A stretch of 64,000 nucleotides of DNA from Tubulanus polymorphus (taxonomy: Eukaryota > Nemertea > Palaeonemertea > Tubulaniformes > Tubulanidae). The stretch lies in the NCBI RefSeq assembly GCF_964204645.1, contig NC_134029.1:10034850-10098849 (forward strand), given 5' to 3'. Positions within the stretch are counted from its first letter, which is position 1; each line of letters opens with the position of its first letter. The notes under the pieces were generated by a model that saw only the letters and a program-made list of their open reading frames with translations, searched no databases and was not told the DNA's origin. A program made the translations under genes and the position numbers. Below, in pieces: positions 1 through 64,000 of the stretch.

Positions 1-1429
1 AATAATTACGCGTATTTCAGTAATATTTGTTTTTTAAATTGGAATGATAGTGAATTTATGCTGGTGGATGAACGGATAACATTCGGAGTATTTCGCCAAA
101 TACTAGGCATCTGAGCTAAGAAGGATTTACTGTATAATTTGGATTTATGGAAAGCAGCTCTCGCATAGTTAAACTGTCTGTTATTGTGGGAGTGGAAGTT
201 AAAATTATGATGAAATAAATTTAGCAGTGGAGTTGGGAGGGAGTTATGAGTAATTTGATAATTTCCAGTTGAATCAGATCATGGAATTTAAGTATTTTAT
301 ATTTTTTGAAAATAGGACCTGTTGGGGCGTTATGAGCTGAGTTTTCGATGAGTCTTAGTGCTTTTTTCTTAGTGATAATCATCCATTTATATTATCAAAG
401 GTTTGGTATCTGGTCAATATCTTTTGAGAGGCATTTATGTTATTCTAACGATGGTTCGCTTGCGGGTAGCCAAAGTATACAGCAATTTAGACACCATCAG
501 AATTAGTGGACGAAACGGGAGTAGCTCCTGGTAAACCGGGGACCGGGATGCTCCGGGGTTTTCATCTCTCCATTGGGATTTTTGGCTGACATGATGCCGT
601 ATTAATGTATTAGGTTCTCTGTTTTCGTAATAACGTAACACTCGCCCCAGCTTAGAGGAACCCGGTGATCACTTAATTCCCAGGCAATCGACATTGTTAG
701 GCAGCCCGTACATTCATTTTAATTAAAACGGGTAAGCAGTAAGACCTGTGTATATGCGTATCCGAAGATTGATGAGTCCCGTTCCACTGACCAATAATCA
801 TCATTTTCTGATATTGATATAGATAAACGTATTCAGCATTTTAATTTTATATGATGAATAATTCGAGTGATTACGTAAAATCCCTTGCATGCAACTGAGG
901 GTTCAAAAATGCCAATTACCAAAACACGGAAAACCTTGAATTTTATCAAAAATCTGGTTTGTTTCAGCATGTTTAAGCCGAATTCTTGGGATCCGTTGTT
1001 TCGCCTGTATTCGGAGTTATGGCCAAGATCAACCCACTATACAATATACAAACAAAAAATTACGTGCAGTCTTGTCTTACAAGATATGTTTTCTTCATTG
1101 TCATATTAATGGTCGAAATGAACGATACACAAATGAATCGCGACAGAGTTATATCACGCTAGTTGTGACAACAATTAGTGAGACACGAAAAAAGAACGTG
1201 CCGAACCATGGCAGAATTAACATTCGATGCTTTTTCGAAGAAATAAATCCCAGCCAAACAAGTAAAGCATTTTAGGTTGCCAAATCATAGGACTGGAGAA
1301 AATCTAACATCCTACATATTTATATATCTTGATTGACCATTTCAGAAGAATGCTGTAAAAGAAAAAGATGCATAATTCTTTGAGCACTCACTTCTTAAAC
1401 TATTCGGGATTGGATCGTATGTAATAGTT

Positions 1430-1482
1430 GTGCTACTGTGAATCGAACTCATTTGAGTGATTGTCCTCTCTACCAATCCGCC
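1430..1482 (-). repeat. tRNA-like (possible SINE head) relic
   Basis: Read on the minus strand, the segment holds an A-box fit (TGGTAGAGAGG) and, about 30 bases on, a degenerate B box (AGTTCGATTCA, two mismatches). No full cloverleaf is evident, so a tRNA-derived SINE fragment is more likely than a working tRNA gene. Confidence 0.3.
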
Positions 1483-2545
1483 CTCCAGACATTGGGTGAT
1501 AAGCCCCGAACACAATTGTCAGTAACTAATGCATTCCCTCGACTCGGTTACGCACGATGCTACAATTTTAAATCTGATTCTTCGGTGCTTTTCAGAATCA
1601 ATTCCGCTCTCGTGGGATCGACGATAGCCTTCGTTTCCGATTGTATCTAGATCATTTTACGCTGCCATTACGGGCGGTATATTCGGTAACGTTTCTAGCC
1701 TGAAGGACGAATCCGGAAAACCTTCGAACTATTTCAAATATCTTATTGATGCAGCATTGCGTTAAGGTAACTGGGACTTCGACCAATCGTTTGGAAGATT
1801 AGTACTGAATTTGGACAAATTAGATTCGCTCACCGGTTGAGTCAACTGCATCCTATCAATTGCATTAAATACAAATGCGCCTTAGTATGGGATAATAACC
1901 GATTTTGCACAGTGAATATACATCGCTTAGTTTTATGTACTCAAACTTTGTATGGATTTCAATTGTTCTAGATTCTATAAAAGTGGAATATCACATTTCG
2001 TGTCGACACCAGGGTCGAGCGCACATTTTAATTCACCCATGGTAAACAGGTAAAAAAGGGTCCGATGGACTTAAGTTGTAACGGTTATAGAACCAAAATA
2101 CAGCTTAAATCATTCTTTTACATTTGGTTCATCATGAAAATTACCCTAAGATTACGATTTTTATTCTTTAGGCTAGACACAATGACTGTCATCTGGCATG
2201 GTTACTGCCCCTTTCTCGACACGGTCCTGATGGCCTAGGGCTCTATCGCAGCACTTGAACGTTTCCGAATACAGTGCGCATATAATTCAGCAGTTTAGCC
2301 ACCAAAAATGTCAGCACCAATGCAATTTTCCTGCCATGCTACAATCATTAATTTCGGCACGTTCGATTAAACTGCACTGTTTAACTTTTTCATCCGATTC
2401 AATTACAATTGATCTGCCTTATTGCCAAATTTATGGACAGAAATGAATCGAATATCCTGAGCTAAAATGAAACGCTTGATTTCCGATTGGCTGATAATAA
2501 CAGCACGGCAATGATGCGCGACTATAAACTCACTGGGAATATTTG

Positions 2546-2612
2546 GGCGAGGTTTCTCTGGTATGCCGTGGCAGACTCGATGCCATCGCGTTCGAATCCC
2601 ATTTCTGAGGGA
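2546..2612 (+). repeat. tRNA-like relic beside the fold-back element
   Basis: It contains a good B box (GTTCGAATCCC) preceded by GGCAGACTC. The same GGCAGACTC word occurs in the tRNA-like piece at 34505-34565, which hints at a shared tRNA-derived family. The A box is poor, so this is not a functional tRNA. Confidence 0.3.
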
Positions 2613-2669
2613 GGATGTTAATACTTGGATTGCCACTCGTATTAATAGACGAGCCAATCAACCCATTGG

Positions 2670-5600
2670 TATGGTGGCTGATAAGGGCCATAGCGTAAAA
2701 TTCCTGGTATGTAAATGAGGGCGCCAGAACGCCAGAACGCCAAAACGAAAAAAAACGTCCAATTTTCTCTAAAAGTTCGTTTTGGCGCGCCAAAACAACG
2801 AATATTCCGTTTTGGCGCCCCCGCCAAAACGAACTTTCATTTTGGTGCCCCCGCCAAAACGAACTTTCGTTTTGGCGCCCCCGCCAAAACAACGAAAAAC
2901 GTCCAATTTTCTCTGAAAGTTCGTTTTGGCGAGCCAAAACAACGAATATTCCGTTTTGGCGCCCCCGCCAAAACGAACGGCGGGGGCGCCAAAACGAAAG
3001 TTCGTTTTTGGCGCCAAAACGGAATATTCGTTGTTTTGGCGCGCCAAAACGAACTTTCAGAGAAAATTGGACGTTTTTCGTTGTTTTGGCGGGGGCGCCA
3101 AAATGAAAGTTCGTTTTGGCGGGGGCGCCAAAACGGAATTTTCTCCGTTTTGGCGCGCCAAAACGAACTTTCAGAGAAATTTCGACGTTTTTCGTTGTTT
3201 TGGTGGGGGCGCCAAAACCAAAGTTCGTTTTGGCGGGGGCGCCAAAATGAAAGTTCGTTTTGGCGGGGGCGCCAAAACGGAATTTTCTTTGTTTTGGCGC
3301 GCCAAAACGAACTTTTAGAGAAAATTGGACGTTTTTCGTTGTTTTGGCGGGGGCGCCAAAACGGAATTTTCTCCGTTTTGGCGCGCCAAAACGAACTTTC
3401 AGAGAAATTTCGACGTTTTTCGTTGTTTTGGCGGGGGCGCCAAAACCAAAGTTCGTTTTGGCGGGGGCGCCAAAATGAAAGTTCGTTTTGGCGGGGGCGC
3501 CAAAACGGAATATTCTCCGTTTTGGCGCGCCAAAACGAACTTTTAGAGAAAATTGGACGTTTTTTTTCGTTTTGGCGTTCTGGCGTTCTGGCGCCCTCAT
3601 TTACATACCAGGAATTTTACGCTATGGCCCTTATCTATGGTGGCTGATAAGGGCCATAGCGTAAAATTCCTGGTATGTAAATGAGGGCGCCAGAACGCCA
3701 GAACGCCAAAACGAGAAAAAACGTCCAATTTTCTCTAAAAGTTCGTTTTGGCGCGCCAAAACAAAGAAAATTCCGTTTTGGCGCCCCCGCCAAAACGAAC
3801 TTTCATTTTGGCGCCCCCGCCAAAACGAACTTTCGTTTTGGCGCCCCCGCCAAAACAACGAAAAACGTCCAATTTTCTCTAAAAGTTCGTTTTGGCGCGC
3901 CAAAACAAAGAAAATTCCGTTTTGGCGCCCCCGCCAAAACGAACTTTCATTTTGGCGCCCCCGCCAAAACGAACTTTGGTTTTGGCGCCCCCGCCAAAAC
4001 AACGAAAAACGTCGAAATTTCTCTGAAAGTTCGTTTTGGCGCGCCAAAACGGAGAAAATTCCGTTTTGGCGCCCCCGCCAAAACGAACTTTCATTTTGGC
4101 GCCCCCACCAAAACGAACTTTGGTTTTGGCGCCCCCGCCAAAACAACGAAAAACGTCGAAATTTCTCTGAAAGTTCGTTTTGGCGCGCCAAAACAACGAA
4201 TATTCTGTTTTGGCGCCCCCGCCAATACGAACTTTAAACCACGTAAAATAATTCTATATATACGTAAAATATTTTCATTTATGCAAATTTATGCAAATTA
4301 CACACAAGATCAACGCGCCAATTTGAAAAATAATTTTACTGTGGTTGAATGCTTGTTTTGGCGGGGGCGCCAAAACGGAAATAACCGCGCCAAAACGAAC
4401 TTTTCTTTGTTTTGGCGCGCCAAAACGAACTTTCAGAGAAATTTCGACGTTTTTCGGTGTTTTATGGTGGCTGATAAGGGCCATAGTGTAAAATTCCTGG
4501 TATGTAAATGAGGGCGCCAGAACGCCAGAACGCCAAAACGAAAAAAAACGTCCAATTTTCTCTAAAAGTTCGTTTTGGCGCGCCAAAACAAAGAAAATTC
4601 CGTTTTGGCGCCCCCGCCAAAACGAACTTTCGTTTTGGCGCCCCCGCCAAAACAACGAAAAACGTCGAAATTTCTCTAAAAGTTCGTTTTGGCGCGCCAA
4701 AACGGAGAATATTCCGTTTTGGCGCCCCCGCCAAAACGAACTTTCATTTTGGCGCCCCCGCCAAAACGAACTTTCGTTTTGGCGCCCCCGCCAAAACAAC
4801 GAAAAACGTCGAAATTTCTCTAAAAGTTCGTTTTGGCGCGCCAAAACGGAGAATATTCCGTTTTGGCGCCCCCGCCAAAACGAACTTTCATTTTGGCGCC
4901 CCCGCCAAAACGAACTTTCGTTTTGGCGCCCCCGCCAAAACAACGAAAAACGTCGAAATTTCTCTGAAAGTTCGTTTTGGCGCGCCAAAACAAAGAAAAG
5001 TTCGTTTTGGCGCGGTTATTTCCGTTTTGGCGCCCCCGCCAAAACAAGCATTCAACCACAGTAAAATTATTTTTCAAATTGGCGCGTTGATCTTGTGTGT
5101 AATTTGCATAAATTTGCATAAATGAAAATATTTTACGTATATATAGAATTATTTTACGTGGTTTAAAGTTCGTATTGGCGGGGGCGCCAAAACGAAAGTT
5201 CGTTTTGGCGGGGGCGCCAAAACGGAATATTCTCCGTTTTGGCGCGCCAAAACGAACTTTCAGAGAAATTTCGACGTTTTTCGTTGTTTTGGCGGGGGCG
5301 CCAAAACGAAAGTTCGTTTTGGCGGGGGCGCCAAAATGAAAGTTCGTTTTGGCGGGGGCGCCAAAACGGAATTTTCTTTGTTTTGGCGCGCCAAAACGAA
5401 CTTTTAGAGAAAATTGGACGTTTTTTTTCGTTTTGGCGTTCTGGCGTTCTGGCGCCCTCATTTACATACCAGGAATTTTACACTATGGCCCTTATCAGCC
5501 ACCATAAAACACCGAAAAACGTCGAAATTTCTCTAAAAGTTCGTTTTGGCGCGCCAAAACGGAGAAAATTCCGTTTTGGCACCCCCGCCAAAACGAACTT

Positions 5601-6510
5601 TTAACGAACTTTTAACGAACTTTAAACCACGTAAAATAATTCTATTAATACGTAAAATATTCTCATATATGCAAATTTATGCAAATTACACACAAGATCA
5701 ACGCGCCAAATCGAAAAATAATTTTACTGTGGTTGAATGCTTGTTTTGGCGGGGGCGCCAAAACGGAAATAACCGCGCCAAAACGAAATTTTCTTTGTTT
5801 TGGCGCGCCAAAACGAACTTTCAGAGAAATTTCGACGTTTTATCGTTGTTTTGGCGGGGGCGCCAAAACGGATTTTTCTCCGTTTTGGCGCGCCAAAACG
5901 AACTTTAAGAGAAATTTCGACGTTTTTCGTTGTTTTGGCGGGGGCGCCAAAACGAAAGTTCGTTGTTTTGGCGCGCCAAAACGAACTTTTAGAGAAAATT
6001 GGACGTTTTTTTTCGTTTTGGCGTTCTGGCGTTCTGGCGCCCTCATTTACATACCAGGAATTTTACGCTATGGCCCTTATCAGCCACCATATTTTGGCGC
6101 GCCAAAACGAAGAAAATTCCGTTTTGTCGCGGTTATTTCCGTTTTGGCGCCCCCGCCAAAACAAGCATTCAACCACAGTAAAATTATTTTTCAATTTGGC
6201 GCGTTGATCTTGTGTGTAATTTGCATAAATTTGCATATATAGAATTATTTTACGTGGTCGAAAGTTCGTTTTGGCGGGGGCGCCAAAACGGAATATTCTA
6301 CGTTTTGGCGCGCCAAAACGAACTTTTAGAGAAATATCGACGTTTTTCGTTGTTTTGGCTGGGGCGCCAAAACGGAATTTTCTTTGTTTTTGCGCGCCAA
6401 AACGAACTTTCAGAGAAAATTTGACGTTTTTTTGTTTTGGCGTTCTGGCGTTCTGGCGCCCTCATTTACATACCAGGAATTTTACGCTATGGCCCTTATC
6501 AGCCACCATA
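2670..6510. mobile_element. Compound fold-back transposon, non-autonomous, IS3EU-like
   Basis: Both ends carry the same inverted terminus, TATGGTGGCTGATAAGG at the left and its complement ending CCACCATA at 6510. The whole block is flanked by the 6-bp direct repeat CATTGG (2664-2669 and 6511-6516), a clean target-site duplication. Inside are further termini: left-type at 3635 and 4463, right-type ending near 3635, 5506 and 6091, so this is a nest of elements rather than one. The body is made of GC-rich hairpin modules with a 144-bp period and contains four copies of an AT-rich spacer (4235-4391 plus, 5009-5165 minus, 5624-5779 plus, 6127-6258 minus). No transposase is present. From memory, TAYGG termini with 6-bp duplications are the mark of the IS3EU superfamily; assignment to it is inference. 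Confidence 0.85.
2774..4180. repeat. 144-bp-period array of GGCG palindromes
   Basis: Each period holds one perfect palindrome GTTTTGGCGCGCCAAAAC and two to three hairpins of type TTTTGGCGCCCCCGCCAAAA, joined by short AT linkers such as GAACTTTC and AACGTCGAAATTTCTC. Periods starting at 2774 and 2918 are exactly 144 bases apart, as are 4681, 4825 and 4969 in the next block. A shorter 114-base period at 4567 lacks one 30-base module. Both lengths are multiples of three, so long open frames run on both strands; they are by-products of the repeat. Confidence 0.85.
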
Positions 6511-6516
6511 CATTGG

Positions 6517-9500
6517 AGTCATGCAAATATTTCGATGTGATGGGTCACTACAAGACCTGGCGCTTAACTACCACAAAAACGGTAGTACGGAAGGTGTATT
6601 TCTTCAATTTTCCAGAATTAGAAAAAATTAAATTTCATTTCGCATTTTGAGGGCGATATATAGATTTTTTTGTCATTCAAAACAGCGAAAATGATATCAA
6701 ATCGGTATTGATGTTAGATTTTCTGCCGCTGCCGCTTCGATGAAGTAGTTTGCGCGACGATTCGCATCATTCTTCGTGACTAGTTGTAGAAATAGCGATG
6801 TGTAAAAATAGTGCACGGTGAGTCGTATGTGACCCGAGCCAATAGATCTGATTGCTCAACCATAAGGTAGAATTACATGAAAATCGCAGTCGCATTTCTG
6901 CTCAGATAACCACTATAATCTTTCCGAATTAATTTTGACAGTAATATTGAGTCAATATACACAAATAGCTTTTCTTCATTCTGGTTTTGCGTGCCCGAGC
7001 AAACATTAAACATTTAAGCAGCCCAGTCATCGTTTCAGTAAATATGTCGACGTTTCGTTTCGTTGGTTTTTTCGCCGGTTTGTTTGTTCAGGAAGGAACT
7101 CGAGCTACGGTTTTTTTGCGGGATACTCGTTTGCACGTCAATGGATTATTCAAATCACCAGGCGATCAACTCAAGGGGGGATAAAACATATCAATCATAG
7201 AAAACGAGATCGAATTCCCAAAGGAGAAAATGAACTTTATTGAGCCGTATAGATACATGATACATGTAAAGCATGTATGTAATGTATCATCCTTCGTTAA
7301 AGACCTTATACTTATCAAAGCTTCGATGTACTAGAATCTGTAATGGGTTTCGATTGTTTAATCAGATTTCAGATATGGCGTCGTATTTTTCCTTCTTTTA
7401 TATAAAAGCCGTTCGGTCCTAAAATAAATGTTTAGCCAGATGTTTAGTTCTTCGAGCGGAAATTACTAGCGGGGTCCATCTACCATTTGTTCTGTATATG
7501 TTAGCAGTTTAACTAGTTAGACTTCTTTAGTAACTAGCCTCTTTGGTCCTTTCGATTGTGCTCTTCCGGAAGAGGAATTATCAACTTTTTCTTTCGATTT
7601 ACGCAGTTGGAGGTTTTTACCAGTTCTTCCCTTTCTGCAAGGACAGAACTCTTTATCTGAGAAAAATTTTCCGTCTTCCGGAAGAGTAATGGAAAAGAGC
7701 CTTACTCGTCTTATGTCGTTTACCCTAAGTCTATTGCACAGGGCCTCTAGAAAATTTTTGCGTGAGTGTGTCTCACGCTAAATGTTAAGCCGAGGAATAT
7801 TTAAGTGGCAAATTATGCACGTGGGCCCTACATATTTTGTTCAAAAATTATACTTGGTTCAACAATGATTAACGATATACAAGCTCTATATAAAGACTCT
7901 TGCTGGAAATCAATTGCCGCACAATGTCGTAGGTTCGTGTTACGGTACGGCGTAAATATTCAAATCAAAGGGTCTGTCTGCATAAAGGAACGAAATAAGA
8001 AAAAACACAAGGACTCGCCAGAGGTGAAGTGATTGGAGTGAACTTGATGCCAGATCGCTGCCTGTAATACGAGTTCGTGGGAAAGCTTTCGAGTGGATTC
8101 ATCTCAAAGTGACGCGCTCAAGTAAAAATGATACAGACGCGTCGTTTGATAATGTCGTTTGATGAAAGAAGTCGGGTACATTTGCTCGATATGTCAAATC
8201 TCATCTTGATCTTTTTGACGAGCCGATCATGAGTGTAGCCAGTGGTTGACCAATGGTGCGATAAAACACCTACTGAAGCAGTTGTTAGAACTATTTGCAA
8301 AATGGGATATCGCGCGTATGACGAGCTCGCTCGGTACTTGAAATGGGATTTAAACCATCCTTCTCTCCTCATTTACGTCGTTGCTGTGACTGTATCGACA
8401 AGCAATTGAATATAGTACTGAACAGGGAGGGGGTCCTGCATATGAAACCGGGATATGAAACTGAAGAAAATCAGAACATTTCATCATGTATGTCTCTAAA
8501 TATGGTTGTGTCTCAGTAGATTTGAGCAATGATAACTCACTCGAAGGGATTTCATCGTTTAATCCTCCCCGCACCTTCACCGGGAATGTTTGAGTCATTT
8601 ACCAAGACTTTGATTGTACAGATAAGTAGGGACTCGCTATAAAACCTGCTCGTTATAACAAACCGATATGTCATTTAGCTATGGTCCTTGGCGCTTATGA
8701 TTACGTATTCTATAAACGCGGAAAGATATTTTTCATCGACTTGCGAGTACTCTGTATATGAAATGATCGACAAGTCCCCTTTCCATACCTACTTCTGTAA
8801 TCATCAATTGCGACCTCCAAGTGGGAATAGGTCATAACGCAATTGATAACGAAGCTTTCAATTTGAGAAAAATGGATGGAAACTATTCTCGCTATGTGGC
8901 CTTGATCTCTTCGAATTTGACAAAAAGGCTCGTCACATTGCAATTGCCAGTTGGACCACCAATAGTCGATACAGTCACTGCACTTGGTCCGTCTATTTGA
9001 TTACTCGGTGGGTAACATTTCGAACAGGTGGCGTATATCATAATCGGTCATACGCAGTTTTCAATCGGTTATACGCAGTTTTCAATCAACACTCATTGTC
9101 GTACTATATGGTTACCGAATACAAATACGTTTGATAATGCTTTATCATTGGTTTGTATTATGTTATATATTGGTTCAACATATTTCGATTTAAAACAAAG
9201 GCAAGTTAGATTAACTAACTACTAACCTGGTGGAAACTAAATTTCAACATCACTGCCACAATAGATCAGGAATGATAAATGCATTTTAAAACGTTAGAAA
9301 TTTCAAGGCAATATGATTTATAAAGCCCACCATATGTTTTAAAAAGGCGAGTAGAAATTTCCATCTTCTGATTGTTGCTTCGAGTATTGACCTAAATATA
9401 AAAATTCTACCGTCACGTTTCTGAGAAGAATTCACTGTTGAAGTAACATATAATGAAAGTAAACAGTTTGGCAATAGTTAAAAAAACTAGAGAACGAGCT

Positions 9501-10192
9501 AAGAAAAAATAGTGAAACTCGAAAAGATCGATCGGTGGCCATCATTTTGAATTAGAACAATGCGGTCGTCGCAGTTTTAGATGCAAGGTTTTCATGAAAA
9601 AAAAATGTTTCTTGGTCGGACAAATATGAATGTATTGAATCGGTTATTTTTCATGATGCCGCAGCAGAAATTGCCAGATCGATGACTGCGGCTGACAATA
9701 TGAGGTATCGTTTACATGTAACATCGTAGATTCCCCGGCTAGTTAGTTGGCCGCTGATCGAATTATATTCATCCATCAAAAACATTAACTCATACCCGGC
9801 TATAATAGATTGAATGTGAAACACTGACGTCAGCATACAGTCACCGCGCTACAGGCAGGCTTGAATTTTTTTTGGTGAAATTCTAACCCAGTAGTTACGC
9901 GGATATATCGAAATATCAATAAAAGAATCTCCGCGAATTGGGGAATAGATTTATTTGACGCTGGCACCAAGTTCCAATTTTTCTTCATTCAAATGTAAAT
10001 GTTGTTATACTCATTGACTCGCTGTGGAGATCTCGGTAAGCACTCACTGAATCTCATGTGATACCAAAAATGACATTACTTCAGTTATAGTGTTTCGTCA
10101 CCAAATCTTCCTTCGATTTTGTCTAAATTAGATAGTTGGTTTTGATAATGTCTTACATTACCTTCCTACCTACGTATTTCCACGTTAAAGCC
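6517..10192. other. Intergenic stretch, no gene recognised
   Basis: No supported exon. Small items only: CTCTTCCGGAAGAG at 7561 with a second CTTCCGGAAGAG near 7676, and a two-copy 22-base tandem (ATACGCAGTTTTCAATC) at about 9045-9090. The open frames of 60-85 codons here lack family features. Confidence 0.55.
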
Positions 10193-10479
10193 ACGTTCAC
10201 AATATCACTAGTTAGACCGTATGGGCCCGTACCTGGAACGGGTCAAATTTGGAACATACCAAATCATAATGTGCGTTCACACACGCGTTGCTTAATTGGC
10301 TAGAGATAGTTATGACTTATTCCGCAAGATGTCGCCATGAGTATTTTAACCCGAAATTTAAAGTGATAACAACGTAGAAAATTCGGAACGTTCCTGGATC
10401 GGTCATTTTGGTTAGTCTAAATTGGACCGGTCAAAAATGGAACGGACAAATCTAACGAATTGACTTGAAGTGTGAACGC
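10193..10479. mobile_element. Possible MITE with short inverted ends
   Basis: The segment starts with ACGTTCACA and ends with the inverted TGTGAACG. The inverted match is only about eight bases and I could not find a clear target duplication, so the call is tentative. Internally it is rich in ACCGGTC/GACCGGT-type words. Confidence 0.3.
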
Positions 10480-13400
10480 CTGGTCCGTACCAAACCGGTC
10501 TAAATAATGTATAATGAATAATGTATAATGTACCGGTATAATGAACATCATATAATCATATAATCATATTGAACATCATATGATCATGTAATCAGGGACG
10601 TACGTCCATGATAAAATCTACGTCGGTGTTTCGTCGTAGTTTAGTTCGTGACGTCAGTATTCCAATGATGCGCCGTTGAGTGTATACAGCTTATACGAAT
10701 ATACATCGAGTATAACATTTTCTAGTGAAAACGGAGACAAGATGTATTCGACTGTCGGAAAACTATGGCGGCAATCTCATAAATCTTCAGAAATCGAATT
10801 AGTCTAATCTGACAAAGCATCACGTACAACTGAAACAAGATCCGCTTGCGATATAACGCGGTATAGTGTTTGACGTTTGAAGACGTGCATTGGCCGATGG
10901 GGATTGAAGTCATCGGTTTCGCCTCTGCAAAGTCCGGGATCATATTCGAGTGGCGTAAGTTTCTGGCCGATAATTCGGCTATAGCCTCCGGCATATGGCT
11001 ACATTTGAAAAACGGGGAAATTCTTATTTTGGTGTCAGCAGAACTGGGACCTTCGTATTACATAGGTTGAGTATCACGAACTCAAAAGTCGTGTTGATGT
11101 TATCAAAGGGTTAGTTTATTGTTAAAGTTAAAGTTAGTTTATTGAAAAGATTTCGACAGGCTGATGCAATATGAAGTAATTAAGTTTTTGGCAATATTGT
11201 ATTTTAGCCTAGATTCAGATATAGAATGGCTGTTTATTCAACGCAGGTCAACTTGAATTGACGAGTATCGGATTCAAACCCAAAATGGTGGTTTCGAATT
11301 TATTACAGTGGAAACCAAGATCAATTTCAATGGAATTCGAACCCAATGATGACTGGCACCGTTGGACATAAAAACATTTCCACTATTTCCAATATGGCCG
11401 TGCAAGAGTACTGAGTAACATAATGAAACGAAGAAAATAATCAACCATAAGATTTTTTTTATTTGATTTTAGAAATAGATACGTTAGACACTGATGGAAA
11501 CGTTGACGCGCAGTATTTCGTGGAATTGGCTAATTCTGGTATCCGATCTGACAGGGAGACGTTTCCGCGAAGCTAGGTCACGATTAGTCAGTAACCTAAC
11601 TGTGGTTTAGTTTCACGATCGGATATTTTCACAAACCACATAAGTATGGTATAAGCCCATCCGATTATAAAAAGCTTACCACCAACGATTAGGCAATTAA
11701 CTAGGTCACGATGACAACTATCGGTTTGATTTATGATTTGATAAGAGTGCCGACCTACATGCTCTACAAAGTCTTAACAAACCTATGCATTACTTTACAC
11801 CCCCTGGGGGACGAACTGAGGGGTCAATCAAAATCAAGAAACTTGAAATCTGATGGTATTGTGGTTCAGTGATAATCCTAGGAAATTTGGTAGAAATCCG
11901 TTAAGGAGCGTAAAGCAGACAACTCCCAATATTTCGGAGTTTGTCGCCTACGCCATAATAAACACTTTGTCGGAGTATAATGCATGATCCCAATAAAAGA
12001 AGCTGCATTCCCAGATCAAATTTCAATATGTATATAATACTCAACGCAATGAGATTACTGCCAATACTCGTTGTTTTTTACGCATCCGCCAAGGGAGATC
12101 TTGACAAGGCTAAACGGGCTGAATAATACATAAGGCGATTTTAACCCGGTCCCAATCTCATAAAAACTCTAGCAATTCGAGACATTGTCTTAAATAGATT
12201 CGAAGAATATGACGATACACTAAACATCCAGCATATAACATGAAATCGTATCATTTGCGGTATATATATACGGAAATAGCTTATTTCAAGAGTTGTCTCG
12301 CACTTTCATTTTTCCCTGATATAAAAATATATAGATGTCTGGATCCGGACAGAACGTGTCAATAATAACAAGATGGAACATGTCACTGTGACAATACTGT
12401 TTGTACAAATCTGGCGTCGTTGTAGATCGAAGCATTTATTTACGAATGCTCGAAACCCAACACTGTATTAGTATTTGCGATAACTTCAAGTGAAGGCAAT
12501 AGAGTCAAAAGCGTGAAATTGCGTGACAAACGACTGCTGGTCACTGCATACAAGTAAATATCGCAATGACAACGAAAATTACATACGCAATTAGTTAGCC
12601 ATTCAGTCGATATGTTACGACTGTCGATTTCCGGTAAATTATTACTTTCTGACAAGTTCACGATGAGGCGGCCGGTGGGAAATAACCGTGACACAACACT
12701 CACATTAACTAGCGGGTGGATATAATTGCCGGATGGTGATAGGCGCTGCCATCGAGTCCTTCGATCAGAAAAACAAGATTTGAAGAACGTTGGCTAGACC
12801 GTTTCAATCAAACATCATCTTTAACCATCACCATCATCATCATCATGGTTGGTGGGGGTTGGTGATTGCGGATGTATACCGTTTTATAAAACTTATAACG
12901 CTCCGTTTTTCATTAAGAATCCTGAATCAACTTCGAGGGAAAATCATTCTAATGGCGCCGCCGTCTGCGCAATATACAACAACTAAATATTTTGATGCAA
13001 GACCAGCTGATGGTTCTGACCGTTTATGGGCTGAAATTAGGATGGGTCAATGTTTGAATAGTAAGATATCATCTAAGTGACGTCACGAGACAGATATCTA
13101 ATTTGAATACGCGATGGCTCACACCTAATGGGTCATAAAATGTTCGTCGATCGTAGGTTCAGACATAATACGTTGCTGCATCAAGTGTTTGATGATTTAA
13201 CAGTGGATATTTAGCTTGTACTTCGTGGTTTATAGAATCAACGAACTAATGCTCCGTAAGACCATTCGGATCCGACTTGATAATGGAATTGCTGTTCGTG
13301 GCAAGGAACGTATGTTAAACCGAAGGCGAATTTTGAGGCAATTCTATAAAATGACTCAACTGCTCAATTTAAATCCCAGGCAAGCGAGGAAGTAAGCGCA

Positions 13401-14188
13401 TACTGATGTGCTTGCACGTGAGCCGATTACCCGATCGTTCATTCGAGTATTAAATACCGCCGCCTTGGCAAATGTTAAGTTCCTTTTTTAATTCAATGAT
13501 TATATCAAACGTGTGACCTTGTGGTAACTGTTGGCGAGTAAAATTCGTCATTAAAGATGATATCGTTCGACATTTTACTACCCGGTATACGGTGATGGAA
13601 TCATCAGCACTTGCAAACCCCCGTTGGCGTGTCTCGGTCGTAGCACATACTTGATTTCATGCTGTAAACTTGTATCGGTCCCACTACGGACCTATAGCTA
13701 GAAGCTGAATCATGGACGTCACAAGTGTTTACCATGCGTATAGCGTCGAGCATTCATTTATAGCTCATAGAGGACCCTGTTTTATGGGCATGTACCGGCC
13801 CAACTCCAGTTTATATAAAGACTTATGGACGTACAATACTCGATCGTATTTACTTGATATTAACTATCAACTCTTCGGATGTTTCTATCTCTAGCGATCA
13901 GCGATCTTATCCCCAGCTCGTGACTAACGCGTAATATCATTTATGCAAGGCTCGTTTGTGCAAAGGTTTTCACTAAAGATGCTTTGGTATCCGACACCAT
14001 GAGAGTATGTATATTAAAGATCTCGGGCCTATTTTTCCCCAATAATATCAGATCAAATGTAGATTCGAAAGCTATTCCAGAGTGATGCATTAATGCTACA
14101 TTGTCATATATTCTGACAGGCTTAACAGTTTCGTATACGACGGCCTTATACGTTTGCATTAAGAACGAAAATGCATATCGAAAATGCA

Positions 14189-14190
<2 letters not shown>
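10480..14190. other. Intergenic stretch, no gene recognised
   Basis: It contains AT-rich direct repeats of ATAATG and CATATAATCAT type at 10505-10595 and a short CATCAT run at about 12829-12846. Frames at 10722-11070 and 12790-13080 look weakly coding in composition but have no start or splice context that I can defend. Confidence 0.5.

Positions 14191-14259
<69 letters not shown>
14191..14259. repeat. (TA)n microsatellite
   Basis: An uninterrupted TA dinucleotide run of about 69 bases. It explains the IYIYIY peptides in overlapping frames. Confidence 0.97.
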
Positions 14260-14262
<3 letters not shown>

Positions 14263-15385
14263 ACATTATACGTGTTTGGTGTACGTTTTACAAGGCGATA
14301 ATACTCCGTAAAAATCCCTTCGGATCCGCTCCAATATCCATAATTGTGGACTCACAACATACGACGCTCGAATAATTGCGTATACGTCAAACCAAATCTC
14401 CCCGCAGAAATCCTAGATGGTTCTCAGTGCCCTCTTTACATATAATGTCATGTGAGGCCAACAAAGGGAAAATATTCATTATTTCTTTTAGGGGGATGAA
14501 TTGAATATAATCTGTTCTCTGCTTGCGAGACACATTGATGGTGAAAGATAATTGTCGAAAGCAAAGCAAATCAAGCATTGCCTTTGAAACGACAAACAAC
14601 TATCATTTCAGGAGGAAATCATTTATGTGACTTGGCTTTCCGAAATATAAGAACATTCATTACGTGAGGAACATATTGTTTGTCGGTTTTCATGGTAATT
14701 ATCAGGGTGACCAAAATGCGAATATGTGAAATGAACAGATCTAGGAGCCGATGAAAATGATCGGAAAAATGAATCGACGCGTTTTCATTTCGATTTTCAG
14801 ACAAACAACGCAAAGTAAATGTGTCTCGTCCATCCAAAACATCGCCATCAATAGGCGTTGAAGAAGATACAAATACCAAAAGAAATTGTAAAATGAGTCA
14901 ACAGCTAACGCTTTCTAAATTTCTTGGATTATACCTGAACTGGAAATGTGTGTCAGATTCCAATATATGCAGTGCACATCCACTTAAATTGATAATTAAC
15001 TAATCAATTACTCAGTTTTGCAATTCTATCAAACATATAATTCGATCAGTTCACATTTCTATCAATGTAGAGTCTACTGTAAAAGAAAATGTTGCGCATG
15101 CCTTAAAGATAAAATGAAAAACCGCAGAAATCGTTTTATTCAGTAATCTTGATGCTACATCTTCATTCGATTGTTTGTGTTAAATCTGTGATTGTGTACA
15201 ATGACGAATATCTCAATTAATCTATTTTTCACAAATTAAATAATTTTTTATAGTTTGTTTATTTCTATATTCATTAATATTTTTTTCCCTTTCACTTATG
15301 CTCGAACACACTTTCTATCATCATTACCTTGTATATAAAAAATTATTTTTATTTTTTCCAAAATAATTTAAATATTTCTTATTAG

Positions 15386-15430
15386 GGTTTTCTGACTTTC
15401 GTCGAAAACCCTCTTGAAATTCTGTTGATT
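15386..15430. repeat. Dispersed hairpin repeat (AGGGTTTTCTG type)
   Basis: AGGGTTTTC pairs with GAAAACCCT 11 bases later. A closely similar hairpin, followed by a related GAARTTCT tail, lies at 49456-49505 inside the SLC22 pseudogene. Two copies with shared flank point to a dispersed family of unknown type. Confidence 0.45.
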
Positions 15431-15619
15431 ATTATTATTAATATATATATTCCGCCGATTTCGTCAAATAAAATTCATTTTCATTCAGATTCGGCAACTG
15501 ACAGCTTCGAAACGAAATGTATAAATTGATACTGTAATAACGGTCTCTCTGAACCAACAGCTTGTCTGAATGTACTTACCATCCTAAATGAAACTTAAAA
15601 TTACTTATTAGGTTACTGT

Positions 15620-15642
15620 AAATAAAGAATTGAATTGAATTG
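15620..15642 (+). repeat. Possible LINE 3' tail (AATTG repeat)
   Basis: AATAAAGAATTGAATTG looks like a polyadenylation word running into a short pentamer tail, as seen at the 3' ends of some non-LTR retrotransposons. No coding part of the element is recognisable upstream. Confidence 0.3.
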
Positions 15643-15852
15643 TTAGACAACAAGCACCGGCGAAATAACAGTTTGTGACGTCATTTAGTAAGTAAATAAA
15701 GAAGGTCTCCGAGAATTTCCAAATCACGGGGACTATACTGGGGTTAGACCATTCAACCAAAAAGAGGATTGCTCCGATAATATCCAAATCATCTCATTTT
15801 ATTTTTCCATCGGATACCCGGTAATTAATTTTTCCTTTCGATCACATGCATC

Positions 15853-15889
15853 CAGAAAACCCGTTATCGCTGCTTTGCAGCTATATTTT
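15853..15889. repeat. Dispersed repeat with CAGAAAACCC core, copy 1
   Basis: The CAGAAAACCC word is followed by TCGCTGCTTTGCAGCTATA. The same layout recurs at 34171-34207, and in weaker form at about 32815-32850. It may be one end of an undescribed element. Confidence 0.4.
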
Positions 15890-15929
15890 TTATTCTTTTA
15901 TTTCCATTAAGCATAATTAAACAATTTAA

Positions 15930-16051
15930 ACATGTTTCCCAAATTTCCAGGGGGTGCGCCCCAGACCCCCCAAATGCTCGCGCTGGAACGGCTTCGCCAT
16001 CCAATTGCTTTAATTTTGCCCCCCTTTTCCAAAATGCTAAATCCGTCCCTG
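15930..16051 (-). mobile_element. hAT-like element end, relic
   Basis: On the minus strand the segment starts CAGGGACGGATTTAG and runs into a G-rich tract (GGGGGGTCTGGGGCGCACC). CAG-starting, GGATCC/GGATTT-rich ends with G tracts are typical of non-autonomous hAT elements. The opposite end was not found, so it is truncated or decayed. Confidence 0.4.
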
Positions 16052-19000
16052 ACAAGTCTAATGTTTTTATGTTACGGATTCAAAGCGTAGAAATTTTACA
16101 GTGGCTGCTCGTATGCGAATGTCTATTATCACACTGAGTACGGTGACATATATCATTACAACAAGTCGACAGTGCGACGATATGTTTCTTGTCTCATTGA
16201 AAGCCAAGACATCTGACAGTAATTTATTAAAGCCATTAAGTGTAGCGCGGATTAACGATTCACTAGATTAAGGCTGTTTTCACGATAAGTAGGTGCAATG
16301 TTAGATAACATACATTCGCCAGTGGGGTCTCCAGTTGTGAATCGGTTTCGAATCTATACGTTATTTCGTTTTTCTATATTGAATTTTTGTAAAAGAAGAT
16401 AACCAGCCAAGCCGTATCGTGAATTGAGCCATCAAAAATTTGATCGGATATATAAATGTAATATTCCCACTTGTTTCAACCGTTATCTAGATAGAGTTCA
16501 ATATCATTGTGTTCTTTTTGTAAAAATCGTATCATCACTCATGCTATCCGGTTTTTTTTTCGTGTATGACGTGCCAGCATCATGTAGCTATAATGCTTTC
16601 CTTAGGCCAGACCCGTAGCGTAAAGAATATGCGGAGGGGTTCGATTTCGATTTGGTCGGAACTGAACGGGGGTCGCGGGCCCTATAGCCTCTGAACGATT
16701 CCCATTTACGTGCCGAAGGTTAAGTGCAATTCAGCTTGATAATTTTGAACGCCGGACGCTACGGATCTCTATACTTGATACGATGATACATTCGTAATTA
16801 TGCCAGACGAGACGTGTAGAAAACGCCATTAAAAATTGAATGAGATATACCCCAAACATTATACAATGCGAATTGTATATTTAGCATTTTTTTAAAAGCA
16901 GTGGATCTTGATGTTCGGTTGATTAGTATTTAACCGTATATCAAATCATTTTCCGAAAGAAATTAAAGCCTCACTCGACCGTATACGTACTCTAGCTTGA
17001 AAAAGCTACGTATGGATATTAGCTACCAGTCGTTTAAAACGATATATATATGCTACCGTCGACGTATATGTTTCATTTGAGTCAGCGAAACAGGGTTTAG
17101 GAGGAGCCGGCATTTATCTTATGGTCTTCAGGTGCCGAATTAGACTCTACATTGGCAGCGAAAAAACATATGTTCATCACACCCACGAGGTAGGTTTATG
17201 CCACTTCATTCGCCATAAAGCGGCAAATGACGCATTCGCTAGAATTTGCATTCCAACTTTGCTGGTGCGTTACCTAATGCTAATAATAAAAAGATAGTCG
17301 TTTTTCGCCACCGCGCGAAGATATGGATCGTAGGGGAATTTTTGAAATACTTTTTTTAATACAGGAACCAATTTCGCATGAATTTAGAGATAAACGACCG
17401 AAAAACGGATGAAGAAAATATTCGTGAAGCGATTGGCATTGTAGTCTAACGAACACAAACCCTTATACTTCAGTAAGGCCCGACATAAAACAAAATACGT
17501 GTAGAGTAACATTTATATACAATGTATATAACACAAATCAAATGAAAATCATGATTAATATTCAATTGGGCTGAAAAGTCACTGTTAGATAGATTATCTA
17601 AGTACAAGATATTTCTTTTTCAATTATAATTTTGTGATGCACTTATAAAGCGAATCTTTATTTTACTTTCCAGCCGGCTGCATTGATTTTATAGTCCTAC
17701 CACCCCGAGATTTCTAAGCCGTGGATTAATCTGCGTCTTCAAATAGCTAAACTATACCAATAAGAGATCTTACCAATTGGAAACATTCTTGGAAACTTTG
17801 CCTCGTTAAAACTGCACAGCTGTGCATTGTTGGCGAACAATGAAAGTGTCATCCACAAGACAGCTTTCCAATATTTTTCCATGACCGGCGATCTCGGTGA
17901 ATTCGGTTTATTTGCAGTAGAGTTTCAGTTGGGTCGATTCGGTTGAATTGTTCAGGTAAAATCCTCACGTTTGATGTTTTACAAGCACGGATAAACATCG
18001 CATGAATTAATCACGGGTTGTGATCATCTTTAAAACGACAACAGTTGCAGCGGCCGGAGCGATGGGAACTGGTGAACCATGTGAGAGTATCCACATTTTG
18101 TATCCGAGGTGAAGTATCTAAATATCGCATCTCAGCCGTGAAATGTTCGACGACGATATTATCACAAGTCGTCTGCCTGTTGTACGCATGCGCGGTAATT
18201 CGAGATGCATGATGCGCATGCGTTAGAGAGCAACCGAGAAATGTTTTGCATCGACAGCTCCGCGCGGCACTGAAGAATATTGGATTGCGGAAACATAAAT
18301 AGTACAGCGAAACTGCGATGACTCCCGTGACGCTTACACTTGATCGTCGTTGGATAGTGAATATGGAGTCTTCCATTTAATTATAGGTTACTCCGACTCC
18401 CCCCGAGAAGAGAGTTTTCTATCATAAAACATACCCTCATGAATCAAGACATTTTCACCTAATGTAAGTCTGACTATTGATTTACGAAGTGGTATTGTCT
18501 AGGAATAAGGAAATTGGAAGCAACCATCGGGACAAACGAGACTGAAAGCTGATTTGCTTTTTGCGCGTCCCAGCTAATTGGTTGTCGCAAGCTGAATTAT
18601 GTATGCATTTGCACAAATGATTATTGCAAATGAGAGTTGTCTTGGCTGAATTTTCAATGAGGACTTCGGTAACTTCGGCGTAGTTTAATTAAGAAAACCC
18701 TTAATTTTAGTGGAAAGTACATTTGCAAACACGGGGCAACGGTACCAAGTACCGCAATATAAATATTCCGTATTGCAGGGTATGTGAGACGACCACGCCA
18801 AGTATTGAGAAGTATTTCTGGTAAAGCGAATTGCATGGTGATGACATGTACAGAGTCACAAATTGCAAAATATATCGCCGAATGTATAAACTTGGTGAAG
18901 AAGTTCGATCGAAATCGCTATGAATGATGCCTTCGTCCTTGATGAACTAGAAAAAGTTGAACACAAATAAGTAAATATATGCGTAGAAACGAATGTAGTA

Positions 19001-19639
19001 AACTCAAACAAATTACTACCCTAATATTCAGACCACGATTTAACAAATTCCTTGTTTTTGTATACTGTCAAAGATGTACTCAATCAAGTAATGATTCAAA
19101 AGAACAGGAGGTTTGAGAAGCAGGAGGCAATCTGACATGATGGTTTTCAAAAATCATTGGTGCCAGAGCGCTAACAACAAGTGACACTCGGACATTGAGA
19201 GACCGGACTATCAATGTTTTCTCAAAAATTTGGTCAGGATGAGAATATTCGAAACCATAAGAAAAACGTTAACACTAATTACTGACCAAAAATATATAAC
19301 CTCTATATGTATTTTTGCTGTGACTTATAGCCCAACACCGAAAGGTACATCTAGTTTTTGAAAATATTCTTGAACTCACTTTCAGAAACAGTTTTTAGGT
19401 AATCGGTGGAAAATGTTTTTCAAAAGTATGTCTTAGGTATTAGTGGCCTCATTTCTATGTATTCATTTATCTATATGGATTAATTACAACCAGACTAATG
19501 ATTCGTATGCGCTAGTAGTATGTATTGGGTGCTACTTGCGTTGAATGGACCGGTACGGCCACTATATGTTTAAAGTTGATTGAAAATGAAATATTTCCGA
19601 ATTCTTCCGAACCATGTATAAGAAAAAGTCTCATCGCAA
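16052..19639. other. Intergenic stretch, no gene recognised
   Basis: The largest frame is 121 codons on the minus strand at 18011-18376. Its translation has no recognisable domain, and I found no supporting neighbouring exon. Nothing else stands out. Confidence 0.5.
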
Positions 19640-20110
19640 TCATTTTTCCAGCAAAACCGTTTTAACGAAAAACAAGCCGTAGGCGACAGCGGTTCTCGGA
19701 CTCCGAAACTCCAATGCATTAATCCCCGTAGTTGCACTTTGGATATCTTTTATCTAAGACCAATGGCTAAATTTAGTCAAGACAACTTTTTGAATTCCGA
19801 CTCCGTTCCTCGATTAGAAGGTCATCTTCAAGACCATGTCGCTGTAAAACAGGGATTTTAGTACCGGTTCCTAGTTCTGCCGCTAGTTGGCACAATGGAC
19901 CAATTCTGTGTACGGCACAACTCCCATGCTAACATTGCAACCAAGTTTCACCAAGATCGACCTCTATTAACCAAGTGGTGTAGCTGAAAGACAGACACAC
20001 AAACAGAGATAGGTATAGGTAGATAGACAGTACGTGAATAAGGGTCTCACGGAAGCCCGAGAACCAGTAGTTCGATTTTTTGTCGCTCATCCCCTTTCTC
20101 CAGATCGTCG
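19640..20110 (+). repeat. Probable dispersed retroelement-derived repeat
   Basis: The stretch contains CCAAGTTTCACCAAGATCG followed by a GACAGACACACAAACAGAG simple tail at about 19950-20010. This arrangement resembles 3' parts of abundant repeats in marine invertebrate genomes. There is no coding sequence and the boundaries are uncertain. Confidence 0.35.
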
Positions 20111-20605
20111 CAGTAAAAGTAACGCGTAATGCCCCAAAAAGCTGTATTTGCGCCAGAGACTTTATTCACTAACCATCGAACCAGGTGACTTTCAAATTTT
20201 TTTCCGTACTATTTATCCCTACTATTTACTATTTGTCTTTGTAGTCTGATCTGGTAGAATGTTTATAAAATTATGTTTCCCACCAGACCAGTTTTGATGA
20301 GAAAAACATGAATACAAGTACAAAACCTCAAGCCCCGCAACGCAATTTTCGCCGCAAATCTTCCCGCAACTTCAAAAAACCCTACTCACTTAAATCCTCA
20401 CAAAATCCAAACAATATTCCTGCAAATTCGTCGGTTTTTTGAACAAATCTGCATGAACAAAGCACGCAAATATGTTTGTAGTGTTTTCCCTTAGTTCCGG
20501 GAGTTCCTATTTTACCACCAGATGGCGAATGAGAGCAGAATGACATTTGTCTCATACAAGCAGATCAATGGTATAGCACATATACCTTAGAAATAAAAAG
20601 CCCTG

Positions 20606-20743
20606 GGGCCAGTTGCAGAGTCGCAACTTAAGTCCAAAAGGGGTCTTAAATCTTTAGGCTGGTCTTAAGTTGCTAGATTGGCTATAGAACTAAGTTTGTC
20701 TTAGACTGGTCTTATGTCTAAGCCATGACTGTGCAACCGGCCC
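20606..20743. mobile_element. 138-bp MITE with GGGCC ends
   Basis: The ends GGGCCAGTTGCA and TGCAACCGGCCC are inverted with one mismatch and are flanked by the 3-bp direct repeat CTG (20603-20605 and 20744-20746). The interior is itself partly palindromic (CTTAAG/CTTAGAC words). A 3-bp duplication with GGGC ends would fit PIF/Harbinger, but the length and lack of a transposase make this only a likely assignment. Confidence 0.6.
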
Positions 20744-20746
20744 CTG

Positions 20747-22171
20747 GGGATTTGACGCTGGCTATAAATTTATGCCAGTACCAAATATGAAAGAAAACGG
20801 TGTTTGTTCTCGGCGTTAGATTTGTAATTCAATACATGTTATAACTCTTCTTTCATATTCAATAGATTTTGATGATCATTTTTGAGAGGATGTGCACAAC
20901 GTCATCAGTACATAGGGGAAAGACTGGTTGCCGGTAAATTCCATTCAATAGTCGATATTATCTAATACAGAACAACTTTATTGATCATTAATATTGTATG
21001 ATTTACATCATACTATTCATTATCAACAATATTTAGCCATGGTTATTTTTCAAGGCGTCAATAAACTTACGAGTTAGTCTTCTTGTTAAACTTAGCTCGG
21101 GGCGGCGATCACTGATCAAACTGTTTTTTGGAATATCCTGATATGGTCTAGGGTCAGCGATTTTGATCCATTTACTCCTCCTAAGATAGACGAGCACATT
21201 TGTCCAACGTTCTCGGTTCTACGCAAAAGAGATTTTGAAAATGGCAAAATTGATTCGAATGAATAATCAAATGATGTGTTTATTGAAATAAAAAAAATAT
21301 GACAAAAACCCTCATTATACACACGATCTGAGACTTTAAAAGTCATCAAAATTACTTGATACATTAAGTCCTACATAGAAGTTATATAAAAAATGCATAT
21401 AACATATATGAAGTCATGTGCTACAATATGATACAAAATCATAGAAATAGATCGAATAATTGATTTTATAAGCGATATCTTCTGATTCAATACCAGGTTA
21501 ACATGGATCTGCGAATCCTACCATTTGGATTCTGAATTATGCAAAATAAACTATAACTTTGACTTTGACTTTCTACCTAAAGCGGTGATTTGAATCTGTC
21601 TCTGTGTAGAGGGTTTACGAACCCCGTCTAAGACAAACGATATCGCGTCAATTTCGAATGCAAACGAGAGGCATTAACAATGTAGAATAGGTATATCTGA
21701 GTGCAAAGACAAAGTAAGCTCTTCATAGTGGAAAATACTGCGAAACGACAAGACTAGTGTATCCGTTATACGTACACAGAGAGAAAACGTTGCTTAAGTG
21801 TATGGAAGTAATTTAATTTATTCACGCAATAAGAAGCCTTGAGGTCAGTGACGTGTACATGTATATTATGTTCTATTCTATCCTATAGTATATAAATAAA
21901 AATTGGTTTTCATACAAATGTTGGTATGCAGACGATTATAGTTGGATGGTTGAATTTATACTCAATCTGACTATTAAGCAGGATCCAGCACCCATTTCCA
22001 TCGTACTCAGTTTTTACGTCTGACCCAAGAATCGATATTATTTCCAATGGTTACTCTTTTACAGTTACAACTTTTCATGGTCGAATTTCGAACACGACCT
22101 GTACAACTGGTTACAAATTCATTATGCATTCTCAATTATATCATGACATTCGTGATATAGTATCGATGATA
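20747..22171. other. Region downstream of the Ly6-type gene
   Basis: No exon is recognised. A minus-strand AATAAA (plus-strand TTTATT, 21817-21822) lies about 350 bases past the Ly6-type stop and could be its polyadenylation signal. A short GACTTT tandem is at about 21555-21573. Confidence 0.45.
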
Positions 22172-22578
22172 CTATTTATACAAAAACATAGAACTGAAGA
22201 GAAGCAAGCTGATTATGATGACCGATGACTTTAACGAGTTGCCTGACCCATATGGCCGGTTGCAACCATCTGTAGAACAGCATTTTCCAGAATAGCCAGA
22301 TTTGCCACGGTAATTGTTCAATTTCGACTGACACGTGGATGCCGTTCGCGAACAACCACTGACAGTTGTTTTGTCTCCGCCTGATAAATTGTACGAATAT
22401 GTCTGAAAAAATATCCATCAATAGAAAGACTGTCCTTATTTTTATTTCTGCCTGATTTCAACTGTACCATAAGGAACACTTACATGGCAATAGTCACCAG
22501 ACGGACAGAGCTTTGGTTCTGCGGCTTTGTTGCAGTTATTCTGTCCCCAACACTGATAACATTTTCGTAACTTGTCTT
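22172..22578 (-). CDS. Ly6/uPAR-domain GPI-anchored protein, last two exons
   Basis: Two minus-strand exons join cleanly. Exon 22578-22484 follows a pyrimidine-rich acceptor ending GCAG and ends at donor GTAAGT. Exon 22402-22172 follows acceptor TTTTTTCAG and ends with TAG. Together they encode ten cysteines, beginning CYQC and ending with the CCSTDGCN signature, which is the full five-disulfide set of a Ly6/uPAR (three-finger fold) domain. After the domain come a small-residue stretch (GSGNS) and a hydrophobic C-terminus (VIIISLLLFSSMFLYK), the layout of a GPI-anchor signal, so the product is probably tethered to the outer cell surface. The first codon is split with an upstream exon that should carry the signal peptide; I could not find that exon. 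Ligand and role are unknown. Confidence 0.82.
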
Positions 22579-23270
22579 CTGCAAATTTGAAAAAAAAACA
22601 GGTCTAAGTTTCCACAGTTCAGAACTCAGTTCCACAGTTCTAGGTTTAATTTAAGGGTTCATTATTAGAAAATTAACCGATTCTGGCTAAGCGTCAACTT
22701 TACATCACAAATGTGGAACTGGGCTTCAGTTTGTTATTAGCAAATGGTTGTTCAATGTATCAATATATCAAAAAACAAACTAACCACCAGGTGTATATTC
22801 ATTGCATACGTTTGAAGAACAACATCTCCCGTAGTAATACATTGATTCCCTTCTCAAAGAGTTTAATTTACTTTGACAATAGGTGGCGTCGTAACAGCCC
22901 TTCTATACACTTTCCGACCTACGTGGTTTTTTATAGTGAATTGTCTAGAAATAAAATGATGAATAATAGAAACATTACTAAAGAAGCGTCCTGAGGGCGT
23001 TAACTCGAAATAGATTTCGAAATTCATTTTTATGGATATGTCCCCAGGGCCCATTCTTAACTGTCCGTATAAAAACATAAACTTAATGACCCCTTATTCC
23101 GTTACGATGATAAAAAAGCAATTAACCCACTTAGTATAACCTACGAGGCACTGCTGTCGGTTCAAACCAACAAACTCAATCCTCAAGTCAGCAGAGTGAT
23201 TGTATTAGGTGTGGCGTTAGCGTGTGTGACTGACCATTTCTGTTGTTTATCTGTTACCTGCTGTACCCAC
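22579..23270. other. Upstream of the Ly6-type exons, no exon found
   Basis: The missing signal-peptide exon of the Ly6-type gene was searched for on the minus strand and not recognised. The frames at 22713-22994 and 22863-23078 show no signal peptide or domain. Confidence 0.4.
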
Positions 23271-23920
23271 GGGTTCAGATCTTCAGTACCGTGTACAATT
23301 CATACATTATGAAATGATCATATTGGTACTTCACATATTTCTTTGCTTTCTATAGTTCTGTTACGGGCTTCCATGGGAAGATGAAATTTTCAGTAAGTGA
23401 TTAAGGGACCGAGTATCCTCGGCTACAGGTCAAGTCGGTCCGAGATCCCATGGTCTCAACGGGCATGGGTGATCACAAAATACTCCTACACAATTCACAA
23501 AAAAGTCGGAAGTAGTATGTTTAAAAATCACCCGTGGTTTCCACGGGCTTTTCATACATTATGAAATGATCATACCGGTACTTAACATATTTTTAAAAAT
23601 CTATAGTCCAGTTTCGGGTGGGTTCAAATCTTCAGTACTGCGTACAATTCATACATTATGAAATGATCATATGGGTACTTTACATTGGCCTATCTGTTTC
23701 TATCTATAGTTCTATTACCTTGGGCCTCCATGGGAAGAAGAAATGTTCAGTATGTGATTAGGGGCCCCAGTAACCTCGGGCAAAGGTCAAGTCGGTCCCG
23801 AAATCCCACCACATGATAGGCCACTTTAAAATGCTCCTACTCAATTCGTATGTAATGAACTAATAAGTAGGAAATTCTACGTTTAAAAATCACCCGTGGT
23901 TTCCGCGGGCTTTTCACTAG
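23271..23920 (+). mobile_element. Tandemly duplicated repeat with Helitron-like 3' end
   Basis: Two imperfect copies (about 23271-23553 and 23620-23916) share their order of words: GGGTTCARATCTTCAGTAC, ATACATTATGAAATGATCAT, TCCATGGGAAGA and ATCACCCGTGGTTTCC. A partial third lies between them. The last copy ends with the hairpin CCCGTGG-TTT-CCGCGGG (23893-23909), seven bases, then CTAG (23917-23920) followed by T. A GC hairpin a few bases before CTRR and insertion before T are the known features of Helitron 3' ends. No Rep/helicase is present and the 5' end is not defined. Confidence 0.45.
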
Positions 23921-24043
23921 TGTTTAAATGTTTCCCCTGAATCTTGAGCAGCTAAAGACCGACCGTATTTCACAATAAGTATCGATTTTACTTTGATGAT
24001 CCGTATGTGCTTAACCACAATTAACAAACATGGTTAGCAATAA

Positions 24044-24352
24044 GGCCACGCAAAGAATTACCCTTGTTTCACATATTCAGCCCTTTTTGGAAAAGTGACG
24101 AGGGAGGCTGGTTTTTATTGTCACATCCCTTAAAAAAGCAGTAATAAAAGCTTCATTCCCGCATCTGTTTTTACCTTTTAGATGGGCGAAAATGTTTATC
24201 TTTTAGATTGGGCTATTTTGGCGATGAATCAGGATGGATAGCACTTCGTTACCGAAATACTCCACTTGCCACAGCAACAATTTGGTAACGACCGTGAAGA
24301 AAAACATAATAAGTTTCGTTTTTCAGGTTGGTTATCGGGATGCGTGTCGGGA
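24044..24352 (+). repeat. Unnamed dispersed repeat, copy 1
   Basis: It matches the reverse complement of 30516-30769 in order: GGCCACGCAAA, CCCTTTTTGGAAAAGTGACG against CCTTTTTAGGAAAGGTGACG, TGAATCAGGATGGA, CACTTCGTTACCGAAAT against CACTTCGTACCGAAAT, GAAAAACA and CGGGATGCGTG. The element type is unknown and there is no coding frame. Confidence 0.6.
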
Positions 24353-25874
24353 GTGTTTTACTTTTTTTTAAAGAAACGAAAACAGATTCTACATGAAGGA
24401 TGCGTATTTTCATTTTCATTTTTTACTGACCACCAATTTCGACGTGTGCGGAAAATTAAACTGATGAGAAACAAGCAATCGTTTGCATAACCTTGTCATT
24501 TTCCCGCGCCTGTCCCTGGCTAGGTAGACTAGGCGGTAAACTTTCATTTGATCCCTAAAACACTGGTTATGGATTCATCAAATTCACTCGAACCTTAAGA
24601 GATTTATGATGATATATAATTATTTCGGTGGAAAATAATCATTTTCTTGATATCTTCATCATCAAATCAATAAATGATAAAAGCTAGAGAGAATGTGTGT
24701 ACATAATATTTTTCTTATACGTAGGCCCTAGAGCTTTCGGTTATGTTTTTGTTTATCTTGATATAATGATTACAATAATAATGTTTTATTTGCAATTTAG
24801 AATACAAACAAAGTAGCAAGAATATTCGCAAAATAATCTAAGAGGCTGGGACATATTCTTTGCAAGCTACGTATAGGTTTAGAATTGGTAGTAGTTACAT
24901 ATGGGTAAGATGAGACACCCATTTGAAGATGGGGATGAAGAAACGGTTCGTAGCCACATTATGAAGGTAGTACTGTCCCCTGAATAGTGAAATCGGGGGT
25001 TTAAATCTGATTATAGAATTATTTTTGTGAACGGACTTCAGGAGGCGCCACGGCTCAGTGGAATGGCAGAGATGCCTGAAGATGATCTCGATCTATGCAT
25101 AAAAGTGTAACTGTTTACATTTCTGTGGTATTTGGTACAGTGTCCGAATGTGTGAACTGGGTTATATTTCACCTCAGGAGATACGTAACGGCGAGGGGTC
25201 TGAAACAGTAATACTATAAATAACCTGTCTCAGTGACACACGTATTCTTTCTTTTGAATTTATTTTCCTTCCTTCCACTTTCATACGGGTAGGCTTTGAC
25301 AGGTTTTGATATTTTTAGAATCTATTTCATGGCAATAGGATAAAGTTTAGATATATTTCTGGACCATGCTCTTAATACAGTGCATCCACCGTCAGGTAGC
25401 CCCGGGATTATCACTGACAAGAGAAAATATAATTTCTACGACACAATCCCTTTTGGTTTCCGTGGGTAGAAGTGTTGAAAAACTCCAACTGTGCCATAGA
25501 TGCGTGTCACGCGCATCCTATTCAAAAGAATTATGGGGAGAACTCCTAGACCAAACACTAGCTTTGTGCACCCCTATCCAAAACCCTGAACCCGTCGCTG
25601 ACAATATCTTAGCAAATCTCCTGTGAGGTACCGGGTACTCTGGTAATTGTTAGCTTTAGAGCGTATCTAAACCACCGCCCGGAGACGGGTATTTTGAGGT
25701 TATAAATAAACGAAGGGCCCAGTCACACACTCACATTCACGCACATTCATTACCCATTCATACCTACAAATTACATGAAAAAACATTTAACATTGAAAAT
25801 ATAATAGTTCTATGACATTTGGTACATTAGATTGAATCAATCAATCAGAAATAATTCAATCTCAACATATTGAG
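24353..25874. other. Intergenic stretch, no gene recognised
   Basis: A tRNA A-box-like word (GGCTCAGTGGAATGG) occurs at about 25052 with no B box. An 86-codon frame at 25366-25626 has no recognisable domain. Confidence 0.45.
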
Positions 25875-25880
25875 GGATAG

Positions 25881-26847
25881 TATGGTAGCTGATAAGGGCC
25901 ATAGCGTAAAATTCCTGGTATGTAAATGAGGGCGCCAGAACGCCAGAACGCCAAAACAAAAAAACGTCCAATTTTCTCTAAAAGTTCGTTTTGGCGCGCC
26001 AAAACAAAGAAAATTCCGTTTTGGCGCCCCCGCCAAAACGAACTTTCGTTTTGGCGCCCCCGCCAAAACAACGAAAAACGTCCAATTTTCTCTGAAAGTT
26101 CGTTTTGGCGCGCCAAAACGGATAATATTCCGTTTTGGCGCCCCCGCCAAAACGAACTTTCATTTTGGCGCCCCCGCCAAAACGAACTTTAAACCACGTA
26201 AAATAATTCTATATATACGAAAAATATTTTCATATATGCAAATTTATGCAAATTACACACAAGATCAACGCGCCAAATTGAAAAATAATTTTACTGTGGT
26301 TGAATGCTTGTTTTGGCGGGGGCGCCAAAACGGAAATAACCGCGCCAAAACGAACTTTTCTTTGTTTTGGCGCGCCAAAACGAACTTTCAGAGAAATTTC
26401 GACGTTTTTCGTTGTTTTGGCGGGGGCGCCAAAATGAAAGTTCGTTTTGGCGGGGGCGCCAAAACGGAATATTCTCCGTTTTGGCGCGCCAGAACGAACT
26501 TTTAGAGAAATTTCGACGTTTTTCGTTGTTTTGGCGGGGGCGCCAAAACGAAAGTTCGTTTTGGCGGGGGCGCCAAAACGGAATATTATCCGTTTTGGCA
26601 CGCTTCCGTTTTGGCGCGCCAAAACGAACTTTCAGAGAAAATTGGACGTTTTTCGTTGTTTTGGCGGGGGTGCCAAAATGAAAGTTCGTTTTGGCGGGGG
26701 CGCCAAAACGGAATTTTCTTTGTTTTGGCGCGCCAAAACGAACTTTTAGAGAAAATTGGACGTTTTTTTCGTTTTGGCGTTCTGGCGTTCTGGCGCCCTC
26801 ATTTACATACCAGGAATTTTACGCTATGGCCCTTATCAGCCACCATA
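25881..26847. mobile_element. Fold-back transposon, simple copy, IS3EU-like
   Basis: This is the cleanest member of the family. The left end is TATGGTAGCTGATAAGG and the right end finishes CCACCATA. It is flanked by the 6-bp direct repeat GGATAG (25875-25880 and 26848-26853). The order is inverted terminus, GGCG palindrome modules, AT-rich spacer with paired octamers (26191-26346), modules in inverse orientation, inverted terminus. It encodes nothing recognisable; the open frames on both strands are repeat by-products. Confidence 0.88.
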
Positions 26848-27909
26848 GGATAGGGATGATTGTTCTTATTCACTAATTGCGAATATTATTGTAATATCCT
26901 ATATTACAGCCCTTTTTCTCTTTTTTCTATCTTTTATGGTGGCTGATAAGGCCATAGCGTAAAATTCCTGGTATATAAATAAGGGCGCCAGAACGCCAGA
27001 ACGCCAAAACGAAAAAAATCGTCCAATTTTCTCTAAAAGTTCGTTTTGGCGCGCCAAAACAAAGAAAATTCCTTTTTGGCGCCCCCGCCAATACGAACTT
27101 TCATTTTGGCGCCCCTGCCAAAACAACGAAAAAATATTTTCAATATTTTCATACATGCAAATTTATGCAAATTACACACAAGATCAACGCGCCAAATTGA
27201 AAAATAATTTTACTGTGGTTGAATGCTTGTTTTGGTGGGGGCGCCAAAACGGAAATAACCTCGCCAAAACGAACTTTTAGAGAAAATTGGACGTTTTTTT
27301 CGTTTTGGCGTTCTGGCGTTCTGGTGCCCTCATTTACATACCAGGAATTTTACGCTATGGCCCTTATCAGCCACCATAGGATAGGGATGATTGTTCTTAT
27401 TCACTAATTGCGAATATTATTGTAATATCCTATATTACAGCCCTTTTTCTCTTTTTTCTATCTTTTATGGTGGCTGATAAGGCCATAGCGTAAAATTCCT
27501 GGTATGTAAATAAGGGCGCCAGAACGCCAGAACGCCAAAACGAAAAAAATCGTCCAATTTTCTCTAAAAGTTCGTTTTGGCGCGCCAAAACAAAGAAAAT
27601 TCCTTTTTGGCGCCCCCGCCAAAACGAACTTTCATTTTGGCGCCCCTGCCAAAACAACGAAAAAATATTTTCAATATTTTCATACATGCAAATTTATGCA
27701 AATTACACACAAGATCAACGCGCCAAATTGAAAAATAATTTTACTGTGGTTGAATGCTTGTTTTGGTGGGGGCGCCAAAACGGAAATAACCTCGCCAAAA
27801 CGAACTTTTAGAGAAATTTCGACGTTTATCGTCGTTTTGGTGGGGGCGCCAAAATGAAAGTTCGTTTTGGCGGGGGCGCCAAAACGGAATATTCGTTGTT
27901 TTGGCGCGC
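26848..27909 (+). repeat. 531-bp tandem duplication spanning fold-back elements
   Basis: The unique segment between elements (starting GGATAGGGATGATTG) occurs at 26848-26934 and again at 27379-27465, an offset of 531. Similarity continues into the following element until about 27275/27806, where the first copy switches to a terminal module and the second continues with inner modules. Confidence 0.85.
26935..27378. mobile_element. Recombinant fold-back copy (left of one, right of another)
   Basis: The left flank is ATCTTT (26929-26934), the duplication belonging to the next element. The right flank is GGATAG (27379-27384), belonging to the previous one. The mismatched flanks and the short length show that this copy was not inserted as such but arose by recombination between the two neighbours. 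Its spacer is at 27133-27265. Confidence 0.75.
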
Positions 27910-28074
27910 CAAAACGAACTTTTAGAGAAATTTCGACGTTTTTCGTTGTTTTGGCGCGCCAAAACGAACTTTTAGAGAAAATTGGACGTTTTTTTTCGTT
28001 TTGGCGTTCTGGCGTTCTGGCGCCCTCATTTACATACCAGGAATTTTACGCTATGGCCCTTATCAGCCACCATA
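27466..28074. mobile_element. Fold-back transposon, second complete insertion
   Basis: Termini are TATGGTGGCTGATAAGG (one base is lost shortly after, GGCCATAG) and CCACCATA. It is flanked by the 6-bp direct repeat ATCTTT (27460-27465 and 28075-28080). The left half and the 87 bases before it are near-identical to 26848-27265, at an offset of 531 bases. Confidence 0.82.
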
Positions 28075-28080
28075 ATCTTT

Positions 28081-30515
28081 GAATGTCAGCGGTGAACTTG
28101 TGTTTCGCCCCGCGCCAAAAAATAAGTTGCGATAACAGAATAAGCCGCAGTTTATGCGCACCTAATCAATCTTGCGTACCACTCAAGAACTGGCGTTCTT
28201 CCGCTGGTGAATATTGTTTTTCTGTTCCACTTGGTCAATCGTCAGACTAGCTAGGCCCAAAGGTAAAGCTAACAGTTGGCCTTAAGGTTTAGTCAGTCAG
28301 GCAGATCAGCAGACAAAACAAGCTTTATTTCAACGGAATTTATTTGTTTAGCATGTTAGGCCTAATTGACAAAAAGCCATGTAGGATCGATACGGTACAG
28401 ATGTTTATTGAGGTTAATTTCTTAATAATCTTTGGCCAATTTCGTTAAAACCCCAACTTAAAGTCCGCAAAAAACTCGTTGATTTTTATCGTCCCTTGAT
28501 TTCGAGTAGAGAGGAGTCTATCTACTGTACATTATATCCACAATACAGAAGAAGTGGACATCATATCATATTAGTCACCACCAGGAATTGGTGGGTTAAA
28601 AACACTTTTACCAAACGATTTTATAACATTCTCGTAACTTTTCTTCCGTAAATTCTGCCAAAGAATGAATCAAGATTTTGAACATCCTTCGCACGGCCAT
28701 AAATGATAACACCCGTTTGTCGCACGGTCGTTTCATCGCGCGCCACAAATGAGTACGCGTAGCCTTTTCGACCTCGCTTAGGAGTGCTCTAGAGCCTGTC
28801 TACGACCACGTGTTTCCAGGATGAATGCGATAGCAACGGGGAGCTAACGCGATGATTCACGCGCTTGTATCGACCCATACATCAACTCTATCGGCTTTAC
28901 ATTAATATAATACGCTATACAGTGTGCAACGCTGGACGGTAGGGAGGATTAGTACATTTTCGCTGTTTGTTCGCTCAGGACGTAAGTGTGTAATTCGTGA
29001 ATTTTACCAAAAAACACTGGCTCAGAATTGCCATCCTAAAATGTCGTATATACATGAAGTTAGATTTAATGAATTAAGTTAAATGTACTACAGTATAGGC
29101 CTACAACAGGCGAGGTTTAGATTAGATAAACCATGCTCCTAGAATCTACTAGTACTAGGCCTACTTTAGGCGCTATTGCACTTTCGTACCCCCTCCCAAA
29201 ATTTTTTATTTCTGTATATTATTAATCAGGGAGGTCTGTAGAGTAAAAATAAATTACTTTTGACAAAAAAATTAATTTTTTCCTAGCAAAAATTCTGATA
29301 ATTTGGGGCAGATTTCCTCGATTCAAACCAATTGACCTCTTAAAATGTCGTAGTAAAATACAACAAATTGACAGGGAATATGGGCGAAGTTTGAATGAAA
29401 CATACTCATGTAGACTAGTGTCTGTCAGACTAAATTTTCCTGGAAACTAAGAAGGATGGGCCGTCGATTGTGTGGTTTAAGCTTCGCCTACTCACTGGAA
29501 TATAATAGGGTCTGAAAGGAATGAATTATAATATTCTTAAGAAGTTTAGTTTTCATATAAATTACGTGCACATGTAAGCTTACGATGTAAATCTTTCTGA
29601 CCTGATGCCCATTTGATGATGAATGCTCGATGTTTTTAATGTAGGCCTACTTAAGTATAAAAGGGCCTAGATATAGATTTCCAAATACCACAATGTGTGG
29701 CACTATACCTCGATTTAGAAAAAAATCCGCTTTAGATTAAATGATAATTGATCGTTTTAAAAAGTTACTATAAAAACCGTATTTTAGAGGATTTTATCAT
29801 ACAGGATCATTCAATTAATTCGTTCAATACACTATTAAATTACGGGGTCGGTGGAAAGAGGTGCGTGCGAACTATTTTTTATGCAATATTTGGGCATCAT
29901 GGGGAAAATCAAATCATAGATTTTCATATGGTATGATAACCCATGTGATACCCTTGGGGTATGATGGAGGGCCTGATCTGTGTTGAGGTATGCGGTCGTG
30001 CTAGAGTAATCGGGAGGGAGGGATGCTGTTTTTACGCACCCTGTTCTGACTTTTATGTTACAGCTGTAAAAGAACAAGAAGCCGGTCTGCATAGGGAGGT
30101 GGCACACGAAGTAAATCGACAACGGCAGCAACAACAATACTTTCTTGTTGTTTTCTTTTTTTGATTTGATGTTATTTATATAATAAACGTCGTTTCACCT
30201 CCAGGTACCGCCGTTATTTAGTTTTGAGTATAAAGCGCTTCGTACGTGTTAATGAAACTGGAAGGATGATGAGATTTTATTTATAGGATCACAACACAGG
30301 TATACACACAGGGTACACGGGGAGTTGTTTTTACGTTACCTCCGGTGAACGGCAGTAATTAAATGTTATCGTGTTTACGTGCTAATTGAATGATCCCACC
30401 GATGATTAAAACGATCTAAAATGTACATTTTTATTGAAACTCGTTCAGTTATATTGATAGAAATCCGTTTTGTCTTATCGCCAATGAATATTTCAACTGC
30501 ATCAAAAGCATTTAT
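28081..30515. other. Intergenic stretch, no gene recognised
   Basis: Several TAGGCCTAC words occur (29095-29165, 29640). A frame at 29961-30164 follows a TTACAG acceptor-like word and encodes a Glu/Gln/Arg-rich stretch, but no family or second exon is evident. Confidence 0.45.
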
Positions 30516-30769
30516 CCCGCACACATCCCGAAACACAACGTGATCACACTTTCTTCTGTTTTTCTCTCATTTCGGTACGAAGTGTTTTCCATCCTGATTC
30601 ACGGCCGTTGCACCATTTAAAAGATGAAAATAGTTACCCTCGTGACTTATTTTTGGAATAAGGCTTTTCATTACTCATTTTTTAAAATAGGTAAGATAGA
30701 AGAACCTGCCTCTCTCGTCACCTTTCCTAAAAAGGCCTGATGAGAAACGAGGGTATTTTTTGCGTGGCC
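30516..30769 (-). repeat. Unnamed dispersed repeat, copy 2 (inverted)
   Basis: This is the reverse-complement partner of 24044-24352. Shared words on the minus strand include GGCCACGCAAA, GGTGACGAGAGAGGC, TGAATCAGGATGGA and CACTTCGTACCGAAAT. The copies differ by small indels, so both are old. Confidence 0.6.
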
Positions 30770-33700
30770 ATATAATCGTTTTACAAATCCCCTTGTCACC
30801 CATATGAAAGAGAGCCGAAAATGATAATCGGAATTTCAGGAGACCCATACAGTCCAATATACTTTACTTATCAAAAATAACGACTACATGATGCCAATAT
30901 ACCTGAATTCTTCACGCATGTAGTTCGCCGAGGTAGGCCTACGTAATGATAAGCGAAACCCATGATTACATTGTCCACAATGGCTGTAAGTCGGCATTCA
31001 TTACAATGCAGAGATGTAACTTGGATGTAAGTCCACAAAATTCTTCAAATAAGGTGAAAAAAAGATACCCACCTTTTCAAAGGAATGCAAGTACATGTAG
31101 ATACAAAGTTGAATTAGATTTATTCATATCTATATATTCAATTCATTCATATTGTACAATGCTGTATAACATAATGATGTGCACACAAATTATGGTACAA
31201 TTTGAATTAAAAGATACTACAGATTAACAGCTCATTGATACCTAATTAACCTAAAAGTTGCACATCTCAAATACATTTTCATAGCGCAAGTTAAAAAGAG
31301 TTAATCGCACAGTTCAAATATTGTATTACATTAGCTTGAATTAAGAATATTTCTTTAAATTAAAAGTTCAATATTTTTAATCATTTAACGTATCGCACAG
31401 TGATATACCACAAGTTACAAAGATTTCACAGTTCAAAAATAATCCAGTTCGAATCACAAATAAAAAAGTTCATTAATTCTACTGATTTTAAGGGTGTATT
31501 CAATAATTTGTCGCAACCAAAGATTTCATTGCGCAGTCATATACAAATTGCAATATATTCCATTATTGTAGTTTTATTGCAGATGAATAAAATTTGAGAA
31601 ATATGTTGCTTTAAAATGTTATCGATAAATCGCCTAGAGTTGGGATTGCTACCTACATTCGAACATTGACGTAGATAAGTTCTACTGAACTGTTTGTTCC
31701 TCGGATCTTTCTTGAAATAGTTGAATGGCCTTGCCCTGAAAAACTAGTTTGAGTTATGAACGACCTCGTGCTAAAATCCTATATCGTGATCGTAGCGTGT
31801 GCTGTGTATAACCTAGATAGTGAAGCTGTGTAGCAGCTTTTCGAAATGCATGAAAAGGAAAACCTATATGATGTTGTCGCTCCCTATAAATGGATAAAAA
31901 TACTTTAACTGCGATATCTATTTAACGTCGCTCCCTATGATTAGATACACGTGTCAATAAATTGATATTATCAACTTCAAATTGGTATGAGGGCTCGTTT
32001 ACATTTTAAACAATTAGACGAGAAGTTTGAAATATTTATGTATATACATATTGGTGTTGAATGCGTGTATAGGCTCGGTTAAAGTGCACGAGAGATATAG
32101 TATTATGTGGGAAATTGAATGTGAAACTATTGAAAGCGACTTAACAAAAGGGGTCCCAGAAAATAGTCATGGTGACACAAGAGAATGGATGGATGGTTTG
32201 TATATTGAGTAAATTGGAGGGGTGTTAGCATGAAGATCGTGAACGCTATAGCGTTCCTAACGACAGACTAAAGGGGTGGGCAGGTAGCGGCGAAATAAGA
32301 TAATCCCACTATAGGAAGCCATAGCGTAAGCTGGAAGGCTACTTTTTGATCCGTTAGTAACGGAGTGCGTTGCATCTACGAGCAATTATCTGGTTCAGAT
32401 AATAGATCGTAGATTGTATATAGCATGGACGTTTAAACTACTGCAAATAGTCGTTAATATCATTCTAATCTGTAATAGCGAAATAGATCTCCACAAATAA
32501 TTCCTGCTTATTCAAATGTAAAATTTTCAATAGCACTATAAAAATATATAGACTTAGATAGAATTTACAATTACATGTATTTAGTGTTCGGCGTACCGGG
32601 AGTTAAGCCGGTAATTCCACACATTCAAGATGGCACCAACAAGATAGTTCACGTTCTGAAATAGGAGCGCTCCGTACGTTGGCATTTCCGACAACCTCTT
32701 TCTACCATGTCGAGGATCACTGTAGCGGTACCTGTCATTACAGGTTAGAATCCAAACATTGCAATACCTTATTTAGATTTTCTGTAACCCCCTTCCTGTA
32801 TACGCTATCCGTGCAGAAAACCCACCCTCGCTGTTTCGCTGCTAAAATGTATTTATTTACTCTTTTCCAGCCGATTCCTTCACCAATAATGCAACTTCTT
32901 TCAAATTCTACCAAATACACGCTTTGTCAAATTTGTGAAAAATGTAGTAATCTGAAAGCGCTATTTTAAATTCCCTAAACCCAAGTAAATAAATCGGTAT
33001 TAATTTTTGCTTAAACGCATAGCGCACCCTTAAACCGGCATAAAATGTCTGAACCGTACTGTATGTTGATACAGTATTTATCTCGATGGCGTAGTGTAGA
33101 CTAACAGTTTACTTGTTCAAGGATACATCAATTTCTTCTTCATACGGAAATTCTGCTTTCTTGGAACTCACTGTAATTGGAGGTCATTTCATATGATAAT
33201 TAAACATTATATTGCTTAAAATGAAAGCGACTAATTAATAGATAGGTCGCTTAAATATCCCGGCACCGACGGCTCAACGTAAAAACGCCTCTTGGAAGCA
33301 TGTCAACCCCGTGAATGCGTTAAATGTTCAATTTTTGTATGGGTACTAACTTGTTTGTTCCTCCTATTTACGGCTGTTAAATGGTACACGTACCAGTTTA
33401 TTGACGCGTATTGCCGATTCATTCATGTAAGCAACAATGAATCGTCATTGAATTTATATGTGAAGGTAAATGAAGTTCGCTTGGACAAGGTCAAATCATA
33501 GAAACGATTATTCGGTGAGAAAATGAAACGGCCAAAAGCGTTGGGGGAAAGCGCATTTAAATGAGGTGTTGTTCGTAGACCAATGTTTTCGGATGATTCT
33601 GACTATAATTGTGTGCAAGTTGTCCTCTATCCGTAAAATTTGTTCATTATCACTTACCGGGGGTTAATCACTGTTAATGGCGTCTTAAGATGGTACCCGG

Positions 33701-34170
33701 CGTTGGGTGTGGTTTCTCAACACCCTTTGGCGTGCAACTAAATTAAATGGTCACAATAATCTTGTAAAATCACATCAAAACAATGGCGTCCCGAGACCCA
33801 TTTTTATAATTAAACCTGTGGCACGAAGATGGCATAGTCATTGAAGTTGAAAGTTACTTATAATTTTAGTTATCCTATTTATTTAGACCTACATTTCTAA
33901 AATATTGAATCATTACTTTATTTACCTGTTCTCTGCATCAGCGCAGATAGATAACTATTCAGTTATAAGCTGGATTTATACAGTTCGACTAAGGGTTTCT
34001 CCGTATATGGCGCCACCAACGATAGCTAAGTACACTTTCCACAATGAGGGTGCTCCGTCCGTAAGCATCTTAAGCATAACCACGTTGACGTAGTGGTGCC
34101 ATTCAGCACATCAGATTCGAATAACCGACCACAACATTTTCAATAAACCCCTTCATTGAGTGTGCATTGT
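30770..34170. other. Intergenic stretch, no gene recognised
   Basis: A very AT-rich tract occupies 31230-31600. A weak CAGAAAACCC repeat copy is at 32815-32850. No supported exon was found on either strand. Confidence 0.5.
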
Positions 34171-34207
34171 GCAGAAAATCCGTAATCGCTGCTTTGCAGC
34201 TATACCC
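34171..34207. repeat. Dispersed repeat with CAGAAAATCC core, copy 2
   Basis: It has the same order as 15853-15889: GCAGAAAATCC, then ATCGCTGCTTTGCAGCTATA. The pair is about 18 kb apart. Confidence 0.4.
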
Positions 34208-34504
34208 AATCAATCATTATTATTATCGGTATTATCATGTTTATCAAAAGCAATAGCAAGACGATTTAACTTGGTAGTTATTATATCATTATCAATTTCG
34301 CCCTCAATTTAATGGAGACCGCTTTGGTGGTCTTTGGCTCACGAAGCATCGGGAATTTCCGCACTCATGTTTATCCGAGCTATCTCCGGGAACTGGTGCA
34401 ACGTCAATTTCGTTAGCGGAAAATGATTACGTGTCCCCAAATTAGCACCGAATACAACCACATACAATCTGCTGCAATAATGACTATATTAATAAGCAAG
34501 CGAT

Positions 34505-34565
34505 AGGCATGTGGCTTAGTGGTGGCATGCGGCAGACTCACGGAGGATTCGCAACCCGCAATGCG
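34505..34565 (+). repeat. tRNA-like relic (possible SINE head)
   Basis: A perfect A-box fit TGGCTTAGTGG is followed by GGCAGACTC and a degenerate B box (GGATTCGCAACCC). It shares the GGCAGACTC word with 2546-2612. The poor B box argues against a functional tRNA. Confidence 0.35.
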
Positions 34566-36743
34566 AGAAAAATTTTCTCTACATACGGTAGACTTCTTTG
34601 GATTCTCAAAATCCCGCCATTACAACATCATTTGTTTCTATTTATACATTCTAGACTTCTAAGAATTCGCCTCGTTCAACCATGGACTCTAAATTCCATA
34701 GTTCAACCAATAACTTTCTAAACGGTCAAGACTCTGACTGTCAGATAATTAAACAACTTCGCCTGAAATATCACATGTTCGTTCTCTAGAATGTAACGTA
34801 TGCAGCGGTAAATTAGAGAAACACTATTATTCATCGAAAATCCCTATCATCATAAAAAATAAAAAATAAAAAAAATCATCAGAATCATGAAGAAGGCCTG
34901 GTGGTGGCTTATTGGTGCCTATCTCAAAATGTTATACATAACTGTTGCTATTTAGAATAAACAAAACATGAATATGTATAATTAAAACTAACGATTTAAG
35001 CTTTGTCTGAGCGGAAGCCATCACGTATTCCGCTCATTATCATATATTACTTAATCTATACGGCTTATGCCTAAAACACGGAATATGTTCACATTTAGTA
35101 TCACATATGTATGTGATAAGGTAGAATCCGCCAAACCAAAATAGTCAGGGTGAGTAGGGCCTATTCGTGTGTATATGCGTAAAATCTTGTCACTTCATGT
35201 GTAAAATTACATGCACGCCGAGACGTGAAAGTAACTAAATTTCTATACACGGCGCATGGTCTCTATGGATCCCGGTGTTACCGCTTGGGTACCGATATGT
35301 ATTTATTGTTATGCCACAAAACCGTTTCGATAATGCTCTCGACGAGTTTATTCCACGTCGCCTCGTGATTCACTCATTCCTGATCGCGCCATAGGATTGT
35401 TCGTGTTTTCGAGTCCCTACCGGCTTTGGATTTATGCGTATACGCAGACAGTGAGACTTGGGTAAATATCCGTTATTCTTTGGTTTTGTTATTTGTTCTA
35501 AATGCTACGACAAGCATACGGACTATAATTTTTTGTATCTCATTCGAAATATCATTTACTTTAGAATCGATATGTATGTTGATTTTGAGAATCGGCTCGG
35601 GATAGCGATCGGCATTACGACCAATGGAGATATTATTCGTCTATTTAAACCCTGCGTCATCGGATTCTTACCGACTTGGGGAAATGTTATCCAATTAATC
35701 GCCAGGCTTGAAAAAATTTCGTGGGTCTTTATGTGGAAATATCTCGTCGGTAAATGAATAATGACTTGTCAGCAATGTGAGAAAATTGCCTTTCTGTAAA
35801 ATTTGAGGATTGGAAGATCGAAAAGCGGATCATGAAATGAGTTTTCATAATAAATGTCGCCATTGAAACGTATATAGACGTATGTTAAATAGAAGTTAAC
35901 AGGTGAATTTCGTTTGCGAAATTTTTGATTGTTCATACATTTGATTTGAAATACCGTATACATTTCATTCGTTTAGTAAGTCCGATCCTACTGGTATTAT
36001 AAATGCAATAATCACAACGGTGATCAATGATGGGCCCTAAATTACTAAAATAAGGAAAGTGATCGCTTTTTAAATGCTACGTATGCGTACTTACAATACA
36101 CTTTTAAGAACTGCGAGATAATGCCGACGGTTCATGGAGTTCATATTTAAGCTACATGTATTTTCACTAATGCACCGGAATTAGATCGGGTGGCCTTGCC
36201 ATTCGTGGTACGTTTGTTACTCGGAAAGCTCTGCTTCAAAGAAAGTGAGAATCGAGCATTCTTTTGAGCTTCAGATTTGATATCGAAATTTCGAAACGGT
36301 TAGTTTACCTGTTAGTGTATGATATGCGGTGTGTTTTATGCATCTCGCATTCGCATTTCAGAAGTGTTTACTTAAGAGTGGCGCTGATATCTTGCGTGTT
36401 TTTGGAATTGTTTATGTACCCTCACAAAAGGCTGTTCATTAAGGCTAATGTACACCAGTTTCCATCTTTCTTTTACGCAGTAGATATGTGTTTATCATTC
36501 AAATTGATTAAGTTTTATTTAGAAAAGACTTCTCAAACGAAACGGTGCTGGCTCGTTTACCTTTTGAACTATATCGGGGAATATAAGCCCATTCACGTTC
36601 TGTAATCGCGAGACTTGAAATGCTTGCTGGAATCGAGTCAAGATTTCTCCATTATTTCATGTGCGCACGTCGTAATACACACCATATGTCTGAGTGTAGT
36701 TCTTTTCTCGTTTAGAAAATAACAAGATACTTCACAGATCGAC
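34566..36743. other. Upstream region of SLC22 gene A
   Basis: No coding exon is recognised. Frames of 99 and 113 codons at 35458-35757 and 36264-36605 lack family features. A pyrimidine tract ending TTTAG at about 36710 could be a 5' UTR splice acceptor. I see no convincing TATA box near the start codon. Confidence 0.4.
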
Positions 36744-39700
36744 ATGGATCTCGAAAACGTTTTGAGAAAACTGGGTAAATATGGGATTTGGCAGATCGGA
36801 GTTTACGTCATGTGGGCGTTTGCCTTCAATATCCCCTATGTGTTCAACGCTCTCGCGCTAGTTTTTATTGGTAAGTATTTCTTTTTACAAAAATATATAT
36901 CGTTGTCTTAACAAATACTAGAATGATATGCCCAGGAATGGATCGCGCAGTTATCGTCGTATTGAGACGAGTTCGGTAGTTTGCAGTGGCGTATTCCAAC
37001 TGGCCACTCACAATTATAGAGAGATAAGGTTTTGTTTTGATATTTTTGAAAATAATTGGAAGTTAAGACAATAAAAGGTGTTTAAGTCGGCGTTAACAAA
37101 GTGATAACTGTTTACTTCTCTTAATATTTATAATAAAATGATAAATGTTTCTGCTGTCTGATAAGAATTTGCCGTTTATTCATAAGATTTTGCATTTTAG
37201 CCCGATGATTATCAACTATCATACAACTCGAGGTCCGTTGTTGATATGTACTATGATAAAAATGTTATTTCATATGTCAGACTTCAGTTCCGCTGGTATT
37301 TGTTGTTCAAGTTCGATGAGATTGAGATTTTGGCTAAGCGCCCAATTTATGAGATTTTATTTTGGTCACTGGGTTGAGATTACTTGACGCAACTATGTGC
37401 AAAATACTTTGAGCATTATTCTGAAATTTCAGGGTCTCGACCGATCTCATATCACTGTACTGTTGGCGAAAATGAAACTTTTCTCTTAGAGGGAAATGGA
37501 AAGCCATCGATGTGTTCAATGTATCGAAACTCCAGTTTCGACAACACAACTGTCAGTTGTCAGAACGGTTGGACATACGCGAATCACGAGGAGTTCGGTT
37601 CCACAATTGTCACCGAGGTACAGTATTTCGGCTGAGAAAATCTGGCCTCACGTCTTCGACGAACTTGCAATAAAGTTCAACCGCCATCGCAATAAACCCC
37701 GATTGGAATGCATTTTTGTATAGGCCCACGCGCCTATTACTGTCACAGCTGTTTATGAAAACATGTTTACATCGTTTTTCACGAAATCCTATGAGCAGTC
37801 TGTAATAACTGATTATACATGATTTATCTATATTGCTGCCAATACAATACAATAGAACTTCATTATTTTTAAGTCTGAAATTTTACAATAACAACATTCG
37901 AGTAAAAGCCAGACAGGTAAAAAATGAAAGTAACATGAAAATCATACAGAATAATAAAATAATAATATTGTGGTTTATATAGCGCTAAATCCAGCGAAGC
38001 TGCTCAGAGCGCTTTACATTTTTGGTATTATTACCCCAGCCATTTGATACTCTTACATGTCAGTCATCTCTCCCTGGAGAGAAGTAACATCCGAACAGCT
38101 CAAAAGCTACAGTTCGAATATGCATGGTTATTAGAAAATGTTATGAATATGAATAGTATTTTGCTCCCGAATCTCACAATTCACCGAATATCGTATATTG
38201 ACCCTTCGCCATTGCGTTAGTAGGGAACGATGAATTCGTCACCATTGCATTCGGGTGGCAATATTGTACTTTATTGGTCGTAATATATTGCACGTATTAT
38301 TTCATTCCAGTTCGATTTGGTGTGCGACAAAAGCTACTTATCGGAGTTGTCACAGACTCTGTACGTTATGGGTGAAACTATCGGTTCTATATTGATCACA
38401 CCTTTAGCTGACGTATACGGCCGGAAAAGGGTTCATTTGATTTGTCAGTTTTTCCTTGCTGCCTGCACAGTAATTCAGTCCTTCTCAGTCAATTATATCA
38501 TGTTCGTTCTGCTGCGGGTTGCGAACGGAATGTTTTTATCGGTAAGGATATTTCGATTCGTGATCATGTTTTTGTCTCTGTTTTGTTACTAGCACGGAAT
38601 AAAAAAAAATATAAATATTTTCCCCAGGACGCTTTCACAGTTTCTACTTATTATATTTTATTTCTACATATTTTATAGGGAGTTGTCTTGACCGCGATTG
38701 TGGCTGCGATAGAAATGTTCCCGATGGAAATGCGAACCTTAGCCGGTCAGCTGTTCTTCGTCTGGTGGGCTGGTGCTATGATGTTTATGGATCTACTGGC
38801 TTACTTCATTAGAGACTGGCGCCACCTACAATTGGCTCTGGGTCTCATTCCGTTCACGTCAATGATCGGTTTTTGGTACGTGACCTCCATAAAATGAGCG
38901 GTTGATATGGCCAATGCCCCGGAAAAAATACCTTTTAAGCTTATGCAGTAAACTAGGAAAATCTCGACGTTACGAGAAAAGCGGATACTAGAATTACTAT
39001 AAGTGAATATTGTTTTTGAAACCATATGCAAATTGTACAGCCGTATATACAACATCCATTGCCTGTTTTCTCTTTCGTTCTTTTCGAAGCAAATCGATCA
39101 TCCTTTTAAAAAAGACCTTTGATGCCGTTATTTTATAGTTAGTTACCAGCATTGCATTTCCGATCTGGGAATCCAGAAGAACTCATGCGGTAAACGGTAA
39201 TCAACATACAGCACTGCCTGTATAGGCCTATTGCTTCCGATATTTTAGATACATAGATAAAAAATGGGAATTTGGTTGCCTGGTTCTGTCATGAAGATAT
39301 ATGAAGCGATGATAATTTATCTGCCATTTATGTGCATACTCTAACTTGCGATGTATAATTCTACAACCCATACAGCTTTATACATATTAATAGACATTGA
39401 AATGTACTTTTTATCTGAAAGACGTATATGCTTAGATTTCATCAAGCGCAATTTCATCTACTTAGGTTATGTCCAGAATCAGTTCCATGGCTTCTAGCTA
39501 ATGGAAAAGTGGAAAAGGCGGAAAAGATCGTCAAACAAGCTGCAAAACTGAACAGAGTTGAGTTACCCGAACATCCGTTCCACCAGTCTATAGTGACAGA
39601 AGAAAAGGAACCTGAACCAGAGCCCGAACCCGAACCCAAAGATAATGAGGTAATAGATTTAACATCTTTTGCAAATTAGTATGATACAAATAAGAATGAG

Positions 39701-42700
39701 TGGATGATAATTCCTATACGATTATTCAATCATCGAATTAGAAATTGATCACACTTTACTCAAATCTTGAATCGTGGTTTGAGTGACCCTCAGCTTTTAC
39801 TCAATCTACGCATTATTCATTTATTAATGTCCTATGATCTGTTGTTGGTCAGCGAAACCAGCAACGTCTCGGAATAATATATATCATGATACATATGCAT
39901 GGACGCCAGGCAATTAAAACCTCACTTAATAAAGGATTTAGCATTTCTGGTGCATATGTATAACTGGTCTGGTCATATTTTCTAGTAAGTGACCTGCACT
40001 TGACCATACGTGTATTAACATGTACAGTTTTATATATATGCACACATATATGAAACTTCATCATTGATTGAACTTGAATAACCCCTATAATTTCAACTCC
40101 ATTTTAATTCTATTCGTCCACACGATTCACACCCGTATAGTAGCAGGTGTTGTAAATTCACGTGAGAGGTTAGCAAGCGCGTTAATATTTTGCCCATGAT
40201 CCCGTTGTGACAACTTTGCTGATAACTTGAAAAACATGATAACCAATCGAACCTATGTATTCTATTTTATTCGGATGACTAATATCGTGATATGTAATTT
40301 CAAATCTCCGAACCATTTTCGGATTTTAGACATACGACTTGACTCATGACGAGACAACAACATTTTTAGTGTCTAACTGAAGCGTTTAGCATCTAACTAA
40401 CGCGCGAAGTCTTCGAATTTGTCTATGATGACAATATGTACCCCGTATACTCTGGTGGTGTAATAAAAATATAACATAATAAGGCAGAATATTTGTGTAT
40501 TCATAAGCGTTGCAGATTACGATCGAATTGCCCTATATTGGGGTGGAAAATATTAAAAATAAAATCAACTGGAAAACAGCTTTCTAGTACGGAATAGTAA
40601 GAATCCTGATACAAATTTCATAATGATGTGATGATATATGCACCCGTAGCCATTGGAGGTGATATCCACCCCGTTGCGATTCTGGTTTTAATCACCAGAT
40701 CTTATTCGGGGTTGGATTGGAGCTGTCATGTGAATAGGGCCGTTTCTTCGCAACTTTATTCAAGTAATTATGTTCACTCCCATTAGGAATGTGAATATGT
40801 ATGCATAGAAAAAAATTTGATCAGTTACAAATCACAGTCTGGAGAATTGTTGTCAAACATGGAATTTTGTTACTCCGTGTCGATTTTCACGTCGTGTCCC
40901 AAGGCCATGCAGCGTAATTCCTCTTGGCTACGGGCAGCACTCAACAATATAATGAGAATTTTTACACTAATGTTGAATAATTTTTATACCTGTTTTCACT
41001 AATCATTTGACCCGTCATGTTATTTCCATGTTTCATTCTTCTATAGGTCGCAAAAGCATCAATACAATGGACCTGTCGTGGGTCCATCGTCTGCGTATAA
41101 ACCGGACTGCAAAAAGCGGTGATTAAAGGTTTTTACATGAAATAAATATTATGTCTCAATCTCGTATTTATATGATATACTCTGACAGCAATATAGAAAA
41201 TCGTTTGAATAACTTTGAACGAGCGATATTGTTTTTGTCAGAATATATTTTATGTTTTTGGGGGTTTGGGGGATTCGATCAAAATTCTTCGGGTTAATAA
41301 ATATCCTTACCGTTAAATTGGGGGCGGTTTTTTTATTTCGAAATTTCGACGGGGTGTTTTTTTTTATAAAACGTACTTCAAATTTAAGGATGTTTTATTT
41401 AACGGAATGTTATCGACAAAATTTTCTCCGAACAAGAAGTTTTAATCACATACGAACGTGGAATTCTCAAAACCGATTTGAGCTAGCTCTCTCTTGCAAG
41501 GCTTCAGAGAGGCTTCAGTCGCATGTTCCAGATGCTGGGGTCAGTCGGGTTGATTATCAATTATTTCTGGCTCATCCAATTTTTTGGCAAACACCAAACG
41601 TGTCCCGCTTCATCTGATCCAGTTGTAGTAGTTTAGATGTCACGAATTACGATTGCTATTTTACCATTGGACAAATCCATTCATGTGTAATGTTATCATG
41701 ACATGCAAGATATCTCACCATGCTTTCATTATTTATTTTCCAGTAAACTATTGATAATAATGATAAATGAAAATAATATTCGTATTAACAAAAAAGATCT
41801 ATATCTTATCTGAAGATAATTCCTTATCATGTCTCATCTAGATCATGTCATGAATGTAAACAAAACAGAAAAAAATATTTTAAAAAAAGATTTATGAATA
41901 AGCATTAATACATCATGATTCTAACACCCTAGAGGTGTGCAAATTATGTTTTCTTTTATCACGGATTTCGTTGTTTACAGCCGAAGATTCAGAAAGTGAA
42001 GCCGTGCGCTTTGGCAAGTGAAGATGCTAGAAACTGTTTCATGCTCATTTCGCATCCATTACTGAGGAGAATATTTCTGATTATGTTGTCTCTGTGGTAA
42101 GTATATGAAGACTCGTGTTTCACCAGGGATATTGATATTCAAACAACCATAACAGCGAAAACACAAATCTAATTTTTCAAATGCGTAAGCAAATTCATTT
42201 GATACAAACGTTTTGGGGAACCCCCTCATTACCACACGTGACTGGAAATGGATGACGTACGTATATGTATAATGTGTACATACAAATCTTGATTACAACA
42301 AACAAGTCTTTGATCACGGTTCCTCTTTTATTCTTAATGTCTTCGAACTAGTGTGTTATTAGTTTAGTGGTACATGTACTATATTTATTCAGTTAGTTAT
42401 AGTGGGTTGTAATTATCAAGATTTGTATGTATATAAATAACTGTATGTTATCCATTTCATTGAGTCATCTGTTACCTGATGTAGGGAAGTTCCCGAATAC
42501 CTTTTGATAATTGTTTATCGTGCAGTTTCTTGGATCACAATTAATTACGTGAATTCATCGAGACCCTACATCAAATTATTTCCAGGTTCGTGAACAACAT
42601 TGTTTACTATGGAATCACGTTCATGTCACCCAGCTTGACGGACAGCAAATACTTGAACTTTTTCCTCAGCGCACTCGCCGAGTTACCCGCCTGTCTCACT

Positions 42701-44280
42701 TGCATACTTACTTTAGAGAGGTTGGTTTCTAAACATATTAGTTTATCCAATTTCTTTCTTTAGTCTACTCTCATTGGCTCTCAATATGTTGCTCCTTAAG
42801 CAATCCACAGTTAAAGCCTCGATATGTATGGAAAGAACTTTTCTATTGTAGATTTGGAAGACGAAAACCGCTGTGTTTCTTTCATTGTTTAGCTGGAGGT
42901 GCCCTACTCATACTCATATTTGTTCCAGATAAAACTGGTAAGATAACCCTTACAGATAATGTGCGTTAACATTTATCATCAGGGTATTGGTCAATTAGTA
43001 TTTTTCACCAAGAATGTATCAAATATTTTAAAAGCTTATAGACCTTTCTAATTTGAGGGGAGTACCAGATTTTACTCATTTTATTTTTCAGCTGATGGCA
43101 CAAGCCTCATGTGGCTTATCATGACTTTGACCTTCATCGCTAAGTTTGCCATTACTGGTTCATTCAACGCACTTATTCAGTTTACGATGGAGGTATACCC
43201 TACAAATCAGAGGTATGCTTGCTAGTTTATGTATATGCTAAATGCTAATAGCTCATGCTCATGCATATGCCTAGAGCTCGTGTAAACTTTGCCATGTTTT
43301 GCAAATTGTAATGTGGGGTGGGGGTGGGGGTCGGCAGATCTAAGATAAATTCATACGTTTGTGGCCTGTAATGACAGCACAGCTGTCATCAGTGAGCGCC
43401 GCAACCGCGAAGCACATGAAGGGGGATCTGGTGGCCCTCCCCCAGAAAATTTTGAAAAATTAGATTCACCATTCCTGCCACTGGCTACCTATGGAAACCT
43501 ACTCTAGGCATGTAATTCGTAGAAAGATAATGAGGATTAAAACAGAGCACATTAAAGGAATCTAAGAATATTCATAGTATAACATGAAGGTTAAAATTTA
43601 TAAAAACCCACTTGAACTGTTGAAAAATCTCAAAATTTAACTTACGATATGCAGAAATACGACAATAACGGTAATTGACACTGTGGCATCTCATGAGTAA
43701 ACATCAGGCTATGTAAAAATATTATCTTCAAGTGTCAGAAAAGTGCCTCCTCAGCCCCTTTACGGCCCTGTACCATACTCAAGTCCATGTGTGAATCAAT
43801 TATAATTTGTTATCTCTATGCGGATAACTATCAAAGACACCTATGTGTTTGTTTATCATTTTAGAAACACTGGTCTCGGACTATCATCAATGACTGGAAG
43901 AATGTCAGGCATGATCGCACCATTCACTATTCCATTGGTAAGTAAAGGTTTATTCTTTGAACACTGCATTTGATATTCTTTCATCGAGCAATATGTAATT
44001 GTTCTGACTGATATATAACATATAATATTTTCAGGTAAAAATGATGCCATGGGTGCCATTTTTTCTTTTTGCTGTGATGTCCATCACGGTAGGAATAGCT
44101 GCAATGCTGTTACCGGAAACTTTATATTACCCTCTACCACAGACTGTAGAAGAAATGGAAACCTGGGATGTACCTACTGTCAATGGTTTGATAAACTCAT
44201 GTTTATGCCGTGACAAAAAAACACACAAAAAGAACAATCCAGAACAAATGCCGATGACAAAAGATGTGTCTTACGTTTAA
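36744..44280 (+). CDS. SLC22-type organic ion transporter A, complete
   Basis: Eleven exons join in frame into 566 codons plus accounting for the stop: 36744-36870, 37433-37617, 38311-38541, 38679-38875, 39466-39649, 41981-42096, 42586-42720, 42852-42937, 43092-43212, 43865-43937, 44035-44280. All introns are GT-AG. The protein has the SLC22 plan: TM1 (about 18-42), an extracellular loop with four spaced cysteines and NxT/S sites (43-109), the MFS motif ADVYGRKR at 137-144, ESVPWLL at 251-257, the second-half motif RFGRRK at 392-397, and LLPETLYYPLP at 510-520 after TM12. SLC22 members move organic cations, anions or carnitine across the plasma membrane; substrate cannot be told here. The TM1-TM2 loop seems shorter than in mammalian OCTs. 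The TM6-TM7 loop carries an (EP)5 run at 295-304. Paralogues B and C follow in tandem. The start codon fits gene C and has purine -3 and G +4. Confidence 0.92.
37960..38075. repeat. Dispersed repeat (TATATAGCGC...GCGCTTTACA) in intron 2 of gene A
   Basis: TTTATATAGCGCTAAATCC and GAGCGCTTTACATTT bracket a short core. This TATATAGCGC / GCGCTTTACA arrangement is a familiar repeat style in marine invertebrate genomes. Exact limits and class are not determined. Confidence 0.4.
43385..43483 (-). mobile_element. hAT-like element end, relic, in intron 9 of gene A
   Basis: On the minus strand it starts CAGTGGCAGGAATGG and reaches TTTTCTGGGGGAGGGCCACC. This resembles the CAGTGGCGGA-type ends and G-rich subterminal tracts of non-autonomous hAT elements. 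The partner end was not found. Confidence 0.4.
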
Positions 44281-46059
44281 TTCTGGTTAGGGAAATTAAG
44301 TAACCATGGAGAAGCAGACAGTTTCCCAAGTAGTTTCCATGGTAACACAACAAAACAGACTTATATTTGTCGATTGGCGCGACACATCGAAAACAAGACG
44401 CCTGAGTGCATCGAAAATTGGTTCTTAGAACAAAGTTCTACAATGTTATTAGCAAAATTCATAACCCTTATTCCCAACGAAATGGCGCGTGAACCTGAAA
44501 AAAAAACGACGAGAGTGGAATTTGCAAACAAAGTGTAGTTTTAACCAGAGTTTTCAGTGGGAGCCTCCATCACTACTGAGGCAATGCACCTATAGCAAGC
44601 TGGGATCCACCAGGCTCGCTAGAAGTTACTTGGTTCTACCGCGATCAATTCCTTCTACATATTAGTTAAATCCGAGTGAACCTTTCTCTTGAATAATATT
44701 TTTTAGAGAACAATACCAATCAGTGATTACTAAAGAAATGGATTTAAGAATTATTTGAGAAATATATCTATTCGGGAGCCTTAATGTCCAGTTCAAAGTT
44801 GATTGAAAATGAACTTATCTAAACAACGAATGACTTCAGTGCCGATCACGCCGTCTGGCAAGATAGCTGGTTTTGTGGTTCCTCGTTGTGACAAGGGACC
44901 ATGTCCTGAAGGACGTTTATAGCGCTGCTTTCGTGTAATCTCGTCCAATTATGGGTTTATGGTGTACGGATTCCTTTGACTATTTCGGTACCTTCCACCC
45001 ACAATTCAGCCACTGATGATGGCACTGATAAATTGCGTACGAACGCAATACATGCATTTGTAATCATAGATACTCTTACGTGGGGTATAGATTAAACTCC
45101 ACGATGATGAACCTCGACTTTGTACAAAATCTTAGAACATAATCATAATCATGAATCGTTTTTTTTTTGTATTCGCTGTTGTCGTGTGTGTTAACTGACA
45201 TCGAAAGGAATGATGTAATATCATGTTATCATTTTAAAATTGTATCAATGAATACAGATTAACTTGGGTTTACATACATACATGTGCAGTGTATAATGCT
45301 TATTGAAATTACGAGTTTTAACTCTTTAAACATACGCTTTATACAGGTATACACCTTATTTCCGTAAACACTGCGCTTTGATGCATACGCTTGTATGGTT
45401 CCTGAGAAAAAAAACGCTATTTATGAAATGGTATTTATTCAACAAACAATCCTTCGAAAGTGTCAGGCAAATTTGATGGATTTTTGTACACTTGTTACTT
45501 TGTAAGTGTGGGTGCAAGTGCGTGTGTGCGTGACGTGTTTGTCATATCAAACAATGCACTATATATGTAAATAGATAATAAATTTGAACATATGTTTGGT
45601 TATGAAAAAAGAATTAGTTTTTCTCTGAAATGATGTGGGTGTTTTTTCATTTCATACACTACATTGGGTTTACCTTCGAGGCTCTATGCAATCAACGATT
45701 CTAATGCTTGAGATTTAAAACTCTGATGTCTAAATACAATCGAAGGCTGCCCGTGTATTTTTTCTGCAAGTTATTCCACATTGTATCATTAAGGTTGCTG
45801 ATCGGTCAAATTCCTGTTCAATGTATTACGCCTAGATAGCGTACGTACATGTCTAGCCGGCTGTGATGTGGCAGCGGCTGAATTAGAACTTCGATATACA
45901 TTTAAAATATTCATATGTTCGCATTTCGTATGTTTTTCGATTGCGTTCGAGCACCCTTCTTTATGTGACACATATATTAGGCGCTCATTTTTTGTATTGA
46001 AATTTGTAATCCGACGATACATGCATGTTAAAAACGAATGGCGATAAAAAAGCCGGGAC
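44281..46059 (+). other. 3' region of gene A and spacer to pseudogene B
   Basis: The first clear AATAAA after the stop is at 45577-45582, giving a possible 3' UTR of about 1.3 kb. The minus-strand frame at 45789-46265 overlaps pseudogene exon 1 and is a shadow. Confidence 0.45.
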
Positions 46060-46378
46060 ATGGAGATCGTAAAGGTCTTGAGGAAACTTGGCGAATAGGA
46101 GTATACGTGATGTGGGTATTCGCTTTCCATGTCCCGTATGTTTTTAACGCCCTCGCTCTTGTTTTTATAGGTAAGTTTATTTACACAGGATCTTTGTTGT
46201 CGGTTGATGGCTGGAAACTGCGAACCATATTTCAAAAAGTAAAAGATATTGGGAAAAAGAAACATAGAACCCGCTTATAATGTCCTGTGTGGCGCTTAGC
46301 GGGTTGAGGGTTTTAAAAAAGTGGTAATGGTGGGGAGATGTTGGAGAGGGTATTTATGATAAGAATTGTGGTCATTAT

Positions 46379-46475
46379 ACCTCCGCCCAAAATACCTCCA
46401 CCCAAATATCCCACACCCAGAATCCCTCCTCCCCCCATTCCAGAATACCCTCATATGTGTCCAAAATACCTCCCT
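46379..46475. repeat. C-rich degenerate tandem repeat
   Basis: Repeated AATACCTCC/CACCC words over about 97 bases in what was intron 1 of pseudogene B. Copies are irregular in length. Confidence 0.5.
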
Positions 46476-49455
46476 AGATAAGCCCTAGATCCAGGAAGAA
46501 AGACACTAAATATTTGGATGGATATATGAAAGCTGTGGGTACTGGAGTGTGTAATGGGTAGTGTAGTGTGATCTGTTCGCATTTTGGTGGCCAGCACACA
46601 GATCACATTGTTCATTGGGGTTTGATCCAGGACTCGCGAGATTTTCAACAACACGGAAGTAACGTGTAATAAATGATGACTTGAATTGCATGACTACCTA
46701 CCACCCCTCACTAAAAATTAGTAATAATAATTAATAACATTTTAGAAATGGCCAGAATTTTAACTTAGGTTCTATCTCAATTTTATTTTACAATTGCGAT
46801 TGGTATAATTTTTTTTTAAACGGCCGTTAAGGCTTCATGTTTCGTCTCCAATTCACTGCAAATAGTTACGCAACTACGCACATTTCAGTGTTTTTGGCAG
46901 CTGTACACTCAATCGGCACCGTTCGTGACTAGCTTCACTGCGGAATTATCATTAATTAACATCGCTATATCAAATCAACTTATATTGTGCCTTAAAACCC
47001 TAACAGCCGAAATAATTGAAATGCACACACGATTTCTATCATTGAAAATTGAGAGAGTGGCCATGTTTGTGTTCTGCTGCATCGCGTAAATCCCGCGCGG
47101 TGGCGCAACCGTGCCGAGTGGGGCCGATACGTCCAGTCGGTTTATGCCTGAAGGACAAAAATTAGTAACGCATTAGTTATACAATTTTTAGAATTAATAT
47201 TTTGTCCCTTTAGTTTAAATTTGCAGGCCATTCATGGCAACCGGACAACAATTGAAAATTTGGCACCAAAAATTATCCGATACATGAAGGTGTCCCGAGT
47301 TCAAATATGTTTGGTGCCAAGCTCTAACGTTTATTTCCCACTCGGGTGAATTGCTCAAGGACTATATCGACCGATATGATTTTCTGAAGGGAATGGCAGT
47401 AGGTCGATAACGGCTGTTACATCACGTCAGCTGTTTGTAGCGTATGTATGTAGTCTTATTCACTAATCCTAAAAAATGGAGGTCAGCAAACACATTCACC
47501 TATACCCAATAATCTAACAGAGAGAATTTTTCACCAAATCATTTCAAACCATCTAGATCATATTCCACCTTACATAGTCACGTTTTATTTCCGTCGCATC
47601 AACAATGTCAGGTTTATGACAGTGCTTTCACCAGTAGGCTCCTATGGAAATGATTTCTATTTAGGCTAATTCACTGCATTGCCAAGTGGACTTCATTTTA
47701 CATCATTCATCCATTCATCTTTAACCAGAGGGTCTCAATGATGGGTAGTTTATCATTAGCAGAGAATCGACCAATTGGTTGAGGGGTTTCGATATTCATT
47801 TGATTTTATGATTTTTTTGTGGCAAACAGAATTAAGGCGACATTTGTTTAGTGTATACCAGCGGGTCGATCATAGAGAGTTGTTTATAGAATCTGGACTC
47901 CTTACACCATATAGACATTTCCGTACATTTTTTTTACATTTTATTTGGGATCAATTTGGGATATTTGTGCCATATCTCAGACAGCGCGGTTTGAATGCAG
48001 AAAAGATGAAAATAGTGTCCCCTACAAGTCCCGAAAGAAAGTCTTATCATTGTAGTCGTTGACCCTTAAATCCCGTGCTCAAATGTGTTCCCGAGAACCT
48101 CGGGATGTGTTCTCCTCAAAATCTTACCTTTTAATCTATATTCAAATATATACGATATATAGGATACCCTTTTTTATCGACATCAGAATGAACAATGTAT
48201 TTTTCTACTGTATGATTAAATGCGATCATTTTCCTCTGGTACATTAGATGGTCGCAAAAAGAAATTATTCTTAAATGAAAATCAAATTCATGATTAATAT
48301 TGGTACATTTTCAATTCGGTTCGACCTGGTATGTGGAAAAAGTTACTTAAAGGGCTGATACAAACTATGTATGTTATGGGTGAAACCTTCGGGGCAATAT
48401 TGATCACACCTAGCCGATGTCTTTGGCCATAAACGAATCCATTTAATTTGTCAATTTTTCCATGCGGCCTGTACAGTGGTATACTGTCATTCTCATTCAA
48501 CTACATCATTTGATAATTTTTGTTATGGAATTCAACTTATATTAGGATTTCTACCTAGGGGGATAACAGGGACATATGGCAACTTAATAAACCTTTGTTC
48601 ATTCCATCATAAGACAGCGAGCTTTAAAACTTCGTTAAACCATCATAAGACAGCTTTTAAAATGTTTTATAGGGATACCCTCAGTAGTTGTACTAAATGA
48701 ATAATCATTTCGAAATGCGATAATAACGCTATAATCGTATGGTCACCAGAGGAAAAACTACTCCGTCGATTAATATGCACCGTATTTGACGATATGTATG
48801 GTAAAGTTACCTTGGATTCGAAGTATATGATTCGACTAATTCTAGATTATTACCAAACAATCTCGAAAACACGCGTTTCATTTAATCATTGTATTGGATT
48901 TCTATTCTACAGGGAGTCGTATTACCGCGATTGTGGCTGCGATAGAAATGTTCCCGATGGAAATGCGAACCTTGGTCAGCTTCTTATATTTTTCGTCTGG
49001 TGGGCTGGTCCTATGATGTTTATGGATCTACTGGCTTACTTCATTAAAGACTGGCACCACTTACAGTTTGGCTTTGGGTTTTATTCCATTCAATTTCAAT
49101 GATCAGCTTCTGGTAAGTGTAGAAACTATTCGTTTATGCATTGGTATATGAATAGTACAATATAGATGATTGAATATTGATGATCGATAACGTTTCTTTT
49201 TTTTAAGATGAATATATCGATAATTGAATTGACCGACGACCAGTCCAGCCCCAATATTGTCATGGAATCAGATTGATTACAAAATGAACGTCCAGGTTCG
49301 CAATTCTAATTGTTATTTCGAAACACAAATATTGATGTCGTGTGCACCGGCTCCTTAAATAACCAATACATTTTGACCGCTTTTCACGGCGTCAAAAAAA
49401 TTAAAGATTCAATCACTGTCTATTAAGAGGCATATGTTTTAAGTATCGAGCCCTA

Positions 49456-49505
49456 ATTAGGGTTTTCTGTTGCTCTTGCAGAAAACCCTACTGAAGTTCT
49501 TCGGA
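49456..49505. repeat. Dispersed hairpin repeat (AGGGTTTTCTG type), copy 2
   Basis: AGGGTTTTCTG and CAGAAAACCCT form an 11-base stem with a 9-base loop, followed by ACTGAAGTTCT. It matches the structure at 15386-15430. Confidence 0.5.
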
Positions 49506-49944
49506 TTCGATGGGTATCAATGCAATGGTCAACATTATTAGTCAAACATGATTGAATAAAGCCGGTGTGTATAATAAAGTTTGTAAGAATTCAGTCTACA
49601 ATGTCGAAGCTTAGAGTAATCCTCTGAATCATGTGAAAAACGACCGAGAATTAACTGATTAACAAAGAATTCATAAACTTATTCAAATCAACGTTGTAAA
49701 TCAGTACGTTAATTTGATAACAACAAATTTCCAATTCATTTCGTTTTGCGTTGTGTCCCCAATAAAATCTAAGCGCTTGAAAAATGCTTAGATTCCACCG
49801 ATTAGATGACAAAATTAGAAACCGCCGTTTAGGGCTTGAATCTATACATACATTGGCCTATCGATTTCGATTTCGAGTTAAATTCTATCGAGTAAAGTGC
49901 CTGCTTGAACCCTGTGATTTTGAAGGTAATATGAGGATCATTGT

Positions 49945-49990
49945 AGTTGTCCCAGTGATCATATCAGGTTCGAATCCTGACAATAAACAA
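49945..49990 (+). repeat. tRNA T-arm-like sequence
   Basis: TCAGGTTCGAATCCTGA has a perfect B box and a 5-bp T-stem. No A box or acceptor stem was found upstream, so this is a fragment or chance. Confidence 0.25.
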
Positions 49991-50537
49991 TCTGTTTTCA
50001 TTTCAACAATTCCCTTTTGTGCAAGAGCACAATAAGTCAAGAAGTTTAAGGCAAAAATACATAATAGCCGCCTTGAAGTTATATTAAATCTTTCGTTCGC
50101 CTGGCCAACGGTCGAAACAAGCACGCCTTTCAGGTAGATTTCTACCACTCAACCCGGTTGGCAAACGTTTGATTTTAGAAAAATCTGAAAACGTCCCCTC
50201 TGCCTGAGGGATATTTTTCCAGATTTTTCCACACGGCATTGTCTATCATGGCAGGTTGTGTACAGAACCAGTGCCATGGCTTTTGGCCAACGGCAAATTA
50301 GAGGAGACAGAAAATATTGTCAAGCAGGCCGCCGGAATAAAAAAGTCGAACTGCCTGAACATCCATTCCATCAATCCTTGGTAATGAATGAAAATGAGAA
50401 CGAATCAAAGTGCGGAGTGAAGGTAGAGTATTTCTCTTTCACTGGGTCCTTTGATGACCTGCTAAAGATGTCTTGTGCCCACGGAGACCATAGGTAACAT
50501 AACTCCAGACAGGAAACGAATATGTAATTTAGTTTTA

Positions 50538-50760
50538 TTGCCCGTGAATTAAGTAGGATCATTTAAAAATGTATGAATATTATATAATGCTATACTGAAG
50601 AGCTGAACCCGTGGATGTCACAGTTAACAGATAGAAAACGAAATGTAGAGAAGTTAAATTGCCCGCAGATTAAGTAAGATTATTTTTAATGTATACATAT
50701 ATTCGAATATGCGGTACTGAATTGCCCGTGAATTTAATAGGACCATTTGATAATGTATCA
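50538..50760 (+). repeat. Three-copy degenerate repeat in intron 5 of pseudogene B
   Basis: The motif TTGCCCGTGAATTAAGTAGG, followed by ATCATTTAAAAATGTAT, occurs at about 50538, 50658 and 50721 with substitutions. Copy spacing is unequal (about 120 and 63). Confidence 0.6.
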
Positions 50761-51961
50761 AAATTACCCAGCTACAGCAGTGGAGGCTGCAGGTAACAGA
50801 ATCTAAGATAGTTAACCAAATCTGTTTATTAATCAGTTAAAATATTATTCCCACGCGGAAGTCTAACTAACCTCTACTAAAAGTAAGGCGTCGTATAATC
50901 GCTCATAGACGCAACAATACGCATACGTTTGCAGTCTTGTATTGATAAGTACCATTGACGAATTCATTTTCTTGAATAGCATGAACTTTTTCGAAATCAG
51001 ATATAAGGTCAACAAGATGAGTCATATTCTATGCGCCATTGATTTTCTTGAGAAAAAATATTAATGAAGATTCGAAAGTTACTACTTACGTTTTCTAGTA
51101 ACTGATGTAACGCAATGGAGATTTTATCTTTCCTTCCATCAAGTTCTTCATTTCTTAACAGCCAAAAGATTGCGATGACAAAGCGGTGTGTGTTGTAAAT
51201 CCGCTACTAAGAAAATTATAATAATTATTTTACCCTTATTTCGCATCCATTACTCCAGAAAATATTTCTCATCATTTTGTCTTTGTGGTCAGCATTTAGA
51301 TGCCTAAGATGTTTTAACGATCATCTACTAGTTCATGATTGTATTATTCGGCGACATTGAATAAATACATTTTAGGTTCATGAACAACATTATCTACTAC
51401 GACATCACGTTCATGTCGCCTAGTTTGACGGACAGCAAATACTTGAACGTTTTCCTCAGCGCTCTCGCCGAATTGCCTGCTTGCGCCACGTGCATATTAA
51501 CACTAGAAAGTTTTGTTTTTGGATTTTCTATAACCGCAGAACCTGCAATGATCAATGACTGGGTCTTATATAACGTCGGATGCTAGAAAATTTCTTTCAA
51601 CGCTGCAAATCTACTTCTTATGATTAAAATCGGACGGGAGAAAATATAGATAATTGATCATTGAAACTATTGACATCCCTATTCTAATAAATACTACCAA
51701 TAGATACGATTAGACTAAACAAAGGTAGCCATTCTATTCAACCTTGTCGTAATTTGTATATTTTTCTCGCAACAAGACCATTACTATTCTGTGGATTATT
51801 TTACTCACAAACTTATTCGGAACTTATATGATTGAAAGTGCTTATGACGAGTCAGTGGAAGGTATGATACGCGGTGTCGCGATTTTACTTTTCACGGTGG
51901 AAAATCTAAATGTTAGACGCAAGAAAAAGACAATTTAAGCTGCCAAAATTATTGTTTCCAG

Positions 51962-52115
51962 AAAAGAGTGGGAAAATGCTATGGCTGCAATTATAGAGGA
52001 TTTGAAAACAAGGAAATTGAACCTGGCATCATATTGCCACTGGCTCTCAGCGTTTGATGCGTTGGAGACATGTAGAGCAGTGGAAGCGCAGCACCTCGCT
52101 CAGTACTTAAAATAA
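51962..52115 (+). other. Unidentified coding-like terminal exon inside pseudogene B
   Basis: After a good acceptor (ATTATTGTTTCCAG), an open frame of 50 residues runs to TAA. Composition is protein-like (charged and aromatic residues mixed; parts read KEWENAMAAIIEDLKTRK and LETCRAVEAQHLAQYLK) and it is not part of the SLC22 gene. I do not recognise the family. It may be the last exon of a nested or retroposed gene, or chance. No partner exon was found. Confidence 0.35.
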
Positions 52116-52795
52116 CAAACTCTGAGCGCACTTTAGAAAAAGTTGCAATTAGCCGAGTTCTTTTCAATCAGTCCATAACGCAGAAAGTTAGTTTTGTTCG
52201 CCACATTCCATCTATTTCGTTTCGTTATTATTTTCATGACGTATATATAACCGCATTAAAACCGTTATAGGATCATGGGTCAATTTTTCCACTTGTCATG
52301 AATAATACTTAAAATCAATTCAGTAGTTTGAAATCACGAAAGGAGTTATCTATATGTTTCAGATTCAGGATAAGAAAGCCGTTGTGTTTCTTTCACAGTT
52401 TAGCAAGGGGTACTTTATTCATACTCGTGTTCGTGCCCCATGAGAACGGTAAGGAATCGATTGTAGTTGTCAGCTTTCTTAGCCTTGTAGGTTCTACGAG
52501 AAAGGAAAAGAAAGTATGGCCTGGTACGTTAGAAATCAATCACGAATAAGAATGTCAAAACTCGTGCGCACGTTCGAACGAATTTCTGAAATAAATTGCA
52601 ACATTAGATATTTTGCTCCGAAATGGGCTAGGTTTTATCTGGGAAAATCAAAATGTCGCAAACGTGAATTACTTGAGTCTGATACTTAAACAGATATAGC
52701 ATGTTCAGTTAATGCAAGTCTGGCATGCAAAACTTACTGATTCTACTGTGGCCGTTACGTATTTAACAATCAAAAACAGTTTCCAAATGAAAATA

Positions 52796-52823
52796 AAATG
52801 TTGTTGGCCGCATTGCTCTTCCG
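52796..52823 (+). repeat. 28-bp direct repeat, left copy
   Basis: It starts AAATGTTGTTGGCCGCATTG and ends CTCTTCCG. It is identical to 54271-54298. The inverted exon 9 of pseudogene B begins at its right edge. Confidence 0.9.
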
Positions 52824-52938
52824 TAGATTAGTAGGGTATACTTCCATTGTAAACTGGAGGAGTGCGTTGAAAGAACCAGTGATAGCAAATTTAGTAATGA
52901 AAGTCAAAGTGATAGCCACGTGAGGCTTGTACCATCAG
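52822..52938 (-). pseudogene. Inverted exon 9 of SLC22 pseudogene B
   Basis: On the minus strand, acceptor CATTTCAG is followed by sequence matching gene A exon 9 (43092-43212) along its length, including CTTTCAACGCACT and GAAGTATACCCTAC. A four-base loss near GTGGCTATCAC shifts the frame, and the donor is replaced by the 28-bp repeat. All other exons of this pseudogene are on the plus strand, so this piece was inverted after duplication. Confidence 0.9.
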
Positions 52939-53171
52939 CTGAAATGAAAAAAGGTTGCCTTACTCATTTCAAAGGCACTTAGAGAAATTTTGCGTTATAT
53001 CTGAAATTGAATGTAAATTTCGTCATGTTTGCAATTACAATTTACAATTACGATTCCAATTAGTTAATTTACTCCACAATTATACAATTGCACAGAGCAC
53101 AAAATTAATTTACAATATACATTGCAACATTTAACATTAGAAATGAATTAAACAGTTGCGTATATCCAATG

Positions 53172-53426
53172 CTAGTTTTTTAAGGGTTTGGCATTTTGAG
53201 TTGAACAATTTGTACAACTTAACGCTATTGGGGAATCTCCAATAGCGCTCCGGGATGTATCTTTAGCTCTGTATCCCTGGAAGTGCGGGCAGACGAGTAA
53301 AAAGTGATATTCGTCCTCCATCGCCTCTCAATCCCACTTTTGGCACAGCCTATTGACACGTCGGGCAATTCCACGCCACCACCCAACTTCCACCGGTAGC
53401 CTGTGAGCTAAGCATCTAAATCTACA
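53172..53426 (-). mobile_element. Non-LTR retrotransposon relic, C-terminal RT region
   Basis: An 85-codon frame with one internal TGA encodes CLAHRLPVEVGWWRGIARR, then CQKWD, then MEDEYHFLLVCPHFQGYR. The E-x-GRW...R-x-C...C...EDE-x-HFL-x-x-CP-x-F order is the typical C-terminal part found after reverse transcriptase in many invertebrate LINEs. The upstream RT core is absent, so this is a 5'-truncated, dead copy. Confidence 0.75.
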
Positions 53427-53471
53427 TTAAGTTAACCTGTCCCTAGGAGGTAATTGAGTTAAATACTTTTC

Positions 53472-54264
53472 CAGTTTAAAAAGTCGACTTTTCGAGTTAT
53501 AAAGTTGGCTTTTCGACTTTAAAAAGTCGACTTTTTGGGACTCGTACAAAACCGTCGCTATATAGCGATTTATCGACACAATTAAGTCGATACATCGCGT
53601 TAATGTCGTGGTATCGCGAAAACTTATCACGGTAAATCGTGATACGGATCATGACTTAAACTTTTGTCGATAAACTTTATCTCGACATTACCGTACCTTC
53701 GACATTATTACCACGAGTTAACCTAAAAATGTATGTCAATTTATTGAGACAATATCGCAAAAAGTCGACATAAATATCACGACATTGTTAAATTGATAAA
53801 GTATACTTATTTATATCGATATATTGAGATAGCTGACCTAATTCTTGTTCATAGAATACTTGAACAGTTTCACTAAATCTAGCCCTCAAACACTGAGAGA
53901 TACCTCATCGAATTACAAGATACAGGGGGTCTAAGGGCATTAAGGGTGTTCTCCCTTATTCCTACATCCAATTTCAAACTAGTGTAATTCTTCAGCCCTT
54001 CATCTCAAATACAAATGGTTACATATTCAATTTAATTTTTCAGATGGTTGGCACATCACAGGGCTTTAGGGGCCATATACTCCTTGAGATTTCTGCCTGT
54101 ACCCCCCCCCCCCCCGTTTTACTATGGGCCTTAAGTGCTCGTCCCTTAATTGAAATTAGGTCAGCTATGTCAATATATTGGGTCGAACAACTATCACTGC
54201 CGGCGGGCGTACGGACGAGCGAAAATATGACTTTTTAAAGTCAAAAAGTCGACTTTTTAAACTG
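53472..54264. mobile_element. 793-bp non-autonomous element with AAAAAGTCGAC ends
   Basis: The left end CAGTTTAAAAAGTCGACTTT is inverted at the right as AAAAAGTCGACTTTTTAAACTG (ending 54264). Subterminal copies of the palindrome AAAAAGTCGACTTTTT occur at both ends. The interior is rich in TCGACA/TCGATA words and holds a C14 run (54102-54115). No target duplication or transposase was found, so the superfamily is open. Confidence 0.65.
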
Positions 54265-54270
54265 AAAATT

Positions 54271-54298
54271 AAATGTTGTTGGCCGCATTGCTCTTCCG
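54271..54298 (+). repeat. 28-bp direct repeat, right copy
   Basis: Identical to 52796-52823. The two copies bracket inverted exon 9, the LINE relic and the 793-bp element. Confidence 0.9.
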
Positions 54299-56136
54299 GT
54301 ACTAATCACAGGAACACAAATTCATTAAAAAAACATCTTCAAGCATAACGATTCTATCGAGTGTTCATATTACGCTAGCAAGGCGACGTAATATTATTTT
54401 CGATAATTGATTTTGGAAATATGTTTTTTCTTATATTGATGATTATGATTACATGTACATGTCGTTTAGGAACACTAGTTTGGGACGATTTTCGGGCATG
54501 GTTGCACCATTCACAATTCCATTGGTAACTTAAATTCATATTACCTTCGATGATTTTAGTGCTTGAGGAATCTAACTATGATCGAACCGATGAAGTTATT
54601 TTGTGAAAAAAGAACACATGCATATATTGAGTTAATTGAAATTTGGTATCTGTTTTCAGGTTAAGATGATGCCATGGGTGCCTGTTCTTACTACTACAGA
54701 CCGTAGAAGAAACGGAAAAATGGGACGTGCATACTGCCAGGGGTCTGGCAAACTCATGCTACCATTGCACTGAAGGTCTATCGGAAATTGAGAACACGAC
54801 ATGTTCCGATGACCAAACGGACGTGTGTAGCCAATTTCCATGGCTATAAAATCTTAATCACTGATAGGGTTCTATTTCATGGTGATATGGGTGTTGCGTA
54901 ATTACTTAAGTATATACAGTAGGCCTTTAAACGGAGTCCTTGACACGGTATAAATATAATCATGTCGATTTGAATGCACACAGTTTTCATGAAAACGAAA
55001 AAAAGTTATGTGCTACGAACGATACAATGCTGAACAACCATCGGCGGGACCAGTTCATATCACACTCACCATTCAAAATGCCTAAGTAAGCTCATAGTCA
55101 TTTGGCACATGCTCATGGTCATGTGGCCTGGTCCATCTACCACTTTCTATCATAAGGTCGTGGCTTCCACAGCGGAATTTACTGAAAGCAGTTATTAAAC
55201 GAGGGTCATTGATAGCAAGGTATCTCTCGTAGGTAATTGATGATTTTAATTGCATATAAATATAACATTTGCTGCTGGTTTCAATAGAGTGAGATAAATT
55301 GGTCTCTGAGTCTTTGCTCGACAAGTTTTATAAGAAAGGTGGCATTTATAGTGGCATATATAGTCAGAGTAGGGGCTAAAATATCGGCTGCTGTAATCAG
55401 AATTTCGAGTAAGATATTGTCTAATGCGGGGGATTTGCAACATTTAAAACACTTCATGGCCTTGAGAACCTCACCATTAGTAATTGGTATATCCAGTTCA
55501 TGCGAACTAGCTATCGAATATTCATTGCATTCATGTGTAGGCCTATGAACTCAAGTTTCGTAGACATCGAGATGAATACATTTAATGGTAACGCCCCCTA
55601 GTGTATGTGATATTTTCTTATAATCTAAACATCGTAGGTTACATACAGGGTATGAACAATCTAGATACCAACTTATAAGTAAAGTATATTCAAGGCAATT
55701 TACTGTAGTGCCCCTGGTGGAAAGAATATGAACTTTGTTATACAGCTACGTACCTGTAGAAGGAGAATCGTGTACTAATTTGAAATTTGTATTGGACACT
55801 TCATGGCACTTAAGTATATATCAACTTTTAAAAAGATATCTTCAAGTTTAACAAGAACAGACGTTTTACTATTTCGCCTCGAATCAGCCGGAATTGATTT
55901 CGATTTAACTTAACTTAAGGTACCAAGTTGTGGAAATGGCTGAATGTGTGTAGTTCATATTAACTAATTTATAGTTTTAAAAGATACATGGATTGTATAT
56001 CTAAGGTGTTGCCACCAAGAAAAATATTCTATTTGTTTAGAGATAAGCTGCTGTATCGTGCAAACTGTCCTCTGAGTTGTCTACATAAAATACCAGAAAA
56101 TTTTCATAAAATGATCTTGAAATTTTTCCGTTTCTA

Positions 56137-56178
56137 CACGGTGCCAAGACGCATGCCCTACCAACTGCGCTATTGGGA
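56137..56178 (-). repeat. tRNA 5'-half-like sequence
   Basis: On the minus strand TAGCGCAGTTGGTAGGGC is an excellent tRNA D-arm/A-box region, with an anticodon-stem-like stretch after it. No B box follows within range, so it is a truncated tRNA or SINE head. Confidence 0.4.
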
Positions 56179-57087
56179 CTTGCAAATTAAATGAATTCAA
56201 TATCAATCAACCAAACCTAAAGATAACAATATTCAGAACTGGGAACTCTCATTCGACCGTTCTACCATCACGGCGACAACTATCAGAACGACCTTGACAC
56301 CGATAAAAACTGGAACGCGCAATATAACCTGATCGTTTGTGGAACAGTCTTTATTGTTCTACAGAAATTGCCTTGACACTGTTTCCTCGCAATTGTATGG
56401 TCACGAAAGAACCCGTCCAAAGGACGGGTTTTATGATTGAATTTGAGTTGATCATTCTGCTTCAAGAGTATTTTTCTATCGTAAATTATGGATTGTCCTT
56501 CCTATTCGTTTGATTATCAGATTAAATTTGATGTCCCTTACAAGTGGTATTCGAAAAACGCCTGATGAATCACGCCGAATCGGAAAACGTATTTCGCCTA
56601 ATTCCTAGAAAATTGATAATCCAGTCAATGTAGTATTCAGCGACTCTCACAATTCAATTAAATTTCATCCAATTTCATTCATTAGCTGAACAACGAATGA
56701 GAGACTTTAACAAAACTTGGTTTTTAGCGTTGCTGAAGACTTTTTAGACTTATCCTCAACCATGATCCGTACCTCAAATCCTTTGAAATTGCAAAACCTA
56801 CGCGAACAATATGTTTCACGAGTTTTTTTAGAACTTAAGCCGATTTACTGAATTTTCTAGTAAGGCGTTTTCTGTTTCGGAATTTTTCATTTGGCGTTTT
56901 TTTCATGCCGCCTTACCTCGCCACATCAGAGAAGTTTGATTGTTTAATCAGAATTCGAAGTACAGATAGCTAGATGGGCGGTCAAATTTCAAGGATTTTC
57001 TCAAATCGAAGTACGTATATAATTGGAAATTTTGTCACGTTATTGTTTCAACTAACATAATAACCTTAGGAGCTGATGCGCTATCAG

Positions 57088-57196
57088 CGTGCAACGAGAA
57101 AACTACAAAAAGATATTCGAGGCATCTGAAAAACTGATGCAACATGTGGCAAACGAATGCGCCGAGATCCTTTCGTTCGTTCATTGGGCATTTTAA
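57088..57196 (+). other. Coding-like 35-codon fragment, unidentified
   Basis: After CTATCAG, a frame beginning VQRENYKKIFEASEKL and ending in TAA shows an amphipathic, helix-like pattern. There is no ATG, no partner exon and no family that I recognise. An 80-codon frame covers the opposite strand. Confidence 0.2.
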
Positions 57197-58909
57197 GACA
57201 TTCTGAAAGATCTTTGGGGTATTAGGCCTAGATTTCGTATTACGTCCATTCACAAAAAAATGAATAATACAATGCAATTAGAGTTGTCAGTTATAAGGGA
57301 AAACACCAGAAGTTGATTTTTTCGAATATTCAATTAAAATCACCGAAACTGGTCATACTTTAAAAACTACCCTTCGGAAATTCTCGGTTCAAGCGATCGA
57401 TCAAACTGAATATATACATCTTACCGAAGAACAACATAATGCTGGATCCCTTTAGTTCACTAGTCCAGAATTATATCTGGAAAATATATCTAATTTCAGA
57501 CCAGTGTCATAGAATGAAATGCCTCCCATTATTCCCCCTTAAATAGGGTGTATTCCTTAAATCGATATCAGGATTAAGGTTTAGGGTTAGAGTCAGCACC
57601 CAATGACTCATCACTAAATCCGTCTATATATTGTTGCTCCCCATCTCCGTGGGGAGCATCTGATTCTATGCGTCGGTTTTATTGTATAAGATTGTATAAA
57701 AACGACAATTTAGTCCTTGTCCCACGAGTATGAACGGCATAAATAGGGCAATAAAGATAATTGAACAGTTTTCAGGAGATTGCTCATCCAAGAACAATGC
57801 TCATTTTCAATCGAAACAAAATATTTATGCAGTAGCTGTTTATATGTAGGTCTGTAAACAAAAACAATAATAGCACTGACCTCGATTGTCATTTTGATAC
57901 CAGCCCATGATAATTTCAGCAAGATTCAACAGCGAGTTTTAAAACCACTTTTTCTGTAAAAACAATTATCACACAGCTAAGTATTCTTTGATGAAAATAA
58001 GGTGAACATCAACCATGATAGAGATTTTATCATTGAGAAATTGACGATACGGCATCTCGAAGAAACGGCCGCCAGCTCGTGTCTATAATGACCCTGATAT
58101 GGATCAATTGAGCCATTAATTACTACGCAAAGCCTATGACGCAATTCACACGATTGGTTTTCTTTCAGCTGTAGTATGACGCTTAAAATAACAGGCAATC
58201 ATTTTGGAACATTTTATTTTGCCCGCTGTTTTGATTCGTTCACTTCGATACAATTCTACCAACGTTTAAGAGTCGGATGTGGATTTATATGATTCCCTTG
58301 TCCTACGGGAGGGCAGGAATTGGTTCCCAAAAAGCCTCTTCATAGTATATAGATCGTTTGACTCGATGGATAATGCAGTTAAACTCATTGGATGCACGCA
58401 GTTAACTACAACGATAAGGAATTATGGGAAATATAGAAAGCAATTCCCTGAAAAGATAATCGATGATTCGATCCGCTATCCTTTTGATAGTCTTCATGCA
58501 TAGCAATTGAGTCAATGTGACAGCTTGCCAATCGGTTCTGAGCAGACACTGATATCAAACCGTCCTAGCTATCATAAAAAGGAGTATTTCGATAGACACG
58601 ACGAGATACTAGCAAATCACTAAGAGGTGCAAAATTTACGATTTCTAACACCAGATGGATTCATGAAAATGCATGCGCAGTATCGTTAGATAACTACAAT
58701 GCCTGAATATTAATGGACAATTTCTATATGGAATAGCGGTATGTTCATTATCATTCTTAAGATATGAAAACGATCATGATTTGAATCCTAAGAAAGGTAA
58801 CAAGGTTTTCTGCAAAGAAGCAAAATATCGTAAAAATATCACGTATGCAGTGGGTCCGCAGTGCACGAATCAACCGGGTACGCAGTGCATGGTGCAACAC
58901 ATTCGGTGG

Positions 58910-59021
<112 letters not shown>

Positions 59022-60149
59022 CAATGAAATTCATTGAATGATTGATGACGTGGTGCACATCGACTCACTCGTTACCCTTAAATAATGCATAGTAATTAGC
59101 AATGTATAAAAACATTTTCGTAATGGTTTTTACGGCGTCAAAAAAATCTCCCGAACAATGATTGCAATGGAAGGGACGCGGGTGTTAAAAACATGCCGCT
59201 TTGAAGACTGAGCATTAAAAAATCCTCAATACCAATATTATCTATATATGAGAATGACCGATTCCCCTTAGTTTTTTCTTTTCACACACCCTGTTCTCAC
59301 TTGACTGTGACTTCTTAACAAATGTGTTAGCAACGGTAGTTACGAAAGTCGCATGTACTTAACGGTAGGTCCTAATTAAATCGCTAGAAATTGTGCCTTT
59401 TGAAACATTTCCAGATAAAGAAAGACCTAAATCAAACTAAGCACAAAGGCGGTACATTTTCTAGACCCCATACTTAGAGTCATTAACCGCAAATTGACCA
59501 GTTGTTCGAAAACAAGCTTGAACTCGGAATATAATCACTATATCCCACTCAATATATTTTCATACATAATTATTCAAGAGAAACGATCTATTGCCCTTTT
59601 CGGTCGTAATGACGAACTTTTTTACAATAGCCATATAGCTGGTGGGATCTGCCTTGGGATATATCTTATCAGTATCAGTGTTATGTGAAGGGGTTTTCTA
59701 ATCTCAAAAACTTTATTGTTTTGCTGATTTTTTACATGTACATATTAATCACATAAAATAGACAAGTTATCAATGATTAACGAAAGTTGTAATTTTCGTA
59801 TAGTTGGGTAACTCACCGTGATTTGATTTCATAAACGAAATTAAGGGGTCATTGTCCAATTGGTATTCCAGACTTCCGCAAGGCTATAATTTGCTGCTAA
59901 ATCTGCACATTTTCGAGTTTGTTAATTGCAAAACACTTAGGAATGAATTCATGTTCAATATTCAGCACTGAAATTCCATTTGATAGAGTTTAATCATCTT
60001 AAATATGCTTTTCAGGGATACCTCTCCGCGATAACAGGCATTCGAATGTTCACACTTGAATGTAATAGATTTATTAGAAAATGATTTTTGAGGATATTTC
60101 TATTTAAATGAGACACTTAATTCTTTGAGAAGCTTGAATTTTTCTGCTT

Positions 60150-60171
60150 GTCGGGACTAATGAGTCCCGAC
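60150..60171. repeat. Perfect short hairpin
   Basis: GTCGGGACT and AGTCCCGAC pair over nine bases with a 4-base loop. It could be a transposon end or an RNA hairpin; nothing nearby decides. Confidence 0.4.
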
Positions 60172-61418
60172 CCGAGGTTTTCCTAAGCAACTGGGTCATT
60201 TTTGAAATGGCACTGTCCTCCTCTAGATTTTCTTTCGCTCCTAAACCATAAAAAACACCAACCAAAAAAACGATTGCACTTGAAGTATTATTCTGGCCTG
60301 ATGAGGAATACATTTAATTCTATCGCAGGAATGTTTTATGATTCGGAAACTGATTTGGGCCATATCATGAAAGGACGTGGCATAAGTAGAGTTAATTAAT
60401 TCATTTCTTAGAATACTAAACATTTCAAATAGTTCGTATTCGTATATATACACGCTTGAATGTGCATGTGTTTCACTGCCTCATGCAGATAAACAAGGTT
60501 TTTGTGTTATGATTTCAATCATTAGGAAAAAAAACACAGTTCCAGCGAACGAAATTTCCTCTGTGCACTATTCATCCTGCTGCAATTAGCCAATTTGGTA
60601 TTATTCTACAGATTATTTTTCGCTCGTTGAAAAATCAATGCTTTCAACGTGACGGCTTCACAATTAGGTCAAAGCACATCATGAAAACGGCTGAATAATC
60701 CCGAAGAGCAGACGTTGAGGCACTTTGAACAAACCTCACAGTGGTGGTTTTTGTACTATTGTCTACCTGAAAGACTAGGGCTGGTTTTATTATTCTCGTA
60801 CATGAATGCATACATTTCGAAAATGTAATTAAAAGGATCTATTCTTAACTCAAACGGAGAGCACCACGCATATAGTTCACTTCTTTCCCTACGTTGACGT
60901 TGTCAGGAAACATTAATCCTGAAAAGATTGCCGTTTAGCCGATTACAAAGTTTTACATATTACTGGTACGTATTTTCTAAATATTGTTTTTTTCGAAAAT
61001 GCCCTTAAATCTATATGATATAATCTAACGAATACTTTTGATAATGGACATATTAATTGAAATTTCATTCTCTAAGTATAGATCATTGATAGATGTAAAT
61101 CAGGGTGTCACGATCGTCTGTTTGGCCTTCGCTGTTGACTGCCGAAAATAAGATCAGCATATAGGCCTGAAAGAAATCTCCCTCGGCCTCTATGCATGCG
61201 CTTTCTCATTAACCTGTTTTATAGTTATAGCATAATGCCACACGATGGGATTCGATATGAAAATATATCTATATCATGTGCGGCATTATATTTCATATCA
61301 TCAACTGTGCAGTTTATTCGGCTAAAATAACACTATAGTCAAGCGCTTTGTTGGCACGATTTTCATAATTTTAGTTTCGGTGTTTCATTTTTGCGCAATA
61401 TGTGCATGCATTAGCCTG

Positions 61419-61425
61419 TATAAAA
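61419..61425 (+). promoter_or_regulatory. Candidate TATA box of SLC22 gene C
   Basis: TATAAAA lies 72 bases upstream of the gene C start codon, which would put initiation near 61450 with a short 5' UTR. No equivalent word was found upstream of gene A. Confidence 0.4.
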
Positions 61426-61496
61426 ACATGAGAATTCGAGTCGATTTATAACGAGCGCTCTCCCGTATATGTGAACAGGGTATAATCGAGGATTCT

Positions 61497-64000
<2,504 letters not shown>

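Follow-up and report, generated by a model that had tools for sequence, protein, structure and literature searches.

What kind of transposon produced three hairpin-rich insertions in a 64,000-nucleotide stretch of the Tubulanus polymorphus genome (hereafter the window, meaning the whole stretch analysed), and which enzyme would move them? The first-pass annotation had placed elements with TATGG...CCATA ends at 2670-6510, 25881-26847 and 27466-28074, each with its own perfect 6-bp target-site duplication (CATTGG, GGATAG and ATCTTT, respectively), and had assigned them to the IS3EU superfamily as fold-back elements. Ends, coordinates and duplications all proved exact (Table 1).

Insertions in the window

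The element at 2670-6510 is not a single simple fold-back: it is a composite made up of four or more copies, nested or rearranged. Its inner complete copy is flanked by inverted repeats rather than direct ones (20/20 adjoining bases, 69/74 overall). The junction between its first unit and the 5' end beginning at 3636 has a single genomic occurrence at ≤2 mismatches, and because this junction was found only once, movement of the composite as a unit is unsupported. A search for an empty site with the joined flanks of the composite gave 0 matches at ≤3 mismatches in the single assembly. In the tandem at 25881-28074, the 87-bp spacers on either side of the recombinant copy are identical (0/87 differences). 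This copy has ATCTTT as its left flank, as had been noted before, and GGATAG, the right flank of copy A, as its right flank.

Table 1 Features of the IS3EU-type insertions in the window
Feature	Coordinates	Strand	Remark
Target-site duplication CATTGG, left	2664..2669	.	sequence and end/duplication analysis
Composite fold-back element, very probably IS3EU-type and non-autonomous	2670..6510	.	TATGG...CCATA; nested/rearranged copies
Core-less fold-back unit	2670..3635	.	3' end lacks last 10 bases
Second unit: 5' end, left arm, AT-rich core (4226-4350), start of right arm	3636..4462	+	strand is core orientation
Inner complete copy	4463..5506	-	both ends present; strand is core orientation
Partial copy with core and complete 3' end	5507..6091	+	
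Partial copy, part of core and complete 3' end	6092..6510	-	right end of composite
Target-site duplication CATTGG, right	6511..6516	.	sequence and end/duplication analysis
Target-site duplication GGATAG, left	25875..25880	.	sequence and end/duplication analysis
Putative non-autonomous copy A, 967 bp	25881..26847	+	ends and GGATAG duplication
Target-site duplication GGATAG, right	26848..26853	.	first 6 bp of 87-bp spacer 26848..26934
87-bp spacer, copy one	26848..26934	.	
Recombinant copy	26935..27378	+	B-like at 11/11 informative sites (26941-27261)
87-bp spacer, copy two	27379..27465	.	ends in ATCTTT, left duplication of copy B
Putative non-autonomous copy B, 609 bp	27466..28074	+	ends and ATCTTT duplication
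Target-site duplication ATCTTT, right	28075..28080	.	sequence and end/duplication analysis

The family across the genome

The genome contains 251 matches to the terminus of this family (family 1) at ≤3 mismatches, compared with 0 for a reversed-pattern control. Both ends were located for 46 copies, 36 of which have a 6-bp duplication and 10 of which have none; duplications of other lengths were looked for among these copies and none was found. A chance origin of the duplications is excluded, because 0/2070 mismatched pairings of left and right flanks match over at least 6 bases, compared with 36/46 true pairs.

A second family has TACGG...CCGTA ends, long palindrome-rich arms and a transposase related to that of family 1. 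Among 20 of its copies the duplication is 6 bp in 16, 7 bp in two and absent in two; the two 7-bp cases represent one insertion, since they share the same flanks. A 4.2-kb member of this family (L094) has inverted arms (478 bp within the element) that match at 99%. An intronless transposase locus (L071-L074) has one end resolved, at a TACGG terminus; on the opposite side, further copies form a mosaic.

The autonomous copies and their transposase

The first-pass annotation had described the family as lacking coding capacity. This holds for the window copies, in which the only long ORFs seen are repetitive frames of the arms, but not for the family: the genome search with the shared ends recovered five full-length relatives (L009-L012 and L024; 8831-9888 bp) that have both family ends, 6-bp duplications, transposase exons and a HECT ORF. 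Their interiors are 99.6-99.9% identical to that of L009, and because the copies are nearly identical they are probably young.

The long copies encode a multi-exon, integrase-like DDE transposase of Pfam family rva_4 (PF24764). The exon ORFs tile this model, each alone scoring below the cut-off, and the spliced gene model reaches 133 bits (cut-off 26; E=1.1e-38). The nearest prokaryotic models in NCBIfam are IS481 (6.1e-7, the best match) and IS3 (4.1e-5), both below the cut-offs of those models. D127, D186 and E223 are candidate catalytic residues, and all three are conserved in the transposase of the second family, which also matches HTH_21 (E=5.4e-10). Third codon positions are the fastest-diverging in three transposase exons. 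A sequence search of the PDB with the transposases gave two matches with E of 1.3 and 1.4, and another search gave 0. The gene model is incomplete, because the second exon segment has a non-GT donor and the 5' start is only an anchor. A stop interrupts a transposase exon in one of the autonomous copies (L011), and not all gene-model anchors were matched in L013 and L024.

Superfamily assignment

IS3EU/GingerRoot elements, in the available text of PMC10045372 and PMC12730594, have TAYGG..CCRTA ends (TA..TA termini in PMC10045372), 6-bp duplications (PMC12730594), TIRs longer than 30 bp, an IS3/IS481-like DDE transposase and a second gene opposite to the transposase, with an alpha-kinase gene in fungal TET+ families. 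The ends of both families here follow this pattern, most copies in each have 6-bp duplications, and a window copy has inverted arms of 309-342 nt that match at 97%. The transposase, found in full-length copies that share the ends of the window elements, is consistent with IS3EU/GingerRoot. Thus, the assignment first made from duplication length and TAYGG ends is supported, as both rules are in print and the partner transposase fits. Given the shared ends, the 6-bp duplications, the partner transposase and the concordant second family, the window elements very probably belong, as non-autonomous members, to a single DNA transposon family of the IS3EU superfamily with Foldback-like hairpin arms, and would be moved in trans by the transposase of the autonomous copy.

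Whether the autonomous partner belongs to some other superfamily was also checked, and the partner found encodes the PF24764 integrase-core, IS481/IS3-like enzyme described above. Placement in one of the other integrase-like superfamilies (Ginger1/2, Polinton or IS481EU) is very improbable, although the top NCBIfam match is IS481. Polintons are bigger elements with different ends and a polymerase gene, and a scan of nine interior ORFs of L009 gave no polymerase match. As described in the available text of PMC10045372, Polinton duplications are also 6 bp, but those of Ginger1 are 4 bp and those of Ginger2 4 or 5 bp, and IS481EU elements of parabasalids, which share a related IS481-like transposase, differ in having duplications of ~4, ~15 or ~25 bp, TNT..AYA ends, TIRs mostly <50 bp and a single protein. 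By these descriptions, duplication length and ends rule out IS481EU and Ginger.

The long TIRs of variable-number tandem repeats make the family Foldback/Galileo-like, which is a structural class and not a lineage. Foldback/FB-NOF elements, which are MULE-related, are fold-back structures with tandem repeats in their TIRs, and MULE duplications are 8-10 bp. Galileo of Drosophila (P superfamily; available text of PMC3573991) likewise has long TIRs, many TIR-only copies, chimeric copies and one subfamily with TIR-internal tandem repeats in numbers unequal between the TIRs, but it differs in its P-type transposase and 7-bp duplications, and no HECT gene was found in that text. Tetris of Drosophila virilis is also a fold-back with tandem repeats (TIR-220) inside its TIRs, and differs in being described as apparently nonautonomous (PMC4079207, available text). 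The likenesses to Galileo and Tetris favour a Foldback/Galileo-type element of the MULE/Mutator or P superfamily, with the TATGG ends and 6-bp duplications coincidental. Such an origin is extremely unlikely, since the autonomous copies that share the ends encode an rva_4/IS481/IS3-like transposase and 36/36 duplications are 6 bp; transposase type and duplication length rule out both MULE/Foldback and P/Galileo membership.

Assigned to IS3EU, the elements place the Foldback design within that superfamily. Fold-back arms for IS3EU were not found in the portions of the literature searched, in agreement with the earlier remark that such a form is unusual, but the second family in this genome has long palindrome-rich arms too. 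Foldback-like repeats frequently turn up with no accompanying mobilizing enzyme; Tetris, described as apparently nonautonomous, is an example (PMC4079207, available text). Here the likely enzyme source lies in the same genome in near-identical copies, and the mover of the repeats is therefore directly testable.

Arm architecture and proposed mechanism

The arms begin with a conserved terminal stretch starting TATGGTGGCTGATAAGGGCCATAG, followed by arrays of a 144-bp module that comprises one GGCGCGCC palindrome and three 30-bp GGCGCCCCCGCC half-hairpins. The modules point inward in both arms and vary in number independently in each; 144-bp periods are present in both arms of L009, L012 and L031. 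Module order is regular in long-armed copies and degenerate in several short ones. Between the arms, non-autonomous copies usually have an AT-rich core of ~125 bp, which was not found in autonomous copies; the latter have ~7 kb with two convergent genes, encoding the transposase and a HECT protein. When folded as DNA, the arm at 2670-2978 gave z = -10.9 relative to shuffled sequences, with 0/100 shuffles equally good. The arm repeat periods (30, 84, 144 and 174) are multiples of 3, and a stop-free frame therefore stays open. Arm ORFs, which reach 741 codons (L014), were not accepted as genes; both strands carry long open frames.

This anatomy suggests that the transposase of the autonomous copy would bind the shared ends, and probably the repeated subterminal modules too, excise the element, insert it with a 6-bp stagger and act in trans on arm-only copies. 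Unequal exchange and template switching at the hairpins may make modules expand and contract and may recombine copies, processes that could have given rise to both the composite at 2670-6510 and the tandem at 25881-28074.

The HECT gene

The second gene of the autonomous element is a single ORF of 632 codons, convergent with the transposase and encoding a putative HECT E3 ubiquitin ligase (PF00632; 36 bits, cut-off 23.9, E=7.9e-9). Near its C-terminus, at residue 597 of 632, lies an RTC motif that aligns to the STC of UBE3C (E=0.0051) and whose Cys we take to be catalytic. Six stop-free 632-codon copies were found. A transposase locus lies within 12 kb at 23/35 HECT loci and is convergent in all 23.

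In fish genomes, G2E3-like HECT genes are numerous and appear to derive from repeats. It is quite possible that HECT-linked or fold-back IS3EU families already exist in Repbase and that the papers alone are silent: Repbase held 45 IS3EU families in May 2022 (PMC10045372), its entries are not full-text papers, and satellite repeats have been linked to IS3EU in two papers, including the oyster satellites CgiSat35 and CgiSat47 (PMC8268682), as far as the available text of these sources goes. Against this, a literature search, partly of titles and abstract openings, found no HECT gene inside a transposon; none was found described for IS3EU, and IS3EU, HECT and transposon together gave no match. 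Thus, in the literature searched, as far as its available text goes, an IS3EU-type transposon carrying a ubiquitin-ligase gene was not found, and neither the HECT gene nor arms built of 144-bp hairpin-module arrays, which set these elements apart from IS3EU/GingerRoot, were found in the available text of PMC10045372 and PMC12730594.

The HECT protein most likely helps the element, and would either ubiquitinate a host silencing factor or control the level of transposase. In fungal IS3EU elements, the TET/JBP and alpha-kinase genes (PMC12730594, available text) offer a comparison for the ligase, which is a candidate anti-silencing factor. We tentatively propose an IS3EU lineage with an old, selected two-gene system of integrase-like transposase and convergent HECT ligase, in which the ligase may serve as a self-regulator or as a counter-defence by destroying a silencing factor of the host, and in which hairpin-module fold-back arms may have arisen in two or more families as landing platforms that offer the transposase multiple sites. 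Alternatively, the HECT gene is a chance acquisition from the host that does nothing for the element. HECT is not universal, since 12/35 HECT loci have no typed transposase nearby and L094 of the second family has no significant HECT match, and both observations favour chance capture. We nevertheless consider chance capture unlikely, and a role for the ligase is favoured by three observations. Among the 23 paired loci, the convergent order extends to nine whose HECT is only 24-53% identical to that of the autonomous element. HECT divergence from a 53% relative by codon position is 0.39/0.26/0.67, and the excess at third positions (~2.5x second) points to purifying selection. The active-site Cys is retained in both diverged copies examined (L069 and L070).

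Ends and target-site duplications of family 1

The first-pass annotation described three insertions with TATGG...CCATA ends, each with its own 6-bp direct repeat, as IS3EU-type elements, a class whose criteria are applied here as set out in excerpts of PMC12730594 and PMC10045372. All three were recovered at the same coordinates with these ends and with exact repeats (see table).

Family 1 features and a flanking motif in the window
Feature	Position	6-bp direct repeat
Motif GTTCGAATCC	2590-2599	
Composite insertion	2670-6510	CATTGG
Inner complete copy in the composite	4463-5506	
Copy A	25881-26847	GGATAG
Recombinant copy between A and B	26935-27378	
Copy B	27466-28074	ATCTTT

A search of the genome (267.8 Mb, 77 contigs, with the window on contig C5) using the terminal 42 bases and up to three mismatches gave 251 matches, 128 forward and 123 reverse, and none for the reversed-pattern control. 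Duplications were surveyed at 52 loci (L009-L060), a non-random sample picked by hand with facing end pairs favoured and drawn from about 100 of the 251 matches and an earlier listing. Eight loci lacking a usable pair of ends (L013, L015, L047, L048, L049, L054, L056 and L060) were left out, as were L001-L008, which overlap other loci, and L016, a repeat of L021, was counted once. Among the resulting 46 copies with both ends, the three window copies included, the duplication is exactly 6 bp in 36 and absent in ten; duplications of another length, which the annotation had named as evidence against its reading, occur in 0 of 46. When left and right flanks were mismatched as a control, 0 of 2070 pairings reached 6 bp, the longest being 5 bp in two pairings. 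The target centre is AT-rich, with A or T at position 4 in 33 of the 36 duplications, and the 36 copies concerned are 297 to 9888 bp long.

An autonomous partner with a transposase

A full-length relative with the same ends, sought as the annotation had proposed, was found in five long copies (L009, L010, L011, L012 and L024; 8831-9888 bp) with 6-bp duplications and a transposase of the PF24764 (rva_4) type. For a sixth, L013, one end lies within the stretch fetched and the second was not found in the next stretch (L048). The 7.2-kb interiors of the long copies are 99.6-99.9% identical to the reference copy L009, which suggests that they spread recently. Each interior holds two convergent genes, the transposase on one strand and a HECT gene on the other.

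A chain of exon-like open reading frames (ORFs) tiles PF24764 at profile positions 5-32, 62-103, 103-140 and 142-173. Each ORF alone scores under the curated cut-off; joined, the predicted exons give a 376-residue partial model with a PF24764 score of 133 bits (E=1.1e-38) and a candidate catalytic triad of D127, D186 and E223, the last two spaced by 36 residues. The 5' part of the model is provisional, because segment 2 is followed by a non-GT donor and segment 1 starts at a chosen anchor rather than a splice site. All nine segments are open in L009, L010 and L012; in L011 segment 4 is interrupted by a stop, and L013 and L024 matched only part of the anchors used for the exon model. Among NCBIfam models the nearest matches are IS481 (6.1e-7) and IS3 (4.1e-5), neither of which comes close to its curated cut-off.

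Within a model intron, L009:1949-2081 resembles the subterminal region of the element itself (about 70% similarity) and is possibly an old inserted arm; L024 lacks a segment of about 160 bp that includes most of it. Elsewhere, three damaged autonomous copies about 23 kb apart (G000:C12:6503838-6553210) suggest a tandem segmental duplication.

The HECT gene

The HECT frame spans 632 codons from stop to stop (PF00632, E=7.9e-9), with an RTC motif near residue 597 and a C-terminus that aligns weakly with UBE3C around the active-site Cys (E=0.0051). In six copies, from L013 and each of the five long elements, it is free of stops over all 632 residues, with a printed identity of 100%.

Genome-wide, 57 HECT matches merged to 35 loci, and these were compared with 53 transposase loci merged from the 59 typed among 169 matches. 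A typed transposase locus lies within 12 kb of 23 of the 35 HECT loci and is convergent in all 23; about 0.5% of random places would be expected to lie as close. The other 12 have no nearby transposase among the 59 typed. All 14 HECT loci at least 80% identical to that of family 1 are paired, as are nine of the 21 more distant ones; these nine are 24-53% identical to it and not all independent, as some seem to be copies of a single family.

Differences from the HECT gene of L069 are 0.39, 0.26 and 0.67 at codon positions 1, 2 and 3 (356 codons), and from that of L070, which carries four stops, 0.41, 0.24 and 0.62 (286 codons). Three transposase exons follow the same trend, and purifying selection therefore appears to have acted on both genes during much of the period after the families diverged. 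Any role of the HECT protein for the element is putative. The L070 relative, one of the 12 unpaired loci, is 51% identical, its four stops lie in the aligned stretch, and no transposase match was found in the 9 kb fetched around it.

Arms and core

Long-armed copies follow the order 5'end-(p L L L)n-[core or genes]-(R R R p)n-3'end, where p is the GGCGCGCC palindrome and L and R are a 30-bp hairpin half-unit in two orientations; in several short copies this order is degenerate. The arm period is 144 bp, and the number of periods can differ between the arms of one copy (3.6 and 8.8 in L031). Folding gave z = -10.9 for an arm as DNA and z = -8.8 for a single module as RNA.

An AT-rich core of about 125 bp is present, whole or in part, in 27 of 31 arm-only copies whose duplication is 6 bp (L031 keeps only 55 bp) and absent from L023, L027, L041 and L059. 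Since the core has no match in the autonomous copies L009-L013 and L024, arm-only copies are not simple deletion derivatives of present autonomous ones. They would be mobilised in trans by the transposase.

Galileo and Tetris, as far as excerpts describe them, are structural parallels. The Galileo paper (PMC3573991, in part) notes that tandem repeats in the terminal inverted repeats have been proposed as secondary transposase binding sites, and the arm modules might act likewise. The excerpts of the literature searched gave no report of an IS3EU element with a HECT gene or with fold-back arms; such elements may be catalogued in Repbase. Tandem repeats tied to IS3EU had already been noticed, since excerpts report two oyster satellites assigned to IS3EU (PMC8268682) and a Tribolium repeat, one half of which shows 86% similarity to an IS3EU element (PMC5844308).

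Module periods of 30, 84, 144 and 174 bp are all multiples of three, so frames of up to 741 codons stay open in the arms of L014, L009 and L010, on either strand, and gene finders may call repetitive proteins in them.

A second family with TACGG...CCGTA ends

Family 2 was reached through intronless transposase ORFs. That of L072 encodes 401 aa (PF24764, E=6e-36; HTH_21, E=5.4e-10), is 39% identical to the family 1 transposase and has D136, D195 and E236 where that protein has D127, D186 and E223. Between two such loci, the main alignment ends at TACGGAAGCGATAA, and a 20-base pattern from this terminus gave 745 genome matches with up to three mismatches, against five for the control. Among 20 copies, selected as facing end pairs, duplications are 6 bp in 16, 7 bp in two and absent in two; the 7-bp cases, L077 and L092, have identical flanks and so represent one insertion, copied later. 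One copy, L094 (4220 bp, CATATC duplication), carries transposase fragments (36-37% identity) flanked by 478-bp arms that are 99% complementary and contain many palindromes; its best HECT match is not significant (E 2.4). Two families thus combine this type of transposase with TAYGG ends, palindrome-rich arms and duplications of 6 bp.

L071-L074 represent a pair of loci on separate contigs (C3:15400000-15409900 and C4:17374400-17384300) that share 98.6-99% identity across about 8 kb, with second-family-like termini inside; the shared stretch may be a large mosaic or else a long unit that transposed.

Composite structures in the window

The composite consists, in order, of a core-less unit without its last 10 bases, a second unit, the complete copy and two partial copies. 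The inner copy is flanked by inverted rather than direct repeats (20/20 adjoining bases, 69/74 overall), which template switching at a hairpin would fit better than plain insertion. L028, L037 and L042 are further composites of this kind, in which two or three 5' ends follow one another.

The recombinant copy is bracketed by two identical 87-bp spacers. It is B-like at 11 of 11 informative sites, its last 53 bases being unable to distinguish A from B, and its right flank is that of copy A, a pattern consistent with an unequal crossover joining the right arms of A and B.

Just left of the composite, the motif GTTCGAATCC resembles a tRNA-type B box, and the target of that insertion may be a tRNA-derived repeat.
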